DNA of 64,000 nt from Croceibacterium segetis (GTDB lineage: Bacteria; Pseudomonadota; Alphaproteobacteria; Sphingomonadales; Sphingomonadaceae): NCBI RefSeq assembly GCF_011320115.1, contig NZ_JAANOZ010000007.1, forward strand, positions 62,001-126,000. The letters run 5' to 3'. The notes beneath the pieces were generated by a model that did no database searches, had not been told where the DNA came from, and saw only the letters and a list, made by a program, of their open reading frames with translations. The position numbers and the translations under genes were made by a program. Positions 1 through 64,000 of this stretch are shown here, piece by piece. Numbering within the stretch: the first letter of the stretch is position 1; every line of letters starts with the position of its first letter.

Positions 1-397
1 TGCCGCCAGACTTCTCCCACACCGGGCGGATCGCCGCGGCGCCCTTCTTCACCAGGTCGAGGTACATCGTCCAGTAGACGCCCTCGTAGTCGAGGCCGGG
101 GTTCTGCCTGGCGATAGACTTGATTTCGTTCGCCCACATCTCGGGCGCGAGCTTGATCGCCTGCAGGCTGAGTGGCGGGTTGGTGGTCACCCCGCGGAAG
201 CCCATCGTCCCTTGCGACTGGATGGTCTTGTCATCGTAGAGCCGCCTCAGCTGCTCCTCCCATTCGCCGCGCTGGCCCTCCGGCGCCTTCGCGAGCGTCT
301 CTTCCTTCCAGCTGGGGTAGATCAGCGGCGAGGAATCCCACCAGATTTCGGCGTCGGGGTTGGTCGCGGCGAGGCGTTCTAGGATGTTCTGGGTCAT
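1..397 (-). CDS. Transaldolase-like protein, N-terminal part (cut by window edge)
   Basis: The gene reads leftward out of the window, so only about 132 N-terminal residues are visible. The start ATG is preceded by a GGAG ribosome site about 6 nt away. The segment GFRGVTTNPPLSL resembles the conserved early strand of transaldolases (TNPSL type), where the N-terminal Asp and Thr-Asn-Pro region shape the active site. Transaldolases transfer dihydroxyacetone units in the pentose phosphate pathway in the cytosol. The catalytic Lys would lie outside the window, so activity cannot be judged. The long N-terminal part before this motif, which carries a WWDSSPLIYPSW segment, is unlike short canonical transaldolases, so a divergent subfamily is likely. 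Confidence 0.65.
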   Translation of the reverse strand, partial: MTQNILERLAATNPDAEIWWDSSPLIYPSWKEETLAKAPEGQRGEWEEQLRRLYDDKTIQSQGTMGFRGVTTNPPLSLQAIKLAPEMWANEIKSIARQNPGLDYEGVYWTMYLDLVKKGAAAIRPVWEKSGG

Positions 398-546
398 CGC
401 CGCTCCATGCCTCCGCGCGGGGTGAAAGGTCCAGCCATTTTCGAATGAGAGCGGCCCACGCTGAGCTTGGCCTGGGGTTCGTGTCAAAGTGTCGCAAGGC
501 GCGTTCCGCGCTTGTTGAGGCAGTTGCGCGAGGTAATAGAAGCGAC

Positions 547-1428
547 ATGAGCCTGCGCCGCCTCGCCCTGCTTCTCGTTCCGCTGCTCGCGCCAGCGGCG
601 CTGGCGGCGCAGGATCTGGATTCCAGGGCCGATATCGTCGTCACCGGCAAGGGCCAGTCGCTCGACCCGAACGTCGTCACCCGCCAGGCGCGCGAGGTCA
701 CGCGCGAGACCGACATCCGCTACGAGCCGTTGCCGCGATTCGACGGCTACGCGTGCCCCGGAGTGATCGGCCTGTCGCAGGAATATGCCGAGATGCTCGT
801 CGGGCGCATCCGCATGATCGCCGAGGACTTGCATATCCCGCTGGCCCCCAACGGCAACTGCCATCCCAACATCTTCGTCAGCTTCACCGAGGATGGCCGT
901 GCCGATCTCGCCGCGATCCAGAAGAAGACCCACCTCCTGACCGACGTGCTGACCGTGCAGGAGCAGGACGAATTGCTCGAGGAGCCCGGGCCGGTGCGGG
1001 TGCTGTCGGTGGTCGAGACGCGGATGCAGAACGGCGCGGCGATGCCGCGGCGCAAGAACCTGACCGACATCCCGACCGCGACGATGGAAGGCGGGCAGTC
1101 GCTGATCTCGACCGCGACCGAGCGCCACATCACCCAGGTCGTCGTCCTGTTCGACCGCGAGCACGCCGCCGGCAAGACGCTCCACCAGCTGGCCGATTAC
1201 GCCGTGATGCGGGTGTTCGCCCGCACCCGCGACGCCAAGGGCGGCGACGCACCGGTCTCGATCCTCGGCCTGTTCGACGAAAACGGCAGCCCGCCCGACG
1301 GGATGACCGCGTTCGATCGCGCCTACCTTGCCGCGCTCTACGAAGGCCCGTCGCACACGAAGGGCATCGCCAAGATCATGCGAGTCAGCAAGAAGCTCGA
1401 GAAGATGAAGCGGACCGACGACGAGTAG
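547..1428 (+). CDS. Secreted hypothetical protein, paralogue of the gene at 15710
   Basis: The protein is 293 aa and I know no function for it. I chose the ATG at 547 because it begins a clear signal peptide (MSLRRLALLLVPLLAPAALA) that predicts export; the frame stays open upstream but that part is not protein-like. The mature part contains a C-P-G-V-I-G stretch, a later Cys in NGNCHPN and the segment SILGLFDENG. The same order (CPGIVG, QTCEPN, SILGLFGQG) appears in the product of 15710-16504, so the two are paralogues, probably with one disulphide formed by the two shared Cys. It ends 3 bp from the convergent gene at 1432. The family is probably typical of sphingomonads (inference). Confidence 0.75.
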   Translation: MSLRRLALLLVPLLAPAALAAQDLDSRADIVVTGKGQSLDPNVVTRQAREVTRETDIRYEPLPRFDGYACPGVIGLSQEYAEMLVGRIRMIAEDLHIPLAPNGNCHPNIFVSFTEDGRADLAAIQKKTHLLTDVLTVQEQDELLEEPGPVRVLSVVETRMQNGAAMPRRKNLTDIPTATMEGGQSLISTATERHITQVVVLFDREHAAGKTLHQLADYAVMRVFARTRDAKGGDAPVSILGLFDENGSPPDGMTAFDRAYLAALYEGPSHTKGIAKIMRVSKKLEKMKRTDDE

Positions 1429-1431
1429 GCG

Positions 1432-1998
1432 CTAGTTCGAAGCGGCCGGCTTGGAGGCGGCGGCGGACGGCCCGGGCCCTGCGCCGAGCGCCATCGGATC
1501 CCAGTGCTCGTCGGCCTTGCCGTCGACGAAACGCCAGGTGTCGAACCAGGTGGTGGTGTAGGTCTTGGTGGGATCGTCGGCGTAAGGAAGCTCCCGCCGG
1601 GTCAGGATGGTGACGTAGTCGCCCTCGGCCACCACCGCGACCACCGCATTGGGATCGCTCGCGCTCAGCGCCGGGCAGGGGTCGAGCGGCTTCTGCTTGG
1701 CGATATCGACGAAGTAGTGGACCACGCCGGCCAGGCCCGAGGCGGCGACTGGGTTGTGCTGGATGTAGGCATCGGTCAGCCACTCCTTCGCGCGGGCCCA
1801 CTCATGGCACTTGAGCAGCTCGCGCTGGATGTGCAACGCCGCCTGCTTGTTGGTGTTGAGCTTCTTGTCCTTGGAGGTGAACAGCGATTCCGGATTCGGG
1901 TGACCGACCACGGGATCGCTGAGCGCCCGCTGCTGCGCGGCGGCGGGCATGGACAGGACCACGGCCAGCGTGGCGGCGGCGGCAAGCAGATTTTTCAT
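1432..1998 (-). CDS. Secreted SnoaL/NTF2-like protein
   Basis: The protein is 188 aa. The start at 1998 has a GAGAGGA ribosome site and opens a signal peptide (MKNLLAAAATLAVVLSMPAAAQ), so export to the periplasm is predicted. The body has the features of a SnoaL-like cone fold: WLTDAYIQHNP, GLAGVVHYF and a C-terminal WFDTWRFVDGKADEHWD segment that is typical of polyketide-cyclase/NTF2-like proteins. Members bind small hydrophobic molecules or act as isomerases, but the substrate cannot be read from sequence. The C-terminal 15 residues are low-complexity Ala/Pro/Ser. It faces the gene at 547 tail to tail and the typA promoter head to head. Confidence 0.7.
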   Translation of the reverse strand: MKNLLAAAATLAVVLSMPAAAQQRALSDPVVGHPNPESLFTSKDKKLNTNKQAALHIQRELLKCHEWARAKEWLTDAYIQHNPVAASGLAGVVHYFVDIAKQKPLDPCPALSASDPNAVVAVVAEGDYVTILTRRELPYADDPTKTYTTTWFDTWRFVDGKADEHWDPMALGAGPGPSAAASKPAASN

Positions 1999-2150
1999 CG
2001 GAACATCCTCTCCCAGAACGGCTTTGCCCTGTATGATGCACGGCAAATCGGCTTTGTCCATCATAGAGGATACACACCCTCCCCCTTGCTGCATCGCAGC
2101 AATGCTCCTATGTGCGCGCCCGAAACCCGCTTTCCCGAAAGTTTGAAACG

Positions 2151-3962
2151 ATGTCCCTTCGCAACGTGGCGATTATCGCCCACGTCGACCACGGCAAGAC
2201 AACGCTCGTCGACCAGCTGTTCCGCCAGTCCGGCACTTTCCGCGACAACCAGCGCGTGGAAGAGCGGGCGATGGATTCGAACGACCTCGAGAAGGAACGC
2301 GGGATCACCATCCTGGCGAAGTGCACCTCGGTCGAGTGGCACGGCACCCACATCAACATCGTCGACACCCCCGGGCACGCCGACTTTGGCGCCGAGGTCG
2401 AGCGGATCCTCTCCATGGTCGACGGCGTGATCCTGCTGGTCGACGCCGCCGAAGGGCCGATGCCGCAGACCAAGTTCGTCACCGGCAAGGCGCTCGGCCT
2501 CGGCCTCAGGCCCATCGTCGTGGTCAACAAGATCGACCGCCCCGACGCCCGCCCGCAGGAAGTGCTCGACGAGGTGTTCGACCTGTTTGTCGCGCTCGAG
2601 GCCGATGACGACCAGCTCGACTTCCCGGTGCTCTACGCCTCGGGTCGCGCGGGCTACGCCAGCGAGGACCAGGACGCCCGCGAAGGCACGCTCGACCCGC
2701 TGTTCAAGACCATCGTCACCCATGTGCCCGAGCCCGGGCTCGACCCCGACGCCGACTTCGCGATGATCGCCACGCTGCTCGACCGCGACAACTTCCTCGG
2801 GCGCATCCTGACCGGCCGAATCGAAAGCGGCCGGCTCGAGGTCGGCATGCCGATCCGGGCGCTCGACGTGTTCGGCAATGTCGTCGAGACCGGCCGCGCG
2901 ACGAAAGTCTTTGCCTTCCAGGGCCTCGAGCGCGTGCCCGTGCTCCACGCCCAGGCGGGCGACATCGTCGCCATCGCCGGACTGACCCACGCGACCGTTT
3001 CGAACACCATCGCCGACCCGATCGTCACCATTCCGATTGCCGCCCAGCCGATCGACCCGCCGACGCTGGCAATGACCTTCGCGGTCAACGACAGCCCCTA
3101 TGCCGGCCGCGAGGGCGACAAGGTGCAAAGCCGTGTGATTCGCGAACGGCTCGAGCGCGAGGCCGAAGGCAACGTCGCCATTCGCCTGACCGAAAGCCCC
3201 GAGCGCGACGCATTCGAGGTCGCCGGCCGCGGCGAACTCCAGCTCGGCGTGCTGATCGAACAGATGCGCCGCGAAGGCTTCGAGATGTCGATCAGCCGTC
3301 CGCGCGTGCTGTTCCAGGATGGCCCCAAGGGCCGCGAGGAGCCTTACGAGACCGTCGTCATCGACGTCGACGATGAATATGCCGGCACGGTCGTTGAGAA
3401 GATGGCCCAGCGCAAGGGCGAGATGACCGACATGCGCCCAAGCGGCGGCGGTAAGACCCGCCTGACCTTCACCGCGCCCAGCCGCGGCCTGATCGGCTAT
3501 CACGGCGAGTTCCTCTCCGACACCCGCGGCACCGGCATCATGAACCGCCTGTTCGACCGCTACGGCCCCTACAAGGGTCCGATCCAGGGCCGCCAGAACG
3601 GCGTGCTGATCTCAATGGAGCAGGGCGAGGCGGTGCCTTACGCGCTCAACATGCTCGAAGAGCGCGGCGTGCTGTTCATCGCCCCGGGCGAAAAGCTCTA
3701 TGAAGGCATGGTCATCGGCGAGAACGCCAAGCCGCAGGACTTGGAGGTCAACCCGCTCAAGTCCAAGCAGCTGACCAACTTCCGCTCGACCGGCAAGGAC
3801 GAAGCCGTCCGCCTCACCCCGCCGCGGCGCATGACGCTGGAACAGGCGATCGCCTACATCCAGGACGACGAACTGGTCGAGGTGACCCCAAAGAGCATCC
3901 GGCTGCGCAAGCGCTACCTCGATCCGCACGAGCGGAAGAAGGCGTCGCGGGCGGCGGCCTGA
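2151..3962 (+). CDS. typA: Translational GTPase TypA/BipA
   Basis: The protein is 603 aa, the usual length for TypA (BipA), an EF-G-like GTPase that binds 70S ribosomes and helps 50S assembly and stress or cold adaptation. G1 is AHVDHGKTT (residues 10-18), G3 DTPGHADF (72-79) and G4 NKID (126-129). An EF-G III/V-like region follows ([18 protein letters not shown]), then the TypA-specific C-terminal domain ([21 protein letters not shown]). I chose the ATG at 2151 because the TypA N-terminus ([15 protein letters not shown]) begins there; an upstream in-frame GTG at 2112 would add non-conserved residues. It is transcribed alone, divergent from the secreted protein at 1432. Confidence 0.97.
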
Positions 3963-3964
3963 GC

Positions 3965-6577
3965 CTACCGGCTTACGTCGAGGCTGGCTCCGGCCGGGAA
4001 GGCCCCGCCGGGACCGTTTCCGACAGTGCTCACGCCGGCCCCGGGCCTGCCAATGGTGACGGTCTTGCCGGCGGCATTGTCGACCACCAGCTTGACCCAC
4101 AGCGAGTCCTTGTCCTTGAAGTATGAGGTGTCATGCGCGGCGCGCAGCGCGTCCAGGCTGCCTTGCGGCGCGCCCCCGGCGGCCTTGGTGAAGCCGGGAA
4201 GTTCGAAGATGACCGAGGAGCCGTCATTCATTTCCGTCAGGGAAAGCGACAAGTCCTTCTTGCCGGTCTCCACCCTGACCTCAGCTCCGCTCCGGATCGT
4301 GGTCTGCCCGGTGTATTCCCACCGCCTGCCGTTGCGGCTGAGCATGACCGGATCGGCGATGGGGCCGCTGCCGAAACCGAAGTTGCCGCCGAGCGCGAAA
4401 TATCCGAAATCACCCTTGCAAACGGCCGCGCCCCAGGCGGGCTTGATCGTGCAGGCCTGGTCGTCGTCGGCGATGCCGTTGTCGAGGACGATGTAGGAAT
4501 CGGGGACGCCGCCGACCGAGCCGTCCTTGTCGTGGATCGCCGCGCCCCGCCAGGCGTTCTGGCGGCCGAAATCCGAGGCCCACCTGCGCACCACCGGCGG
4601 GAAACCGACCGGCTTGGAGTTGACGAATTTCGCACCCTCGACGGCGTTTTCGGTGCTCATGCCGAAGCTGGTGTACATCAGGTAGGAGATCGCTTCCGCA
4701 TCGCGCGTGGCGTTCGGCTGGAAGTTTATGAACGTCGTGTTTTCCACGTCATGCCGCAGATCGTAGTACTCGTAGCCGCGGATCGGGAAATCAGGGATGT
4801 CGTTCGGCATGCTTCGGCCGTAGGCAATTTCCTGCGCCGTCCTCGGGGTACCGATGTTGTCGCTTTCGCCGACGAAGATCGAGTCGACGACCTTTGAGGT
4901 ATACGGTGCGCGACCGACCGCGGAGGCCGCGTGAGTGAAGCCGACGGCGTTGTCGGCCACCCTTAGGTTCTTGAACAGGTGCAGCTCGCCGCGGCCCCAG
5001 ACGCCGCCGTGGCGGTTCTTGTAGCTGGTGAAATTCTCGAACACCGAACCCTTCGGCTCGCTGTTCGGGTCATTCGGATCGGCAAAGGCGAAGTGGTAGT
5101 TGCTGCCGCCGACGCTGAAGGTGCCGTCGGGCTTGGGGCCGCGGTCGAACATGAAGCCGTCGAAGTTGGAATGGGCGGTGTTGCCGCTGAACTCGCGCAC
5201 CGAGGTTCGCCGCGGCCAGCCTGGCTTGCCTTCGTTTGCGCCGGTCGGATGCTCGGGCAGGGCGAACCAGAAGCCGACCTCGTCGGAGCCCGCGGCCACG
5301 TTGTCGCGATAGCTGTTGTCGGGATTCGTGACCCAGAACGCCGACACCGTGTTGTCCGACGGGATCAGGACCTGCTTCGAAGCCTGCCCGGCCGCGCCCG
5401 AGCCCGGCCCACCCCCCGATCCGGCCGGGCCGAGGTTGGTCGGCACGCACGGCAGGGTCGGATGGCACTTCACCATGATCGCCAGGTTATGAACGAACTG
5501 ATTGCCCGTCTCGACAGCGTCTTCGAGGAAGAAGCAATGTCCGACCGTGTTGTAGGTCACGTTGTTTTCGACCAGCACGTCGTTGGTGCCATGGACCGTC
5601 ACGCAGCGGCTGTAGGTATCGTGGATCGACGAGTTCTGGATGTACTGGCCTTTGCCCTCACCAACGAGGTGCCAGTGCATCGGATAACGGGCCAGGTGGA
5701 GGTGCTGTCCCATGCGCGACAGCTCGACGCCCGAGATGTGGACCTCGGAACCGGGCATCGCCATTATGTGCCCGCCGAAGTAGGTTTTCTCAGTGTCGTC
5801 CGAAGCCTGGATGCGGATGTTGCGCGTCAGCAGGCCGACTTCGCCGCGCTCGTCGACGCCATAGGTGACTTCACCATAGTGCATGTACTGAAGCGGTTTA
5901 TCGAGCGTCAACGCATTTCCGCTGGCGGCGGCGATAGTGCGCTTCTCCGCCTGGCGTGGATCAAAGTCGGTTGACGCCAGCACGATCACGTCGCCTTTTC
6001 GCCAACCGCGGGCATTCGATACTTCGATCCTCGAGCTGCCGGCCTTGGCGGTCCTGGCGAGCTTGGTCCACGTGTTCGTGCGGTCACCGTGCAGTTCGAG
6101 CGTGCCGCCCATGCTCAGAATCCCGCGGTCCCCCATCGTGTTGATATTTTCGTCGGGGACCTTGTCGGTCAGGGTGATGGTCGCGTTGTGCGTGTAGGGC
6201 TTGGCCTCGCTGCCGATCTGCAGCTCACCCCGCCGCAGGTAGATCCACTCGGTCTCCAGGCCGATATCGGTCCTGTCCGAAAAGCTGAGCTTGCCGTCGA
6301 TCGTCAAGCTGCGCAGCGCCGGCGGGGTGACGTCGAGGACGACATCCATGTCCCGGCCGATGGTGACGGCGTCGCCCTTGCCTGGGACCTTCCCGTCGGG
6401 CCAGGAAGCAGGATCGGACCAAAGCAATTTCCTGGCCGCTGGCGCTGGCGTTCGTGAGTCTTCGTCCAGATGGGCGTTTGCGTGGCTTTCCTGAGCTTCG
6501 GCGGCAACTCCTGCGCCGAGCACCAGCGACACTGGCAAAAGCCAGGAAACAAGGAGCAGCCAGGATTGCCTGCGCAT
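3965..6577 (-). CDS. Secreted G8-domain / right-handed beta-helix protein (CEMIP-like)
   Basis: The protein is 870 aa from the ATG at 6577, which has a GGAGGGGG ribosome site and starts a signal peptide (residues 1-29). A G8 domain covers roughly residues 51-137 (WSDPASWPDGKVPGKGDAV, then LRSLTIDGKLSF). A long parallel beta-helix region follows, with ALARYPMHWHLVGEGKG-like and NDVLVENNVTYNTVGHC repeats. A Gly/Ala-rich insertion (PAGSGGGPGSGAAG) lies mid-protein. G8 plus beta-helix is the architecture of human CEMIP/TMEM2, linked to hyaluronan binding and cleavage, so an extracellular polysaccharide-acting role is plausible but not shown. It stands alone, ending 2 bp from typA. Confidence 0.8.
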   Translation of the reverse strand: MRRQSWLLLVSWLLPVSLVLGAGVAAEAQESHANAHLDEDSRTPAPAARKLLWSDPASWPDGKVPGKGDAVTIGRDMDVVLDVTPPALRSLTIDGKLSFSDRTDIGLETEWIYLRRGELQIGSEAKPYTHNATITLTDKVPDENINTMGDRGILSMGGTLELHGDRTNTWTKLARTAKAGSSRIEVSNARGWRKGDVIVLASTDFDPRQAEKRTIAAASGNALTLDKPLQYMHYGEVTYGVDERGEVGLLTRNIRIQASDDTEKTYFGGHIMAMPGSEVHISGVELSRMGQHLHLARYPMHWHLVGEGKGQYIQNSSIHDTYSRCVTVHGTNDVLVENNVTYNTVGHCFFLEDAVETGNQFVHNLAIMVKCHPTLPCVPTNLGPAGSGGGPGSGAAGQASKQVLIPSDNTVSAFWVTNPDNSYRDNVAAGSDEVGFWFALPEHPTGANEGKPGWPRRTSVREFSGNTAHSNFDGFMFDRGPKPDGTFSVGGSNYHFAFADPNDPNSEPKGSVFENFTSYKNRHGGVWGRGELHLFKNLRVADNAVGFTHAASAVGRAPYTSKVVDSIFVGESDNIGTPRTAQEIAYGRSMPNDIPDFPIRGYEYYDLRHDVENTTFINFQPNATRDAEAISYLMYTSFGMSTENAVEGAKFVNSKPVGFPPVVRRWASDFGRQNAWRGAAIHDKDGSVGGVPDSYIVLDNGIADDDQACTIKPAWGAAVCKGDFGYFALGGNFGFGSGPIADPVMLSRNGRRWEYTGQTTIRSGAEVRVETGKKDLSLSLTEMNDGSSVIFELPGFTKAAGGAPQGSLDALRAAHDTSYFKDKDSLWVKLVVDNAAGKTVTIGRPGAGVSTVGNGPGGAFPAGASLDVSR

Positions 6578-6814
6578 GACGTCGATCCCCCTCCGGCGGG
6601 ACTGTGAGTCCCACATTCCATTTTGGACATGTGCAACGAAGAGGCCGATTTGCCAAGCGTGCTGCCACGTCCGCACTGAGATAAGTTGTAATGGATTGTA
6701 ACGATTCGCCAGTGTTCGCGGCGCTGCCAGGCGGACGTTGGCACGCGGGAAGCGTCGCTTGCCTCAGCTTGAATCGGATGCTGCTGGCGGCGGCTCAGGG
6801 TCGCGCGGGCTCAC

Positions 6815-8119
6815 CTACTCGGCGGGCTCGGCGACTTGCGCTTGCAGCTTCTCGATACCCAGGACTTTGAGCGCCAGCCGCTCGTAGGCCGGCTCGACCA
6901 CGCCACTTTTCACCTTGTGCATGAAGTACTTCTCGAAGCCGATCTTGGCGAGGTGGACCCAGCGGCCCTCGGACGACCAGTTGGCATTCCTCGGCGGGAT
7001 CTGCGGCTGGGCGACGAAGGCGACGCCGCCGTCGCCGAAATCGGCCAGGCACACCGCATTCCAGGTCGCCCGGTGCTTCGGCTCGCCGCCGTCGAGGATC
7101 TCGCGCAGATTGTGTGCGATTGCGGTCGACATGCTCTCGATCATGAACCCGGTCTTGGGCACCCCGACCGGAACCAGCGACGGGCCGGTCGGCGGGATGG
7201 CGATGCACACGCCGAGCGCGAAGACGTTATGGAATGCGGGGTTGCGCTGGAACTCGTCGACCAGCACGAAGCCGCGCGGATTGACCAGGCCCTCGATGCC
7301 CTGGAGCGGCTTGATGCCGCGGAAGGCCGGCAGCATCATCGCGAACTTGAAGGGCAGCTCGTGCGGCACCGGGTCGCCGCTCTCGCGCAGCTCGTCGAAG
7401 GCGATCGTGCCGGGCGCGAAGCGCGTGGTCTTGGCGTTGGTGACCCACTTGATCGTGCGGTTGCGCAGCTCGCTCTCGAGCATCGACTTGGTATCGCCGA
7501 CGCCGTCGAGGCCGAGGTGGCCGATGTAGGGCTCGGGAGTGACGAAAGTCATCGGCACCCTGTGGCGCAGCTTGCGCCGCCGCAGCTCGGTGTCGAGGAT
7601 CATCGCGAACTCGTAGGCTGGGCCGAAGCACGAGGCGCCCTGGACCGCACCGACGACGATCGGGCCGGGGTCGGCGCAGAAGCGCTCGAACGCCTCGTGC
7701 GCCTCCTCGGCATGGGGCGTGGTGCAGATCGAGGCGATGTTCGCCTGCGGACCGAAGCCCTCGATCTCGTCGAACGCGAGCTCGGGACCGGTGGCGATGA
7801 CGAGGTAGTCGTAGGGCAGGCTCGAGCCGTCGGTCAGCTCGAGGCGGTTCTCCGCCGGGTTCAGCCGCTGGGCGGCGCTCGCGGTGAAGCGAATCTGCTT
7901 GCGAGCGAGCACCGGCGCCAGCTCGACCTGGATCGCCGCGGGCTCGCGCCAGCCGACCGCGACCCACGGGTTGGATGGCGTGAACGAAAACGCCGGGCGA
8001 TCCGACACGAGATGGATCTGCGCGCGATCGCCAAGCGTCTCACGCAGTTCGTAGGCGGCGACGGTGCCGCCGAGACCGCCGCCGAGGACGACGATGCGGG
8101 GTTTTGTTTCGCCGGTCAT
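6815..8119 (-). CDS. Sulfide:quinone oxidoreductase-like flavoprotein
   Basis: The protein is 434 aa with an N-terminal FAD-binding GxGxxG motif (VLGGGLGGTVAAYE, residues 11-24) and a second dinucleotide-binding signature, YLVIATGPE. SQR enzymes oxidise sulfide at the membrane and pass electrons to quinone through Cys residues. Here Cys132, Cys164 (in GASCFGPAYEF) and Cys306 (in GVCIAIPP) are candidates. The 32-residue spacing of the first two matches what I recall for Rhodobacter SQR. VPVGVPKTGFMIESM is typical of the family. The start has a good AAGGAG site. It is divergent from the dithiol repressor at 8242 and shares its 122 bp intergenic region, which supports a sulfide/persulfide role. 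Another flavoprotein disulfide reductase is the alternative. Confidence 0.85.
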   Translation of the reverse strand: MTGETKPRIVVLGGGLGGTVAAYELRETLGDRAQIHLVSDRPAFSFTPSNPWVAVGWREPAAIQVELAPVLARKQIRFTASAAQRLNPAENRLELTDGSSLPYDYLVIATGPELAFDEIEGFGPQANIASICTTPHAEEAHEAFERFCADPGPIVVGAVQGASCFGPAYEFAMILDTELRRRKLRHRVPMTFVTPEPYIGHLGLDGVGDTKSMLESELRNRTIKWVTNAKTTRFAPGTIAFDELRESGDPVPHELPFKFAMMLPAFRGIKPLQGIEGLVNPRGFVLVDEFQRNPAFHNVFALGVCIAIPPTGPSLVPVGVPKTGFMIESMSTAIAHNLREILDGGEPKHRATWNAVCLADFGDGGVAFVAQPQIPPRNANWSSEGRWVHLAKIGFEKYFMHKVKSGVVEPAYERLALKVLGIEKLQAQVAEPAE

Positions 8120-8199
8120 GGCAATCTCCTTTGCCGCGCATTGTGGTCCGCGCAGCTCGCCGGGCCATTGGGAAATCTACGAGGCGACCCGCTCTTCAA

Positions 8200-8229
8200 T
8201 TAGGCATTGCTAAATTAGCATATGCTAAT
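8200..8229. promoter_or_regulatory. Two tandem TTAG-N6-CTAA operator-like palindromes
   Basis: Two copies of TTAG-N6-CTAA lie head to tail with a 15 bp period: TTAGGCATTGCTAA at 8200-8213 and TTAGCATATGCTAA at 8215-8228. The second is the core of a perfect 16-bp palindrome, ATTAGCATATGCTAAT (8214-8229). They end 12 bp before the ATG of the ArsR-type repressor, in an AT-rich island of an otherwise GC-rich stretch, and about 80 bp from the start of the divergent SQR-like gene. ArsR-family dimers usually bind such inverted repeats, so autoregulation and control of both directions is likely (inference). Confidence 0.7.
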
Positions 8230-8241
8230 ATATTGGCGGTC

Positions 8242-8559
8242 ATGGACGTGCCGATCGCTCTCGATGATCTCACCGGCAACGCCGCCGAAGCGGCCGAGCT
8301 GCTTCGCGCGCTCTCGAGCGCTCCGCGCCTGCTGGTGATGTGCCACCTCGCCGCCTCCGGCGAATTGTCGCCGGGCGAGCTGGCCGAGCGTATCGGCCTC
8401 AGCCAGTCAGCCTTGTCGCAGCACCTCACCAAGCTGCGCGAGCAAGATCTCGTCGCCTACCGCCGCGAGTCGCAGAGCCTGCGCTACCGCGTCGCCGATC
8501 CAAAGGCGCTGCGGCTGTTGCAGCTGCTCCACGAACTGTTCTGCCCCAATCTGGACTAG
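8242..8559 (+). CDS. ArsR-family dithiol repressor (SqrR/BigR type)
   Basis: The protein is 105 aa, a winged-helix ArsR/SmtB repressor. The HTH is LAERIGLSQSALSQHLTKLR and the wing region is RRESQSLRYRV. It has exactly two Cys, Cys34 (VMCHLAASG) and Cys101 (LFCPNLD). This matches the placement of the paired Cys in SqrR/BigR, which form a polysulfide or disulfide bridge and release DNA when reactive sulfur appears. I chose the ATG at 8242 because the upstream frame reads through the palindromic operators and the divergent promoter. No strong ribosome site is visible. It heads a putative operon of sulfur genes and is divergent from the SQR-like gene. Confidence 0.9.
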   Translation: MDVPIALDDLTGNAAEAAELLRALSSAPRLLVMCHLAASGELSPGELAERIGLSQSALSQHLTKLREQDLVAYRRESQSLRYRVADPKALRLLQLLHELFCPNLD

Positions 8560-8635
8560 CCACCCTGGGACCTTTCCGGATCGTCGCCGAGATCCACACG
8601 CCGCACAAATGCCACGTCGAAACAGGATCAAACCG

Positions 8636-9565
8636 ATGCATCATGACCCCTTTCTCCAGCGCGCCATCGACCAGGTGCAGAGGACGTTGAGCGGTGAGCT
8701 GCGCGCGCCCGTGGTGCGCGGCTTCTTTCACGAGCCGACCTTCACCGCGAGTTACGTGGTCCACGATCCGGTCACCAAGCGCGCGGCAATCGTCGACTCG
8801 GTGCTCGATTTCGACCAGGCTTCGGGGCGCACATCGACGCCGTTCGCCGACGAAATGATCGCCTACGTCCGGGAGCACGATCTCGCCGTCGACTGGCTGC
8901 TCGAAACCCACGCCCACGCCGATCACCTCTCGGCCGCGCCGTACCTGCAGGAGAAGCTCGGCGGGAAGCTCGTCATCGGCAGGGCCATCCTGACGGTGCA
9001 GGAGGTTTTCGGCAAAGTGTTCAACGAGGGCAGCGATTTCGCCCGTGACGGCTCGCAGTTCGACGAGCTGCTCGACGACGGCGATGCGCTGACGCTCGGC
9101 GACATTCCCCTGATCGCGTTGCATGTGCCGGGCCACACCCCGGCGGACCTGGCCTATCTGATTGGCGACGCCGCGTTCATCGGCGACACGCTGTTCATGC
9201 CCGATTACGGCACCGCGCGGGCCGATTTCCCCGGCGGCGACGCGCATCAGCTGTTCAAGTCTATCCGCCGCCTGATGGCCTTGCCCGACAGCACGCGCGT
9301 ATTCCTGTGCCACGACTACAAGGCGCCGGGGCGCGACGCGTTCGCGTGGGAGACCACGATCGGAGCCGAGCGCACTGCGAATGTTCACGTGCACGACGGG
9401 GTTTCCGAGGACGAGTTCGTGGCGATGCGCACTGCGCGCGATGCCACACTCGACATGCCGCGGCTGATCCTGCCCTCGGTGCAGATAAACATGCGCGGCG
9501 GACAATTGCCCGAGCCCGAAGCGAACGGCACGCGCTACCTCAAGCTGCCGCTCAACGTGTTGTGA
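8636..9565 (+). CDS. Persulfide-dioxygenase-like metallo-beta-lactamase-fold hydrolase
   Basis: The protein is 309 aa with an AGGA ribosome site before the ATG at 8636. The metal motif is H92-A-H94-A-D96-H97 (THAHADHLSAAPYL), followed by HVPGHTPADLAYLIGDAA, the Asp in FIGDTLFMPDYGTA and CHDYKAPG. These are the usual ligands of ETHE1/glyoxalase II-type enzymes. ETHE1-like proteins oxidise glutathione persulfide to sulfite using one Fe and O2 in the cytosol. Homologues called Blh occur in the bigR operons of Agrobacterium and Xylella. The gene is followed by two YeeE/YedE genes, a DUF442 gene and TauE/SafE, which fits sulfite production and export. Confidence 0.85.
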   Translation: MHHDPFLQRAIDQVQRTLSGELRAPVVRGFFHEPTFTASYVVHDPVTKRAAIVDSVLDFDQASGRTSTPFADEMIAYVREHDLAVDWLLETHAHADHLSAAPYLQEKLGGKLVIGRAILTVQEVFGKVFNEGSDFARDGSQFDELLDDGDALTLGDIPLIALHVPGHTPADLAYLIGDAAFIGDTLFMPDYGTARADFPGGDAHQLFKSIRRLMALPDSTRVFLCHDYKAPGRDAFAWETTIGAERTANVHVHDGVSEDEFVAMRTARDATLDMPRLILPSVQINMRGGQLPEPEANGTRYLKLPLNVL

Positions 9566-9572
9566 GGGCGCG

Positions 9573-10007
9573 ATGCTGACTTCCGCGACCATTCTGTCCG
9601 CATTGCTCGGCGGTCTGCTGATCGGCTCGGCCGCGGGCCTGCTTCTGCTGCTGTCCGGCCGGATCGCCGGAGTGAGCGGAATGGCGGCTGCAGCCCTGCG
9701 GATCGCCGACAAGGGCCCTCCGTGGAGCCAGGCTGCGGCCTTCACGATCGGCCTGCCGATCGGGGCGGCCGTCGTCCTGGCGATCGTCGGGCGTCCCGAA
9801 GTGACGATAACCTCATCGGTGCCCCTGCTCGTCGCCGGCGGCTTGCTGGTCGGCTTCGGCACCCGCCTCGGCAACGGCTGCACCAGCGGCCACGGCGTTT
9901 GCGGTTTGGCGCGGCTCTCGCCTCGCTCGCTCGCGGCGACCGCGGCATTCATGGGCGCGGGCATCGCCACCGTTTTCGTGGCCCGTCACATCCTGGGAGC
10001 GGGCTGA
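9573..10007 (+). CDS. YeeE/YedE family membrane protein, first of a pair (DUF395)
   Basis: The protein is 144 aa with four to five hydrophobic segments, including ILSALLGGLLIGSAAGLLLL near the N-terminus. The family signature GTRLGNGCTSGHGVCGLARL carries two Cys that are thought to handle sulfur. Members of this Sulf_transp family transport thiosulfate or related sulfur species across the inner membrane; E. coli YeeE is the reference. Here the fold is split over two half-size genes, this one and the next, which overlap by one base (TGATG) and are therefore translationally coupled. The gene starts 7 bp after the metallo-hydrolase gene. Confidence 0.9.
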   Translation: MLTSATILSALLGGLLIGSAAGLLLLLSGRIAGVSGMAAAALRIADKGPPWSQAAAFTIGLPIGAAVVLAIVGRPEVTITSSVPLLVAGGLLVGFGTRLGNGCTSGHGVCGLARLSPRSLAATAAFMGAGIATVFVARHILGAG

Positions 10008-10450
10008 TGCGACATGCACTTCCCGGCCTTGTCGTCGGCACCCTGTTCGGCGCGGGTCTCGCGCTTTCGGGGATGACGAACCCCGCGCGCGTGCTCGGCT
10101 TTCTCGACATCGGCGGCCGGTGGGACCCGACGCTGGCCTTCGTTCTTGCCGCTGCGCTCGTGCCCTCGGCCTTAGCCTACCTGCTCGTCCGCCGGATGGA
10201 GCGGCCGGTCATGGCCGAGGAATTCTGCATTCCGCAGAACCGCACCGTCGAAGCGCGCCTGCTCGCCGGCGGCGCGCTGTTCGGCATCGGCTGGGGCCTC
10301 GTCGGGCTGTGCCCCGGTCCCGCGCTGGCCGGGCTCGCTTTCGGCGTCTGGCAGAGCTGGGCATTCGTCGCGGCGATGGTCGCGGGAATGTGGCTGCAAC
10401 GGCTCTACGCCGACTTACGCGACCATCGGCCCGTTCACTTCACAGGATGA
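10007..10450 (+). CDS. YeeE/YedE family membrane protein, second half
   Basis: The protein is 147 aa. The ATG at 10007 shares its A with the stop codon of the preceding gene, so I chose it over the long upstream frame. Hydrophobic segments include PGLVVGTLFGAGLALSG, LAFVLAAALVPSALAYLL and a C-terminal FVAAMVAGMWLQRL. The conserved segment FGIGWGLVGLCPGPALAGLA carries the Cys and the G-P loop characteristic of the second YeeE/YedE half. Together with the previous product it should form one sulfur-compound channel or transporter in the inner membrane, working between the persulfide enzyme and the sulfite exporter. The substrate (thiosulfate, sulfite or sulfane) cannot be decided from sequence. 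Confidence 0.88.
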   Translation: MRHALPGLVVGTLFGAGLALSGMTNPARVLGFLDIGGRWDPTLAFVLAAALVPSALAYLLVRRMERPVMAEEFCIPQNRTVEARLLAGGALFGIGWGLVGLCPGPALAGLAFGVWQSWAFVAAMVAGMWLQRLYADLRDHRPVHFTG

Positions 10451-10457
10451 TTGTCCC

Positions 10458-10883
10458 ATGACCACCACCAAACCGCTCGCCGACGACCTGTCCGTCTGCA
10501 GCTTCGTATCGCCGCAAGACCTTCCGCAATTGGCCGGTGCCTTTCGCACGATCGTCAACGCGCGTCCGGACGCGGAAGAGCCCGGCCAGCCGAGTTCGGC
10601 CGAGATCGAAGCCACCGCGCGCCGCCTGGGCCTCGAATACGTCCATATCCCGGTCGTACCCGGCCAGATCACCGACGATCAGGTCGCGGCGTTCGCCAAG
10701 GCCCTGAGCGACAAGCCCGGCCCCGTGCTCGCTTACTGCAAGTCGGGCACCCGCGCCGCCTCGCTATGGGCGCTATCACGCGCCGGCGAGCATGGCGCCG
10801 AGCAGGTCCTCGCCGCGGCGGCGAAGGCCGGCTTCGATCTCGAAGCGCTCAGGCCCCGCCTCGAGGCCAAGGCCGGGGCGTGA
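10458..10883 (+). CDS. DUF442 / TIGR01244-type sulfur transferase
   Basis: The protein is 141 aa, cytosolic, with a phosphatase-like active-site loop Y-C-K-S-G-T-R-A in which Cys94 is the presumed nucleophile. It resembles the rhodanese or tyrosine-phosphatase-like domain of DUF442. In Xylella and Agrobacterium, Blh proteins carry this domain fused to the metallo-hydrolase; here the two parts are separate genes in the same operon. A Cys-persulfide transfer role handing sulfane sulfur to the dioxygenase is the best reading, but phosphatase activity cannot be excluded. It lies 7 bp after the YeeE/YedE gene and overlaps the next gene by 4 bp (GTGA). Confidence 0.85.
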   Translation: MTTTKPLADDLSVCSFVSPQDLPQLAGAFRTIVNARPDAEEPGQPSSAEIEATARRLGLEYVHIPVVPGQITDDQVAAFAKALSDKPGPVLAYCKSGTRAASLWALSRAGEHGAEQVLAAAAKAGFDLEALRPRLEAKAGA

Positions 10884-11668
10884 CGCTCGACCTGCTCCAA
10901 TACGTCCTCGCGGCGCTATCGGGCGGGTTGGTCGGCTTTGTCCTCGGACTGGTCGGCGGCGGCGGTTCGATCCTCGCGGTGCCGTTGATGGTCTACCTCG
11001 TCGGCGTGCGCGATCCGCACGTCGCGATCGGCACCAGCGCGCTGGCCGTTGCCGTGAATGCCGCGTCGGGGCTTGTGAGTCACTGGCGGGCCGGCACGGT
11101 CAAATGGCGCTGCGCTTCGGTGTTCGCCGCCTCGGGGATCGCGGGGGCGACGTTGGGGTCGACCCTCGGCAAGGCGCTCGATGGGCAAAAGCTGCTGGCC
11201 TTGTTCGCCGTCGTGATGATCGTGGTCGGCATCCTGATGCTTCGCCGCCGCGGTGCCATCGGCAATTCCGAAGTGCGTCTGGGGCGGGAGAACGCCGGCA
11301 AGCTGATCGGGTTCGGCGCCGGTGCGGGACTGTTCTCGGGTTTCTTCGGCATCGGGGGCGGCTTCCTGATCGTGCCCGGCCTGGTGGCCGCGACCGGCAT
11401 GCCGATGTTGAACGCGGTGGGATCGTCGCTGATCGCTGTCGCCGCCTTTGGCGTCACGACGGCTGCGAATTACGCGATTTCCGGGCTCATCGATTGGCCG
11501 CTTGCCGTGCTGTTCATCGTCGGCGGCCTGGGCGGCAGCACGCTCGGGTCGACGGCCTCGCGCCGCCTGTCGGAGCGCAAGGGGATGCTGACCTCGGTCT
11601 TTGCGGTGCTGATCTTCGCCGTCGCCGCGTACATGCTTTGGCGAAGCGCCGGCGTGATGTTTGCCTGA
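10880..11668 (+). CDS. TauE/SafE family sulfite exporter
   Basis: The protein is 262 aa with about eight hydrophobic segments and the repeated family signature, first in FVLGLVGGGGSILAVPLM and again in FSGFFGIGGGFLIVPGL. TauE/SafE proteins export anions such as sulfite or sulfoacetate through the inner membrane. I chose the GTG at 10880 because it overlaps the preceding stop (GTGA), the frame before it has no protein character and the family begins near a first TM helix like LDLLQYVLAALSGG. It closes the operon and fits the removal of sulfite made from persulfide. No clear terminator follows. Confidence 0.9.
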   Translation: MTLDLLQYVLAALSGGLVGFVLGLVGGGGSILAVPLMVYLVGVRDPHVAIGTSALAVAVNAASGLVSHWRAGTVKWRCASVFAASGIAGATLGSTLGKALDGQKLLALFAVVMIVVGILMLRRRGAIGNSEVRLGRENAGKLIGFGAGAGLFSGFFGIGGGFLIVPGLVAATGMPMLNAVGSSLIAVAAFGVTTAANYAISGLIDWPLAVLFIVGGLGGSTLGSTASRRLSERKGMLTSVFAVLIFAVAAYMLWRSAGVMFA

Positions 11669-11737
11669 CCGGCGCGCGTCTGCAGCCTAGGTCCCGCATC
11701 GTCCGACCGTCGATTATGGCCTTGCCCGCTTGACTTA

Positions 11738-11752
11738 GGTCCAAGTTGGACC
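11738..11752. promoter_or_regulatory. 15-bp palindrome upstream of gene 11789
   Basis: GGTCCAAGTTGGACC has perfect 7-bp arms around one central base. It lies 36 bp before the start codon at 11789, in the 120 bp between the sulfur operon and a small regulator-rich cluster. The location suits an operator for a dimeric regulator. No similar site was seen elsewhere in the window, so the bound protein is unknown. Confidence 0.4.
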
Positions 11753-11788
11753 GATTCCTGCTCACCTAGGCTTGGGGAGCGGCACGCG

Positions 11789-12217
11789 ATGCACCGCACG
11801 GGCGTCGGCGAGTGGTCGGACAAAGTTGAGGACTTGCTTGTCCGGTGCGAGGCCGCGTCGGCCGATCCGGCGAGCCTGCTGAACGATCTGCACCGACTTC
11901 TGGAAACGGGGCCCGCGCCGATTTGCGGGCCGGTCAGGCCGGCGATCTCGCGCTCGGCTTTGCAAGACCTGCTCGACGCCGGAGCCGCCGAAAGCGCGGC
12001 GTTGCGCTTGGTAAGCCGGTCCACCTACATGCTCAGCCGCGGAGGCGAAGGGCTGGTCATCGCCAGCGTGCTCATGCCGCATGCGGACTGCGACTACTCA
12101 TTCAGCGCCTTTTCGGAAGCGGTCGCGCTGTCGGGCGCGCTGGCGACGTGCCTGCACGAGCAGGTCATGGCTGAAGCAGGAAAGGATCCAGCGAACCCTC
12201 GTCTGAAGCAGAGCTAG
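11789..12217 (+). CDS. Hypothetical cytosolic protein
   Basis: The protein is 142 aa. The ATG at 11789 follows a TGGGGAG site with 8-9 nt spacing. I do not recognise a family. The sequence is mostly helical in character, with two Cys in the N-terminal half, the segment LMPHADCDYSFSAFSEAVAL and no signal peptide or membrane segment. Its 3' end overlaps the convergent response-regulator gene by 53 bp, an unusually long tail-to-tail overlap for this window. It belongs to the run of regulator-type genes from 11.8 to 15.6 kb, so a regulatory or signalling role is likely but not shown. Confidence 0.6.
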   Translation: MHRTGVGEWSDKVEDLLVRCEAASADPASLLNDLHRLLETGPAPICGPVRPAISRSALQDLLDAGAAESAALRLVSRSTYMLSRGGEGLVIASVLMPHADCDYSFSAFSEAVALSGALATCLHEQVMAEAGKDPANPRLKQS

Positions 12218-12812
12218 CGAAGCCCGAATAGAGCGCGATGGTAATCGCTTCGCCGAGGTGGTTGACCCGCAGCTTGCACATCATGTTCGAGCGGTGGATC
12301 TCGATCGTCCGCGGGCTGATCTGGAGATCGCGGGCGATGCTCTTGTTGGTCGCTCCCCGCGCCAGGCCGAACAGGACCTCCCGCTCGCGTCCGCTCAGCG
12401 CCCCCACGAGCTTTTGCGAGCGGGTGGCCTTGCGGCGCAATTCGGCGAACGACGTCCGCCGCGCCGAGAGCAGGGCGAGCCTCGCCGAGAGGTCCTCGTC
12501 GGTCATCGGCCACTTGAGATAATCCATTGCCCCCATCTGGATCACGTCGACGATCCGCGAGGGTCGCGGGTCGATCGCGTAGACAATCACCGGGAGCCAA
12601 CAGCCCCGGTCGAGCATGAGATCGAAGATCGACCCGAGGGCTTCCTCGTCGTCGTGCAGGAAGACCAGTCCGACCTCCGGCCAGAAGGCGCGCAATTCCT
12701 TCAGGTCCTCATACGGTTCGACATGACGGCCGTTGTCGTAGAAGAATCGCGCCACGCTGTTGCGGCGCAGGGGATCCGAATCGACGAGAACGATGCCTGC
12801 GCTTGGGTTCAC
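12165..12812 (-). CDS. LuxR/FixJ-type response regulator with atypical receiver domain
   Basis: The protein is 215 aa: a receiver-like domain (residues 1-125) followed by a GerE-type HTH (LSGREREVLFGLARGATNKS and the recognition helix SPRTIEIHRSNM). The acidic pair Asp11 and Asp13 is present. The usual phospho-accepting Asp of the third strand is replaced by His53 (LVFLHDD), the conserved Thr after the fourth strand is missing (VIVYAI), and Lys is shifted in DYLKWP. Phosphorylation is therefore doubtful; Asp54 or Asp55 could still serve, or the domain may be an unphosphorylated dimerisation module. The gene is divergent from the 12958 cluster and convergent with 11789. Confidence 0.85.
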   Translation of the reverse strand: MNPSAGIVLVDSDPLRRNSVARFFYDNGRHVEPYEDLKELRAFWPEVGLVFLHDDEEALGSIFDLMLDRGCWLPVIVYAIDPRPSRIVDVIQMGAMDYLKWPMTDEDLSARLALLSARRTSFAELRRKATRSQKLVGALSGREREVLFGLARGATNKSIARDLQISPRTIEIHRSNMMCKLRVNHLGEAITIALYSGFASSASDEGSLDPFLLQP

Positions 12813-12957
12813 GTCGAGTTCCCGAGATCGTCAACTTAGGTGAAGCCCTTATAGATCAGCTGGGAACGGGCCGAGAAATACCGCGAATGGTCCGCATCGG
12901 ATTGATTGAATTGGGCTTCGGAAAAGACTAGGGAATTTCTATTGGGGGGAGCGGCTC

Positions 12958-13200
12958 GTGAGGCCGTTCGGTCTTTTGTCGCCTGGGGATCGATCGACGA
13001 ACATGGACGGTGCAGGAATCCAGCCCGGTGTAGTCTTGGCGTTCGAAGAACAGGCACTGGGCGATCGGCAGTCGCGCCTGGAAGAGGTCCTTGGCAGGCT
13101 CGAGCATGATTCGGCGGTGCTCGAATCGTTGGAACTGACCCTGGCTGTCGCCTTGCTCGATCACGCGATCGCGGAAGTCAGGCGGAATCTGGCCGCCTGA
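12958..13200 (+). CDS. Small hypothetical protein
   Basis: The product is 80 aa if the GTG at 12958 is used, which has a strong GGGGAG site about 7 nt upstream. An internal ATG at 13003 would give 66 aa and begins the more ordered part (MDGAGIQPGVVLAFEEQALG). The C-terminal half is a predicted long helix rich in Glu, Leu and Arg (LEEVLGRLEHDSAVLESLEL), suggesting dimerisation or a partner-binding coiled coil. No known domain is visible. It opens the plus-strand regulator cluster and is divergent from the response regulator gene, with about 145 bp between them. Confidence 0.6.
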   Translation: MRPFGLLSPGDRSTNMDGAGIQPGVVLAFEEQALGDRQSRLEEVLGRLEHDSAVLESLELTLAVALLDHAIAEVRRNLAA

Positions 13201-13302
13201 CGGCCGATCTGAGGCCATACGATTGCGACCGCCGTCAAGGACGAGTATGGTTCGCATAACCACGCACATGAACCTCGCGCGCCACGGGACATACCCAATC
13301 CG

Positions 13303-13809
13303 ATGACAGTGATGGATCGCGATCCCGCTGACGTCCTTTGCGACCTGACCGCCAAGCAGGCGCAGGTTCTCGATCTGTTGCTCCAGCACAAGACGACGAA
13401 GCAGATTGCCCGCGAGCTGAGCATTGCTCCGAACACCGTCGATGCGCGGATCGCAGCGGTACGCGACAAGTGGGGCACCACCGATCGAAAGGCCACTGCG
13501 CGCGTCTATGCCCATCTTCTGGAGACTTGTGAGAAATCCCCATGTGGTTTTTCGCCGCTCGACCGGGACCTGACGCCCGATCAAGGATTGCTCCGGGAAT
13601 TGCCCGGGTCGCCCCTTTTCACCGTCGCCGATGCCCAGTCGCTTGGGTATTGGCCGGTGAGGACGGAAAGCTCGGGCATCCTGGAGGCTCTTGATACTCG
13701 CTTCGGCAAGATCGGGAGGGTGCTTGCAGCGAGCGGACTGGCCCTGGCCCTGGCCGCGACCGTGATGCTCACTCTGGCGATCGCCGAGGCCATGAGCAAG
13801 CTCATCTGA
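13303..13809 (+). CDS. LuxR-type HTH protein with C-terminal membrane anchor
   Basis: The protein is 168 aa. The N-terminal 75 residues are a GerE/LuxR-like HTH (LTAKQAQVLDLLLQHKTTKQ then IAPNTVDARIAAVR). A linker of about 65 residues follows, then one hydrophobic helix near the C-terminus (VLAASGLALALAATVMLTLA, about residues 144-163). The arrangement predicts a DNA-binding domain in the cytosol anchored at its tail in the inner membrane, without a sensor domain. No receiver domain is fused. The segment YWPVRTESSGI in the linker is characteristic but unassigned. It sits between two small unknown genes in a row of regulators. Confidence 0.75.
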   Translation: MTVMDRDPADVLCDLTAKQAQVLDLLLQHKTTKQIARELSIAPNTVDARIAAVRDKWGTTDRKATARVYAHLLETCEKSPCGFSPLDRDLTPDQGLLRELPGSPLFTVADAQSLGYWPVRTESSGILEALDTRFGKIGRVLAASGLALALAATVMLTLAIAEAMSKLI

Positions 13810-13862
13810 GCAAGGAGTCTCCGATCGCAACTTGAGCCTCATCGGCGCCCGGAGACGATAAA

Positions 13863-14192
13863 ATGGACAAGATGACCGCTGGCCTGCGAATTTCACGCGG
13901 GATACGCAACCTCGAGAACATGCTCGACGAAGTCCTGGCCGAGGCCGGCAAGCTCCAGTCGGACGTGTCGCAGGCGAGGATCACCCTGGACGAATCCGCG
14001 CTCTCGACGCAGCGGCCGATTGCCAGACTGGCTAGCTTGCAACAGCATATCGTGGACGCCCGCTCGAAGATCGTCGGCGTTCATGCCGACCTCGCCAAGA
14101 TCTCCGCCAAGCAACGGGACATTCCGCTTGAATGCAGCCCCAATTGCCAGAATGGGTTGCTGGAGAGTTCGCCGTCCGTCGCGGCGGCGTAG
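13863..14192 (+). CDS. Small coiled-coil-like hypothetical protein
   Basis: The protein is 109 aa with a GGAG site 8 nt before the ATG. Residues 1-95 look like a long amphipathic helical hairpin with regular Leu/Ala spacing (RNLENMLDEVLAEAGKLQSD and LQQHIVDARSKIVGVHADLA). A short tail with two Cys in ECSPNCQNG follows. No enzymatic motif or membrane segment is visible. It lies 53 bp after the membrane-anchored HTH gene and 16 bp before the 4-TM gene, so the three are probably cotranscribed. A scaffold or partner protein is possible, but I do not recognise the family. Confidence 0.6.
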   Translation: MDKMTAGLRISRGIRNLENMLDEVLAEAGKLQSDVSQARITLDESALSTQRPIARLASLQQHIVDARSKIVGVHADLAKISAKQRDIPLECSPNCQNGLLESSPSVAAA

Positions 14193-14208
14193 AGGAGAAG
14201 GATCTGGC

Positions 14209-14658
14209 TTGCCCGACTTGGGGATTTTCGCGTTCGCCACGATCCTGTTTCTTTCGATAAGCTTCGCCTTTGCCAGAGGGGGAGCGCCCGAAAGATGGGG
14301 TGCGCTGGTGATCGTGTCCATGACGGGCATTCAGGTCGCGAGCGCATTCTTCCAGCATCAGAAGTATCACTCGGTCGATCTCGCATCGGTAATTGTCGAC
14401 GCCTACGGGGTCGTCGGATTTGGAGCCATTGCGCTCTACGCACGAAGGGCATGGCCTATATGGGCAACGTCGCTGCAAATTCTCAGTTTGAGCTCGCATT
14501 TCGCGCGCCAGGTCGACAGCGGCGTGTCGCCGATGGTTTACGGTCTCATGAAGAGCAGCCCGACGTTCTTCGTCCTGGTTGCCTTGCTCGTGGGAACGGC
14601 GGCGCACAGGCGACGCTTGCGGGTGCGCGGGGCGGATCCTGGCTGGATGGATTGGTGA
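14209..14658 (+). CDS. Small integral membrane protein (about 4 TM)
   Basis: The protein is 149 aa. I chose the TTG at 14209 because a GAGGAG site lies about 10 nt upstream and the first hydrophobic helix (FAFATILFLSISFAFA) follows directly; no ATG fits as well. Four hydrophobic segments are visible (also LVIVSMTGIQVASAFF, VIVDAYGVVGFGAIALY and FFVLVALLVGTAAH), with a charged C-terminal tail. I do not recognise the family. Its stop overlaps the start of the JAB-domain gene by 4 bp (GTGA), so the two are translationally coupled. It could be a membrane partner of the HTH protein at 13303. Confidence 0.6.
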   Translation: MPDLGIFAFATILFLSISFAFARGGAPERWGALVIVSMTGIQVASAFFQHQKYHSVDLASVIVDAYGVVGFGAIALYARRAWPIWATSLQILSLSSHFARQVDSGVSPMVYGLMKSSPTFFVLVALLVGTAAHRRRLRVRGADPGWMDW

Positions 14659-15050
14659 AGCCAGGCGATATTCTGCTCCCGCTCGAGAGAGCCTTCTTCA
14701 CGCGGATCCTCGGCTACATCGGCGCGCTCGAAGAAGAGGTGCTGCTGTTCATCTATCTCGATCGCGCGGGCGCCCTGATCGGCGACGAATTAATCGCCGG
14801 CGGGACAAGATGCTCCCATGGCATCGGCTATCGACGGCTGTTCGAGAAAGCATTCAGTCGGGGCGCGGCAGCGCTGGTGCTCGCCCACAACCATCCGTCC
14901 GGCTCGGCGGAACCGAGTCTGCAGGACATTTCATCGACCAGGGCTCTTCGGGCGCTCGCGATCCCGATGCAGATGGAACTCATCGATCATGTGATCGTGA
15001 GCGCCCGCGCCGTCTTCAGCATGCGCGCGGCGGGACTGCTAAGCGATTGA
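14655..15050 (+). CDS. RadC-like JAB/MPN domain protein without the N-terminal HhH part
   Basis: The protein is 131 aa. The C-terminal JAMM-type signature is clear: a Glu early in the domain, then HNHPSGSAEPS and Asp (AEPSLQDISSTRAL), followed by LIDHVIVSARAVFSMRAAGL, as in RadC proteins. Full-length RadC is about 220 aa with a helix-hairpin-helix N-terminus that is missing here. The metalloprotease-type site suggests hydrolysis of a peptide or isopeptide bond; RadC's real function is unknown. I start it at the GTG overlapping the previous stop; the TTG one codon upstream is equally possible. The overlap couples it to the membrane protein. Confidence 0.75.
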   Translation: MKPGDILLPLERAFFTRILGYIGALEEEVLLFIYLDRAGALIGDELIAGGTRCSHGIGYRRLFEKAFSRGAAALVLAHNHPSGSAEPSLQDISSTRALRALAIPMQMELIDHVIVSARAVFSMRAAGLLSD

Positions 15051-15082
15051 CAGACCTAAACAATCGACCAAGGGGAATCGTC

Positions 15083-15559
15083 ATGGAAGTCTTCTTCAGC
15101 AATCCCCGGTTGGGCCGCGAACCTACGAGCAGGACCGCCATGGCTGGTGACGATTTCATTGCCGCGATGCTCGGTTACGAACACCGGGCACGGAAGCTGC
15201 GAAATGAAACTTTCGACGCGGCGGTGATCAATGATTCCAGCTGGCCGCTGCTGCAGGACTTGCTGGCCGCGCACTTGAAGGGCCAAAAACTGCGCACCAA
15301 GCAACTCTGTGCAGCCAGCGGACTGCCGCAGACGACGGTCTTGCGCTATCTCGACCATCTCGAGAGGTTCGGCGTTGTCCGCCGCGAAAGCGATCCCGGC
15401 GACAGCCGCGTTACGCTGGTATCGGTCACCGAAGCCGGTGCCTTGCGGATGCGCGAGTATTACACGAGATTGCTCGCGATCGAGCGGCAATTGGGACGCT
15501 CCGAAGAGGGGTTGTTCAGCTTGCGGGCCCCAGCGGAAAATGCCGGCGCGAAGAACTGA
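15083..15559 (+). CDS. MarR-type winged-helix regulator
   Basis: The protein is 158 aa with an AAGGGG site before the ATG. A winged helix occupies about residues 55-125: the HTH (LRTKQLCAASGLPQTTVLRY), then LDHLERFGVVRRESDPGDSR, a typical MarR wing, then VTEAGALRMREYY. The N-terminal 40 residues are specific. MarR-family dimers repress nearby genes and respond to small ligands or redox. No obvious ligand site is visible. It follows the JAB gene by 32 bp and ends the regulator cluster. The 150 bp after it contain a 6-bp-stem hairpin without a T-run. Confidence 0.8.
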   Translation: MEVFFSNPRLGREPTSRTAMAGDDFIAAMLGYEHRARKLRNETFDAAVINDSSWPLLQDLLAAHLKGQKLRTKQLCAASGLPQTTVLRYLDHLERFGVVRRESDPGDSRVTLVSVTEAGALRMREYYTRLLAIERQLGRSEEGLFSLRAPAENAGAKN

Positions 15560-15709
15560 CCCTGCCATTGCCTGACGGCTCCAGGCAGGAGGCCGCGAAC
15601 CGATTGCTTTCCGCCGGGTACTAACCACCCCACCGACGGCAATTGCGCCGTTGCCTCCGCGCGGCGGAAGGAGGATAATCGCCGCCGTGCTCCTACCGGG
15701 AGATCAATC

Positions 15710-16504
15710 GTGTCGCGCCATCTGACCGCTTCGCTCCTTTCCGCCCTTGCCGCAGCCGCCGCGCTCCTTGCGCCCTTGCCCGCTTCCGCGAAGTCTTACG
15801 GTGGAGGAGACCGGGACATGCCGCTGGCGCGATTCCAGGATCCGCTGTGCCCCGGCATAGTCGGCGTGCAGCAGGCCCAGGCCGAGGACATGGTCACGCT
15901 CATCCGTCAGAATGCCGCCGAGCTAGGCTTGCGCCTCGCCGATCCGCAGACTTGCGAGCCCAACCTTATCGTCGCGGTGATGGACGATCCCGATGGCTAT
16001 CTCGACGGCCTGCGCAAGCGGAAGGGCTATCTGTTCGCGTGGCTCGGCCAGGCCGAACGCGAGGCGCTCTTCGACACTTCGGGGCCGGCACACACCTGGA
16101 CGCGGGTGTTCACGCGCTCGCGCGACGGTTTGCCGGTCTATCCGAGCCAGAGCCTGACCGATTTGCCTTACACCCAGATGGAGGCGGCGCATTCGCTGAT
16201 CTATGTGCCGACCCGGCGCGATATCATCTCGTCGATGGTGCTGATCGACAAGAGGGCCGTTCAGGGGCTGAGCGTGGGGCAGGTGGCCGCCTACGCAACG
16301 ATGCGCGGACTCTCGGGCGACCAGGCCGAGCGGCTGGCCGCGCCCGGGGAGTCGATCCTCGGCCTGTTCGGCCAGGGAGCCAAGCCGGCGGGCCTCACCC
16401 GCTCGGACAGGATCTTCCTGCAGACGCTCTATTCGACGCTGCCCAACAATCCCGCGGCGATCACCTTGTCGCTCGCCGACAGCCGGATCGCCGGGAACGA
16501 GTAG
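15710..16504 (+). CDS. Secreted hypothetical protein, paralogue of the gene at 547
   Basis: The protein is 264 aa. The GTG at 15710 starts a signal peptide (MSRHLTASLLSALAAAAALL, cleavage near ASA) and has a GGGAG site. The shared pattern with the gene at 547 is CPGIVG then QTCEPNLIVAV, a LTDLPYTQMEAAHSLIYV segment (LTDIPTATMEGGQSLI in the paralogue) and SILGLFGQG. The function of this secreted family is unknown. Two Cys are likely disulphide-bonded. It is convergent with the sugar dehydrogenase gene, 3 bp apart. The two paralogues are about 15 kb apart with different neighbours, so the duplication is probably old. Confidence 0.8.
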   Translation: MSRHLTASLLSALAAAAALLAPLPASAKSYGGGDRDMPLARFQDPLCPGIVGVQQAQAEDMVTLIRQNAAELGLRLADPQTCEPNLIVAVMDDPDGYLDGLRKRKGYLFAWLGQAEREALFDTSGPAHTWTRVFTRSRDGLPVYPSQSLTDLPYTQMEAAHSLIYVPTRRDIISSMVLIDKRAVQGLSVGQVAAYATMRGLSGDQAERLAAPGESILGLFGQGAKPAGLTRSDRIFLQTLYSTLPNNPAAITLSLADSRIAGNE

Positions 16505-16507
16505 GGC

Positions 16508-17779
16508 TCAGCCGCCCGGTGTCACCTTCAGCAGCGCGCCGTCGGTTTCGTCGGTGAGCACGTAGAGTTCGCCCATCGGGCCGACGTTGACCGAGCGCAG
16601 CCGTTGCTTGAGGTCGCCGAGCAGGTATTCAGGTTCGCCGCCCGGTATGCCGCCCTCGGTCTTGAAGCGCAGCAGGCCTTTCGTGAAGCTCGGCAGCAGG
16701 AAATCGCCCTTCCACGCGGGGAACGCCGCGCCTTCGTAGAACGCCGGGTTGCCGGGATTGAGGGAGGGAGGGCCGAAGGCGAGCACCGGGTCGGTCATCC
16801 CGGGGACGTTCTTGACGCCCTTGGCGGGCTCGCCGTTGTAATGGTTGCCTTGGGTCACGTCGATCCAGCCGTAGTTTCCGCCCTTCTCGATCAGGTTGAC
16901 CTCGTCGCCGCCGCGCGGGCCGAACTCGGTTTCCCACATCCGGCCGGTAGCGGGATCGATCGTCAGGCCGAGGGGGTTGCGGTGGCCGGTAGTCCATATC
17001 TCCGGCTTCCAGCCCTTCCTGCCGACGAACGGATTGTCTTTCGGGATCGAGCCGTCGGCGTTGATCCGCATGATCTTGCCGAAATCGTTGTCCGGTTTCT
17101 GGACCATCTCGCCGTAATTGCGGTCGCCGCTTGTGACGTAGAGCTTGCCGTCCCGCCCGAACAGGATGCGCCCGCCCCAGCTGCCGCTAGCCGGCCCTTG
17201 GCCGCAACAGCGCTTGGGTATCGGCGCCGCCCCGTACCACGCGTCGACGACGAAGATGTCCTTCGCTCCCTTGAGGACGTGCGTGCCATCCCATGTCGCG
17301 CGCATGACCGCCAGCGTGGTCTGGTCGGAGTCCTTGTCGGTCGGCTTGACGTAGCTGAGGTAGATGAAGTGGTTTTTGGCGAAGGCGGGATCGAGCGCAA
17401 TGTCGTAGAGGCCGCCGATGCCGCTCGGGTTGATCGGCGGCAGCCCGGCGACGGCGACCGGGTCGAGCTTGCCGTCGCGGACGATGCGCAGCCGCCCGGG
17501 GCGCTCGGTGACCAGCAGCGTGCCGTCGGGCAGTTGCGCCAAGGCCCAGGGATGGTCCAGCCGGCGCGCGATGACTTCGACGTGGATCTTGCCGGCGCTG
17601 CTCACGTAGTCGAACGGACCCGCCCCGAGGAGCACGGTCGGTGGAGGACCGGCACGAGGCGGCGTGGGAGCAGCAGCGGCCGGAGCCGGCGCGTTCTGCG
17701 CCGCGGCGCCATGAGCCATCGCCAAGCCAAGAGCCACGGCCGCAGCCGCGCTCAGATATCGCGCCGAATTCCGATGCAT
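16508..17779 (-). CDS. PQQ-type (sorbosone/glucose dehydrogenase family) sugar dehydrogenase
   Basis: The protein is 423 aa from the ATG at 17779 (GGAGGGG site), beginning with a signal peptide ([20 protein letters not shown], cleavage near GAAAQ), so it acts in the periplasm. The beta-propeller signature of soluble-GDH-like enzymes is visible: [40 protein letters not shown] and [20 protein letters not shown] followed by GPRGGDEVN. These enzymes oxidise aldose sugars with pyrroloquinoline quinone. A Pro/Ala-rich linker follows the signal peptide, and an insertion with a CC pair ([10 protein letters not shown]) is notable. The substrate is not predictable. Confidence 0.88.
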
Positions 17780-17927
17780 CGCCAATTCCCCTCCACGCCG
17801 GTCGTTGATTCTGTCCGGTTTCCTACGTCCTAAGGTCTTAGGGCCGCGCACACAATCGCTGCCCGCTTTTCCTTGCTCCGCACCGCCTCCGCGCTACGAT
17901 GCGAGGGACTTCAATGGGAGGTTCGCC

Positions 17928-18926
17928 ATGGGTCCGCTGCTGATCGCGATCGTCGCGGTACTGATCATTTTCCTGATGATGGGCGTGCGCGTGGTCCGCC
18001 AGGGCTACGTCTACACCATCGAGCGGCTCGGCAAATTCACCCTCGCGGCCGAGCCGGGGCTGCACCTGATCGTCCCGTTCGTCGATCGCGTGGGGCAGAA
18101 GGTCAACGTGATGGAGCAGGTGCTCGACATCCCGGGGCAGGAGATCATCACCCGCGACAACGCGATGGTCGGGGTCGACGCGGTAGTATTCTTCCAGGTG
18201 CTCGACGCCGGCAAGGCAGCTTACGAGGTGCACAATCTCTACGCCGCGATCATGGCGCTGACGACGACCAACCTGCGCACGGTGATGGGCAGCATGGACC
18301 TCGACGAGACGCTGTCCAAGCGCGACGAGATCAACGCCCGCCTGCTGGTGGTCGTCGACCATGCGACCGCGCCGTGGGGGGTCAAGATCACCCGCGTCGA
18401 GATCAAGGATATCCGTCCGCCGGTCGACATCTCCGAGGCGATGGCCCGGCAGATGAAGGCCGAACGCCTGAAGCGCGCCGAGATCCTCGAGGCCGAGGGT
18501 GAGCGCGCCAGCCGCATCCTGCGCGCCGAGGGCGAGAAGCAATCGGCGATCCTCTCAGCCGAAGGCAAGAAGGAAGCCGCCTTCCGCGACGCCGAAGCCC
18601 GCGAACGCGCTGCCGAGGCCGAGGCGCAGGCGACGCGAGCGGTGTCCGACGCGATCGCCCAGTCGGGTAACCAGGCGATCAACTACTTCATCGCCCAGGA
18701 ATACACCAAGGCGGTCGGCAAGTTCGCCACCAGCCCTAATGCCAAGACGATCCTGTTCCCGGTCGAGGCCACCCAGCTGATCGGTTCGCTCGGCGGCATC
18801 GGCGAGCTGATTCGCGACGTGGTCGGCGACCAGGCCAAGCCGCCGGCGCAGGGGGCCGGTACGCCGCTCGACCTCGAGCGCAAGACTCCCGCTGGCCTGC
18901 CGCACACCGGGCGCAAGCAGCCGTAA
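17928..18926 (+). CDS. qmcA: SPFH/Band 7 (stomatin-like) membrane protein
   Basis: The protein is 332 aa: an N-terminal membrane helix ([17 protein letters not shown]), then the Band 7/SPFH domain ([20 protein letters not shown] through the [10 protein letters not shown] region), then a long Glu/Ala-rich coiled coil (about residues 185-235) and a C-terminal hydrophobic patch. Such proteins form ring or cage assemblies in the inner membrane that organise membrane quality control and interact with FtsH. The downstream NfeD gene, 4 bp away, is the usual partner. The symbol qmcA follows E. coli usage and is tentative. The ATG has a GGGAGG site. Confidence 0.93.
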
Positions 18927-18930
18927 GCCA

Positions 18931-19407
18931 GTGGACTGGCTCGGCGGCCTCGAAGCGCACTGGGTCTGGATGACGCTCGGCGTCATCCTCGTCGGGCTGG
19001 AGATGCTCGTGCCGGGCGTCTACCTGATCTGGCTGGGCGTCGGCGCGATCCTGACCGGCCTGTTCACGGCGGTGGCGCACCTCTCGCTGCCAATGCAGGT
19101 CATCGACTTCGTTTTCCTCTCGCTGATCCTGCTGTTCTCGGCCCGGCGCTTCCTGCGCGATTCGCCAATAGTCAGCGCCGATCCGCTGATGAATCGGCGT
19201 GTCGCGCGGATGGTCGGCCAGACCGCGGTGGTGGTCCAGGCGATCGAGCACGGCAGCGGACGCGTGCACTTCGGCGACAGCGAGTGGATCGCCAGCGGCC
19301 CGGATGTCGCGGTGGGCGAACGGGTGCGGATCACCGGCAGCGACGGCGCGACCTTGCTGGTGGAGCCCGTCGCGCTGCTGGCGAAAGGCGAACCGGACTC
19401 GGCTTAG
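18931..19407 (+). CDS. NfeD-family membrane protein
   Basis: The protein is 158 aa. Three hydrophobic helices occupy residues 12-80 (LGVILVGLEMLVPGVYLIWL, then AILTGLFTAV and VIDFVFLSLILLFSA). An OB-fold C-terminal domain follows (MVGQTAVVVQAIEHGSGRVH and DSEWIAS), typical of short NfeD/YbbK proteins that work with SPFH partners. I chose the GTG at 18931 because it lies just after the partner's stop. Its stop codon shares a TTAG tetranucleotide with the convergent gene, so the two overlap by 4 bp. The NfeD OB fold probably contacts the SPFH cage in the membrane. Confidence 0.92.
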   Translation: MDWLGGLEAHWVWMTLGVILVGLEMLVPGVYLIWLGVGAILTGLFTAVAHLSLPMQVIDFVFLSLILLFSARRFLRDSPIVSADPLMNRRVARMVGQTAVVVQAIEHGSGRVHFGDSEWIASGPDVAVGERVRITGSDGATLLVEPVALLAKGEPDSA

Positions 19408-20351
19408 GCCAGTTCGCGCTTGTCGCCGAAGCGGCCGTGCTTGCGGTAGCGGGTCATCCACCGGTCGAGAAACAGGGCGAGCGGTTTGGGCGTGACGCCG
19501 AGCGCCTTTAGCCCGGGAAGCTTGCTCGAGGGCACGTTGCCTCCCTTGAGCATTTTCCATTGGTCAGAGTTCATCGGCGTCAGCGGCAGCGCCGCGAAGA
19601 TGGCCGAGAGCGCGTCGGGCACGGCGACAAAGTGCCGCTTGCGCCCTTGCGCCTTGGCGATCCGCTCATGGAGTTCAAGCATTCCGATCGCTTCGGGCCC
19701 GGCGATCTCGTAAGTCTTGCCGTCATGCTGGCGCGGATCGGCGAGCGCGTTGGCGATCGCCTCGGCGGCGTCGTCGACCCACAGCGGCTGGAGCTTCGCC
19801 TGGGCGCCGAACACCGGCAGGACCGGAAGCTTCTCGATTAGTCCGGCGAACATGTTCACGAACGAATCGTCCTCGCCGAACAGCACCGAGGGACGCACGA
19901 CGGTGGCCTTCGGGAAAGCCGCGAGCACAAGCCGCTCTCCTTCGCCCTTGGTTGCCGCATAGCCGCTGTCGGAATCGGGATCGGCACCCAGAGCCGAGAC
20001 GTAGACGAAGCTTGGCGCCCCGTTCGCCGCGGCCGCCTCGGCAGCCCAGCCGGCGCCGCGCGCCTGCAGTGCGTTGAGGTCGCCCGAGAAACTGCCGACG
20101 AGGTACACCGCCGCGTCCGCACCCTGCATCGCCGTCTCGACGCTGCGCTTGTCGCTGACGTTGCAGCGGGCGAACTGAAGCTGGCCGAGCTGCGCCAGCG
20201 GGCGCAGGTTCCATGCCTTCTCGGGATGACGATCGGCCACGCGCAGCCGCGCGCCGCGTTCGAGCAGCTCCTGCGCCACGTGCGTGCCGAGGAAGCCGCT
20301 GCCGCCGATCAGCACCACCAGTTTGTCTTCGAGCGGTCCGTACTTCGCCAT
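19404..20351 (-). CDS. NDUFA9-like NAD(P)-binding (atypical SDR) protein
   Basis: The protein is 315 aa. The N-terminal Rossmann motif is VVLIGGSGFLGTHVAQELLE. SALGAD, GYAATKGEGERL, TVVRPSVLFGEDDSFVN and the FAGLIEKLPVLPVFG segment follow. This combination is typical of complex-I assembly-type NDUFA9-like proteins of alphaproteobacteria, which bind NAD(P)H and quinone-like lipids. The catalytic YxxxK is weak or displaced (GYAATKGEG), so oxidoreductase activity is uncertain. The start at 20351 is chosen because the N-terminal MAKYGPLEDK is short before the fold; an upstream in-frame ATG has no conserved character. Confidence 0.85.
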   Translation of the reverse strand: MAKYGPLEDKLVVLIGGSGFLGTHVAQELLERGARLRVADRHPEKAWNLRPLAQLGQLQFARCNVSDKRSVETAMQGADAAVYLVGSFSGDLNALQARGAGWAAEAAAANGAPSFVYVSALGADPDSDSGYAATKGEGERLVLAAFPKATVVRPSVLFGEDDSFVNMFAGLIEKLPVLPVFGAQAKLQPLWVDDAAEAIANALADPRQHDGKTYEIAGPEAIGMLELHERIAKAQGRKRHFVAVPDALSAIFAALPLTPMNSDQWKMLKGGNVPSSKLPGLKALGVTPKPLALFLDRWMTRYRKHGRFGDKRELA

Positions 20352-20441
20352 CTTTGCCTCAGTCCTGTATCGAGCCGCGCCATGCCGCAACGCGCGGCCC
20401 TTGCCAAGCGTGCCCGAGAGTTGCAGGGATTCGCCGTAATT

Positions 20442-20457
20442 GGTTTCACGTGAAAGG
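20442..20457. other. parS-like palindrome in the mmsA leader
   Basis: GGTTTCACGTGAAAGG contains a perfect 12-bp palindrome TTTCACGTGAAA (20444-20455). It matches 13 of 16 positions of the bacterial centromere consensus TGTTTCACGTGAAACA. It ends 7 bp before the mmsA ATG and overlaps the AAAGGA ribosome site. Either it is a ParB site, or a regulator box, or a coincidence of the leader sequence. Confidence 0.45.
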
Positions 20458-20464
20458 ATTTCCC

Positions 20465-21964
20465 ATGCGCCATATCGAGCACTTCATCGTTGGAGGCACG
20501 GGCAGCGGCGCGGGCGGGCGCATGGGCGATGTCTTCGATCCCAACAGCGGCGCGGTGCAGGCGCACGTGCCGCTCGGCGGCAAGGTCGAGCTCGACGTAG
20601 CGGTGGCGGCGGCCAAAGCCGCGCAGCCCGCCTGGGCGGCGACCAATCCGCAGCGCCGCGCGCGGGTGATGTTCGAGTTCAAGCGGCTGGTCGAAGCGAA
20701 TATCGACGAGCTCGCCCGCCTGCTGTCGAGCGAGCACGGCAAGGTCCTCGCCGACGCGCGCGGCGACGTCCAACGCGGGCTCGACGTGATCGAGTTCGCC
20801 TGCGGCATCCCGCACGCGATGAAGGGCGAATACACCGAAGGCGCAGGACCGGGGATCGACGTCTATTCGATGCGCACGGCGCTCGGCATCGGCGCGGGCA
20901 TCACCCCGTTCAACTTTCCGGCGATGATCCCGATGTGGATGTTCGGCGTGGCGGTCGCGGTCGGCAACGCCTTCATCCTCAAGCCCTCCGAACGCGATCC
21001 CTCGGTGCCGGTGCGCCTCGCCGAGATGTTCCGCGAGGCCGGCGGGCCCGAGGGCATTCTCCAGGTCGTGCACGGCGACAAGGAAATGGTCGACGCGATC
21101 CTCGACCACCCCGACATTGCCGCGGTCAGCTTCGTCGGCTCGTCCGACATCGCCCACTACGTCTATTCGCGCGGCGTCGCCGCCGGCAAGCGCGTGCAGG
21201 CGATGGGCGGAGCCAAGAACCACGGCATCGTCATGCCGGACGCGGACCTCGACCAGGTCGTCAACGACTTGGCCGGCGCGGCGTTCGGCAGCGCGGGCGA
21301 GCGCTGCATGGCGCTCCCGGTCGTGGTCCCGGTCGGCGAGGACACCGCCGAGCGCCTGCGCGCCAAGCTCATTCCCGCCATTAACGCGCTGCGGATCGGC
21401 GTCTCGACCGACAACGATGCCCATTACGGCCCGGTCGTCACCGCCGCGCACAAGGCCAAGATCGAGGAATGGATCGGCAAGGCTGAGGCAGAAGGCGGGG
21501 AGATCGTAGTCGACGGGCGAGGCTTCAGCCTGCAGGGCCACGAGAACGGCTTCTTCGTCGGCCCGACCCTGATCGACCACGTCACCACCGAGATGGAAAG
21601 CTACCACAACGAGATCTTTGGCCCGGTGCTGCAGATCGTCCGCGCGAAGGATTTCGAGGAAGCTGTTTTGCTTCCCTCCAAGCACCAGTACGGCAACGGC
21701 GTCGCCATCTTCACCCGCAACGGCCACGCCGCTCGCGAATTCGCCGCGCGGGTCGAAGTCGGTATGGTCGGGATCAACGTGCCGATCCCGGTCCCGGTCG
21801 CCTACCACTCGTTCGGCGGCTGGAAGCGCAGCGCGTTCGGCGACCATAACCAGCACGGCATGGACGGCGTGCGCTTCTGGACCAAGGTCAAGACCGTGAC
21901 GCAGCGCTGGCCGGATGGCGGCGGGGACGGTAGCAATGCCTTCGTGATCCCCACGATGGGCTGA
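20465..21964 (+). CDS. mmsA: CoA-acylating methylmalonate-semialdehyde dehydrogenase
   Basis: The protein is 499 aa, the normal length. It converts (methyl)malonate semialdehyde plus CoA and NAD+ to acyl-CoA and CO2, the last step of valine and thymine breakdown. The catalytic Cys281 is in GSAGERCMALPVV, the NAD site in TPFNFPAMIPMWMFG and FILKPSERDPSVP. YHSFGGWKRSAFGD near the end is characteristic of this CoA-dependent branch. I chose the ATG at 20465 with the AAAGGA site. The next gene begins 12 bp after the stop, and the three genes form a valine or 3-hydroxyisobutyrate operon. Confidence 0.96.
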   Translation: MRHIEHFIVGGTGSGAGGRMGDVFDPNSGAVQAHVPLGGKVELDVAVAAAKAAQPAWAATNPQRRARVMFEFKRLVEANIDELARLLSSEHGKVLADARGDVQRGLDVIEFACGIPHAMKGEYTEGAGPGIDVYSMRTALGIGAGITPFNFPAMIPMWMFGVAVAVGNAFILKPSERDPSVPVRLAEMFREAGGPEGILQVVHGDKEMVDAILDHPDIAAVSFVGSSDIAHYVYSRGVAAGKRVQAMGGAKNHGIVMPDADLDQVVNDLAGAAFGSAGERCMALPVVVPVGEDTAERLRAKLIPAINALRIGVSTDNDAHYGPVVTAAHKAKIEEWIGKAEAEGGEIVVDGRGFSLQGHENGFFVGPTLIDHVTTEMESYHNEIFGPVLQIVRAKDFEEAVLLPSKHQYGNGVAIFTRNGHAAREFAARVEVGMVGINVPIPVPVAYHSFGGWKRSAFGDHNQHGMDGVRFWTKVKTVTQRWPDGGGDGSNAFVIPTMG

Positions 21965-21976
21965 CGGAGCGCGCCA

Positions 21977-22762
21977 ATGGCCAGTTACGAAAACATTCTC
22001 GTCGAACAGCGCGGCGCCGTCACGCTGGTCACGCTCAACCGGCCGCAGGCATTGAATGCGCTCAACAGCCAGGTGCTGGGCGACCTTATCGCCGCCTTCG
22101 CCGCGTTCGAGGCCGACGACAGCCAGCGCTGCGCGGTGGTCACCGGCAGCGGCGAGAAGGCGTTCGCGGCCGGAGCGGACATCAAGGAGATGGCCGACAA
22201 GCCGGCGGCCGATTTCTACCGCGAGGACTTCTTCGCCAAGTGGTCGAGCGACTTCACCAACAATATCCGCAAACCGTGGATCGCGGCGGTGAACGGTTTC
22301 GCGCTCGGCGGCGGGTGCGAGCTGGCGATGATGGCCGATTTCATCATCGCCGCCGACAGCGCAAAGTTCGGCCAGCCCGAAATCAAGCTCGGCGTCGCGC
22401 CGGGGATGGGCGGCAGCCAGCGGCTGACCCACGCGATCGGCAAGGCCAAGGCGATGGAAATGGTCCTCACCGGACGGATGATGGATGCCGCCGAAGCCGA
22501 ACGATCGGGGCTGGTCGCGCGCATGGTCCCCGCCGCCGACCTGCTCGACGAAGCGCTCAAGACCGCCGCGGCGATCGCCGCCATGCCGCCGCTCGCGGCG
22601 ATGGTGAACAAGGAACTTGTCAACGCCGCGTTCGAACTCGGGCTCGAGCAGGGCATCCTCCACGAACGCCGCCTGTTCCAGCTCCTCGCCGCGACCGAGG
22701 ACAAGGCCGAGGGCATGCGCGCGTTTATCGAGAAGCGCGAAGGCCAATGGAAGGGGCGCTGA
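21977..22762 (+). CDS. Enoyl-CoA hydratase
   Basis: The protein is 261 aa of the crotonase family. [14 protein letters not shown] provides the first oxyanion-hole segment and [20 protein letters not shown] the second, with the glutamate pair that activates water (conserved Glu in GGGCELAMM and [15 protein letters not shown]). It hydrates short 2-enoyl-CoA in the cytosol and fits a step of valine catabolism with its neighbours. The 3-hydroxyisobutyryl-CoA hydrolases share the fold, but they are longer and have a different signature. It lies 4 bp before mmsB. Confidence 0.94.
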
Positions 22763-22766
22763 TACC

Positions 22767-23636
22767 ATGAAAATCGCCTTCATCGGCCTCGGTAACATGG
22801 GCGGCGGAATGGCGCCGAACCTAGTCAAGGCCGGGCACGAGGTGCGCGCGTTCGACCTGAGCGAAGCGGCGCTGGCACATGCGCGCGAGGGCGGTTGTGC
22901 CACGGTCGGCTCGATCGGGGAGGCGGTCGAGGGCGCCGAGGCCGTGGTTTCCATGCTGCCCAACGGGGCGATCGTGAAGGACGTCTACGCCAACCACGTG
23001 ATCGGCCACGCGCCCGAGAACGCGATCCTCATCGACTGCTCGACCATCGACGTCGCCACGGCGCGCGAGGTCGAAAAGCTCGCGGCCGAAGCGGGCTATG
23101 AGATGGTCGATGCACCCGTTTCCGGCGGTATTACCGCCGCTGCCGCCGGGACGCTCACCTTTATGGTCGGCGGCTCCGAGCTCGCCTTCATCCGCGCCGA
23201 GGCCGTGCTCAAGACCATGGGCAAGGCGGTGATCCACGCCGGCGGCGCGGGCGAAGGGCAGGCCGCCAAGATCTGCAACAACATGGTGCTCGGCATCCAT
23301 ATGATCGGCACTTGCGAGGGCTTTGCCATGGCCCAACGCCTCGGGCTCGATCCGCAGGTGTTCTACGACATCGCCTCGGTCAGTTCAGGCCAGTCGTGGT
23401 CGGTGACAAGCTACTGCCCGGTCCCCGGCGTCGGGCCAAAGACCCCGGCCGACAACGACTACCAGGGCGGTTTCGCCACGGCGCTGATGCTCAAGGACCT
23501 CAAGCTGGCGATGGAAGCGGCGCAGACCGCGGGGATCGACCCGCAGATGGGCCGCCGGGCGAAGGAACTCTACGAAGCGTTCGACGCGGCCGGCAACGGC
23601 GGGCTCGATTTCTCGGCGATCATCAGGACGCTCTAG
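22767..23636 (+). CDS. mmsB: 3-hydroxyisobutyrate dehydrogenase
   Basis: The protein is 289 aa. The N-terminal NAD-binding motif is IAFIGLGNMGGGMAPNLVKA. DAPVSGGITAAAAGTLTFMVGG supplies the substrate-binding serine and glycines. GAGEGQAAKICNNMVLGIHM carries the catalytic Lys (residue about 173) and the NNM pair. It oxidises 3-hydroxyisobutyrate to methylmalonate semialdehyde, the substrate of MmsA, so the order mmsA-hydratase-mmsB is functionally coherent. The ATG at 22767 lies 4 bp after the hydratase stop. Its own stop shares a CTAG with the convergent manA. Confidence 0.96.
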   Translation: MKIAFIGLGNMGGGMAPNLVKAGHEVRAFDLSEAALAHAREGGCATVGSIGEAVEGAEAVVSMLPNGAIVKDVYANHVIGHAPENAILIDCSTIDVATAREVEKLAAEAGYEMVDAPVSGGITAAAAGTLTFMVGGSELAFIRAEAVLKTMGKAVIHAGGAGEGQAAKICNNMVLGIHMIGTCEGFAMAQRLGLDPQVFYDIASVSSGQSWSVTSYCPVPGVGPKTPADNDYQGGFATALMLKDLKLAMEAAQTAGIDPQMGRRAKELYEAFDAAGNGGLDFSAIIRTL

Positions 23637-24436
23637 GGCGTCGGCTGCGCGATCAGGCAGCTGCCCGCCGGATCGAAGACCACGTCGTCGATCGATCGCG
23701 CCAGCGAGCATTGGCCGGCGGTCACGGGCTCTTCGCTGACGCACGCCGTGCCTTCGCGCGGGATCACCAGCAGGCAGCCGCGATATTTCCGGGCGATAGC
23801 CTCGTCGCAGATGCCGTCGATCCGGTCGAGGCGGAAGAACGGTCCTTCGACCAGCGACACGTCGCCGTTCGCTGGCACCACCTGGTGGCGACTCATGTCG
23901 TAAGGCTCGCCTTTCGCCACTGCCATGCCCTCGTCCAGATGGAGCTCGCGCGGGCGGCCGTAGTCGTAGAGGCGATAGGTGATGTCGGAATTCTGCTGCA
24001 CTTCGATAATCGAACAGCCGCCGCCGATGGCGTGGACTGTATTCGCCGGGATGTAGAAGAAGTCGCCCGGCTTGACCTCGTGCCAGGTGAGCATGCCCTC
24101 GATGCTGCCGTCCTGCGCGGCCTGGCGCATTGTCTCGGCATCGACCGGCTTGTCGAACCCGATGCCCAGGGTGGCGCCGGGCTCGGCGTCGATCACCAGC
24201 CAGCATTCGGACTTGCCCTGCCGGCCGAGCCCCTTGGCTTCGGTCTGCTCGTCGGTCGGATGGACTTGCACCGACAGCTTCTCGCTGGTGAAAATGTACT
24301 TCACCAGTAGTTGCGGCAGGTCTTGCGGCGGTTCGAACCAGATCTCGCCGATGCGCTTTCCGGCGGGCGCGATGAACGGCGCGGGCAGCGTGTCGCGGCC
24401 CCAGGGCTTTTCGACGGTGCGGGTTTCAAGGAGCAT
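23633..24436 (-). CDS. manA: Class I mannose-6-phosphate isomerase
   Basis: The protein is 267 aa, a short class I type. It interconverts mannose 6-phosphate and fructose 6-phosphate using a Zn held in a cupin fold. Likely ligands lie in LSVQVHPTDEQTE (Gln and His), GEIWFE earlier and FFYIPANTVHAIGGG (His). LGIGFD and ITYRLYDYGR are also characteristic. It follows the GH130 gene by 17 bp and is the last gene of the minus-strand mannose cluster, so it may feed mannose-6-P from oligosaccharide breakdown into glycolysis, or supply mannose for synthesis. Confidence 0.9.
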   Translation of the reverse strand: MLLETRTVEKPWGRDTLPAPFIAPAGKRIGEIWFEPPQDLPQLLVKYIFTSEKLSVQVHPTDEQTEAKGLGRQGKSECWLVIDAEPGATLGIGFDKPVDAETMRQAAQDGSIEGMLTWHEVKPGDFFYIPANTVHAIGGGCSIIEVQQNSDITYRLYDYGRPRELHLDEGMAVAKGEPYDMSRHQVVPANGDVSLVEGPFFRLDRIDGICDEAIARKYRGCLLVIPREGTACVSEEPVTAGQCSLARSIDDVVFDPAGSCLIAQPTP

Positions 24437-24453
24437 GGGACGTCAACGACTCC

Positions 24454-25797
24454 CTAGCGCATCAGGTCCAGCAAGTCGCGGATCTTCACCGTGGCAAAGC
24501 CGACCGCGCTATCGGAGATGCCGTAGGGCACCAGCAGCCGCTCGCCGACTTTCATTACCCCGCACGTGTAGACGACGTTCGGAACGTAGCCCGAGCGATC
24601 GGCGTCGATCGCGCTCAGGATCGGCTCCTTGGTGCGGCCGATCACTTTCGAGGGATCGTCGGGATCCAGCAGCGCGCAGCCGAGCGCGTACTTGCGCATC
24701 GCCCCGACGCCGTGGGTGACCACCAGCCAGCCTTCGTCGGTCAGCACCGGGCTGCCGCAATTGCCGATCTGGATGAATTCCCAGGGATACTTGGGTTCCA
24801 TCAGCAGCTGGCCCTCGGAATTCCACCGGTCGATCCGGTCGGATTTCAGCAGGAACAGGTTCTTGCCGTCCTGCCGCCCGAGCATCGCATACTTGCCGGC
24901 GATCTTTTGCGGGAACAGCGCCATGCCCTTGTTGCGCCCGGCGCGGCCGACGATCGGTTCGAGCAGGAAGCGTTTGAAATCCACTGTGCGCAGGAGCTCG
25001 GAACGGATCGAGCGGCCCGAATAGGCGGTGTAGGTGCCGATCCATTCGTAGTCGCCACCGCCGTGGTCGAAGCGCACCAGCCGCAGGTCCTCGAGGCCGC
25101 CGGCCTGCTGCTCGGTGATCGGGAAAATCACCGTGTTCGACAGACTTGATTCCGCGTGCCGGTGGACGATCACCCCGCGCTCGCTGTCGGTCAGGCTGGC
25201 GTCGTCGAGCTCGACCGAGGTCGCGAAGCTCGCCTGGGGCCACAGGCTGAAGCTGCCGTCCGTCTTGGCGATGCCCTCGCGGAAGGCGACCGAGCTGATA
25301 TGCCCTTCGCCGACCGCCCGCAGGCTCATGACGAAGCGGCACGACCTGTCGTCGAGCCCGCTCTGGTCCGGGTGAGGCACGATCGACGGGTTCATCAGCG
25401 CCGCCGCGGCATACGTATACTCGTGACAGAAGTACGCGCCGATCAGCCGCTTGCGGATCGACGAGTAGTCTGCCGGCTCGAGCTTGAGCTGCTCGGCGAC
25501 TTCGGCAAAGCGTTCGTCGAACATCTGTTCCGTCTGCCAGTGCCGCGCGGCGAAGTCGGCGCGCACGGCGGCGTAGGCTTTGGAAACCTCGCGGTCGCTC
25601 AGCGAGTTGATATCCTCGACCAGCTTTTGCGCCCGGTCGCCGACGGCACTCTTGCCTTGCCAGCCGAGGTGAAACGGCCTCAGAACGACGCGCGACGGGT
25701 CGGCGTGCAGGCGAGTGTCAAGTATGCGCAGCGGGCTCGGCGATCCGTTGCGAATCTCCGACAAATCTCTCTCCGCTCGAATCATCTTGCTGGCCAC
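24454..25797 (-). CDS. GH130-family glycoside phosphorylase/hydrolase
   Basis: The protein is 447 aa. The GH130 beta-propeller features are visible: GLEDLRLVRFDHG (Glu-Asp-Leu-Arg, an oxygen-binding and proton-donor region), RNKGMALFPQKIAGKYAMLG and NCGSPVLTDEGWLVVTHGVG near the C-terminus. GH130 enzymes cleave beta-mannosides with phosphate or water. Those with an Arg/His pair binding phosphate are phosphorylases, which I cannot decide here. I use the ATG at 25797, although it overlaps the upstream GT4 gene by 80 bp; an ATG at 25785 is an alternative. The neighbours (GT4 and ManA) suggest a mannan-oligosaccharide cycle. Confidence 0.85.
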   Translation of the reverse strand: MASKMIRAERDLSEIRNGSPSPLRILDTRLHADPSRVVLRPFHLGWQGKSAVGDRAQKLVEDINSLSDREVSKAYAAVRADFAARHWQTEQMFDERFAEVAEQLKLEPADYSSIRKRLIGAYFCHEYTYAAAALMNPSIVPHPDQSGLDDRSCRFVMSLRAVGEGHISSVAFREGIAKTDGSFSLWPQASFATSVELDDASLTDSERGVIVHRHAESSLSNTVIFPITEQQAGGLEDLRLVRFDHGGGDYEWIGTYTAYSGRSIRSELLRTVDFKRFLLEPIVGRAGRNKGMALFPQKIAGKYAMLGRQDGKNLFLLKSDRIDRWNSEGQLLMEPKYPWEFIQIGNCGSPVLTDEGWLVVTHGVGAMRKYALGCALLDPDDPSKVIGRTKEPILSAIDADRSGYVPNVVYTCGVMKVGERLLVPYGISDSAVGFATVKIRDLLDLMR

Positions 25798-28075
25798 GCA
25801 GCAGCCCTATCAGCGAATAGTGCGAGAGTTGGAAGGCCAGGATCGATTCAGCCCCACAATTTTCGTTCACCCCGCGCGGATTGATGCCGTCGCGGCAATG
25901 GCCGGTAGCAAGGTCGGCGAGGACCACGCCGCGGTCGTTGGCACCGAAGAACCAGCGCCATGCGGCGAGCGCGTGCCGCTGCCACTTCGGGTCGCGCCCG
26001 GCGCGCCAGGCGGCCGCGGCGGCCTCGATCGCAGCTTGCGCCTCGAGCGGCTGCTGGTCGAATGGGAGGTTGGCGTGGCGATGCCCGAAGGTCTCCGAAC
26101 CGACCGGGCGGAAATGGCCGTCGGCGGCGATCTGCTGCCCGGCGATCCACGCCAGGCTGTCCAGCCCGGCTTCCGTGTAGCGCGCTTCGCCAAGCACCTG
26201 CCCAGCCTCAATCAGGGCCTGCGACAGCCGCGGGTTGTCGTAGCCCAGGACGGCTTCGAACCACGCCCAATCGGGGCGCCGCGAGGTGTCGAGCAGCCGA
26301 TGGAGGAAATCGGCGCCCTGGCCGAGGAACGTGCGCGAAGCGCCGTGGCCGGGGGTCGACCTCAGCATCGCGGCGGCGCCAAGCATTGCGAAGGCGATCG
26401 CGCGCGGCGAGCCGAACTCGGTGCAATGCGGCAACGCGGTGTCATACCAGCGGCCGGCCCAGAAAGCCCGCGAGGGGTCTTCCGCCAGTTCGACCGTCTG
26501 TCCGAGCGCCCACAGCGTGCGGCCGTTGGAATCTTCCGATCCGACGTCTTCACACCAGCTGCGGTTGAAACGCATGAAATTGCGGAACGCCTTCGCCTCC
26601 GGATTCCAGGCATGCTGGATGAACGAGGCGTAGGTCTGCCACCACTGCTGACGTTCCCTGGGCTCGATCCCTTCGGCGACGTTCATCAGCATTAGCGCGC
26701 GTACGTTGTCGTCGAGGCAATAGCCGTGCAGGCGGTCCGGCACGATGCCGATCGAATGCTGCAGCATGCCGGTCGCGTCGCTCATCGCCAGCACCGCATC
26801 GAGGCTCGGCGCCCGGGTCACGGGAGCCGGCGCCGCGGGGTCGACGATCGCCCCTTCGATAAGCGCCGCCGCGCCGGCTGCGAACCGCGGCCAGATCGTC
26901 TCCCGGCCGCGGGCATAGGCGCGTCGCTGCAGCGAGAGGAGCCGCTGGGGATCTTCGAGAAGGTGGTTGACGGCATCGGCGATCGCCTTGGCCGAGCGCG
27001 GTTCGACCAGCTCGCCGGCCCCGTTGGCAAGAAGCTCGCGGGCGTGCAGATATGGCGTCGCGACAACCGCCTTGCCTAGCGAAACCGCGTAGCTGAGCGT
27101 GCCCGAGGTCGACTGTTGCATGTTGGGGTAGGGCGTGATGTAGATGTCGCACGCTTCGAGTTGGTCGAGCAGTTCGTCCGTCTCGAGGAAGCGATTGTCC
27201 CACAGCACGTGATCGGCGACGCCGAGTTCGTCGGCGAGCGCGGCGAGCCGCTCGCGGTACGCTTCGCCTTCGGCCGCGAGCAAATTCGGATGGGTAGCGC
27301 CGACGATCCGGTAAACCGCCTCGGGATGCCGCGAAACGATCGCCGGGAGGGCCTCGATCACGCACTCGAGCCCCTTGCCCGGCCCAAGCAGGCCGAAGGT
27401 CATCAGTACGGTGCGGCCGGTGAGGCCGAGCTTGGCCTTGAACTGGTCCTGGCGGCCGAACGGGCGGTCGGGCGCGCCGTGCGGTACCACCTCGAGAATC
27501 TCCGGCGGCGCGTGATAGCGCTCGACCAGTAGGTCGCGCGAATGACGGCTCATCACCATGATCCGGCTGGAGCGGGCGACAAGGCGTTCGAGAATGTCGC
27601 GCTGGCGCACCGAGGGCTCACTGAGCACAGTGTGCGGTGTGAGGATCAATGGCGCAGCGAGGCGGTCGACGAAATCGAGCACCATTTCACCGTCAGGACC
27701 GCCGAAGATGCCGTATTCGTGCTGGAGCCACACGGCGTCGACGCCGCTGTCGTTGATCCGCTGGGCGACCTCGGCGTAGGACTGAGGATCGTTGCGTACG
27801 ATCGTTCCGGCAATCCCGCCGTAGGCCATCGGCTGATGCGGATCGTCGAGCGCATAGACGTCGACCGCTATCTCAGGATGAAATTCGCCGAGCTTGCCGA
27901 AGATATCGGCGGTGAAGGTGGCGATGCCGCACTTGCGCGGCGTGTAGTTGCCGATCAACGCCACGCGCCGCATCGAAGCGATTCGCGCGGTCGGCAGCGT
28001 GAAGATCGAACGCACCGCCGCCGTGTCGCGGCCCGGCGGAGCAGGTCTGTCGGTGGTGTGTGAGTCCAATATCAT
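25718..28075 (-). CDS. GT4-type glycosyltransferase fused to an (alpha/alpha)-barrel-like domain
   Basis: The protein is 785 aa from the ATG at 28075. Residues about 30-405 are a GT-B fold: HEYGIFGG, TPHTVLSEPS, a VVPHGAPDRPFGRQD loop and FGLLGPGKGLECVIEALPAI. The acceptor-side EX7E motif of classic GT4 is replaced by STSGTLSYAVSLGKAVVATP. From about residue 425 on, a helical region with LDDNVRALMLMNVAEGIEP, GSEDSNGRTLWALG and EFGSPRAIAFAML resembles an alpha/alpha-toroid glycosidase-like domain. I chose this start because the sequence before it contains a promoter-like palindrome; the ATG at 28141 is an alternative. The genes after it are GH130 and ManA. Confidence 0.8.
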   Translation of the reverse strand: MILDSHTTDRPAPPGRDTAAVRSIFTLPTARIASMRRVALIGNYTPRKCGIATFTADIFGKLGEFHPEIAVDVYALDDPHQPMAYGGIAGTIVRNDPQSYAEVAQRINDSGVDAVWLQHEYGIFGGPDGEMVLDFVDRLAAPLILTPHTVLSEPSVRQRDILERLVARSSRIMVMSRHSRDLLVERYHAPPEILEVVPHGAPDRPFGRQDQFKAKLGLTGRTVLMTFGLLGPGKGLECVIEALPAIVSRHPEAVYRIVGATHPNLLAAEGEAYRERLAALADELGVADHVLWDNRFLETDELLDQLEACDIYITPYPNMQQSTSGTLSYAVSLGKAVVATPYLHARELLANGAGELVEPRSAKAIADAVNHLLEDPQRLLSLQRRAYARGRETIWPRFAAGAAALIEGAIVDPAAPAPVTRAPSLDAVLAMSDATGMLQHSIGIVPDRLHGYCLDDNVRALMLMNVAEGIEPRERQQWWQTYASFIQHAWNPEAKAFRNFMRFNRSWCEDVGSEDSNGRTLWALGQTVELAEDPSRAFWAGRWYDTALPHCTEFGSPRAIAFAMLGAAAMLRSTPGHGASRTFLGQGADFLHRLLDTSRRPDWAWFEAVLGYDNPRLSQALIEAGQVLGEARYTEAGLDSLAWIAGQQIAADGHFRPVGSETFGHRHANLPFDQQPLEAQAAIEAAAAAWRAGRDPKWQRHALAAWRWFFGANDRGVVLADLATGHCRDGINPRGVNENCGAESILAFQLSHYSLIGLLRGQQDDSSGERFVGDSQRIAEPAAHT

Positions 28076-28136
28076 CGTCGTTCCCAAAAAGCTCTGAGCG
28101 GACGGCGCCTTCGATTCCCGCTCTACACCTTTCTTG

Positions 28137-28167
28137 TGCATCGCAACATAAGATATGTTGCATTGCA
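28137..28167. promoter_or_regulatory. 31-bp inverted repeat upstream of the GT4-GH130-manA genes
   Basis: GCAACATA-AGA-TATGTTGC (28143-28161) is a perfect inverted repeat, with the flanking TGCA elements on both sides (28137-28140 and 28164-28167) also symmetric. It lies 62 bp upstream of the chosen GT4 start in an AT-rich stretch, next to the candidate promoter. It would suit a dimeric regulator controlling the mannose cluster. If translation started at the next in-frame ATG (28141), the palindrome would overlap that codon, which argues for the downstream start. Confidence 0.5.
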
Positions 28168-28332
28168 CAAATAACCAGAGGGCCTGGTTGTTCCGCGCGG
28201 AAGTCGTGTGCACCCCGTCCACGAGGTCGCAATTGGGAAAATCCCTAGGGGGCGTTTGGTTTCCGGCGAAATTCAACGAGTTCGCCAGAGTGGCCGCAGC
28301 GTGCGACAGAACCGCCGCTCGCCTAACTCATA

Positions 28333-29472
28333 TCAAGCGGGAGCGCGGTGAGCTTCCTCGATGATCGAGGTGTCCCATTCCAGCGATCCGAGATCGGCGC
28401 GAGCGAAGGTGCGTATGGTCTCACGATCGCCGCACTCCAGCTTGCGGACGAAATCGGGGTCCCCGATCAGCGCACGGCCCACCGCGACGAGGTCGAACTC
28501 GCCCACCGCCAGCCGCGCCTCGAGCTCGGCCATCGCTTCAGGAATGCGAGAGGCGAGATTCTTGCCCTCGATAAAGGTGGTCATCACGTCGGTGTCGAGG
28601 CCGACGCTGCCGACGGTGATCGTCGGCAGCCCGCTCAAGGCCTTGACCCACCCGGCCAGGTTCTTGCCGTCGCCGGCCCATTCGGCTTCCCAGAAGCGGC
28701 GGGTCGAGCAATGCAGCACGTCGACGCCGGCTTCGCGCAGCGTGGTGACCATTCGCTCGAGCTCCACCGGGTCGGCCGCGACCTTTGCGTCGTAGGCGAC
28801 TTCCTTCCACTGCGAGAAGCGCAGCGAGATCAGGAAATCGGGCCCGCATTCGGCGCGGATCGCGCGAACGATCTCGGCGGGGAAGCGCACCCGGTCGGCA
28901 ATGTCGGCCCCGCCGTAGCCGTCCTCGCGCACATTCGAACCGTGCCACAGGAACTGGTCGAGCAAGTAGCCGTGCGCGCAATGCACTTCGACCCCCGCGG
29001 CGCCGACATTGCGGGCAACGCGCGCCGAGCGGACGAAGCCCTCGCCGATGGCGGTCATCTCCTCGCGGGTCATCGCCCGCCCGTTGGCCTTGCCCGGATG
29101 GACGAGCCCCGAGGGGCTCAACGCATCGTCGTCGTTGCGCACCGCGCCTTCGTGCCACAGCTGCAGCAGCATTTGACCGCCCGCCTCGCGTACGGCGTCG
29201 ACACAGCGCGCCCAAGCATGCTGCGTCCGCGCGGTGAGCCAAGACGAGTTCGGCTGAATCGTCGCCGAAGGGTGGTCGATCGCCGAGCTCTCGCCGATGA
29301 TCAGCGGTACGCCGCCTTGGGCGCGGCGCGCGTAATACGCCGCCAGTTCGGGCTTCGGGCTGCCGTTTTCGCACATCCCGCGTTGCATCGCCGGCATGAC
29401 GAACCTGTTCGGCAAGTCGAGGGTGCCGAGGCGGAAGGGCGTGAACAGCGGTGATCGGTCGGTCAACGGCAC
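28333..29472 (-). CDS. NADH:flavin oxidoreductase (old yellow enzyme family)
   Basis: The protein is 379 aa with the TIM-barrel flavin reductase signature. FTPFRLGTLDLPNRFVMPAM binds FMN, and LQLWHEGAVRND and GVEVHCAHGYLLDQFLWHGS carry the catalytic and FMN-binding residues (the H-x-x-H/N type is HCAHGYLLDQF). VAVGRALIGDPDFVRKL closes the barrel. Such enzymes reduce activated C=C bonds in enones with NAD(P)H. The short distance of 38 bp to the divergent NTF2-like gene suggests a shared promoter region. The substrate is unknown. Confidence 0.88.
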   Translation of the reverse strand: MPLTDRSPLFTPFRLGTLDLPNRFVMPAMQRGMCENGSPKPELAAYYARRAQGGVPLIIGESSAIDHPSATIQPNSSWLTARTQHAWARCVDAVREAGGQMLLQLWHEGAVRNDDDALSPSGLVHPGKANGRAMTREEMTAIGEGFVRSARVARNVGAAGVEVHCAHGYLLDQFLWHGSNVREDGYGGADIADRVRFPAEIVRAIRAECGPDFLISLRFSQWKEVAYDAKVAADPVELERMVTTLREAGVDVLHCSTRRFWEAEWAGDGKNLAGWVKALSGLPTITVGSVGLDTDVMTTFIEGKNLASRIPEAMAELEARLAVGEFDLVAVGRALIGDPDFVRKLECGDRETIRTFARADLGSLEWDTSIIEEAHRAPA

Positions 29473-29510
29473 TTCCTTCGGTCGATCAGGCGCGCCATAA
29501 CGCCCACGCG

Positions 29511-30326
29511 ATGGAACTCGACTATCAGGCTTACGAGGCGCTGTTCAACACCGGTGACGACGACGCGCTGGTGGCGCGCTTCTTCGCTACCGACACGCGG
29601 ATGGTCAGCGCCAACGGGGTGCGCGTGGGCGCCGACGGGCTGCTGGCCTTTCTCAAGTGGGCGCACGACGGCGTGCGCGAGGTGATGCGTCCGCAGACGG
29701 TGATGAGCGGCGACGGAATGCTGTTCGCCGAAGTCGACATGGACTTTCATGCGACCAAGCACCGGCCCGATTTTCCTTTCGGCGAGATGCATCCCGGCGA
29801 TCTGATCACGGTGAAATTCTTCGTCACTTACCGGCTCGACGCCGATGGCAGGATCGCCGAGCTCAAGTCGATGACCTGGCCGCCCGAGTACGGTGTGACC
29901 AAGCTCCCGCGGCTGGGAGCCCATCCCAGCCAGGTGGCGGCCTTCCACGCCTATTCGGCGGCGTTTTCGGGAGCCGAATTCGAGCGTTTTCCGGGCTTCT
30001 ATACTGAAGACGTGGTGCTGCACCTGACGAGCTCGGTCGGCGACATTCGCGGCCGCCAGGGCATCGTCGATTTCTACCGGCCGATGTTCGCCCGCGTGCG
30101 CGAGACGGTCATCCCCGAGCATCTCGAGGTGAGCGACGAGCGGATCGTTTACGACGCGATCAGCCGCTTCACCGCGGTGGAGGACGCCCCGGACTTCATC
30201 GTCGGGCCGCTGAAGACCGGGGAATGGTACGACGTGCCGGTCCGCGTCGAATACACCCTGCGCGACGGCCTGATCTGCGACATCCACGTCAGCCGCCGCG
30301 GGGAGCGGACCGTCGGTCGCAGCTGA
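29511..30326 (+). CDS. Double SnoaL/NTF2-like domain protein
   Basis: The protein is 271 aa and holds two NTF2-like repeats: residues 1-130 (YQAYEALFNTGDDDALVARF, then ITVKFFVTYRLDADGRIAEL) and 145-265 (FSGAEFERFPGFYTEDVVLH, then YTLRDGLICDIHVSRRG). No signal peptide is present, so it is cytosolic. SnoaL-like folds act as isomerases, cyclases or ligand binders. It is divergent from the old-yellow-enzyme gene by only 38 bp, which suggests a shared regulatory region and possibly a common small-molecule pathway. I found no further motif. Confidence 0.75.
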   Translation: MELDYQAYEALFNTGDDDALVARFFATDTRMVSANGVRVGADGLLAFLKWAHDGVREVMRPQTVMSGDGMLFAEVDMDFHATKHRPDFPFGEMHPGDLITVKFFVTYRLDADGRIAELKSMTWPPEYGVTKLPRLGAHPSQVAAFHAYSAAFSGAEFERFPGFYTEDVVLHLTSSVGDIRGRQGIVDFYRPMFARVRETVIPEHLEVSDERIVYDAISRFTAVEDAPDFIVGPLKTGEWYDVPVRVEYTLRDGLICDIHVSRRGERTVGRS

Positions 30327-30401
30327 TCGCACTTTCGCGCGCGTCAACTTGCCATTCACCCGCCTGCGCCTACATTGACGCGTGAAAGGTAGACTTCGTT
30401 C

Positions 30402-32342
<1,941 letters not shown>

Positions 32343-32352
32343 CCGCGACCGT

Positions 32353-33774
32353 TCAGGCGGCGGCGCTGGATAGCGTCGCCGCCGGGACCTCCGCCTGATC
32401 GTTCATCAACGGGACCGGCCCTTCGGCCGCGATCCCCTCCAGCGCGCGCAGCAGTGCGGCAAGCCCGGCGTCGCTCTCGTAAACGCTGCTGTGCCTGAGG
32501 CCGCCCTCGGGCGGCGGGCGCAGCTGGTACACTGTCCAGTTGCCCGCGGGACACGGTTCGGCGGTCACCTCGACCATCACCGAGCACAGCAGCAGCTCGA
32601 TTCCGACCGCCGCCGCGTGAGCCAGGCTCATCAGCACGATCGCCGGGACGAAGAAGATCGCGCCGAGGAACATCACGTAGAGGTAGACCGGCCAGATAAG
32701 CCAACTGACCACCTTGTTGCGCAATGCCAGGCGGATCAGCGGCGCGAGCACCGTCAGCGCGAATCCGCTCAGCCCGACGATCAGGATCAGGCCGGTCGCC
32801 AGCGTATGAACCGCGCCGACCGACGGCGTGCCTTCGATCAGGCGCTTGGCCGCGGGCATCCAGTCGGGCAGCGTCAGCAGCGCCAGGCCTGCCCCGGCCA
32901 GCACCGCGTATCCGAACGCCATTCGCAACCGGCTGCTTCCGCCGTCGACGCGCTCGAAGCTGGCGAAGACGTCGAACGGGCCGGAGGTCAGGCGGCTGAC
33001 GATCCAGCTGAGCAGGTTCGCGAGGCCGATGATACCACTCGCCTCGTCGAACGGGCTGCGGATGAACGCAGTGCGCTCGGGGTCGAGCTCGCTATAGGGT
33101 TGCACGTCGCAGATCGTGTGCGCCAGCCGCCGTGCGGCGCGATACCAGACGAAGGCGAGGATCGCGCAGACCACCATCGCTCCCATCTCCAAATCGGTCG
33201 GACCCGCATCCGATTCGAGGTCCATCCACGGCAGCAGCAAGGTGACGAAGAAGCCGAGACCGATCATCGTCCGGACCGCGCGCGAGAAGCGCCGCCGGCG
33301 CGTGGTCAGCACCGGCGTCGCCAGGCACACCACGCCGTCGACCGCGCCCTCCGGACTGCCGAGCACGCCGCCGATCGCGACCGTTCCGCCGTGGCTGTGG
33401 CCGACGAGGTAATGCGGCACGCCGGGCCAGCGCGCGCGGGCGGCGGCGAGGTCGTGGATGAGATCGGCGACCGCCTTCCGGCGTGCCCGGAAGCTGTTGC
33501 GGCCGGACCACTCGAAGCGCCGCAACTGGACCCGGTCCGCGAAATGCGCCCCCAGCGCCTGGCACAGCCGGGAGCCGGGCAGCGTCCATGGCGCCTTGCG
33601 CGCGAACGTCCCGTGGATCAGCGTGACGACGGCCGCCGGATCGGGCGCATCGGCATGCGCCTCGACCAGCTGACGCGCGGCGAACAGGCCGGCGACGAAG
33701 CGCCATAGCGATCGGCCGACGGCGAACACCGCGAGGATGAGCAGGATCGAACCGAGCAACTGCAGCACTTGCAT
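32353..33774 (-). CDS. Membrane-anchored alpha/beta-hydrolase-like protein
   Basis: The protein is 473 aa. After an N-terminal TM helix (QLLGSILLILAVFAVG), an alpha/beta hydrolase-like region begins: VVTLIHGTFARKAPW gives the oxyanion hole and YLVGHSHGGTVAIGG the nucleophile elbow (G-H-S-H-G). Later segments (about residues 165-390) contain several more TM helices. The catalytic Asp/His cannot be placed confidently. A lipase or esterase acting at the inner membrane is the best reading. It is the second gene of a minus-strand pair 42 bp after the DUF3667 gene, downstream of rpoZ and its terminator. Confidence 0.7.
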   Translation of the reverse strand: MQVLQLLGSILLILAVFAVGRSLWRFVAGLFAARQLVEAHADAPDPAAVVTLIHGTFARKAPWTLPGSRLCQALGAHFADRVQLRRFEWSGRNSFRARRKAVADLIHDLAAARARWPGVPHYLVGHSHGGTVAIGGVLGSPEGAVDGVVCLATPVLTTRRRRFSRAVRTMIGLGFFVTLLLPWMDLESDAGPTDLEMGAMVVCAILAFVWYRAARRLAHTICDVQPYSELDPERTAFIRSPFDEASGIIGLANLLSWIVSRLTSGPFDVFASFERVDGGSSRLRMAFGYAVLAGAGLALLTLPDWMPAAKRLIEGTPSVGAVHTLATGLILIVGLSGFALTVLAPLIRLALRNKVVSWLIWPVYLYVMFLGAIFFVPAIVLMSLAHAAAVGIELLLCSVMVEVTAEPCPAGNWTVYQLRPPPEGGLRHSSVYESDAGLAALLRALEGIAAEGPVPLMNDQAEVPAATLSSAAA

Positions 33775-33816
33775 GACTACCCCCTCCCATACGGCCGAGC
33801 GCAGGCCGACCGCGGC

Positions 33817-34890
33817 TCAGTCCACGGCGCCGAGCACCAGCAGCACGTCGATGTAGAGGAACAGGATCCAGAAGATGAAGAAGCTCAGCGCGAGCGTGCG
33901 CCACAGCGCGGAAAAGCGCGACAGGCCGTAAGCGCCCTTCAACTGTTTGTAGATGTGGATCAGCGGCACGAAAGTGCCCGCCGCCAGCAGCACGCCGGTG
34001 CCCACACCGAGCCCGCCGAGCAGCACCAGTACGACGTAGAACAGCGTCATGAAGCCGAGCGAGTAGGTCACGAAGACCGCGTGGTCGTAGATGCCGAACT
34101 TGCGCCGCCAGAGAAACAGCAGCCACACGAACGGCACCGACAGCGGAATCAGCAGCCACGAGAACTTGTAGCTGTTCGACTGCAGCTTGTAGGCCATCAG
34201 GCCCGGGTTCGCCTTCCACTTCTCGATCGCGTGGTCGAAGAAGGCGTAGCCGGTGTAGCGGGTAGTGATGCGGCTGCCGCGCTTCTTGTTCTCGGCGAGA
34301 ACCACCTTGTCGCCGGGCTTGGGCTTGGCATCGGCGCCGAGCCGCTTCTCGAGGCCGGCGATCTGCGCGTCGAGAATCGGCGCGGCGGGGTTGCCGCTGC
34401 TCATCTTGGAGCGCGCCTGCTTGAGGTCGCTGAGATCGTCGCGCGCCTTGTCGGTCGCTTCGTCGCTGCCGATCTGCACCGGCGGGCCCATGTCGGTCGG
34501 CGGGCCGATTCCGGCGAGCTGGAACACCGCGAACATCAGGAACACCGAGAACAGGAACAGCGCCATCGGGCTGACGAAGCGGGCGCGCTCGCCGGCGATG
34601 TAGCGGCGGGTCAGCTCGCCCGGTTTCCACGCCAGCAGCGGCAGCGTGCGCCAGGTCTTGCCGTCGAAGTGGAGCACGCCGTGGAGGATGTCGTGGAAGA
34701 ACGCGCCGGCGGTGCGGTGGACGTGGGCATGCTGGCCGCAGCGGTGGCAATGCGAGCCGACCAGCGCGGTGCCGCAGTTGAGGCAGCTGGTTTCGTGGGT
34801 ATGCCCGTCTTCGCCGGCTTTCGGCTCGACCGCGCGGGCGTAAAGCGCGCCTTCGGCCAGAGTGCCAACCGCTTCGCCGATGTTGCTCAT
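33817..34890 (-). CDS. DUF3667-type membrane protein with N-terminal zinc ribbon
   Basis: The protein is 357 aa. A zinc ribbon near the N-terminus has two CxxC pairs (CLNCGTALVGSHCHRCG), followed by a conserved H-rich stretch (FFHDILHGVLHFDGKTW) that defines this family, and RRYIAGERARFVSPMALFLF leading into the first TM helix. About four to five TM helices follow the soluble middle part (residues 145-215). DUF3667 proteins have no known function. The start at 34890 is chosen because the ribbon begins soon after; the upstream ATG at 34980 adds unconserved residues. It is cotranscribed with the hydrolase-like gene. Confidence 0.8.
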   Translation of the reverse strand: MSNIGEAVGTLAEGALYARAVEPKAGEDGHTHETSCLNCGTALVGSHCHRCGQHAHVHRTAGAFFHDILHGVLHFDGKTWRTLPLLAWKPGELTRRYIAGERARFVSPMALFLFSVFLMFAVFQLAGIGPPTDMGPPVQIGSDEATDKARDDLSDLKQARSKMSSGNPAAPILDAQIAGLEKRLGADAKPKPGDKVVLAENKKRGSRITTRYTGYAFFDHAIEKWKANPGLMAYKLQSNSYKFSWLLIPLSVPFVWLLFLWRRKFGIYDHAVFVTYSLGFMTLFYVVLVLLGGLGVGTGVLLAAGTFVPLIHIYKQLKGAYGLSRFSALWRTLALSFFIFWILFLYIDVLLVLGAVD

Positions 34891-34988
34891 CCCGCCACCC
34901 CGTTGCTCAGGACGATCTACACGGATTTGGGCCGCGCCGTCGAGTGACCCTGGGACGGAATGCCAGCGCTTTTCCGACAAGTATCCAA

Positions 34989-35010
34989 CAAAAAGACCGC
35001 GTTTCCGCGG
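34989..35010 (-). terminator. Intrinsic terminator of rpoZ
   Basis: Read on the minus strand, CCGCG-GAAA-CGCGG forms a 5-bp GC stem with a stable tetraloop, followed by TCTTTTTG. It lies 31 bp after the rpoZ stop, so it should end the rpoZ transcript before the DUF3667 gene. The T-run makes this the best-supported minus-strand terminator of the window. Confidence 0.75.
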
Positions 35011-35040
35011 CCCCCTTGTTCGATGCGCGAAAGCGAGAGG

Positions 35041-35385
35041 CTAGCCCTCGTAGTCCCCGCCGACCGAGGTCGAGCGCGCCGGCGCGGCGGCGGACAGCCG
35101 CATCGCTTCGGCCGACTGGCTGAGCGAACCGATCTCGTCGGCCTCTTCCTCGTCTTCCGGCAGCACGCGCTGGAGCGACTGGATGACCGATTCGTGCAAG
35201 TGCTTGGGCTTGACCGTCTCGTCGGCGATCTCGCGCAGCGCGACGACCGGGTTCTTGTCGCGGTCGCGGTCGATGGTCAGCTCGGCGCCGCCGGAGATCT
35301 CGCGCGCGCGCTGGGCGGCGAGCAGGACCAGGTCGAACCGGTTGGGGATCTTGTCGACGCAATCTTCGACGGTAACGCGCGCCAT
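35041..35385 (-). CDS. rpoZ: DNA-directed RNA polymerase subunit omega
   Basis: The protein is 114 aa. The start is [20 protein letters not shown] at 35385 with a TGGAG site, and the following [11 protein letters not shown] helix is the conserved omega core that wraps the C-terminal tail of beta-prime. [16 protein letters not shown] is also conserved. The C-terminal 40 residues are acidic and variable. Omega aids RNA polymerase assembly and ppGpp binding. It is divergent from the phospholipase-D-type gene at 35496, and a terminator lies shortly after its stop. Confidence 0.96.
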
Positions 35386-35495
35386 GGGGCACTCCAGAAG
35401 CAAATGAACGCAATGTGCGGGAAGCGCGCCACCTAGTGCGCCGCCCTCGGGAAGTCAAGGTTTCGCTCGGGCTCCGCCATGCTAAGAGGACCTCG

Positions 35496-36692
35496 ATGGA
35501 CAAGGTCGCGAGCCCCGCCGAGACCCGGCCCGAAGCGGTCTCGCCTTACCGCGATCCCGAGCCCTTCCAGGTCACCGCGCAAGGGCAGGACCTGTGCTTC
35601 TTCCCGAGCGGCGCGGGCCGGCTCGAACGGCTGCTCGAGCTGATCGAGAAGGCACAGGTCTCGCTCAAGCTGGCCTTCTACGTCTACGCCGACGACGCCT
35701 GCGGGCGCAGGGTGCGCGAGGCGATCACCGCCGCCGCCCGGCGCGGGGTGCGGGTCTCGCTGATCGTCGACGGCTTCGGCGCCAGCGTCGACGACGCTTT
35801 CTTCGCCGAGCTCGAGGAGGCCGGCGGGCACTTCTGCATCTTCAGCCGGCGGTGGAATCCGAGCTACGTGATCCGCAACCACCAGAAGATCGTCGTCGCC
35901 GACGAGCGGACGGCGATGCTCGGCGGGTTCAACATCGAGGAAGACTACTTCGCCCCCCCCGAGAAGAACGGCTGGCGCGACCTCGCCTTCACCGTCGAAG
36001 GATCGCTCGTCGAGCGCGTGGTCGACTGGTTCGACCAGCTCGAGCAATGGACCGGCAACCCGCGCGCCCATTTCCGCGACATTCGCCGCCGGGTGCGCGC
36101 GTGGGACCCCGGCGTCGCCCCGGTCCAGCTGCTCATCGGCGGCCCGACCATCGGCCTGTCGACCTGGTCGCGCACCGTGAGCCGCGACCTGATCCGCGGC
36201 GAGAAGCTCGACATGATCATGGCCTACTTCGCCCCGGCCTATCGCCTGAGGAAGCGCATCCGGCGAATCGCCGCCAAGGGCCACACCCGGCTCATCCTCG
36301 CCGGCAAGTCGGACAACCCGGCGACGATCGGCGCCTCGCGCACGCTCTACAAGAAGCTGCTGCGCGATCGCGCGCGGATCTTCGAGTTCCAGCCGTGCAA
36401 GCTGCACACCAAGCTGATCGTGCTCGACGACACGGTCTACCTCGGCAGCGCCAACTTCGACATGCGCAGCCTCTACGTGAACCTCGAGATCGTCGTGCGG
36501 ATCGAGGACCACGGCCTGGCCGAGCGTCTGCGCGCCTTCGTCGCCGAGCACGAGCCCGCCTCGCTCGAGGTCACCGCCGAGCTTTACCGCGAATGGGCGA
36601 CGCCGTGGAACCGCCTGCGCTGGTGGCTCAGCTGGTTCCTCACATCGGTGGTCGACTATTCCATCAGCCGCAACGTCAACCTCGGGCTCTAG
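35496..36692 (+). CDS. Phospholipase-D-type enzyme, cardiolipin synthase-like
   Basis: The protein is 398 aa with two HKD motifs, H-x-K-x4-D: RNHQKIVVADERTAMLGGFN and KLHTKLIVLDDTVYLGSANF, which form one active site. The N-terminal CFFPSGAGRLERLLELIEKA and LKLAFYVYADDACGRRVREA are typical of ClsB/ClsC-like cardiolipin synthases, which join phosphatidylglycerol and another phospholipid at the inner membrane. There is no N-terminal TM pair, so it is of the peripheral type. I chose the ATG at 35496 with AAGAGGA upstream, not an earlier frame start that overlaps the rpoZ promoter region. Confidence 0.88.
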   Translation: MDKVASPAETRPEAVSPYRDPEPFQVTAQGQDLCFFPSGAGRLERLLELIEKAQVSLKLAFYVYADDACGRRVREAITAAARRGVRVSLIVDGFGASVDDAFFAELEEAGGHFCIFSRRWNPSYVIRNHQKIVVADERTAMLGGFNIEEDYFAPPEKNGWRDLAFTVEGSLVERVVDWFDQLEQWTGNPRAHFRDIRRRVRAWDPGVAPVQLLIGGPTIGLSTWSRTVSRDLIRGEKLDMIMAYFAPAYRLRKRIRRIAAKGHTRLILAGKSDNPATIGASRTLYKKLLRDRARIFEFQPCKLHTKLIVLDDTVYLGSANFDMRSLYVNLEIVVRIEDHGLAERLRAFVAEHEPASLEVTAELYREWATPWNRLRWWLSWFLTSVVDYSISRNVNLGL

Positions 36693-36705
36693 CCGGGCGA
36701 CAACC

Positions 36706-36796
36706 GGGTGACACTTTACGGACCCTGTCACCCTGGTGTCGCCTACGAAACCCGCGGAAATCCTGGACTTTTGGGCAAGGCGACAGGGTGACACTT
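36706..36796. repeat. Cluster of GGGTGACA(CTT) units, two direct and one inverted
   Basis: GGGTGACACTT occurs at 36706-36716 and again at 36786-36796, with TGTCACCCT (inverted) at 36726-36734. The first two copies are 80 bp apart. Direct plus inverted copies make hairpin formation possible. It lies right after the stop of the PLD-type gene. Confidence 0.5.
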
Positions 36797-36864
36797 CTCC
36801 TACAGCGTTTCCCGGCGCAGCGAGCCGAATCCGGCAAAAGGCGGACTTTTCCATATCGAGTATG

Positions 36865-36879
36865 GAACATAAAAGGAAC
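36865..36879. promoter_or_regulatory. LexA-type SOS box, GTTC-N7-GTTC
   Basis: On the minus strand the sequence is GTTCCTTTTATGTTC, an exact fit to the alphaproteobacterial LexA consensus GTTC-N7-GTTC with an A/T-rich spacer. It abuts a TTCCATA/TATGGAA inverted repeat. It lies 220 bp upstream of infA and 172 bp after the PLD-type gene stop. Neither neighbour is a classic SOS gene, so its target is unknown; a short unannotated RNA or peptide could be controlled. Confidence 0.5.
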
Positions 36880-37098
36880 ATGTAGGAAAGCGTTTTCGCC
36901 CCGCCGGGTCCAACAAAACGGCACCGAGGTTGCAATTCGTGCGCAAATCCCTATCTGGGCCCTTGCTGACGTCGTTTGCGACGGAATGTGTTGGCCGCGC
37001 CTTTGCCGGCCCCCTCCTTCCCTTTCATGCTTTTTCGGCACCGCCGCGGAGCCGTTATCGGCGCCGGCGGCACACCCGATATCGATGAAAGACTGACA

Positions 37099-37362
37099 TT
37101 GGCAAAAGAAGAACTCTTCACCCTCGAAGGGCTGATCGACGAGATCCTGCCCGATGGCCGCTTCGGCGTGATGCTCGACAACGAACATCGCCTGATCTGC
37201 TACACCGCCGGCAAGATGCGCAAATTCCGCATCCGCTCGGTGGTCGGCGACAGGGTCCACGTGGAGATGACCCCCTACGATCTGAGCAAGGGCCGGATCG
37301 TGTTCCGCGAGCGAACGCCCGGAGTAGGCCCCGCCGCCAGGCGGAGCGGCTTCAGGCGCTGA
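37099..37362 (+). CDS. infA: Translation initiation factor IF-1, TTG start
   Basis: The protein is 87 aa against a usual 72. The S1/OB-fold features are clear: [20 protein letters not shown], then [20 protein letters not shown], then [22 protein letters not shown]-1 binds the A site of the 30S subunit. The conserved N-terminus begins at a TTG codon (37099); the nearby ATG at 37085 is followed by an in-frame stop, so TTG is the only reasonable start and implies low initiation. The C-terminus has a 15-residue basic extension ([15 protein letters not shown]). A very similar tail occurs in sphingomonads (inference). Confidence 0.92.
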
Positions 37363-37381
37363 CGCTCGCCTCAATTGAAAG

Positions 37382-37400
37382 CGCGGCCGCGAAGGCCGCG
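37382..37400 (+). other. GC-rich hairpin between infA and a small ORF
   Basis: CGCGGCC-GCGAA-GGCCGCG has a perfect 7-bp stem with a 5-nt loop, 19 bp after the infA stop and 12 bp before the small ORF. No T-run follows, so it is more likely an mRNA-stability or processing hairpin than a strong terminator. Confidence 0.45.
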
Positions 37401-37412
37401 ACAAGGAATACA

Positions 37413-37568
37413 ATGACTACACTGACGATTGGCGCCGCAAGGCGCCCCAGGCTTTCGCTCAACTACGAGCCGAAAGCCCAACCGGCTGCGCGCGACCATC
37501 GCCGCCGCCGTTCGCCCGTCCTCTCGACCGAAGAACTGCGCCGCCTGGTGGCGGCGATGGTCGATTGA
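37413..37568 (+). CDS. Small basic protein downstream of infA (51 aa)
   Basis: An ATG with an AAGGA site at 5-nt spacing opens a 51-codon frame. The product begins MTTLTIGAARRPRLSLNYEP and ends in SPVLSTEELRRLVAAMVD, so it has a basic middle (HRRRRS) and a helical C-terminus. I know no family, but the good ribosome site and the position after infA support a real small gene. A nucleic-acid- or ribosome-related role is possible because of the positive charge. The next low-confidence frame overlaps its stop. Confidence 0.5.
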   Translation: MTTLTIGAARRPRLSLNYEPKAQPAARDHRRRRSPVLSTEELRRLVAAMVD

Positions 37569-37720
37569 GCGACACCGAGCCTCTTGTGCCGGCCGACGCC
37601 GACCGCGAGGGGCTTCCGCTCGACCCCGAGCCCCAGCCCACACCGCCAGACCTGGCCCTGGGCGCCGCCGCTGCTTGTGCCTTTTCTGCATCGCAAATGG
37701 CGGTCGCGGAGCGTCGCTGA
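37565..37720 (+). CDS. Possible small acidic protein (51 aa, low confidence)
   Basis: A TTG overlapping the preceding stop (TTGA) opens a 51-codon frame, translated in part as SDTEPLVPADADREGLPLDP. The product is acidic and proline-rich with an Ala-rich end. Translational coupling to the previous small ORF is the only positive evidence; there is no ribosome site of its own and no family. The rest of the stretch up to the copper ATPase (37721-37904) holds only its leader and a 14-bp GC palindrome at 37769-37782. Confidence 0.22.
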   Translation: MSDTEPLVPADADREGLPLDPEPQPTPPDLALGAAAACAFSASQMAVAERR

Positions 37721-37904
37721 TCTGACTTTCGAGGGGGCCGCTTCAGGCGGATAACGGGTCGCTGACAGGGCCGGGCCCGGCCGCCCCTCCATGCGCACCT
37801 CACATGATGCTCTTGGGACGACAAGGGCGTAAGGATCGCAGGCCCACTGGATGGTCGTGCGCCGGACGCGCTTTGCGGCTCGGGCTGAGCGAGGAGCTGG
37901 CGGA

Positions 37905-40106
37905 ATGGCTCGACATTCTCATTCATCGAAGCCCAACCATGACGCGGCCGGCAATCAATACGACCGCGTGCCTGACGGTTACAACGGCCCCGTCTATACG
38001 TGCCCGATGCACCCGCAGGTGCGGCAGACAACGCCGGGTTCATGCCCGATCTGCGGCATGACGCTCGAACTCGAAACGGCGAGCGCCGCGCGGGAGGGGC
38101 CGAATCCCGAACTGGCGGACTTTACGCGCCGGTTCTGGATCGGGACTTCGCTCACGGTACCGCTGCTCGTCCTGACCATGGGGCCTTTCCTCGGCCTCGC
38201 AGGCGTGCGCGCCGGCTTGGGCGAGCGCACGGCCGTGTGGACGGAATTCGCCCTGGGGACCCCCGTGGTGCTGTGGTGCGGCTGGCCGTTCCTGGTGCGC
38301 GCGTGGAGCTCGTTCCGATCGCGCAACCTCAACATGTTCTCGCTGATCGGCATGGGCGTCATGGCCGCATGGACGTTCAGCGTGGTCGCCGTCCTCGCTC
38401 CCGGGCTCTTTCCCGCCGGCTTTCGCGACATGAACGGGAATGTCGGGGTCTACTTCGAGGCGGCGGCGGTCATCGTGGTCCTCGTCCTGCTCGGCCAGCT
38501 GATGGAGCTGCGGGCCCGCGAAGGCACCGGCAAGGCCATCCGCGCCTTGCTCGACCTAGCGGCAAAGACCGCCCGGATCATCCGCGACGACGGCAGCGAG
38601 GAGGAAATCCCGCTCGAACAGGTCCGCGTCGGCGACCGTTTGCGAGTGCGGCCGGGCGACAAGATTCCGGTCGACGGCGAGGTCGTCGATGGCCGTTCCT
38701 CGGTCGACGAGAGCATGATCAGCGGCGAGCCGGTTCCGGTCGAGAAGGTCGCCGGCGACACGCTGACGGGGGCGACCATCAACGGCACCGGCACGCTGGT
38801 CATGGCGGCCAGGCGCGTCGGCAGCGACACGACTCTGGCGCAAATCGTCGAGATGGTCGCCAGCGCGCAGCGTTCGCGCGCGCCGATCCAGAAATACGCC
38901 GACAAGGTAGCCGGCTGGTTCGTGCCCGCGGTCATTGGCACCGCGGCCGTGGCGTTCGCGGCCTGGGCGATCTGGGGGCCGGCGCCGGCGCTGTCGTATG
39001 CGCTGATCTCGGCGGTCTCGGTGCTGATCATTGCCTGTCCGTGCGCGCTGGGGCTGGCGACGCCGATGTCGATCATGACGGCGACCGGGCGCGGGGCGCA
39101 AGCCGGCGTGCTGATCAAGAACGCCGAGGCGCTGGAACGCTTCGAGAAGGTCGACACGCTGATCGTCGACAAGACCGGCACCCTGACGACGGGCAAGCCT
39201 CGGCTCGCCGCGGTCCTGCCGCAAGCGGGCCATCGGGAGGACGAGGTCCTGCGGCTCGCGGCGACCCTGGAGAAGGGCTCCGAGCATCCGCTGGCCGAAG
39301 CGATCGTCGGCGGCGCGCAGGAGCGAGGCCTGGCGCTTGGCTCGGCCGAGGAGTTCGAGGCCGTTACCGGCAAGGGGGTGAAGGGGTCGGTCGATGGCAA
39401 ACGGGTCGCCCTGGGCAATCTCAGGCTGCTGCGCGATCTCGGCATCGACGCCGGCGATCTGGCCTCGGTGGCGAATGCCCGCCGCGACGAGGGCGAGACG
39501 GTGATGTTCGTCGTCGTGGAAGGGGCCGTGGCCGGCCTCGTCAGCGTGGCCGACCCGGTCAAGGAGACCACGCCCGCCGCTTTGCGCGACCTCCACGAAC
39601 TCGGATTGCGGATCATCATGGCCACCGGCGACAACGAACGCACCGCGCGCGCGGTGGCCGCGAGGCTCGGGATCGACGAGATTCGCGCCGACGTGCTGCC
39701 CGAAGACAAGGCCCGCATCATTGCCGAGCTGCAACAGCAGGGGCGCAAGGTCGCCATGGCCGGCGACGGGGTCAACGACGCCCCGGCGCTGGCGCAGGCC
39801 GATGTCGGCGTGGCGATGGGCACGGGCGCCGACGTGGCGATCGAGAGCGCCGGCATCACCCTCGTGAAAGGCAACCTCGACGGTATCGTTCGCGCCCGCC
39901 GCCTGGCTCGCGCAACGATGCGCAACATCCGCCAGAACCTGTTCTTCGCGCTGATCTACAACAGCGCCGGGGTGCCGGTTGCCGCCGGCGTGCTGTTCCC
40001 GTTCTTCGGCATCCTGATCAGTCCGATGTTCGCCGCCTTCGCGATGAGCGCCTCGTCGATCTCGGTCGTTCTCAATTCGCTGCGGCTGCGGAGCGCGCCG
40101 ATCTGA
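37905..40106 (+). CDS. copA: Copper-translocating P1B-type ATPase with heavy-metal-binding N-terminus
   Basis: The protein is 733 aa. After about 40 residues rich in His ([12 protein letters not shown]), a Cys-based heavy-metal-binding domain lies at [20 protein letters not shown]; no ferredoxin-like HMA domain is present. The transport motif is C378-P-C380, the phosphorylated Asp is D422 in DKTGT, with SEHPLAEA and [12 protein letters not shown] further on. CPC with this set predicts Cu(I) export from the cytosol, but Ag is also possible. I chose the ATG at 37905 (GAGGAG site). The next gene encodes a Met/His-rich secreted protein, so the two may hand over copper. Confidence 0.93.
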
Positions 40107-40204
40107 TCGCAAGCGCTTCCGGATAATTGCGAATACATCGCGAAGGTTGGCCCCTTTACGCCTGCGCAAAGCTCGCCCGAAACGAGCCGCGAAGGAGCTC
40201 CCCA

Positions 40205-40519
40205 ATGCACACCACCAAACTTCTGTTCGCCGCCGTCGCCAGCATGGCGGTCGCCTCGCCCGCGCCGGTGCTCGCCCAGGACCCGCATGGACATGACACG
40301 GCGAGTCCGTCTGCAGCGCCGGCGGCCCCGGCCGCGTGCGCGCCGGGAACGGCCGGCGCAATGCACGGCGGCGGGATGGGCCAGATGCAGGGCATGGGCG
40401 GCGAGCACATGGTGCAGATGATGCAGGCCATGCAGCAGATGCACAGCGAGATGCAGCAGATGCACACGGAAATGACCCAGATGCGTCAGGAGATGATGAG
40501 GCAGCGGCGCGCGAAGTGA
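40205..40519 (+). CDS. Met/His-rich secreted protein, candidate periplasmic copper binder
   Basis: The protein is 104 aa. The signal peptide is MHTTKLLFAAVASMAVASPA with cleavage likely after VLA. The mature part has HGHDTAS, an Ala/Pro linker with one Cys (PAACAPGTAG) and then a dense Met/His region (MHGGGMGQMQGMGGEHMVQM continuing with repeated MQQMHSEM type units). Met and His side chains favour Cu(I)/Cu(II), and the gene lies 98 bp after a copper P-type ATPase, so periplasmic copper buffering is likely. The repetitive heptad-like end could form a helix bundle. I recognise no named family. Confidence 0.75.
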   Translation: MHTTKLLFAAVASMAVASPAPVLAQDPHGHDTASPSAAPAAPAACAPGTAGAMHGGGMGQMQGMGGEHMVQMMQAMQQMHSEMQQMHTEMTQMRQEMMRQRRAK

Positions 40520-40538
40520 CGGCCTGGCCGTTCGCCGC

Positions 40539-42053
40539 TCAATCGTAATCCGCCGCGTAGTCCCCCTCGGCGAGATCCGAGAACTTGGTGATCTTCGCCT
40601 CGAACCGCAGCCGCACCTTGCCGGTCGAGCCGTGGCGCTGCTTCGAGACGATCAGCTCGGCGAGGCCGTAAACCTGTTCCATCTGCGCGGCCCAGGCGGC
40701 GTGGGCTTCGTGGGTCTTGACGTCGTCGCTCTCGACCGGGCGCTTGGGTTCGCGGCTGCCGACGTAGTAGTCCTCGCGGTAGACGAACCAGACCATGTCG
40801 GCGTCCTGCTCGATCGAGCCGGATTCGCGCAAGTCGGAGAGCATCGGGCGCTTGTCGTCGCGCTGCTCGACCGCGCGGCTGAGCTGGCTGAGCGCGATCA
40901 CCGGCACCTGAAGCTCCTTGGCGAGGGTCTTGAGCCCCCGGCTGATCTCGGAGATTTCGTTGACGCGGTTGTCCTGGCTGCGGCCGCTGCCCTGTAGAAG
41001 CTGGAGGTAGTCGACCACGATCAGGCCGATGTCGTGGCGGCGCTTGAGCCGGCGGGCGCGGGTGCGCAGCGCGGCGATGGTCAGCGCCGGGGTGTCGTCG
41101 ATGAACAGCGGCAGCTCGGCGAGGCGCTGGCTGGCGTAGGAGAGCTGCTGGAAATCCTCGCGGCTGATCTTGCCCATGCGCAGCGCTTCGCTGCTGATCC
41201 CGGCCTGCTCGGCGAGGATGCGGGTGGCGAGCTGGTCGCTCGACATTTCCAGGCTGAAGAAGGCGACGCCGGCGCCGATCGACTTGTCGATCCCGTCGCG
41301 CTTGTCGCGCAAGTAACGGTCGGCGCAGTTGAAGGCGATGTTGGTGGCGAGCGAGGTCTTGCCCATGCCCGGGCGCCCGGCGACGATGATCAGGTCGGAG
41401 TTGTGCAGCCCGCCGACTTTCTCGTTGATCGAGGCGAAGCCGGTGGTCTTGCCCGAGACGTGGCCGCCCGAGTTGATCGCCGTCTCGATCATCGCCAGCG
41501 CCTTGCTGGTCGCGCCGCGGAACGATTCGGCCTCGCTGCTGCCGGCGGCCCCCTCGGCGACGCGGAACAGCGCGGCTTCGGCCTCCTCGATCTGCTTCAT
41601 CGGCTCGACCTCTTCCGAGGTGTCGAGCGCGTTCTCGACCAGCTCGCGGCCGACCACGATCAGCTCGCGCAGCAGCGCGAGGTCGTAGATCTGCTGCGCC
41701 AGCTCGCGCGGGGCGAGCAGGCCCTGGCCGTCGGCGGTGAGGCGGGCGAGGTAGCCGGTGCCGCCGAGCTCGCGGAGCGCCTCGTCGGCTTCGAAATAGG
41801 GCTTCAGGGTCACCGGGGTGACCACCATCTGCTTGTCGAGCAGCACCAGGATGCGCTCGTAGAGGCGCTGGTGGAGGGGGTCGAAATAGTGCTCGGGCCG
41901 CAGCGGCACGGCGAGCTCCTCGAGCACGCGATTGTCGATCAGCACCGCTCCGAGGAACGCCGCCTCGGCCTCGAGATTGGCGGGCAGGGTGCGGCCCATC
42001 GGGGCTTCGCTCGGACGTGATTCGGTGCGGAGGAGGAGTGCTTCTTCGGCCAT
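40539..42053 (-). CDS. dnaB: Replicative DNA helicase DnaB
   Basis: The protein is 504 aa. The N-terminal collar domain (LPANLEAEAAFLGAVLIDN) is followed by the RecA-type motor with Walker A GRPGMGKT (226-233), Walker B segment IGLIVVDYLQLLQGSGRS, the DLRESGSIEQDADMVWFVYR region and the C-terminal KQRHGSTGKVRLRFEAKITK. A 15-residue insertion after Walker A (YLRDKRDGIDKSIGAG) is typical of alphaproteobacteria. It unwinds DNA at forks as a hexamer on the lagging strand. I use the ATG at 42053 because residues before it are not conserved. Confidence 0.98.
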   Translation of the reverse strand: MAEEALLLRTESRPSEAPMGRTLPANLEAEAAFLGAVLIDNRVLEELAVPLRPEHYFDPLHQRLYERILVLLDKQMVVTPVTLKPYFEADEALRELGGTGYLARLTADGQGLLAPRELAQQIYDLALLRELIVVGRELVENALDTSEEVEPMKQIEEAEAALFRVAEGAAGSSEAESFRGATSKALAMIETAINSGGHVSGKTTGFASINEKVGGLHNSDLIIVAGRPGMGKTSLATNIAFNCADRYLRDKRDGIDKSIGAGVAFFSLEMSSDQLATRILAEQAGISSEALRMGKISREDFQQLSYASQRLAELPLFIDDTPALTIAALRTRARRLKRRHDIGLIVVDYLQLLQGSGRSQDNRVNEISEISRGLKTLAKELQVPVIALSQLSRAVEQRDDKRPMLSDLRESGSIEQDADMVWFVYREDYYVGSREPKRPVESDDVKTHEAHAAWAAQMEQVYGLAELIVSKQRHGSTGKVRLRFEAKITKFSDLAEGDYAADYD

Positions 42054-42140
42054 GGGCTGCGTGATGCGCTTGTCGGACTCGCGCTTCAAGGTGGCCGCGA
42101 CGAATGTTTTTTTCGGGAGCCTGTGGATAGCGGGCACAAG

Positions 42141-42288
42141 CCTCCTTCGAGACGAGCTTTCGACTTCGCGCCTGCGGCGCTTCGCTCAGTCTCTCCTCAA
42201 GATGAGCGGATATTTTGGTGTCCCGCTCATCTTGAGGAGCGGCTGACGAGCCGCGCAGCGGCGTCTCGAAGTCGCGTCTCGAAGGAGC
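42141..42288. repeat. Palindromic dispersed-type repeat element
   Basis: Nested inverted repeats span 42141-42288. The inner arms are CTCCTCAAGATGAGCGG at 42193-42209 and its exact complement at 42223-42239, 17 bp with a 13-nt loop. The outer arms are CTCCTTCGAGACG at 42142-42154 and CGTCTCGAAGGAG at 42275-42287. Such CTCATC/GAGACG palindromes recur in sphingomonad intergenic regions (family knowledge from memory). It lies between dnaB and the divergent UPF0262 gene and can fold on either strand. Confidence 0.75.
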
Positions 42289-42324
42289 CTTGCCGCGCCC
42301 ATGCTGCGCTGCAATATGCATGGC

Positions 42325-42807
42325 ATGTCGGATAACCGCATCGCCGCGATCGCGCTCGACGAGGCGACCATCCTCACCCGCGGGGCGGACGTCGAGCGCG
42401 AGCGCGAGGCGGCCCTGCGCGATCTCTCCGAGGATAGCGCGTTCGAGCCGCTGCGGGCGGCCGAGGCCGGGCAAGCCGGGCCGTGGTCGCTCGACCTGTC
42501 GGTGCCCGACGGGCGGCTGTGCATCGGCGTGACCGACGGCGAGGGCGGCGATGCCGGGACGATCGTCCTCGGCCTCGCCCGTTTCCGCCGGGTGGTGCGG
42601 GAATACTTCGCCATCTGCGATTCGTATTACAAGGCGCTGCGCCAGGCCTCGGCCAGCGAGCTCGAGACCCTCGACATGGCGCGGCGGGCGATCCACGATC
42701 GCGGCGCGCGCCAGCTGGTCGAGGCGCTCGAGGGCAAGGTCGAGACCGACTTTGCCACCGCGCGGCGGCTGTTCACGCTGATCTGCGTGCTTCATATCAA
42801 GGCTTAG
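42325..42807 (+). CDS. UPF0262 family protein
   Basis: The protein is 160 aa, the family length. The features are ALDEATILTRGADVEREREA near the N-terminus, a DLSVPDGRLCIGV strand segment, LGLARFRRVVREYFAICDSY and AIHDRGARQLVEALEGKVET near the C-terminus. UPF0262 is an uncharacterised family of alphaproteobacteria. I chose the ATG at 42325 by family length; ATGs at 42301 and 42316 are in the same frame. It starts a four-gene run of tightly packed genes, with one base between it and the GH25-like gene. Confidence 0.85.
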   Translation: MSDNRIAAIALDEATILTRGADVEREREAALRDLSEDSAFEPLRAAEAGQAGPWSLDLSVPDGRLCIGVTDGEGGDAGTIVLGLARFRRVVREYFAICDSYYKALRQASASELETLDMARRAIHDRGARQLVEALEGKVETDFATARRLFTLICVLHIKA

Positions 42808-42808
42808 G

Positions 42809-43507
42809 ATGGGACGGAAAAGAGCATTCGGGTGGCGCTGGCGGATCGCCGGGGCGGTGGTCCTCGTCGCGCTGATCGGCGGGGGCTGGGGATGGTGGCG
42901 GCTGCAGCACTGGCGGCCCGAGACCAAGGCGTTCCCGGTCCAGGGCGTGCTCGTCGGCGCCGGCGACGGGCGGGCGGACTTCCGCGCCTTCAGGGCGATC
43001 GGCGCGCGCTTCGCCTACATCCAGGCGAGCGATGGTGCCGCGGCGCGCGATCCGGCGTTCTCGCGCAACCTCGCCGCGGCGCGCGAGGCCGGGCTCAAGA
43101 CCGGCGCGGTCCACCGCTACGACCCTTGCGTGCCGGCGGATAGGCAGGCGGCCAACTTCGTCACCATCGTCCCGCGCGACAAGTCGATGCTGCCGCCGGC
43201 GATCGAGCTCGACACGCTCGCCGACGACTGCCCGACGCGGGTCAGCGAGGCGGCGGTCGAAAGCGAGCTGACCACCTTCCTCAACGAGATCGAGGGCCAC
43301 GTCGGCCAGCCGGCGGTGCTCAAGGTCTCGTCCGCGTTCGAGGCCCGCTATCCGGTCGCCGCGACGGTCGAGCGCAACCTGTGGCTCAGCCGCGACTATA
43401 TGCAGCCCGACTATGGCGGGCGGCCGTGGACGCTGTGGACCGCCAACGCCGCGTACCGTAACGAAGCCAGCGAAACGCCGGTACGCTGGGTGGTGCTGCA
43501 ACCGTGA
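42809..43507 (+). CDS. Membrane-anchored GH25-like (lysozyme fold) protein with altered active site
   Basis: The protein is 232 aa. After an uncleaved N-terminal helix (IAGAVVLVALIGGGWGWW), a GH25-like barrel is visible: ARFAYIQASDGAAARDPAF, NLAAAREAGLKTGAVHRYDP, then NFVTIVPRDKSMLPPAIELD. In active GH25 muramidases the catalytic Asp sits in a GIDVS-type strand and the Asp/Glu pair in LDxE; here the first reads GVLVGAGDG and the second IELD, so both sites are changed. Peptidoglycan binding or weak activity is more likely than classical lysozyme activity. Its stop overlaps the cdd start. Confidence 0.75.
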   Translation: MGRKRAFGWRWRIAGAVVLVALIGGGWGWWRLQHWRPETKAFPVQGVLVGAGDGRADFRAFRAIGARFAYIQASDGAAARDPAFSRNLAAAREAGLKTGAVHRYDPCVPADRQAANFVTIVPRDKSMLPPAIELDTLADDCPTRVSEAAVESELTTFLNEIEGHVGQPAVLKVSSAFEARYPVAATVERNLWLSRDYMQPDYGGRPWTLWTANAAYRNEASETPVRWVVLQP

Positions 43508-43917
43508 GCCAGGACAACGAACTGATCGAAGCGGCGCGCGCGGCGGCCAAGAGCGCCTATGCGCCTTATTCCGACTTCGCGGTCGGCGCCGCCTTGCGCT
43601 TCGCCGACGGGGCCATCGTCACCGGCAGCAATGTCGAGAACGCCAGCTACGGCCTGTCGCTGTGCGCCGAGACGGTGGCGGCGGCGAAAGCCCTGGCCGA
43701 GGGACGCCGCGGCGGTCTGGTGGCGCTCGCCGTTGCCGGGCCGGGGGAGGCGCCTCTGACCCCCTGCGGCCGCTGCCGCCAGGTGCTCAACGAACTCGCC
43801 GCGCTCGGCGGAACGGATCCGCTGGTGCTGTGCTGCGGCGCGGGCGAGGTGCGCGAGGTCCGCCTCTCGGCGCTGCTGCCGCAGGCGTTCGGGCCGGACA
43901 GCCTGGGGACAGGTTAG
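43504..43917 (+). CDS. cdd: Cytidine deaminase
   Basis: The protein is 137 aa of the homotetrameric type. The zinc site is C54-A-E56 (catalytic Glu) and C88-G-R-C91 (TPCGRCRQVLNELA). GSNVENASYGLSLCAE is the usual substrate-binding stretch. It converts cytidine or deoxycytidine to uridine in pyrimidine salvage. The GTG start overlaps the preceding stop (GTGA), so it is translationally coupled to the GH25-like gene. The gene after it is VanZ-like, 18 bp away. Confidence 0.95.
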   Translation: MSQDNELIEAARAAAKSAYAPYSDFAVGAALRFADGAIVTGSNVENASYGLSLCAETVAAAKALAEGRRGGLVALAVAGPGEAPLTPCGRCRQVLNELAALGGTDPLVLCCGAGEVREVRLSALLPQAFGPDSLGTG

Positions 43918-43935
43918 ACCGGGCAGGGCGCGCGC

Positions 43936-44283
43936 GTGACCTCGATGCTCCGAATCGCCTTCTGGGCGGCCGCCCTGTTCGCCTTCGTGATGGCCGTCCT
44001 GCCCCATCCGATCGAGCTGCTGGAGGCCTCGGACAAGGTCCAGCACATGACGGCGTTCTTCGCCATCACAACGCTCGGCTGCGCGGCCTATCGCGGCCTT
44101 TCGCGGATCAAGTTGATGCTGGCGATGGTTGCGTTCGGCGCGGCGATCGAGGTGGTCCAGCTGGTGCCCGAGCTCCATCGCGACGCGGAATGGAGCGACT
44201 GGCTGGCCGACATCCTCGCCGTGATGCTCGCGCTCGCGGTCGCCCACCTGGTCGAGAGCCGGCGCGCGCGGCGCGCAGAGTAG
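43936..44283 (+). CDS. VanZ-like integral membrane protein
   Basis: The protein is 115 aa. Three to four hydrophobic segments are visible (IAFWAAALFAFVMAVLP, MTAFFAITTLGCAAY, LMLAMVAFGAAIEVVQL and LADILAVMLALAVAHLV). The VanZ signature (DKVQHMTAFF and the EVVQLV-x(n)-DWLADILA pair) is present. The Asp and His in DKVQHM and Glu in IEVVQ are typical conserved charges in the membrane. The VanZ function is unknown apart from a link to teicoplanin resistance. The GTG start is the only good one. It ends the four-gene run. Confidence 0.85.
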   Translation: MTSMLRIAFWAAALFAFVMAVLPHPIELLEASDKVQHMTAFFAITTLGCAAYRGLSRIKLMLAMVAFGAAIEVVQLVPELHRDAEWSDWLADILAVMLALAVAHLVESRRARRAE

Positions 44284-44373
44284 GGTTTCGCCCCTCGCCC
44301 GAGGCGTGATAGACTTTGTCCGAAAGCGCGGCGGCGCGAACCGCCTCGCGCATCGGAAGAGGAGCCGCACGCG

Positions 44374-45642
44374 ATGATGAACCCGGCCGACAACGAATTG
44401 CTCACCCGCATCGGCCCCGGCACGGCGATGGGCGCGATGCTGCGCGAATACTGGGTCCCGGCTTGCCGCTCGAAGAAGCTCGAGGCCGACGGCGCGCCCG
44501 AGCGGATCCGCCTGTTCGGGGAGAACTTCGTCGCCTTCCGCGCGACCGACGGCCGCGTCGGCTTCATGCAGGAAGCCTGCCCGCACCGCTGTGCCAGCCT
44601 CGCGCTCGCCCGCAATGAGGACAACGGCCTCAGGTGCATCTTCCACGGCTGGAAATTCAGCGTCGACGGCAAGTGCGTCGACGCCCCGACCGAGCCCGCC
44701 GGCCAGCGCCAGCGCTTCGCCGAAAGCGTGCCGGTGCGCAGCCACCCCACGCACGAGGCGGGCGAGCTCGTGTGGGTCTACCTAGGCGCCAAGGCCACGC
44801 CGCCGCGGTTCCCCGACTACGAGTTCACCCACCTGCCGGAGACCCACGTCCAGCCCTATCGCGGGATCATCCGCACCAACTGGCTGCAAGGGCTCGAGGC
44901 GCTGCTCGATTCGGCACACGTCACCTTCCTCCATTCGGCCAACCTCAACAGCGCGATCGGCCGCAATTACTTCAAGGACGAGAGCGACTACATGCTCGCC
45001 GACGGGGCGCCGGTGTTCGAGTTCGACGAGCGACCCTACGGCTTCCGCGAAGGCGCGATCCGCAACGAGGCCGGCAACCGCCGCTACGCCCGCGTGCGCG
45101 AGGTCTCGCTGCCGTTCTTCAGCTTCATCCCCTCGGCGCCGAAGGGCCCGCGGATCGTCTGCTGCTCGATCCCGATCGACGACGTCACCACCGCGCAGTG
45201 GTACATCGCCTACGATACCGACGAGCCGATGAGCCGCAGCCTGATGGGCGCGTTCGGCACCTGGAGCGAGAATCCCGACCACTTCAACGCCGACATGGGC
45301 GACAGCAGCAACCTGTGGCTGCAGGACCGCCAGGCGATGAAGGACGGCCATTGGTCGGGGATCATGGACCGCGGCAACGCCTACGAGGATTTCGCGGTGC
45401 AGGAATCGATGGGCGCGATCGTCGACCGCTCGAAGGAATATCTCGGCACTTGCGACCGGGTGATCTACCGCGCCCGGCGCCAGCTGCTCGAGGCGGTCCG
45501 GCGCCACCAGGAGACCGGGGAGCTGTCGTTCGCCGGCGACGAGGTCGATTTCCGCTCGATCCGCGCGGTCAGCTTCGCGTTTCCGGGCGAGGCCGACTGG
45601 CGCGAGGTCGATCCGCTGGAGATGATGGAAGCGGCCGAGTAA
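44374..45642 (+). CDS. Rieske non-heme iron oxygenase, alpha subunit
   Basis: The protein is 422 aa. The Rieske 2Fe-2S cluster is bound by C69-x-H71 (QEACPHRCASLALARN) and C88-x2-H91 (RCIFHGWKF). The mononuclear iron region contains NWLQGLEALLDSAHVTFLHS, with the two His and an Asp bridging the sites. The size and N-terminal region resemble the phthalate dioxygenase group, which works with a separate reductase. No reductase or beta subunit lies nearby, so its partner is encoded elsewhere. The substrate is an aromatic or terpene compound, not predictable. It has a GAGGAG ribosome site. Confidence 0.93.
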   Translation: MMNPADNELLTRIGPGTAMGAMLREYWVPACRSKKLEADGAPERIRLFGENFVAFRATDGRVGFMQEACPHRCASLALARNEDNGLRCIFHGWKFSVDGKCVDAPTEPAGQRQRFAESVPVRSHPTHEAGELVWVYLGAKATPPRFPDYEFTHLPETHVQPYRGIIRTNWLQGLEALLDSAHVTFLHSANLNSAIGRNYFKDESDYMLADGAPVFEFDERPYGFREGAIRNEAGNRRYARVREVSLPFFSFIPSAPKGPRIVCCSIPIDDVTTAQWYIAYDTDEPMSRSLMGAFGTWSENPDHFNADMGDSSNLWLQDRQAMKDGHWSGIMDRGNAYEDFAVQESMGAIVDRSKEYLGTCDRVIYRARRQLLEAVRRHQETGELSFAGDEVDFRSIRAVSFAFPGEADWREVDPLEMMEAAE

Positions 45643-45647
45643 TCCGA

Positions 45648-45974
45648 TCAGGCGGAGCGCCGCTCCTCGATCACCGCTGGTTCGGTGCTGAGGAACAGCC
45701 GGATGTGATCGAGCACCGCGGGATGCAGCGGCTGGTCGAAGCTGACGCCGTGGACCGCGCCCACCCGCCAGGCGACGTGCGCGTGGAGCAGGCCGACCGG
45801 GCCGACGCCGATCGTCAGCATGGTGCCGGCGGCGAGGTGCCGCCCCGGGACGTTCAGCCGGCAACCCTCGACCGACAGGTTGGAAATCGCCACCGCGCGC
45901 TCCACCCCGTCTTCGCCGCGGATGAGTCCCTGGATTTGGACGCCGTATCGCGCGGCGCGTCGCCTGTCCTGCAT
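45648..45974 (-). CDS. PilZ domain protein, c-di-GMP receptor candidate
   Basis: The protein is 108 aa and is almost entirely a PilZ domain. RxxxR is seen in DRRRAARYGVQIQG and the D/N-x-S-x-x-G motif in ISNLSVEGCRLNVP, both needed for c-di-GMP binding. The final GAVHGVSFDQPLHPAVLD completes the barrel. Single-domain PilZ proteins act as adaptor proteins on motility, polysaccharide synthesis or transcription. Neighbours give no clue. It faces the Rieske gene tail to tail, 5 bp apart. Confidence 0.85.
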   Translation of the reverse strand: MQDRRRAARYGVQIQGLIRGEDGVERAVAISNLSVEGCRLNVPGRHLAAGTMLTIGVGPVGLLHAHVAWRVGAVHGVSFDQPLHPAVLDHIRLFLSTEPAVIEERRSA

Positions 45975-46167
45975 CTGACTGCCCCCCGATCCTTCGCCTG
46001 GTTTCGCAGGTACCTGTTAAATAACGATTTCATCTTTCTCCCCGTGATTGGGGAGAGGTCGGCGGCCGGCAACCCTTCTGCGACAATTCATGGCGTTGTC
46101 GCGGTGTCGCGAGGGCGATACACATGGCCCCGCGGTAATACGTACCGTCCGAGTGGGGAGAGAGTTC

Positions 46168-46569
46168 ATGCGTCAGTTTCGTTTCGCCGCGATCGCGGCT
46201 GCGGGGGCCATGTTTGCCGCTTCGCCGGCTTTCGCCGCCGATTCGCCCGTCGTCGGCACCTGGGCGACCGAAGCCAAGAGCGACTTCGGCACGTTCAAAT
46301 CGACCTGGACCGTCGCCCAGAATGGCGACGCCTACAGCATCGACGTCAAGGACGCCCCGATGGACGGCGCGCCGGCCGACGCTCCGCCGCCCAAGAGCAC
46401 GATCTCGAACGTGGCGGTCGACGGCAGCACGCTGACCTTCGACCGCGAGCTGGTGATGGGCGATATGACCATCAAGCTCAGCTACAAGGTCACCGCCGAC
46501 GGGACCACGCTGACCGGCCAGACCCACAGCGATTTCGGCGACATCCCGATCACCGGGACGCGGCAGTAG
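46168..46569 (+). CDS. Small secreted protein (unknown beta-rich family)
   Basis: The protein is 133 aa. The ATG at 46168 (GGGGAGAG site) opens a signal peptide (MRQFRFAAIAAAGAMFAASP, cleavage near AFA). The mature part has alternating beta-strand patterns: TWTVAQNGDAYSIDVKD, STLTFDRELVMGDMTIKLSY and TTLTGQTHSDFGD. It looks like a lipocalin-like or DUF2147-like ligand-binding barrel, but I cannot assign it. No Cys is present in the mature region. It is convergent with the M14 peptidase gene, 10 bp apart. Confidence 0.7.
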   Translation: MRQFRFAAIAAAGAMFAASPAFAADSPVVGTWATEAKSDFGTFKSTWTVAQNGDAYSIDVKDAPMDGAPADAPPPKSTISNVAVDGSTLTFDRELVMGDMTIKLSYKVTADGTTLTGQTHSDFGDIPITGTRQ

Positions 46570-46579
46570 GCGGCGCGGA

Positions 46580-47710
46580 CTACCCTTCCAGCCACTCAAC
46601 CAGACTCGCCAGGCAATCCCGCGCCAGCAGCTTGCAGCGCTCGGGGCTCCAGCCTTGCGCGGGGTCGGGCAGGTCGGCGTTGTCCTTGAACGGCATTTCC
46701 AGCGTCATCGCGCAGGCGCCGAACCGCTCGGCGAGCTGGTTGGTGCTCATCGTCAGGTTGGCCTTGCCGGCGGCGGCGACGCCGTAGCCCTTGGCGGTCT
46801 GGAAGTCGGGGCTGCGGCGGGCGAGGATCTGCTGGAAGCGGACGTACTTGTCCTGCAGCTCTTGGCTCCATGATGGAATTCCCTCGAACCCGGCGAGGAA
46901 GTTCGCGGCGATCGCCTCGTCGCCGTGGACGTCCATCGCAAAGGCGACTCCGGTCTCGTCCATCGCCCCGCGGATCGCCAGCACCTCCGGCGCGCGGGCG
47001 GCCGTCGGCTCGTGCCACTCGCGATTGAGGTTGGCGCCGACGGCGTTGGTGCGCAGGTGCCCGCGGCGGCTGCCGTCGGGGTTGCAGTTGGGGACCACGT
47101 GCAGGCGGCATTTGCTCCGCAGCACGCGGGCGACCGGGTCGGCCGGGTCGGTCAGGCACTCGAGCGCGCCTTCCATCCACCATTCGGCCATGCTCTCGCC
47201 CGGATGCTGCCGGGCGTAGAGCCAGACTTGCATCTCGCCGTCGCCCATTTCGAGGCAGTCGATCGGCTGGCCGTCGAGACTGAGGCCGAGGCAACGGTAG
47301 TTGACCCCCTCGGTGGCGGCGACCCCGGAGACCAGGTCGTGATGCCGCTCCATCGAATAGGGCGCGAAATAGGCGAACCAGGCGAGGTCGCCCGCCGGGG
47401 TGTAGCGGATCGTCAGCGTGCCGCCGTCCTCGCCCTTGTCGTAGCTCGACGGCGCGCGGCCCCAGTAGTCGCGGTCCTCGGAAACGCAGGCATTGTAGTC
47501 GGTCCACCCGCCGGGATAGGCCGAGGCGTTGAGGTTGCCGATCTTGAGCACGAGTTCGCGCCCCGCCGCGCCCGAAACGCGGAAATGGAACCACTGGTAG
47601 AAATCGGACTGGTGGTCCTTGCGGATCTCGAGCCGGGCGCTGGCGCCGTCGACGGCGATGACTTCGATGTTGCCGCTGTCGAAGGCGGCGTTGATGACGA
47701 TATCGTTCAT
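46580..47710 (-). CDS. M14-family metallocarboxypeptidase
   Basis: The protein is 376 aa. An N-terminal beta-rich domain (about 1-125, with [18 protein letters not shown]) precedes the carboxypeptidase domain. The zinc ligands are His and Glu in [17 protein letters not shown] and His in [12 protein letters not shown]. The general-base Glu is in [12 protein letters not shown] supplies the substrate-binding Arg. The layout resembles cytosolic carboxypeptidase (CCP6/AGTPBP-like) members, which can trim glutamyl tails in eukaryotes. No signal peptide is visible. Its ATG overlaps the stop of the DUF4136 gene (ATGA), so the two are coupled. Confidence 0.9.
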
Positions 47711-48378
47711 CAGCCCCGGATAGTCTCTCCGTTCTTTCCGGGGAAGCCCGCGAAAAGCGCTTCGGCGAGACGCGCGGCGATCGCCTGGTCGGACCACACG
47801 GGATCGCCGGCGCGGGTGGCGATGTCGGCGCGGCCTTCCCACAGCACGGCGCCGCTGGCCTTGTCGCGGATGCGCGCCTCGAGCCGGGTCGAGAGCAGCG
47901 CCTTGCGCGGCTTCGACAGGTCGATGTTGATTCCCAGCGCCTGATAGGAGCCGCCTCGGCTGGAGACACCGACCGCCATCTCGCCGCTGACCGGCTTGCG
48001 CTTGCCCTCGGCCGGCGCGATCTCGGCGTGGCGGACGGTCAGCTCGACGACCTGGCCGCCGTCGTCCTTCGTTGCGGTGTCGTAGCCGGCGCCGGCCAGC
48101 TGGTCGATGACCGCGGCTTCGTAAGTCGCTCGCTCGACATCGTCGGCGAGACGGTCGCCTTCCGTGGCGACGGCGATGGTGCCGTGGCCGAGCGCTTGCG
48201 CGGCGGTTCCTACGGCGAGGAAGCGGGTGACCTCGACTTTGCCTTCCTGGCTGCGGTCGCGGGTCACGCTGGGCGAGCGGTCCCAGCCGTAGCGGTCCGC
48301 TCCGGGATAGCCCCAGCGTTGCGCGGCGGCCGGCGAGGCTAGGGCGATGAGGGTGACGACAAGGAGGACGGGGCGCAT
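47710..48378 (-). CDS. Secreted DUF4136-like protein, first of a tandem pair
   Basis: The protein is 222 aa. The signal peptide is [20 protein letters not shown]. The body has the family features: [33 protein letters not shown] and the end [18 protein letters not shown] with [20 protein letters not shown]. The fold is beta-rich and the function unknown. The following gene at 48450 is a paralogue with the same C-terminal pattern (LFAGFPGRSGETIE). It overlaps the M14 gene by one base and is upstream in the same transcript. Confidence 0.8.
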
Positions 48379-48449
48379 CGGGGGCCTTCCGAAAGGAACG
48401 CGACGGCTATAGCGCGCCGGCTGTCCGGCGGGTGAACGGATTCGCCCGC

Positions 48450-49040
48450 CTAGCGGACTTCGATCGTCTCGCCCGAGCGGCCGGGGAAGCCGGCAAACAG
48501 CGCCGCGACCATCTTCGCGGCCGCCGCCTGCGCGCTGCCGTACTTGCTGTTGGCGCTCGCGGCGAACTCGGCGCGGCCTTCCCACAGCGGCTGGCCGCTG
48601 GCGCCGTCGCGGATGATAACCCCGATGCGATTGTCGGCGATCGCCGGCGGCGGACCCGAGAGGTCGATGCCCAACCCCATGCCGAGGCCCGAGCCATATG
48701 AGCCGGTCGAGCCGCCCAGGCCGAAGCTGACCGGATTGCGCTTTCGCCCGGGCTGGTCGACCGCCCGCTCGACGCGCACTTCGGCCACTTGTGCCGCGTC
48801 GTTGCCGGCCACCACCTGGTAGCCGAGCCGGGTCAGCTCGGCCGAGACCGCCTGCCAATACGGCGCGAACTCGAGCGAATTGGCCGTGCCCGGCGCGGCG
48901 CGCACGGCGATCGGGCCCATGCCCAGCCGCGCCGGCGCGGGGCCGAGGAAGCGCGTCACGGAGACCGGCGAGACATAAGTCTGCGCGCAGCCGCTCAGCA
49001 GCAGCGCGGCAGAGATCGAGGCGAGCATGAGACGGGTCAT
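48450..49040 (-). CDS. DUF4136-like lipoprotein, tandem paralogue
   Basis: The protein is 196 aa with a lipobox LLLSGCAQ (Cys18), so it is likely lipid-anchored in the outer membrane. The body repeats the pattern of the gene at 47710: VAEVRVERAVDQPGRKRNPV, a GVIIRDGASGQPLWEGRAEF and [20 protein letters not shown]. The Gly/Ser-rich insert GLGGSTGSYGSGLGMGLG is distinctive. The tandem order and common C-terminus point to a duplication. The pair and the peptidase form one minus-strand unit. Confidence 0.8.
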   Translation of the reverse strand: MTRLMLASISAALLLSGCAQTYVSPVSVTRFLGPAPARLGMGPIAVRAAPGTANSLEFAPYWQAVSAELTRLGYQVVAGNDAAQVAEVRVERAVDQPGRKRNPVSFGLGGSTGSYGSGLGMGLGIDLSGPPPAIADNRIGVIIRDGASGQPLWEGRAEFAASANSKYGSAQAAAAKMVAALFAGFPGRSGETIEVR

Positions 49041-49145
49041 GGGCGGTAAACGTCCGAAAGGGCGGCTGGTTGCGGTCTAAGCTTCTCTTTACGAACGGGC
49101 AATTGTCACTCGCCGCCTATCGAGATCGTGCTAACGGGGCCGGCG

Positions 49146-50153
49146 ATGGCCCAGAAGCACCCCGTCCTCGTCACCGGCGGCGCCGGTTATATCGGCAGCC
49201 ACGCCGTGCTCGCGCTGCGCGATGCCGGCTGGCCGGTGGCGGTGATCGACAACCTCGTCACCGGCTTTCGCTTTGCCGTGCCCGAGGGGGTGCCGTTCTA
49301 CGAAGGCGACGTCGCGGATGGCGCGCTGCTGGCGCGGATCTTCGCCGAGCAGGGCACGCGGGCCATCATGCATTTCGCCGGCTCGATCGTGGTCCCGGAA
49401 TCGGTCGAGAACCCGCTCAAGTACTATCACAACAACACCGCCAAGAGCCGCACGCTGATCGAAGCGGCGGTGACGGCGGGGGTCCCGCACTTCATCTTCA
49501 GCTCGACCGCGGCGATTTACGGCATTCCCGAGGTTTCGCCGGTTACCGAAGATACGCCTGCGCTGCCGATCAACCCTTACGGCTGGTCGAAGCTGATGAC
49601 CGAGCGGATGCTGGCCGACACCGCGGCGGCACATCCATTGAACTACTGCGCCTTGCGCTATTTCAACGTCGCCGGGGCCGACCCGCAAGGGCGCAGCGGG
49701 CAATCGACCGCCGGGGCGACGCACCTGATCAAGGTCGCGGTCGAGGCGGCGCTCGGCAAGCGCGACCATGTCAGCGTGTTCGGCACCGACTACGATACGC
49801 CCGACGGCACCGGCGTTCGCGACTACATCCACGTCAGCGACCTCGCCGCCGCTCACGTCCTCGCGCTCGAGGCGCTTATCGCCGAGCCGGCGCGTTCGCT
49901 GACCTTGAACTGCGGCTATGGCCGGGGGTTCTCGGTGCTCGAGGTGCTCGACGCGGTCGACCGGCTGACCGGCGCGCGCGTCGAGCGCCGCATCCAAGGC
50001 CGCCGCGCCGGCGATGCGCCGTCGCTGGTGTCCGACAATGGTCGCATCAAGGCAACGCTACCCTGGGTGCCGCAATATGCCGAGCTCGACACCATCGTGC
50101 GTCATGCGCTGCAGTGGGAACGCAAGCTCGACGATATGCGCCCGCGCGCTTGA
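49146..50153 (+). CDS. galE: UDP-glucose 4-epimerase
   Basis: The protein is 335 aa. The NAD motif is VLVTGGAGYIGSHAVL. The catalytic pair is Ser/Thr in FSSTAAIYGI and Tyr-x3-Lys in NPYGWSKLM. RYFNVAGADPQG and TGVRDYIHVSDLA are further GalE signatures. It interconverts UDP-glucose and UDP-galactose and supplies galactose units for surface polysaccharide. I chose the ATG at 49146; an upstream start at 49128 is possible. A terminator-like hairpin follows its stop, before rpmJ. Confidence 0.95.
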   Translation: MAQKHPVLVTGGAGYIGSHAVLALRDAGWPVAVIDNLVTGFRFAVPEGVPFYEGDVADGALLARIFAEQGTRAIMHFAGSIVVPESVENPLKYYHNNTAKSRTLIEAAVTAGVPHFIFSSTAAIYGIPEVSPVTEDTPALPINPYGWSKLMTERMLADTAAAHPLNYCALRYFNVAGADPQGRSGQSTAGATHLIKVAVEAALGKRDHVSVFGTDYDTPDGTGVRDYIHVSDLAAAHVLALEALIAEPARSLTLNCGYGRGFSVLEVLDAVDRLTGARVERRIQGRRAGDAPSLVSDNGRIKATLPWVPQYAELDTIVRHALQWERKLDDMRPRA

Positions 50154-50195
50154 CTTCGCGGCCATGCCTCCGTAACGGCGCGGCCTTGAGATTGC

Positions 50196-50230
50196 GGCAT
50201 CGGGGACCATCTCCGGTGCCTTCATTTTTG
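50196..50230 (+). promoter_or_regulatory. Terminator-like hairpin in the rpmJ leader
   Basis: GGCATCGGGGA pairs with TCTCCGGTGCC through 11 pairs including two G-U (50196-50206 and 50210-50220) around a CCA loop, followed by TTCATTTTTG. It ends 21 nt before the rpmJ ATG. It could simply end the galE transcript or act as an attenuator for L36. Compare the hairpin before rpmH. Confidence 0.55.
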
Positions 50231-50240
50231 GAAAATCACC

Positions 50241-50366
50241 ATGAAGATCGTCAACAGCCTCAAGTCGCTCAAGGGCCGCCACCGCGATAACCGCGTGATT
50301 CGCCGCCGCGGCCGGGTCTATGTGATCAACAAGACCAACCGCCGCTTCAAGGCGCGCCAGGGCTAA
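50241..50366 (+). CDS. rpmJ: 50S ribosomal protein L36, cysteine-free (C-) form
   Basis: The protein is 41 aa: [20 protein letters not shown] followed by [20 protein letters not shown]. It has no Cys, so it is the zinc-independent L36 form, which many bacteria use under zinc limitation or as their only copy. L36 binds 23S rRNA in the 50S subunit. The ATG lies 21 nt after a terminator-like hairpin, and an intrinsic terminator follows at 50409. It is transcribed alone. Confidence 0.97.
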
Positions 50367-50408
50367 TGTCCGCCGCGCCGCGATTCGTTCGCGGCCGCGA
50401 TGACCTGC

Positions 50409-50436
50409 AAGGCCTCCGAGGTTTCGGAGGCCTTTT
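50409..50436 (+). terminator. Intrinsic terminator of rpmJ
   Basis: AAGGCCTCCGA and TCGGAGGCCTT form an 11-bp perfect stem around a GGTT loop, continuing into TTTT. It lies 43 bp after the rpmJ stop. The GGAGG in its 3' arm is also the likely ribosome site of the next gene, whose ATG begins 3 bp after the T-run. Confidence 0.85.
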
Positions 50437-50438
50437 GC

Positions 50439-51053
50439 ATGGCTGACGCGCCGCAAGCGGTCGTCTTCGACATCGGGCGGGTCCTCTACGACTGGAACCT
50501 GCGCTACCTGTTCGAGAAGCTGATCCACGACAGGCAAGAGCTCGACCACTTCCTCGCCACCGTAATCACCGAGGAATGGCACTTCCAGTCCGACGCCGGA
50601 CGCCCGCTCGCCGAGATGGTACCCGAGCTCAAGGCGCGATTCCCCCAGCACGCGGCGCTGATCGACGCCTATCGCGATCGCTTCGAGGAGACCCTGCCGC
50701 ACGCGATTCCCGGGACGCATGAGATCGTCCGCCGGCTCGCCGCCAGGGGTGTCCCGCTCTACGCGCTGACCAATTTCGGCGCCGAGTTCTGGGCCCGCAC
50801 GCGGAGCGGCTGGCCGATCTTCGACTTGTTCGCCGACGTGCTCGTTTCTGGGGAGGAGCGGGTCGCCAAGCCCGATCCGGCGATCTTCGCGATCGCCGAG
50901 CGGCGTTTCGGAAGCGTGCCGGGAGAACTGTTCTTCACCGACGACAATCCGGCCAACGTCGCCGCGGCGCGGGCGCGCGGCTGGCACGCGCACCTGTTCG
51001 AAGGCGCCGCCGGGCTGGAAGCCGAGCTCGTTCGCGTGGGCCTGCTCGGCTGA
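50439..51053 (+). CDS. HAD-superfamily hydrolase (YihX-like)
   Basis: The protein is 204 aa. Motif I is VVFDIGRVLYDWN, with the nucleophile Asp and a Gly instead of the second Asp, as in YihX-type phosphatases. LYALTNFGAEF is motif II, and VAKPDPAIFAIAERRFG with FFTDDNPANVAAARA gives motifs III and IV. The cap is small and inserted after motif I. It probably dephosphorylates a sugar phosphate; the substrate is unknown. Its ribosome site GGAGG is part of the rpmJ terminator stem. Confidence 0.9.
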   Translation: MADAPQAVVFDIGRVLYDWNLRYLFEKLIHDRQELDHFLATVITEEWHFQSDAGRPLAEMVPELKARFPQHAALIDAYRDRFEETLPHAIPGTHEIVRRLAARGVPLYALTNFGAEFWARTRSGWPIFDLFADVLVSGEERVAKPDPAIFAIAERRFGSVPGELFFTDDNPANVAAARARGWHAHLFEGAAGLEAELVRVGLLG

Positions 51054-51350
51054 TCAGCCGTTGCAGCGGGCAAGGTCGTCCGGCGCGAGTTCCTCACCGG
51101 CGAAGCTGAAGCGGACGACCGCCGAGGTCTGCTTGGCCAGCCGCTTGCACATCACTTCGGGCCGGCCAGTGCCCTTGCCGGCGTAGCACCGGGTGCCCTC
51201 GCACATCCACAGCACGCCGCCGGCGATCACCTTGCTGTCGGCGGCGGGCTGGGACAACTCGGCCCGGTAGTACGGGCCGCTGTCCTTCGCTGCGAGCGGG
51301 GCAGCGGCGAGAGCGGCGAGAAACACGGCGGAAGTAAGGGGACGAAGCAT
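51054..51350 (-). CDS. CC_3452-like small secreted protein
   Basis: The protein is 98 aa. The signal peptide is MLRPLTSAVFLAALAAAPLA. The mature part carries four Cys in the pattern WMCEGTRCYAGKG, MCKRLAK and DDLARCNG, probably two disulphides, with the family-like segment PYYRAELSQPA. I place it in the CC_3452-type family of alphaproteobacteria from memory; no function is known. It abuts the HAD gene tail to tail and is divergent from the HxlR gene at 51497. Confidence 0.75.
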   Translation of the reverse strand: MLRPLTSAVFLAALAAAPLAAKDSGPYYRAELSQPAADSKVIAGGVLWMCEGTRCYAGKGTGRPEVMCKRLAKQTSAVVRFSFAGEELAPDDLARCNG

Positions 51351-51496
51351 CGCAGGTCCTTTCGCGGCCGATCGGTTGCATTGAAAAATCGGTTGCGATT
51401 CGCCACCTAGTAAGATGCGTTGCAGGTTGCAACTCAAAACTGTTTAGTTTGCCGGATGCCTGCGATGTGCGGTATTCCGGCCTTGAAAGGATCCCG

Positions 51497-51958
51497 ATGG
51501 GCCACCTGCACGAAGACATGCGCGAGATCGCCCAATGCGGGTTGCCGAGCGCGCTCGAGGTGATGGGAGAGCGCTGGTCGTTCATGATCCTGCGCGCGAG
51601 CTTCAACGGGATCCGCCATTTCGAGGACTTCCAGGGCCAGCTCGGCATCGCCCGCAACATCCTCTCGAATCGCCTGCACCGGCTGGTCGAGAACGGCATC
51701 CTCAAGCGCGAGCCGGTCCCGGACGACCGCCGCCGGGTCGAGTACCGCCTGACCGAGAAGGGCATCGACTTGCTGCCGACGCTGGTCGCCCTCAGGCAAT
51801 GGGGCGAGAAGTACAGCGCGCGCACGCAGTCGAGCCTGACGATCGTCGACGCGCGCGACCGCAAACCGATCGCGCCGATCCGCCTGCACGCCGCCGACGG
51901 GCGCCCGCTGCGCTACGAAGAACTCGACTGGGAAGAATCGGAGAAGGTCGGAAAATGA
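51497..51958 (+). CDS. HxlR-type winged-helix regulator
   Basis: The protein is 153 aa. HxlR features are ALEVMGERWSFMILRASFNG at the N-terminus, then FEDFQGQLGIARNILSNRLH and KREPVPDDRRRVEYRLTEKG. HxlR proteins are dimeric regulators, several of which sense aldehydes or redox by Cys (here Cys14 of AQCGLPS). I chose the ATG at 51497 with an AAAGGA site. It overlaps the GFA-type gene by 4 bp (ATGA) and probably regulates it. A weak AAACT/AGTTT inverted repeat lies at 51437-51450. Confidence 0.88.
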   Translation: MGHLHEDMREIAQCGLPSALEVMGERWSFMILRASFNGIRHFEDFQGQLGIARNILSNRLHRLVENGILKREPVPDDRRRVEYRLTEKGIDLLPTLVALRQWGEKYSARTQSSLTIVDARDRKPIAPIRLHAADGRPLRYEELDWEESEKVGK

Positions 51959-52377
51959 GTCACAGTGGGCGATGCAACTGCGGCGCGGTCAGCGCGACGA
52001 TGGCCGGCGAGCCGGTCGCCGTGAGGGTGTGCTGGTGCCGCCAATGCCAGAAAGCCGCCGCCGGTGGGCCGACGCACAATGCGATGTTCAGGACCGAGGA
52101 CGTTTCGCTCTCCGGCGAGTTGAGTTCGTGGAGCTACCGCGCGCCGAGCGGCAACACGCTGACGATGCATAATTGTCCAACGTGCTCGACGCCGGTTTTT
52201 GCGCAAAGCTCCGCGCGGCCGCAGTTCACGACCTTCCGCCTCGGCTTCCTCGACGAAGGGCACGGCCTCGCACCGAGCGTGGCGATCTGGACCGAAGAAA
52301 TGCCCGCCTGGGCCAGGCTCGATCCGGCGATGGAAAGCTGGCCCCAGCAGCCTCCGCCACCGCCCCAAGCGAACTGA
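51955..52377 (+). CDS. GFA / CENP-V family zinc protein
   Basis: The protein is 140 aa. The zinc Cys pattern of this fold is C7-N-C9, C26-W-C28-R-Q-C31 and C74-P-T-C77. The family contains Gfa, once thought to accelerate glutathione-formaldehyde adduct formation, and members with other roles. The C-terminus is Pro/Gln-rich. The regulator gene upstream is HxlR-type, and together they may form an aldehyde-responsive pair, as seen in other HxlR-linked detoxification operons (inference). Confidence 0.88.
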   Translation: MSHSGRCNCGAVSATMAGEPVAVRVCWCRQCQKAAAGGPTHNAMFRTEDVSLSGELSSWSYRAPSGNTLTMHNCPTCSTPVFAQSSARPQFTTFRLGFLDEGHGLAPSVAIWTEEMPAWARLDPAMESWPQQPPPPPQAN

Positions 52378-52379
52378 GC

Positions 52380-52622
52380 TCAGTCCTTCTTCGCGGGATC
52401 TTTCTCTTCCGCGTCGACCGTCACCTTGCTCGGTGGAGCGATCTCGGGATGCTTCGAAGCCAGTTTGCGTTCGCGATCCTCGTCTTCGTCCTTCATGCCC
52501 TTGCGGAACTCGCGCATGCCCTTGCCGAAGTCGCCCATGGTCTCGGCAATCTTGCCGCGGCCAAACAGCACCAGCACGACCAGTGCGACGATGATCCAGT
52601 GAAACGCCGAAAACGAACCCAT
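52380..52622 (-). CDS. tatA: Twin-arginine translocase subunit TatA (isolated gene)
   Basis: The protein is 80 aa: one N-terminal TM helix ([15 protein letters not shown]), an amphipathic helix after the FGRGK hinge ([20 protein letters not shown]), and a charged tail. TatA oligomers form the pore for folded proteins. The usual tatB and tatC are not next to it here. It ends two bases from the GFA-type gene on the other strand. Confidence 0.93.
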
Positions 52623-52678
52623 GACAAAGAGACTCCTAGCGAGGTCCGCGCCATAGCAGGCCTCGCCTGAATGGGAAA

Positions 52679-54187
52679 CTAAGCCCGCGGCGGCTGTCGG
52701 CGATAGCTGAGCGCCTCGGCGACGTGAATCCGCCCGACTTGTTCGGCGCCGGCGAGGTCGGCGATCGTGCGGGCGACGCGGAGCATGCGGGTGTAGCCGC
52801 GCGCCGAGAGGCGCATCGCTTCGGCCGCCTGCATCAGCAGCTTGCGCCCCGATTCGTCGGGGGTGGCGAATTTCTCGAGTGCATCGCCGTCGAGCTCGGC
52901 GTTGGTGCGCGCGCCGGCCTCGGCCGAGCGCGCGGTCTGGATCGCGCGAGCGGCGGCGACGCGAGCGGCGACTTCGGCGCTGCCCTCGGCAGGCGGCGGC
53001 AGCGCGAGGTCGCTCGCGCTGACCGGATCAACCTCCACGTGCAGGTCGATGCGATCGAGCAGCGGGCCGGAGACCTTGCTCTGGTAGTCGGCGGCACAAC
53101 GCGGCGCGCGGCTGCAGGCGAGCGCGGCGTCGCCGAGATGGCCGCAGCGGCACGGGTTCATCGCGGCGACCAGCTGCACGCGCGCCGGGTAGGTGACGTG
53201 GGCGTTGGCGCGGGCGACGCTGACTTCGCCGGTCTCGAGCGGCTGGCGAAGCGAATCGAGCACCGCACGCTGGAATTCGGGCAGCTCGTCGAGGAACAGC
53301 ACGCCGAGATGCGCCAGGCTGACCTCGCCCGGCTTGACCCGCAACCCACCGCCGGTGAGCGCGGCGATCGAAGCCGAATGGTGCGGGTCGCGGTAGGGCC
53401 GCCGGCGGCTGATCCGCCCGCCCTCGAGCATTCCGGCGACCGACTGCACCATCGAGGCTTCGAGCGCCTCGGCGGGTGTCATGAAGGGCAGGATGCCGGG
53501 CAGGCAGCTCGCCATGAGCGACTTGCCCGCGCCGGGCGGGCCGATCATCAAGAGGTTGTGTCCGCCCGAAGCGGCGATCTCGAGCGCGCGCTTGGCGGTT
53601 TCCTGGCCCTTGACCATCTTGAGGTCCGGTCCGGGTTCTGGCGGGTCGGCTTCGCCTTGGCGGGGCTCCGGCAGGGTCTGCACGCCCTTGAGGTGATTGA
53701 GAAGGCTGACGAGGTTGGGCGCAGCACAGATGGGAATGCCGCTCGCCCAGCGCGCCTCGGCGCCTTGCGCGGCGGGACAGATAAGCCCTTTGCCGGCGGC
53801 GCTGGCATGCAGCGCGGCGAGCAGCACGCCGGGCGAGGGGACCACGCGCCCGTCGAGCGCCAGCTCGCCCACCGCGATCCAGTCGGTCAGCTGTTCGGCG
53901 TCGGTCACGCCCATGGCGGCGAGCAGGGCGAGCGCGATCGGCAAGTCGTAGTGGCTGCCTTCCTTGGGCAGATCGGCTGGCGAGAGGTTGATGGTGATCC
54001 GCTTGGGCGGCAGCGCCAGGCCCATCGCGGCGAGCGCGGCGTGGACCCGCTCACGGCTTTCGCCGACCGCCTTGTCGGGCAGACCGACGAGATTGAACTT
54101 CGGCAAACCCGGGGCGATCTGGCATTGCACCTCGACGGCGCGCGCCTCCAGCCCGAGATAGGCGACCGTCGATACCAGTGCGACCAC
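52679..54187 (-). CDS. comM: YifB/ComM Mg-chelatase-like AAA ATPase
   Basis: The protein is 502 aa with the ComM order: an N-terminal lon-protease-like S5 domain ([20 protein letters not shown], then [15 protein letters not shown]), the AAA core with Walker [13 protein letters not shown] and Walker B FLDELPEF, and a Cys-rich element [13 protein letters not shown] with two more Cys downstream. ComM is a hexameric helicase that promotes branch migration in natural transformation. I chose the GTG at 54187 because AGGGGA lies 5 nt upstream and the family N-terminus ([11 protein letters not shown]) follows; an upstream frame is not conserved. Confidence 0.95.
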
Positions 54188-54384
54188 GTGATTCCCCTGA
54201 CGTGAGGAGGTGATAGCGTCGCGCAAGCCATTGTCGAGACTGGACAAGTCCGTTATCGGGAACTTTCCGATCCGCAATGGTAAATCCGGCGGCAACCGGG
54301 TTCCTTCACTCGGCGTCATCCCTCGTCGCGCAGCTTTGGCGCAGCGCCGCCGGTTGTGCCCGAACACCACAATCGTGCGACGAG

Positions 54385-54431
54385 CCTCGCCGCGAGCGTA
54401 CCGATCGGGGGCTCGGTACGCTCGGGCGAGG
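54385..54431. repeat. 47-nt hairpin, 19-bp stem with one bulged base
   Basis: CCTCGCC-G-CGAGCGTACCGA (54385-54404) pairs with TCGGTACGCTCG-GGCGAGG (54413-54431), the G at 54392 being unpaired, with an 8-nt loop TCGGGGGC. No T-run follows on either strand, so it does not look like an intrinsic terminator. It may be a palindromic repeat unit or an RNA structure upstream of rpmH. Confidence 0.65.
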
Positions 54432-54491
54432 TGAAGCTCGCTCCGTCTTGACTTGGCGAGCACGCTCAACTAACCGCGCGCTCTATCGGGA

Positions 54492-54519
54492 GGCCGCCTT
54501 TACCGGCGGCCGTTTTTAT
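54492..54519 (+). promoter_or_regulatory. Terminator-like hairpin in the rpmH leader
   Basis: GGCCGCC-TTTACC-GGCGGCC is a 7-bp all-GC stem (54492-54498 and 54505-54511) directly followed by GTTTTTATT. It ends about 20 nt before the rpmH ATG and a GAGGA ribosome site. No upstream plus-strand gene needs a terminator here, so an attenuator or RNA-stability element controlling L34 is the better explanation. Confidence 0.55.
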
Positions 54520-54539
54520 TGATTTTCGAGGACTTCGCC

Positions 54540-54674
54540 ATGAAGCGCACTTTCCAGCCGTCGAACCTTGTTCGCGCCCGCCGTCACGGCTTCCGCGCCC
54601 GCAAGGCGACCGTCGGCGGCCGCAAGGTCCTGCGCGCCCGTCGCGCCCGCGGCCGCAAGAAGCTCAGCGCCTGA
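54540..54674 (+). CDS. rpmH: 50S ribosomal protein L34
   Basis: The protein is 44 aa with the standard L34 sequence pattern: [20 protein letters not shown], then [20 protein letters not shown] and a final KLSA. It binds 23S rRNA. It heads the conserved operon rpmH-rnpA-yidD-yidC-engB. The AT-rich leader hairpin is described separately. A 74 bp spacer separates it from rnpA. Confidence 0.98.
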
Positions 54675-54748
54675 TTTAAACGCTTGGTAGAGAGCTGACT
54701 CGCGACCCGCTGGTCGCGCATCGAATCAGTGCCTACATCGGCGTCGCA

Positions 54749-55114
54749 ATGGGCGACCCCATCTCCGTTCTGCGCAAGCGCGCCGAATTCGTCGCGGCCA
54801 ACAAGGGCTTGCGCAACGCGCGCGTGGGCTTCGTCCTGCTGACCCTGCCGAATGCCGGCGCAGGCAAGCGCTTCGGCGTCACCGTCACCAAGAAGATCGG
54901 CAACGCTGTCGTCCGCAACCGGATGAAGCGCCGCTTCCGCGAGCTGCTACGTGCCGCGCTGCCGGACGAGGGCCTGCCCGATACCGATCATGTGCTGATC
55001 GGCCGCGAGGGCGGGGTCGAGCGCGACTTCGCCACGATGCAGGGGGAGCTTTCCGCCGCCCTGGCTCGGGCCCGCGAAGGCAAAGGCGATCCGGCGAGGC
55101 GGCGACGGCGATGA
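54749..55114 (+). CDS. rnpA: Ribonuclease P protein component
   Basis: The protein is 121 aa. The RNR motif and helix are visible in IGNAVVRNRMKRRFRELLR, together with the N-terminal LRKRAEFVAANKG strand and FGVTVTKKIG. It binds RNase P RNA and assists 5' maturation of tRNA. The C-terminal 15 residues are Arg-rich and may bind RNA. The ATG is the only good start. It overlaps yidD by 4 bp (ATGA). Confidence 0.96.
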   Translation: MGDPISVLRKRAEFVAANKGLRNARVGFVLLTLPNAGAGKRFGVTVTKKIGNAVVRNRMKRRFRELLRAALPDEGLPDTDHVLIGREGGVERDFATMQGELSAALARAREGKGDPARRRRR

Positions 55115-55320
55115 AAGAGCTCCTGATCCTTCTCGCCAAGGGATGGCAGCTCGGCCCGTCGCGCGTGCTGCCGCCTTCGTGCCGCTACCAGCCTTCGTGC
55201 AGCGAATACGCCATCGAAGCACTGGGAAAACATGGCGCGATCAAGGGTGGATGGATGACGGCGAAGCGGCTAATGCGCTGCCACCCCTGGGGGGGACATG
55301 GCTATGACCCGGTGCCCTGA
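55111..55320 (+). CDS. yidD: Membrane protein insertion efficiency factor YidD
   Basis: The protein is 69 aa. The signature PPSCRYQPSCSEYAIEAL with two Cys is unmistakable, and HPWGGHGYDPVP ends it. YidD helps insertion by YidC at the inner membrane. It overlaps rnpA and is followed by yidC after 31 bp, in the classic order. Confidence 0.96.
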   Translation: MKELLILLAKGWQLGPSRVLPPSCRYQPSCSEYAIEALGKHGAIKGGWMTAKRLMRCHPWGGHGYDPVP

Positions 55321-55351
55321 ATGCGCCGTTCGATTGAATTAGGGACCATCG

Positions 55352-57145
55352 GTGGACAATAATCGCAACCTCATCATTGCCGTGTTGCTGAGCATCGCGC
55401 TGTTCTTCGGTTGGGAGTTCGCGATGAGCCGGCTCTATCCGGAATCGAAACATCCCGCCGCGCCGGTCACCGAACAGACAACTCCCGGCGCTTCCGTGGA
55501 CCAGGTACAGGGCACCGCGCCGCCGCCGAAGGTCACCCGCACGCGCGAAGGCGGGCTGCAGGACGCCAAGGACCTCGCGCTCGAGCAGAAAGACCTCGCC
55601 GCCGATCTCGCCGCGCCGGGCCGCGTCAAGATCGATGCGCCCGAACTGCTCGGCACGATCAACCCGGTCGGCGCGCGGATCGACGACGTCGAGCTCAAGA
55701 GCCATCGCGAAACCGTTGCCAAGAACTCGGGCCCGGTGCGGCTGTTCTCCCCCGCCGGCACGCCGGCGCAACAGTTCGCCCAGTTCGGCTGGGTCGGACA
55801 GGGCGTCAAGGTGCCCGACGCCAACACCCAATGGCAGGCGAGCGGCGGGCCGCTGGCTCCCGGCAAGCCGGTCACGCTGAGGTGGGACAACGGCGCGGGC
55901 CAGCGGTTCACGATCCGCTTCTCGATCGACGAGCGCTACATGATCACCGCCGAGCAGACGGTGGCCAACACCTCGCCCACGCCTGCGCTGGCGCAGCCTT
56001 ATGCCTTCATCAACCGCACCAGCCGCACCGCCAGCCAGGACACCTGGACGGTCCATTCGGGGCCGATCGGCGCCTTTGACGCCGCCGTCGATTTTTCGAA
56101 CAACTACGACGATGTCGCCAAGGCCGGCGAGGTCAGCCCGGCGGGCGCGCCGAACTGGGTCGGCTTCACGGACATCTATTGGCTCTCGGCGCTGGTCCCG
56201 CAGGATAAGGCTGGCGCGAAGGCCGATTTCCGCGCGGTCGATTCCGAGCATTATCGTGCCGACCTGATCTACGACCCGGTCAGCGTGCCCACGGGCAAGG
56301 CGCTGACCCGCACCACGCGGCTGTTCGCCGGGGCCAAGGAAAGCGACGTTCTCGATTCGTACGAGGACGCCGGGGTCGCGAAGTTCGGTCTGGCGATCGA
56401 CTGGGGCTGGTTCCGCTGGTTCGAGGTGCCGATCTTCTGGCTCCTCAAGCATCTCTATACACTGGTCGGCAACTTCGGCGTGGCGATCATCCTGCTGACT
56501 TTCATCATCCGCGGGCTGATGTTTCCGGTAGCCCAGAAGCAGTTCGCCAGCATGGCGCAGATGCGCGCGGTGCAGCCAAAGATGAAGGCGCTGCAGGAAC
56601 GCTACAAGGACGACAAGCAGCAGCTCCAGCAGGAGATGGCCAAGCTCTACAAGGAAGAGAAGATCAACCCGCTCGCCGGCTGCCTGCCGATCTTCCTGCA
56701 GATCCCGGTGTTCTTCGCGCTCTACAAGACGCTGCTGCTCTCGGTCGACATGCGCCACAAGCCGTTCGTGCTGTGGATCAAGGACCTTTCGGCGCCCGAT
56801 CCATTGCACATCCTCAACTTGTTCGGCCTGCTCGACTTCAACCCGCCGGGCTTCCTCGGCATCGGCGTGCTGGCGGTGATCCTCGGCATCACCATGTGGC
56901 TCACTTTCCGCCTCAACCCGGCGCAGATGGATCCGGTGCAGCAGCAGATCTTCTCGCTGATGCCGTGGGTGATGATGTTCGTCATGGCGCCGTTCGCGGC
57001 GGGCCTGCTGCTCTACTGGATCACCTCGAACCTGCTGTCGGTGGCGCAGCAGCAGTACCTCTATTCGAAGCACCCGCAGCTGAGGGCGCAAGCGAACAAG
57101 GACAAGACCGACCAGGCACGCGCCGCCGCGCGCGACAAGAAGTGA
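55352..57145 (+). CDS. yidC: Membrane protein insertase YidC
   Basis: The protein is 597 aa, the long Gram-negative type. An N-terminal TM helix (NLIIAVLLSIALFFGWEFAM) is followed by a large periplasmic domain to about residue 340. The insertase core follows: YTLVGNFGVAIILLTFIIRG, MAKLYKEEKINPLAGCLPIF and PVFFALYKTLLLSVDMRHKP, with C-terminal helices around ITMWLTF and LLYWITSNLLSVAQQ. It inserts membrane proteins alone or with Sec. The GTG start at 55352 is the only start before the TM helix. It overlaps engB by 4 bp (GTGA). Confidence 0.98.
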   Translation: MDNNRNLIIAVLLSIALFFGWEFAMSRLYPESKHPAAPVTEQTTPGASVDQVQGTAPPPKVTRTREGGLQDAKDLALEQKDLAADLAAPGRVKIDAPELLGTINPVGARIDDVELKSHRETVAKNSGPVRLFSPAGTPAQQFAQFGWVGQGVKVPDANTQWQASGGPLAPGKPVTLRWDNGAGQRFTIRFSIDERYMITAEQTVANTSPTPALAQPYAFINRTSRTASQDTWTVHSGPIGAFDAAVDFSNNYDDVAKAGEVSPAGAPNWVGFTDIYWLSALVPQDKAGAKADFRAVDSEHYRADLIYDPVSVPTGKALTRTTRLFAGAKESDVLDSYEDAGVAKFGLAIDWGWFRWFEVPIFWLLKHLYTLVGNFGVAIILLTFIIRGLMFPVAQKQFASMAQMRAVQPKMKALQERYKDDKQQLQQEMAKLYKEEKINPLAGCLPIFLQIPVFFALYKTLLLSVDMRHKPFVLWIKDLSAPDPLHILNLFGLLDFNPPGFLGIGVLAVILGITMWLTFRLNPAQMDPVQQQIFSLMPWVMMFVMAPFAAGLLLYWITSNLLSVAQQQYLYSKHPQLRAQANKDKTDQARAAARDKK

Positions 57146-57780
57146 GCGACGCGGACGCGCTGGCGAAGGAAGCGGCGCGGCTGTTCTCCGGCCGCGTGGA
57201 GTTCCTCCTCTCGGCCCCGAAGCTCGATTTCCTGCCCGAGCCGAACGCGCCGGAGATCGCCTTCTGCGGCCGGTCGAACGTCGGCAAGAGCTCGCTGCTC
57301 AACGCGCTCACCGGCCGCAAGGCGATCGCGCGGACCTCGGTGACACCGGGGCGGACGCAGGAGCTCAACTTCTTCGAGGTCGGCGAGCCGACGCAGTTCC
57401 GGCTGGTCGACATGCCCGGATACGGTTTCGCCAAGGCGCCGATCAAGGTCGTCGACCGGTGGAAGCAGCTGGTACGCACCTACCTGCGGGGGCGTGCCGT
57501 GCTAAAGCGAACGCTTGTCCTCATCGACGCCCGCCACGGGGCGAAGGAGGTCGATCTCGAAATGATGAAGATGCTCGACGAGGCCGCGGTCGGCTATCGC
57601 CTGGTCTTGACCAAGGCCGACAAGATCAAGGCGAGCGAGCTGGCCGCCGTCCTTACCGCCACGGAGACCGAGGCGCGCAAGCATGCTGCGGCGTTCCCCA
57701 TCGTGCATGTCACCAGCGCCGAAAAAGGCATGGGAATCGCCGAGCTGCGCGCCGCCGTGCTGGCGGACGTGCGGACCTAG
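57142..57780 (+). CDS. engB: Ribosome biogenesis GTPase EngB (YihA/YsxC)
   Basis: The protein is 212 aa. Walker A is FCGRSNVGKSSLLNALTG, G2 TSVTPGRTQELNFF, G3 RLVDMPGYGFAKAP, and G4 LTKADKIK. EngB takes part in late 50S assembly. The GTG at 57142 overlaps the yidC stop (GTGA), which decides the start. Its own stop shares a CTAG with the convergent secreted-protein gene. Confidence 0.96.
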   Translation: MSDADALAKEAARLFSGRVEFLLSAPKLDFLPEPNAPEIAFCGRSNVGKSSLLNALTGRKAIARTSVTPGRTQELNFFEVGEPTQFRLVDMPGYGFAKAPIKVVDRWKQLVRTYLRGRAVLKRTLVLIDARHGAKEVDLEMMKMLDEAAVGYRLVLTKADKIKASELAAVLTATETEARKHAAAFPIVHVTSAEKGMGIAELRAAVLADVRT

Positions 57781-58541
57781 TTCCCCGCCTTCACCCCCTG
57801 ATACTCGGTCGCCAGGGTGGGATCGCATTCGTAGGGGTTGATGTAATTGCCCGGCTGCTTGTCCCAGACGATGTAGCGCGCACCGTTGTTGGCGATCATT
57901 TCGGGATCGGAGAACCACTGCGAGGCTTCGAGGCGCTTGCCGTCCGGGCTGAGGCGATAGCGTTCGACAAGATGGACGTTGTTCGAGTGATCGAGGCCGT
58001 TGTTGGTGAGGGTCGACGCCTCGAGATGATCGGTATCGATCACGAGGGTATCGCCTTCCCAGTGCCCAATTGAGTCGCCTACTTTGTTATGCGGCGCCTC
58101 GGCTGGGAGATGGGGCCGACCGTCGGTGTGGATCAGCCGCACCTGATCGAAATACTCGTAGCGGAAGACGATGAGACCGGGTGCCTGCTCGATCTCCATC
58201 GAAAACGGGCCCTGCTCGGCATAGATGACCGATTGCGGCATGCAGACGCGCGCGAGGGTCATCTCGTCTTCGGGCTTCCAGGCATCCGCCCTTGCCTTGG
58301 CTTTGGGCGTCGGAATCAGCCCGCCGTACTCGCCCTGCGGGTATTCGGCGACGCCGGTGTCGTCCAATATCACCGTGTTGGGCGGGAGCTTGGCCTTGAG
58401 GTCCGCCGGCATCTCGCTCTTGGTGAACGACGGGCCCCAGTAGCCGGTCAGATCGGGATGGGCGGGGTCCCCGGACTTCGCCATCACCGGCGCGCAGGCG
58501 AGGGCCGCGGCGCTTGCCGCGAGCATGAGGGCAAAGCGCAT
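57777..58541 (-). CDS. Secreted hypothetical protein (second of a two-gene unit)
   Basis: The protein is 254 aa. The ATG at 58541 starts a signal peptide (MRFALMLAASAAALACAPVM, cleavage near AKS). The mature part has the pattern DLTGYWGPSFTKSEMPADLK, LARVCMPQSVIYAEQGPFSM and GDSIGHWEGDTLVIDTDHLE. The latter, WEGDTLVIDT, is common in uncharacterised periplasmic proteins that occur next to DUF6152. It follows the DUF6152-like gene by 2 bp, so the two are cotranscribed. No enzymatic motif is recognised. Confidence 0.75.
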   Translation of the reverse strand: MRFALMLAASAAALACAPVMAKSGDPAHPDLTGYWGPSFTKSEMPADLKAKLPPNTVILDDTGVAEYPQGEYGGLIPTPKAKARADAWKPEDEMTLARVCMPQSVIYAEQGPFSMEIEQAPGLIVFRYEYFDQVRLIHTDGRPHLPAEAPHNKVGDSIGHWEGDTLVIDTDHLEASTLTNNGLDHSNNVHLVERYRLSPDGKRLEASQWFSDPEMIANNGARYIVWDKQPGNYINPYECDPTLATEYQGVKAGN

Positions 58542-58543
58542 CG

Positions 58544-58942
58544 TCAGCTCTGGTCCTTCTGGCCGAACGGCAGCGAACCAATCGGCTTGCCGTGGGCGTC
58601 CTTCAAATCGCGCAGGCGAAGGTAATTGCGTCCATCGCGCGATGGCCAGCCGTCGATGGTCACCGTGTCGCGGGGCTTGATCGCGTCGCGCGTCCACCCG
58701 CGGCGCACGAGCACCACCGGGGCATTGGTCTCGGCGCGCCACTTTTCGATCGAGCCGTCGGGCTTCTTGACGTCGAGCGCGACCATTCCGTGCGGGTTGG
58801 TGAAGCGAAACTCCGTCACCGTGCCGGTGATTGTGACGCTCTTGCTCGGATCAAAGAATGCCGCGAACGAATGGTGTGCCTGCGCCGCGGCCGGTAAGAG
58901 GGCCAAGCTCGCAGCGAGCGCGGCCGTTGGTTTGATAGACAT
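58544..58942 (-). CDS. DUF6152-like secreted protein
   Basis: The protein is 132 aa. The ATG at 58942 has a GGAGAG site and starts a signal peptide ending in AQA. The family signature is the mature N-terminus HHSFAAFFDPSKSVTITGTV followed by TEFRFTNPHGMVALDVKKPD. The remainder is a small beta-rich domain. HH at the mature N-terminus could bind a metal. The function is unknown. The downstream partner begins 2 bp after the stop. Confidence 0.8.
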   Translation of the reverse strand: MSIKPTAALAASLALLPAAAQAHHSFAAFFDPSKSVTITGTVTEFRFTNPHGMVALDVKKPDGSIEKWRAETNAPVVLVRRGWTRDAIKPRDTVTIDGWPSRDGRNYLRLRDLKDAHGKPIGSLPFGQKDQS

Positions 58943-59154
58943 GGTCCGAATCTCTCCGTCGCGCCGTCTGGCGCCTCGGCCCAAAGGATACATCCTATAG
59001 CGCGGAGCGGAAACATTTTTCCGCTATTCGGACCTCCATTCCAAGTGGCGGAAATACACCTCACTGCGTGTCTCGATTTCCCCATCTCCGGGGCTCGCAG
59101 CAGCGGACCTGTTCAGCCTCGACAGCAAAGGGCTGAATGCTTAGGGCGGCGCTC

Positions 59155-59820
59155 ATGAAGCTGATCATCGGCAACAAGAACTATTCGAGCTGGTCGCTGC
59201 GCGGCTGGCTGGCGGCCAAGCAGTCTGGCCTTCATTTCGAGGAACTGACCGTCCATATCGATGGCGACGACTGGCAGGCGATGAAGCGCCAGGACGGCGA
59301 ATTCCAGCCCTCGGCGGGCAAGGTGCCGGTGCTGTGGGACGGCGACGTGGTCGTGTGGGACAGCCTGGCGATCATGGAATATCTGGCGGATAAAGTGGGC
59401 CGCGACCGCTTCTGGCCGAAGGACGACGCCGCGCGCGGCATGGCCCGGGCGATGGTCGCCGAGATGCATTCGAGCTACCTCGCGCTGCGCCGGCAATGCC
59501 CGGTCAATATCCGCAAGCGCATCGGCGGGATCGAGCTCAGCGAGGAAACCCGCAGCGATATCGTGCGCATCCTCGGCCTGTGGGCCGAGGCTCGGGCGCG
59601 CTTCGGCAAGGGCGGACCCTTCCTGTTCGGCACCTTCAGCGCCGCCGACATCTTCTACGCGCCCGTGGTCAGCCGGTTCGTCACCTACGGCATCGGCGTG
59701 CCCGGTTTCGCCCAGGCCTACATGCAGGCGGTGTGGGAGCACGAGTGGCTGCAGCAGTGGGTCCACGCCGCCGAAAGCGAAGAATGGACGATCGAGCAGT
59801 TCGAGACCGAGCCCGCCTGA
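59155..59820 (+). CDS. Glutathione S-transferase
   Basis: The protein is 221 aa. The N-terminal thioredoxin-like domain has IIGNKNYSSWSLRGWLAAKQ, with Ser of the SSW group as the likely GSH-activating residue, and KVPVLWDGDVVVWDSLAIME with the conserved cis-Pro and the Asp-Ser pair. The C-terminal helical domain has GGPFLFGTFSAADIFYAPVV with the N-capping Asp. It conjugates glutathione to small electrophiles or acts as an isomerase. An upstream ATG at 59137 is in frame, but 59155 fits the fold. Confidence 0.92.
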   Translation: MKLIIGNKNYSSWSLRGWLAAKQSGLHFEELTVHIDGDDWQAMKRQDGEFQPSAGKVPVLWDGDVVVWDSLAIMEYLADKVGRDRFWPKDDAARGMARAMVAEMHSSYLALRRQCPVNIRKRIGGIELSEETRSDIVRILGLWAEARARFGKGGPFLFGTFSAADIFYAPVVSRFVTYGIGVPGFAQAYMQAVWEHEWLQQWVHAAESEEWTIEQFETEPA

Positions 59821-60282
59821 TCAGGCCTTTGGCGGATAGGGCGTACCGTCCTTGTGCAGGTAGCCGTCGCCGGCGAACTTGAGATCGATGTCGGGATATT
59901 CGCCGGTGTCGTTGGCGCTGTCGCCAGCACTGATCGCGATCATCACGCAGTCCTCGACGCTGCGATTCTGCAGGTGATGTCCGTCTTGAACCCCCTTGGG
60001 CCACGCCGCGACATCGCCCGCGCGAAGCACCGTTTCGCCGCCGTCCTCGACCAGCACCGCTTCTCCGGAAAGGATGACGACCAGCTCGTCCTCCAGTGCG
60101 TGCCAATGGCGCTGCGACGACCAGCCGCCCGGTTTGAGCACCACATGGCTCGCGCCCATCTCGGTAAGCCCGGCGACGGGCGCGAGACGGCGGTACCAGC
60201 GCCCCGGCATCGGTTTGTCATACGGCGCTGGATAGCCGGTACGATTGCTTTGCGGGATGGCCTCGAGATCGAGCTTGGGCAT
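59821..60282 (-). CDS. Cupin-domain protein
   Basis: The protein is 153 aa. The two cupin motifs are SSQRHWHALEDELVVILSGE (His, His, Glu) and HHLQNRSVEDCVMIA (His), with the metal ligands conserved. The fold is a small barrel that binds Fe, Mn or Ni. The C-terminus ends in DGYLHKDGTPYPPKA. Such single-domain cupins are sometimes isomerases or dioxygenases; no substrate can be named. It abuts the GST gene tail to tail with no gap. Confidence 0.82.
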   Translation of the reverse strand: MPKLDLEAIPQSNRTGYPAPYDKPMPGRWYRRLAPVAGLTEMGASHVVLKPGGWSSQRHWHALEDELVVILSGEAVLVEDGGETVLRAGDVAAWPKGVQDGHHLQNRSVEDCVMIAISAGDSANDTGEYPDIDLKFAGDGYLHKDGTPYPPKA

Positions 60283-60334
60283 TGCAGGTTCGCTCCGGCT
60301 GGAAAGCTGCGGTCGGCTCGTCTAACCCGCTGCC

Positions 60335-61480
60335 ATGACTAAGGCCAGTGACGCCGTCGCGCTCGCCGAGGCGCTGATCGCCTGCGAGAGCGTGACCCCC
60401 GCGCACGGGCCGGTGTTCGACGCGCTCGAGGCCATGCTCGCGCCGCTCGGGTTCGAGATCCATCGCTTCATAGCCGGCGAGGGCTCCGATCCGGTCGAGA
60501 ACTGCTTCGCGATTCGCAGAGGGGCGGAGGGATCGCGGCATTTCGCCTTTGCCGGCCACCTCGACGTGGTTCCGGCGGGCGAGGGCTGGAACAGCCGCCC
60601 GTTCACGCCCGAGCGGCGCCAGGCGCCGGGCGGCGAGATGCTTTTCGGGCGCGGCGCGGTGGACATGAAGAGTTCGATCGCGGCGATGGTCGCGGCGGCG
60701 GCGGAAATCCCGGGCGAAGCGGGCACGCTCAGCATGATCATTACCGGCGACGAGGAAGGCCCGGCGATCCACGGCACGCGGGCGCTGATCGGGTTGATCC
60801 GCGAGCGCGGCGAGGTGCCCGACCTGATCCTCGTCGGCGAGCCGACGTGCGTTGCGAAGCTCGGCGACATGGTGAAGATCGGCCGCCGCGGCTCGATCAA
60901 CGTCTGGCTGACGGTCGAGGGGCGGGAAGGGCACGTCGCCTATCCGCAGCGGGCCGACAATCCGATCCCCAGGCTGGTGGCGATGCTGGCCGAGCTCGAC
61001 GCGTGGGTGCTCGACCAGGGCACCGAGTGGTTCGAGCCGTCGAATCTCGAGATCACCGAGCTGCAGGTCGGCAACCCCGCGCACAACGTGATCCCTCCGC
61101 GAGCGGTCGGGCGTATCTCGATCCGCTTCAACGATTTGCACACCGGCGCAGAGCTGGCGCACAAGGTCAGCGAGATCGCGCAGAAGCACGGCGGCACAGT
61201 CGAGCCGATCATCTCGGGCGAACCGTTCCTCACCCCTCCCGGCCCCTTCTCAAAGCTGCTGGCGGAGGCGATCAAGGCCGAGACCGGGATCGATCCCGAG
61301 CTCTCGACCAGCGGCGGCACGTCGGACGCGCGGTTTCTCAAGGATCTTGCCCCGGTGATCGATTTCGGGCCGGTCAACGCGACGATGCACAAGCGCGACG
61401 AAGCGATCGCGGTCGAGGACCTGGCAACGCTGGTGCGAATCTACCGCCGGATCGCGCTGGCGGCGCTGGAGGGGAAGTGA
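60335..61480 (+). CDS. dapE: Succinyl-diaminopimelate desuccinylase
   Basis: The protein is 381 aa of the M20 family. Zinc ligands are seen in FAFAGHLDVVPAGEGWNSRP (His), FGRGAVDMKSSIAAM (Asp) and IITGDEEGPAIHGTRAL (catalytic Glu-Glu). NPIPRLVAMLAELDAW lies in the lid domain, and STSGGTSDARFLKDLAPVID is a DapE hallmark. It hydrolyses N-succinyl-LL-diaminopimelate in the lysine/peptidoglycan pathway. The next gene starts 1 bp after its stop. Confidence 0.96.
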   Translation: MTKASDAVALAEALIACESVTPAHGPVFDALEAMLAPLGFEIHRFIAGEGSDPVENCFAIRRGAEGSRHFAFAGHLDVVPAGEGWNSRPFTPERRQAPGGEMLFGRGAVDMKSSIAAMVAAAAEIPGEAGTLSMIITGDEEGPAIHGTRALIGLIRERGEVPDLILVGEPTCVAKLGDMVKIGRRGSINVWLTVEGREGHVAYPQRADNPIPRLVAMLAELDAWVLDQGTEWFEPSNLEITELQVGNPAHNVIPPRAVGRISIRFNDLHTGAELAHKVSEIAQKHGGTVEPIISGEPFLTPPGPFSKLLAEAIKAETGIDPELSTSGGTSDARFLKDLAPVIDFGPVNATMHKRDEAIAVEDLATLVRIYRRIALAALEGK

Positions 61481-61481
61481 G

Positions 61482-62792
61482 ATGGGTCACCGGCTGACGC
61501 TGTTCATCCTGGTTGGGTTCGTGCTCGGCATCGCCTGTGGCTTCGCGCTCAACCAGAGCTTCGCAGCGGGCGACCCGGCGCTGGCGCAGTGGGCCGACTA
61601 TCTCAAACTGCTGCCCGACGTGTTCCTGCGGCTGATCAAGATGATCATCGCGCCGCTGGTGTTCGGCACGATCGTCAGCGGCATCGCCGGTCTCGGCGAC
61701 GCGCGCGAGCTTGGCCGCATCGGCGGGCGCGCGCTCGGCTGGTTCGTCGGTGCGAGCCTGATGTCGCTAACGCTCGGGCTGATCCTGGTGAATCTGTTCC
61801 GCCCCGGCGTCGGCCTGGCGCTCAGCGCGGCGACGCCGGTCGGCGAGCTGGCGACGAGCGAGTTCACCCTGCGCCACTTCGTGCTCGAGATTTTCCCCAC
61901 CAGCGCTTTCGACGCGATGGCGCAGAACAACATCCTGCAGATCCTGGTGTTCTCGGTCTTCGTCGGCGTCGGGCTTTCGGCGCTGCGCGAGCGCGGCGCG
62001 GTGCTCGTGCGCGCCGCCGAGGCGCTCGCCGACCTGATGCTGCAAGTGACCGATTACGTGATGCGCTTCGCCCCGTTCGCGGTCTTCGGCGCGCTTGCTT
62101 CGGTCGTCGCCACCAAGGGCCTCGGGATTATCGCCACTTACGGCGTGCTGGTGAGCGAGTTCTACTTCGCGCTGATCCTGCTGTGGGTGCTGCTGCTGTC
62201 GATCGGCGCGATGTTCTTGCGCCGCCGTATCTTCGCGCTGGTGCGCTACATCCGCGCCCCGCTGATCCTGGCCTTCTCGACCGCCAGCTCGGAAGCCGCG
62301 CTGCCCAAGCTGTTCGAGCAGCTCGACCGCTTCGGCGTGCCGCGGCGCATCTCGGGCTTCGTCCTGCCGCTCGGCTACAGCTTCAACCTCGACGGCTCGA
62401 TGATCTACATGAGCTTCGCGGCGATCTTCATCTCGCAGGCTTACGGCATCCCGCTGACGACCGAGCAACAGGTGGTCATGCTGCTGACGCTGATGGTCAC
62501 CTCGAAGGGCATCGCCGGCGTTCCGCGCGCGAGCCTGGTGGTGATCGCGGCGACGCTGACCCAGTTCAACCTGCCGATCGAGGGCATCGCGCTGCTACTC
62601 GGGATCGACCAGTTTCTCGACATGGGCCGCTCGGCGACCAACGTCGTGGGCAATGCCGTGGCAACTTCGGTCATCACCAAGTGGGAGGGGATGCTCGAAA
62701 AGCCCAAGCCCGACGAGGTCGAGCCGCCGCACGCGCCGAGCCACACGCCCACACATGGGCGGCAGGGACTCGATCTCGACCCAAGCGCCTAG
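61482..62792 (+). CDS. Dicarboxylate/amino acid:cation symporter (DAACS family)
   Basis: The protein is 436 aa with about eight TM helices and two re-entrant loops. LIKMIIAPLVFGTIVSGIAG, FSTASSEAALPKLFEQLDRF (serine-rich loop), YSFNLDGSMIYMSFAAIFIS and the VTSKGIAGVPRASLVVI region are the GltP/DctA hallmarks. It imports glutamate, aspartate or C4-dicarboxylates with protons or sodium. It begins 1 bp after dapE and is the last gene of the pair. Its stop shares CTAG with the convergent gene. Confidence 0.93.
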   Translation: MGHRLTLFILVGFVLGIACGFALNQSFAAGDPALAQWADYLKLLPDVFLRLIKMIIAPLVFGTIVSGIAGLGDARELGRIGGRALGWFVGASLMSLTLGLILVNLFRPGVGLALSAATPVGELATSEFTLRHFVLEIFPTSAFDAMAQNNILQILVFSVFVGVGLSALRERGAVLVRAAEALADLMLQVTDYVMRFAPFAVFGALASVVATKGLGIIATYGVLVSEFYFALILLWVLLLSIGAMFLRRRIFALVRYIRAPLILAFSTASSEAALPKLFEQLDRFGVPRRISGFVLPLGYSFNLDGSMIYMSFAAIFISQAYGIPLTTEQQVVMLLTLMVTSKGIAGVPRASLVVIAATLTQFNLPIEGIALLLGIDQFLDMGRSATNVVGNAVATSVITKWEGMLEKPKPDEVEPPHAPSHTPTHGRQGLDLDPSA

Positions 62793-63184
62793 CGGGCCAG
62801 CGCCACCGGGGCGAACTGGCTGAGGCCGCAGGTCGGGCCCGGAATCGAGCTACCCTGGATCAGCACGGTGATCGTGTCGACGCTGCACAAGTTGCCGGTC
62901 GTGATCTTGTAGCCGAAGCGCTTCTCGCGGCCGAGGTCGGGGCAGCGCGAAGCGAGCGTGTTGCGATAACGGGTTCCGTTACGCATGATGAAGTCAATCG
63001 TCTGATCGTCGTAGACTTTGGTTTCCAAGATGTCGGCGACGCGCACGCAATCCACCGGCCGTCCGGCGGCTACGACGGCTGGTGCCGGCGCACGGCTTTG
63101 CGCGCCAACCGACGCGGTTGGCGTACAGGCCGAAGCGGCGAGCGCTGCGGTGAGGGCCGAAGCGGCAGCGAGCGTGTGTTTCAT
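62789..63184 (-). CDS. DUF6491-like lipoprotein
   Basis: The protein is 131 aa. The signal peptide MKHTLAAASALTAALAASAC has a lipobox (ASAC). The family features are DCVRVADILETKVYDDQTID, FIMRNGTRYRNTLASRCPDL and NLCSVDTITVL, with Cys in the pattern of this family. Function is unknown. It is monocistronic, separated by 27 bp from the nth stop. Confidence 0.8.
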   Translation of the reverse strand: MKHTLAAASALTAALAASACTPTASVGAQSRAPAPAVVAAGRPVDCVRVADILETKVYDDQTIDFIMRNGTRYRNTLASRCPDLGREKRFGYKITTGNLCSVDTITVLIQGSSIPGPTCGLSQFAPVALAR

Positions 63185-63211
63185 GGTTCGTCTCCTCCTG
63201 CGGGCACGGGC

Positions 63212-63892
63212 TCACGCAGATCGCGGAGCGGGCGCCCGCCTACCTCTGCCAACGGGGGGCTCGAGGACCTTGTTCCTGAATTCGCACAAGTGGTTCACCG
63301 CGCACCGCCAGCACTCGGGCAGGCGCGCCTTGCAGGTGTAGCGGCCGTGCAGGATCAGCCAGTGGTGCGCTCCGGCGCGGAACGGCTGCGGCACGCGCTT
63401 CTCGAGCTTGGCCTCGACTTGCTCGGGCGTCTTGCCCTTGGCGAGGCCGGTGCGGTTACTCACACGGAACACATGGGTGTCGACCGCGAAGGTCTCCTCC
63501 CCGAACGCGCAGTTGAGCACGACGTTCGCGGTTTTGCGCCCGACGCCCGGCAGCGCGGTAAGGGAGTCGCGATCGCGCGGAACCTCGCCGCCATGCTCGG
63601 CGATTAGCTTCTCGGACAAGGCGATGACGTTCTTGGCTTTTGAATTGAACAGCCCGATCGTCTTGATGTGCCGCTTGAGGCCGTCCTCGCCAAGCTCGAC
63701 CATCTGCTGCGGCGTCTTCACTTCGGCGAACAGCTTGCGGGTCGCCTTGTTGACGCCGACGTCGGTCGCCTGGGCGCTCAGCACGACGGCGATGAGCAGT
63801 TGATAGACGTTGCCGAACTCGAGCTCCGTCTGCGGATCGGGATTGTCCTCGGCGAGCAGACGGAAGAATTCGAAGATTTCCGCTTTCGTCAC
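63212..63892 (-). CDS. nth: Endonuclease III
   Basis: The protein is 226 aa. The helix-hairpin-helix is LTALPGVGRKTANVVLN with catalytic Lys120; the second catalytic residue is Asp138 in AVDTHVFRVSNRTGL. The 4Fe-4S cluster is bound by Cys187, Cys194, Cys197 and Cys203 (C-x6-C-x2-C-x5-C). It excises oxidised pyrimidines from DNA. The GTG start at 63892 overlaps the preceding stop by 4 bp (GTGA), and no ATG is nearby. The C-terminal Pro/Arg-rich tail is short. Confidence 0.97.
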   Translation of the reverse strand: MTKAEIFEFFRLLAEDNPDPQTELEFGNVYQLLIAVVLSAQATDVGVNKATRKLFAEVKTPQQMVELGEDGLKRHIKTIGLFNSKAKNVIALSEKLIAEHGGEVPRDRDSLTALPGVGRKTANVVLNCAFGEETFAVDTHVFRVSNRTGLAKGKTPEQVEAKLEKRVPQPFRAGAHHWLILHGRYTCKARLPECWRCAVNHLCEFRNKVLEPPVGRGRRAPAPRSA

Positions 63893-64000
63893 GCCTGGCC
63901 GATCACCCGCGCGACGTGCAGCGTGTTGGCATATTGCTGGAAACGCACGGCCTTGCCGTCGCGAAGCCGCCAGACGTGCACGAACTGGGTATCCTGCGAC
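63889..64000 (-). CDS. SnoaL/NTF2-like protein, C-terminal part (cut by window edge)
   Basis: Only the last 36 residues are in the window. They read from the right edge through QFVHVWRLRDGKAVRFQQYA to NTLHVARVIGQA. The VHVWRLRDGKAVRFQQY pattern is the typical last strand pair of SnoaL-like (nuclear transport factor 2) domains. The stop overlaps the GTG start of nth, so the two genes are cotranscribed. Nothing more can be said about its substrate. Confidence 0.7.
   Translation of the reverse strand, partial: SQDTQFVHVWRLRDGKAVRFQQYANTLHVARVIGQA

Follow-up and report, generated by a model that had tools for sequence, protein, structure and literature searches.

The window analysed here, a stretch of 64,000 nucleotides from Croceibacterium segetis, carries between positions 11789 and 15559 seven plus-strand genes and one opposing regulator, a description in which the initial annotation was right both in coordinates and in composition. 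The genes (g1 to g8) and their main features are the following:

11789-12217, plus strand: g1, lineage-specific gene, 142 aa, 3' end overlapping g2 (genome matches; no Pfam family)
12165-12812, minus strand: g2, FixJ-like regulator, 215 aa, with a degenerate receiver domain; a neighbour outside the conserved unit (GerE 1e-18)
13003-13200, plus strand: g3, lineage-specific gene upstream of g4, 65 aa (genome matches)
13303-13809, plus strand: g4, LuxR/GerE-type HTH protein, predicted tail-anchored transcription factor, 168 aa (Pfam GerE 2.2e-10)
~13345-13503 and ~13720-13806, plus strand: within g4, the HTH and, after a variable linker, the single predicted C-terminal membrane segment (domain match and hydrophobicity)
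13863-14192, plus strand: g5, modelled as a long alpha-helical hairpin, 109 aa, no Pfam family (AlphaFold pLDDT 89.3)
14209-14658, plus strand: g6, membrane protein, 149 aa, TTG start, no Pfam family (AlphaFold pLDDT 94.8)
14655-15050, plus strand: g7, RadC-type JAB (JAMM) protein, 131 aa, GTG start, without the HhH region (Pfam 1.1e-27)
14886-14903, plus strand: HNHPSG metal-binding motif of g7 (read from the sequence)
15083-15559, plus strand: g8, MarR-like winged-helix protein, 158 aa (Pfam HTH_27 3.5e-7)

Domain searches of the window proteins gave no significant family match for g1, g3, g5 and g6. Purifying selection acts on all eight genes, with dN/dS values against the same-genus genome G002 of 0.38, 0.36, 0.26, 0.20, 0.15, 0.24, 0.23 and 0.24 from g1 to g8 (dS being close to saturation for g3 and g5). 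Their G+C content is ~61-63% vs ~66% in the surroundings. Along g4 to g8 the intergenic distances are 53, 16, -4 and 32 nt, and the overlap is the GTGA at 14655-14658 that joins the g6 stop to the g7 start, a coupling remarked on before and readable in the sequence. The cluster had been taken as a unit as a whole, and this stands for g4 to g8 (13303-15559), which form a conserved operon-like unit, but not for the rest. Matches to g1 appeared in 3 of 118 genomes (Croceibacterium segetis, G002 and, weakly, G003) and to g3 in two of them (the first two), and both genes lie outside the unit. Gene g2 was counted as a neighbour because it is on the opposite strand and FixJ-like genes are common; its arrangement is identical in G002. 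The receiver match of g2 is weak (Response_reg 5e-4, 20.7 bits, below the cut-off of 30.2) and, judged by eye, a His stands where the phospho-acceptor Asp is expected.

Conservation and co-inheritance of the cassette

We compared the neighbourhoods in two sets of Sphingomonadaceae cassettes. The first, anchored on g6, consisted of the window plus 40 out of 43 matches to g6 among relatives (41 cassettes) and had g4 in 41 and g5 in 39. The second, anchored on g5, had g4 in 36 and g6 in 36 of 37 cassettes, from 36 stretches picked by hand from a longer list of strong and weak matches, several of them from many-copy genomes and a few with a neighbour already seen beforehand. These counts, for which the g4 and g5 profiles were built from the same loci where the neighbours were later counted, indicate that the genes are together more often than by chance. 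The co-occurrence in relatives that the initial annotation had proposed to look for was thus found: g4, g5 and g6 are together in 75 of 78 cassettes and members of the trio apart in only three. A RadC-type JAB gene is present in 40 of the 78 and missing from 38, and a MarR-like gene in 36, the other 42 having no MarR match. At least 113 of 199 Sphingomonadaceae genomes contain g5, as only part of the first-look candidates was scored.

In the Caulobacteraceae, g6 was found in 46 of 60 genomes and the trio in 13 of 24 loci by a strict same-strand count. It was also complete in 78 of 80 named loci anchored on g5, the best 80 of 98 among the matches listed, which were selected by strict g5 patterns and come mostly from Phenylobacterium. 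Neither JAB nor MarR genes were seen in the Caulobacteraceae loci read, among the matches listed. The core therefore exists without the JAB, both there and in the 38 Sphingomonadaceae cassettes.

Mantel correlations among g4, g5, g6 and g7 ranged from 0.60 to 0.71, with none of 2000 permutations as high. With the housekeeping RadC as control, partial Mantel values were 0.55-0.85 (0 of 5000 permutations as high) and highest for g4-g5, in the 21 of the 40 JAB cassettes with a housekeeping RadC available for comparison (two come from the same genome). The genes g4, g5, g6 and the JAB are thus co-inherited beyond species relatedness. For g8 the correlations with g4, g5 and g6 were only 0.14, 0.22 and 0.22 (reached by 30, 10 and 0 of 2000 permutations), and with g7 0.31 in 15 cassettes (16 of 2000); since its co-inheritance is weak, g8 must be exchanged often.

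A phage origin was rejected, as PHROGs matched only the HTH, the JAB and a few weak others. One unannotated phage contig marked 'UNVERIFIED' carries homologues of g5, g6 and g8 and was considered too uncertain for use. An anti-phage system was rejected as well: PADLOC gave weak generic matches for g4, g5, g7 and g8 (best 0.00027) and none for g6.

The anchored HTH protein and its two partners

A GerE domain was detected by Pfam in 39 of 41 g4 homologues, and a hydrophobic segment lies close to the C-terminal end in 78 of 79 (KD>1.4) or 77 of 79 (KD>1.6). The prediction for g4 is thus an HTH protein tethered to the membrane, as had been supposed. After the predicted membrane segment the homologues carry only a short tail, mostly of 5-25 residues, which suggests that g4 has no apparent sensory domain of its own. 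A conserved juxtamembrane stretch (of the VPxxLDG or GxxNxL type, loose patterns defined by us) occurs in 31 of the 40 cassettes that have a JAB and in 26 of the 39 that have none; since it does not follow the JAB, it was rejected as a JAB cleavage site.

Membrane-bound one-component regulators include ToxR and CadC. The archaeal ArnR/ArnR1 are described as such in PMC6396743. Like all of these, g4 combines in a single protein the two elements that define the class, a DNA-binding domain and a (predicted) membrane segment. It differs from them in its GerE-type HTH, its single C-terminal helix and the short tail in place of a periplasmic or sensory domain, and also in the hairpin and five-helix partners encoded alongside.

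These partners belong to no known family. For g5 (39 members) and g6 (36 members) Pfam gave no convincing family, only two single weak matches each; Foldseek found no fold relative of either at E<=0.001, and PDB profile searches with both produced no convincing match. The alignments show near-invariant residues in g5 (E18, D22, R39, H74) and in g6 (G24, E28, D64, A75, H97, Y111). The AlphaFold model of g6 has five helices of membrane length (pLDDT 94.8), rather than the four transmembrane helices assigned initially. Its best VIA-align score (Z 10.1) was to a designed binder, followed by catenin and vinculin tails, with microbial rhodopsins at ~7-8, which may reflect a common helical-bundle arrangement and nothing more. 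Since the five-helix model has no clear fold relative, any sensing role of g6 is a guess.

HdrRM and BrsRM are pairs of a LytTR regulator and a membrane inhibitor. The cassette recalls them in that regulator and small multi-helix membrane protein are encoded together, but its DNA-binding class is another one, the regulator itself would be anchored and a third protein is present.

The RadC-type JAB protein and its winged-helix partner

The JAB domain of g7 is of RadC type (PF04002, 1.1e-27) and the protein also matches PDB 2qlc (1e-13), while against NCBIfam PRK00024 it scores 89.5 bits, below the cut-off of 180. The HxH...S..D metal-binding motif of g7 is HNHPSGSAEPSLQD, the pattern of JAMM/MPN+ proteins. 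A lack of metal binding had been named as a possible objection, but the metal ligands are intact: the HxH and the downstream D are kept in all 40 cassette JABs, many long branches notwithstanding, and the motif Ser in 37. In the column provisionally taken for the JAMM glutamate an E is present in the window g7 and in 29 of the 40.

As in the housekeeping RadC (UPF0758, PF04002), the JAB domain of g7 has the HNHPSG...PS..D motif. Unlike it, g7 has no HhH part: the protein begins at the g6 stop and only ~20 residues precede the JAB match. The lack of HhH, pointed out in the initial annotation, is true of g7 itself and, counted by eye, nine cassette JABs in all (g7 included) are without this part and yet keep H, H and D; however, the other 31 of 40 retain a RadC-like N-terminal remnant. 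The two kinds of protein occur in one genome, as Croceibacterium segetis also encodes a separate housekeeping RadC, and 39 of 40 cassette JABs fall across a supported branch (100/98) from 20 housekeeping RadCs, in a tree that, being unrooted and without outgroup, is silent on the direction and number of duplications. Cassette JABs are also set apart by their membrane and DNA-binding partners and, in some genomes, by fusion to a winged helix.

The winged helix of g8 matches HTH_27 above its cut-off (30.8 vs 22.2 bits) and the MarR-type models slightly under theirs (MarR_2 7.3e-6, 26.5 vs 27 bits; MarR 22.3 vs 24.6). A JAB and a winged helix, the latter at the C-terminus, form one protein in at least seven of 298 family genomes (only part of the first-look candidates being scored), all seven inside complete cassettes; such fusions occur on plasmids too, and Sphingopyxis fribergensis is one of their carriers. 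Four of them were tested with Pfam, the JAB being strong in all and the winged helix above the cut-off in two. This fusion inside the cassette suggests that the JAB probably acts together with the second, MarR-like winged-helix regulator. In one Caulobacteraceae locus (found in two genomes) g6 is followed by a gene whose product combines an S24 peptidase domain with an HTH at its N-terminus, the latter judged by eye. This is a second instance of a peptidase domain together with a DNA-binding one at that position.

Regulators associated with a metallopeptidase or autopeptidase are found in the ImmR/ImmA, DdrO/PprI, LexA and CI systems. The cassette resembles them in having a peptidase-type domain beside or fused with a DNA-binding regulator, as does the S24-domain protein, but its peptidase-type domain is of the JAB/JAMM class and the RadC clade. 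Nucleic-acid processing has been argued for this clade in the RadC section of PMC5512222 and the JAB section of PMC3482391, and PMC11981726 reports a RadC-like domain to be without structural similarity to nucleases and to resemble metalloproteases. The portions of these three papers that deal with RadC predict a nucleic-acid enzyme or urge further study, and contain no proven peptidase activity for a RadC-type JAB. Our literature search, with most subscription journals outside its coverage, found no role as a peptidase for a RadC-clade JAB beside or fused with a DNA-binding regulator, and no description of the cassette. Apparently g4-g8 is undescribed so far, in line with the first impression that no known system has such a composition.

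Possible functions of the cassette

Our preferred reading, which we put forward tentatively, is that of a two-layer membrane-linked transcription-control cassette, with a tethered switch and a JAB/winged-helix unit in which the JAB would be a regulator-processing metallopeptidase. In the first layer, the conserved core g4-g5-g6, the C-terminal helix would anchor the LuxR-type HTH protein in the inner membrane. The helical hairpin g5 most likely binds g4, as suggested by the co-inheritance of this pair, the closest of all, and g6, with its five helices, is most likely a signal sensor that gates the g4-g5 pair. In the second layer (g7-g8, seen only in Sphingomonadaceae), a RadC relative would have specialised into a stand-alone JAB metalloenzyme working with the MarR-like regulator, as adjacent genes or as a single fused protein. 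The JAB would most likely be a metallopeptidase that processes a regulator, foremost its winged-helix partner, and we propose that output would thereby be switched irreversibly. Computed support is given by the operon conservation, the co-inheritance, the predicted anchor and helices, the intact metal ligands and the fusion. Against the two-layer model are the published preference for nucleic-acid processing in the RadC-clade sections of PMC5512222 and PMC3482391, the putative JAMM glutamate, an E in only 29 of 40, the weak co-inheritance of g8, the cassettes without JAB (38 of 78) or MarR match (42) and the S24 parallel, which is a single locus.

We hold it as doubtful that RadC-type JABs in general are dedicated metallopeptidases of transcription regulators. 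A RadC relative would here have lost the HhH, joined a tethered LuxR-type switch with two protein families lacking a described relative, and would process a winged-helix regulator, in some genomes as part of the same polypeptide. If true, this would be the first regulatory role for the RadC domain, and with a tractable substrate, since a RadC relative with a conserved context and a fusion partner offers a testable one. The cassette itself is an addition to the widespread signalling modules, with two protein families absent from Pfam, and the JAB-winged-helix fusion gives a hint as to the possible role of RadC-type proteins.

It is unlikely that the JAB is instead a nuclease or nucleotide-processing enzyme targeted to DNA sites by the winged helix, coupling a membrane signal to DNA processing. 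This would agree with the published proposal (same sections), with the fact that certain genomes have the JAB fused to a DNA-binding domain, and with the RadC-like N-terminal remnant kept by most cassette JABs, but not with the nine that retain H, H and D without the HhH part, nor with the likeness to metalloproteases rather than nucleases stated in PMC11981726.

A cassette that is mainly a plasmid and conjugation regulator, settled also on chromosomes, seems to us improbable. Of the 16 plasmid regions read, 12 carry the trio (they come from Sphingopyxis, Sphingobium, Blastomonas, Novosphingobium, Sphingomonas and Asticcacaulis), and plasmid pKN1 of Sphingobium yanoikuyae CC4533 has the whole set in the order HTH-hyp-hyp-JAB-MarR. 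Six of the 16 have transfer genes no more than ~5 kb from a g4-type gene: in L289 and L297 the trb operon and mobF flank on either side, in L288 trbB is near, and L287, L298 and L300, with g4 and g6 only, have virB-type genes nearby. The lower G+C of the window genes points the same way. However, the stretches read of nine plasmid regions have no annotated transfer genes (one more, L292, is without annotation), there are none beside the cassette in the Croceibacterium segetis window, and one chromosomal clade has it at a fixed site between aminotransferase and enoyl-CoA hydratase genes, adjoining phaC, as vertical inheritance would give.

The initial annotation speculated on a membrane-held HTH protein freed or tuned by the JAB protein and its membrane partner. 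This found no support, and that the anchored protein is cut off the membrane in this way is decidedly improbable. That g6 and g7 overlap, that g7 is co-inherited with g4, g5 and g6 and that g4 has a predicted anchor would fit it, but the anchored HTH is found without JAB in 38 of 78 Sphingomonadaceae cassettes and in the Caulobacteraceae loci read, the juxtamembrane stretch does not track the JAB, and the JAB's fusion partner is the MarR-like protein. Finally, that unrelated neighbours were packed by chance, as the lineage-specific g1 and g3 and the exchanged g8 might suggest, is scarcely credible given the trio in 75 of 78 cassettes, the co-inheritance after species control and the fusions, and for g4-g7 it is refuted by the partial Mantel test and by how often the genes were counted as neighbours.

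Conserved unit and its core

The initial annotation took 11789-15559 as one cluster, and its placement of the eight reading frames was correct. Families are those of Pfam and NCBIfam.

11789-12217 (+), g1, no significant family
12165-12812 (-), g2, GerE/LuxR-type HTH protein
13003-13200 (+), g3, no significant family
13303-13809 (+), g4, GerE/LuxR-type HTH protein, predicted to be tail-anchored
13863-14192 (+), g5, no significant family, predicted helical hairpin
14209-14658 (+), g6, no significant family, predicted membrane protein
14655-15050 (+), g7, RadC-type JAB domain protein
15083-15559 (+), g8, winged helix protein near MarR

The intergenic gaps along the plus-strand run g4 to g8 are 53, 16, -4 and 32 nt, with GTGA as the overlap between g6 and g7. 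Compared with the same-genus genome G002, every one of the eight frames shows purifying selection (dN/dS 0.15 to 0.38, with dS almost saturated for g3 and g5), and the G+C of the stretch is slightly below that of its surroundings.

Genes g4 to g8 form a conserved unit and g4-g5-g6 is its core. Anchoring on g6 (40 of 43 matches in relatives, plus the window) gave 41 cassettes containing g4 in 41, g5 in 39, the JAB gene in 26 and the MarR-like gene in 19. Another 36 Sphingomonadaceae stretches, hand-picked from g5 matches, made a g5-anchored set of 37, with g4 and g6 in 36 each, JAB in 14 and MarR in 17. Pooling both sets, the trio was present in 75/78, JAB in 40/78 and MarR in 36/78; the exceptions to the trio were L073 and L093, without detected g5, and L131, with g5 alone. 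The single cluster stands for g4 to g8 but not for g1 and g3, which among 118 genomes were confined to the same genus (g1 in the window genome, G002 and weakly in G003; g3 in the window genome and G002). At least 113 of 199 Sphingomonadaceae genomes contain g5. The single g6 sequence matched 36 of 118 relatives and, across the class, the g6 alignment matched at least 6 of 289 genomes (four Sphingomonadaceae and two Caulobacteraceae).

The genes of the unit are also co-inherited, g8 only weakly. Distance correlations among g4, g5, g6 and g7 were 0.60 to 0.71 (0 of 2000 permutations), but those of g8 with g4, g5 and g6 were 0.14, 0.22 and 0.22 (30, 10 and 0 of 2000), with 0.31 for g8 and g7 over 15 cassettes (16 of 2000). 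Using housekeeping RadC as species control, partial correlations over 21 cassettes were 0.55 to 0.85 (0 of 5000), the highest for g4-g5.

Some features were observed around the unit. The g2 product is FixJ-like, its receiver domain apparently without the phospho-acceptor Asp, and the 3' end of the gene shares about 50 nt with g1; this arrangement is repeated in G002 (L062), where another LuxR-type gene comes next. In the same-genus genomes G003 and G004 (L065, 8673-9683, and L066) the trio comes with neither JAB nor MarR and is followed by a gene of one family, N-acetylmuramidase by Pfam in L065. Upstream of g1-g8, at 6815-11668, lies a sulfur cluster (names by eye from ORFs): a FAD-dependent sulfide oxidoreductase-like protein, an ArsR-type repressor, an ETHE1-like metallo-beta-lactamase, two YeeE/YedE-like membrane proteins, a rhodanese-like/DUF442 protein and a TauE/SafE-like transporter.

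Core proteins and the JAB protein

A hydrophobic segment close to the C-terminus was found in 78 of 79 g4 homologues (KD>1.4), the tail beyond it being short (mostly 5-25 residues), and GerE was detected in 39 of 41. The g6 model has five helices of membrane length (pLDDT 94.8) and that of g5 is a long helical hairpin (pLDDT 89.3). Pfam gave only two single weak matches for 36 members of g6, and likewise two for 39 of g5, and structure comparison found a clear fold relative for neither. In the most likely model the core would keep the LuxR-type factor at the membrane, with g5 presumably binding it and g6 possibly sensing and gating.

Judged by sequence, the cassette JAB is a diverged relative of RadC, a second, housekeeping copy of which is encoded in the window's genome. 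A tree was built from the JABs of 40 cassettes together with 20 housekeeping RadCs; having no outgroup, it does not show a single duplication. On it, the two labels required 2 changes versus a shuffled mean of 17.0, and a branch with support 100/98 separated the housekeeping proteins plus one cassette JAB (L086) from the other 39. Long branches were common among cassette JABs (up to 1.41, versus 0.45 in housekeeping RadCs). All 40 keep HxH and D, 37 the motif serine and 29 the glutamate column. By eye, the N-terminus of 31 still has a RadC-like remnant whose hairpin has decayed, and the other nine, g7 included, have none; in the six tested with Pfam no HhH was found save one 0.08 match.

JAB and the MarR-like winged helix are a single reading frame in seven loci (two identical in the fusion protein). 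Full-length fusions occur in at least 7 of 298 family genomes, two of which overlap with those loci, and 7/7 are located in g4-g5-g6 cassettes. Four were tested with Pfam: the RadC-type JAB was far over the cut-off in all, and the winged helix over it in two and slightly under in two. In G002 the separate JAB and MarR-like proteins match the fusion end to end, with one stop intervening. The fusion ties JAB to the second regulator of the cassette, with which it probably works. In agreement with such a tie, at one locus in two Caulobacteraceae genomes (L112, 8808-9443; L113, 8405-9025) an S24 peptidase domain protein, LexA/CI-like and with an N-terminal HTH by eye, is encoded directly behind g5-g6. 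Alongside the core, JAB and winged helix would be a second layer in which JAB may process a regulator.

The main alternative is that the JAB part acts in nucleic-acid processing, already proposed for the RadC clade in PMC5512222 and PMC3482391. The RadC-like domain of DinG is likened in PMC11981726 to metalloproteases, not nucleases, and the same paper states that RadC-like DinG has had no research so far. Release of the anchored HTH protein by JAB and its membrane partner, the initial speculation, is weakened because the core is often JAB-free and the conserved g4 juxtamembrane stretch is present both in cassettes with JAB (31/40) and in those without (26/39). Full-text literature, partially covered, yielded no prior description of the g4-g8 cassette; the kinds of part (tethered regulator, JAB, winged helix) are known, their combination and two of the protein families are not.

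Other lineages, chromosomes and plasmids

The best 80 of 98 named loci from a g5 alignment scan were chiefly from Phenylobacterium and Caulobacter, including Caulobacter vibrioides T5M6, with Polymorphobacter, Sandarakinorhabdus and Glacieibacterium likewise among them; 78 had the complete trio (L229 and L282 without detected g4). In Caulobacteraceae, g6 was present in 46 of 60 genomes. At 24 loci of this family the trio was on the same strand in 13 and over two strands in L201, and g4 or g5 was missing in ten. Neither JAB nor MarR adjoined the core at these 24 loci, nor on the g5 strand at the best 80 of the 98 named ones, so JAB appears to be a gain by Sphingomonadaceae. Two of the 24, from two Caulobacteraceae genomes (L194, 1527-4665; L195, 6614-9323), have tandem divergent g6-type genes behind one g4-type gene, with seven and five profile matches respectively.

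One cassette clade occupies a fixed chromosomal site between an aminotransferase gene and an enoyl-CoA hydratase gene, adjoining phaC, where an OmpR-type winged helix comes next in four loci (Pfam check in one). The remaining copies are dispersed or plasmid-borne. Of 16 plasmid regions, 12 carried the trio, another three had g4 and g6 but no g5, and the last had g4 alone; Sphingobium yanoikuyae pKN1 has, in others' annotation, the same five-gene order as the window. A role in conjugation is a lead, given that in 6/16 regions (L287, L288, L289, L297, L298, L300) a g4-type gene and transfer genes are no more than about 5 kb apart. The three regions with g4 and g6 only (L287, L298, L300) are Novosphingobium plasmids with a UPF0149/YecA gene next and virB-type transfer genes a few kb downstream. 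Two sphingomonad plasmids (L289, L297) carry a JAB-winged-helix fusion cassette with a trb operon on one side and mobF on the other. Homologues of g5, g6 and the winged helix were also seen close to the end of a human-stool phage contig that is marked 'UNVERIFIED' and has no annotation (L291, 241-1485).
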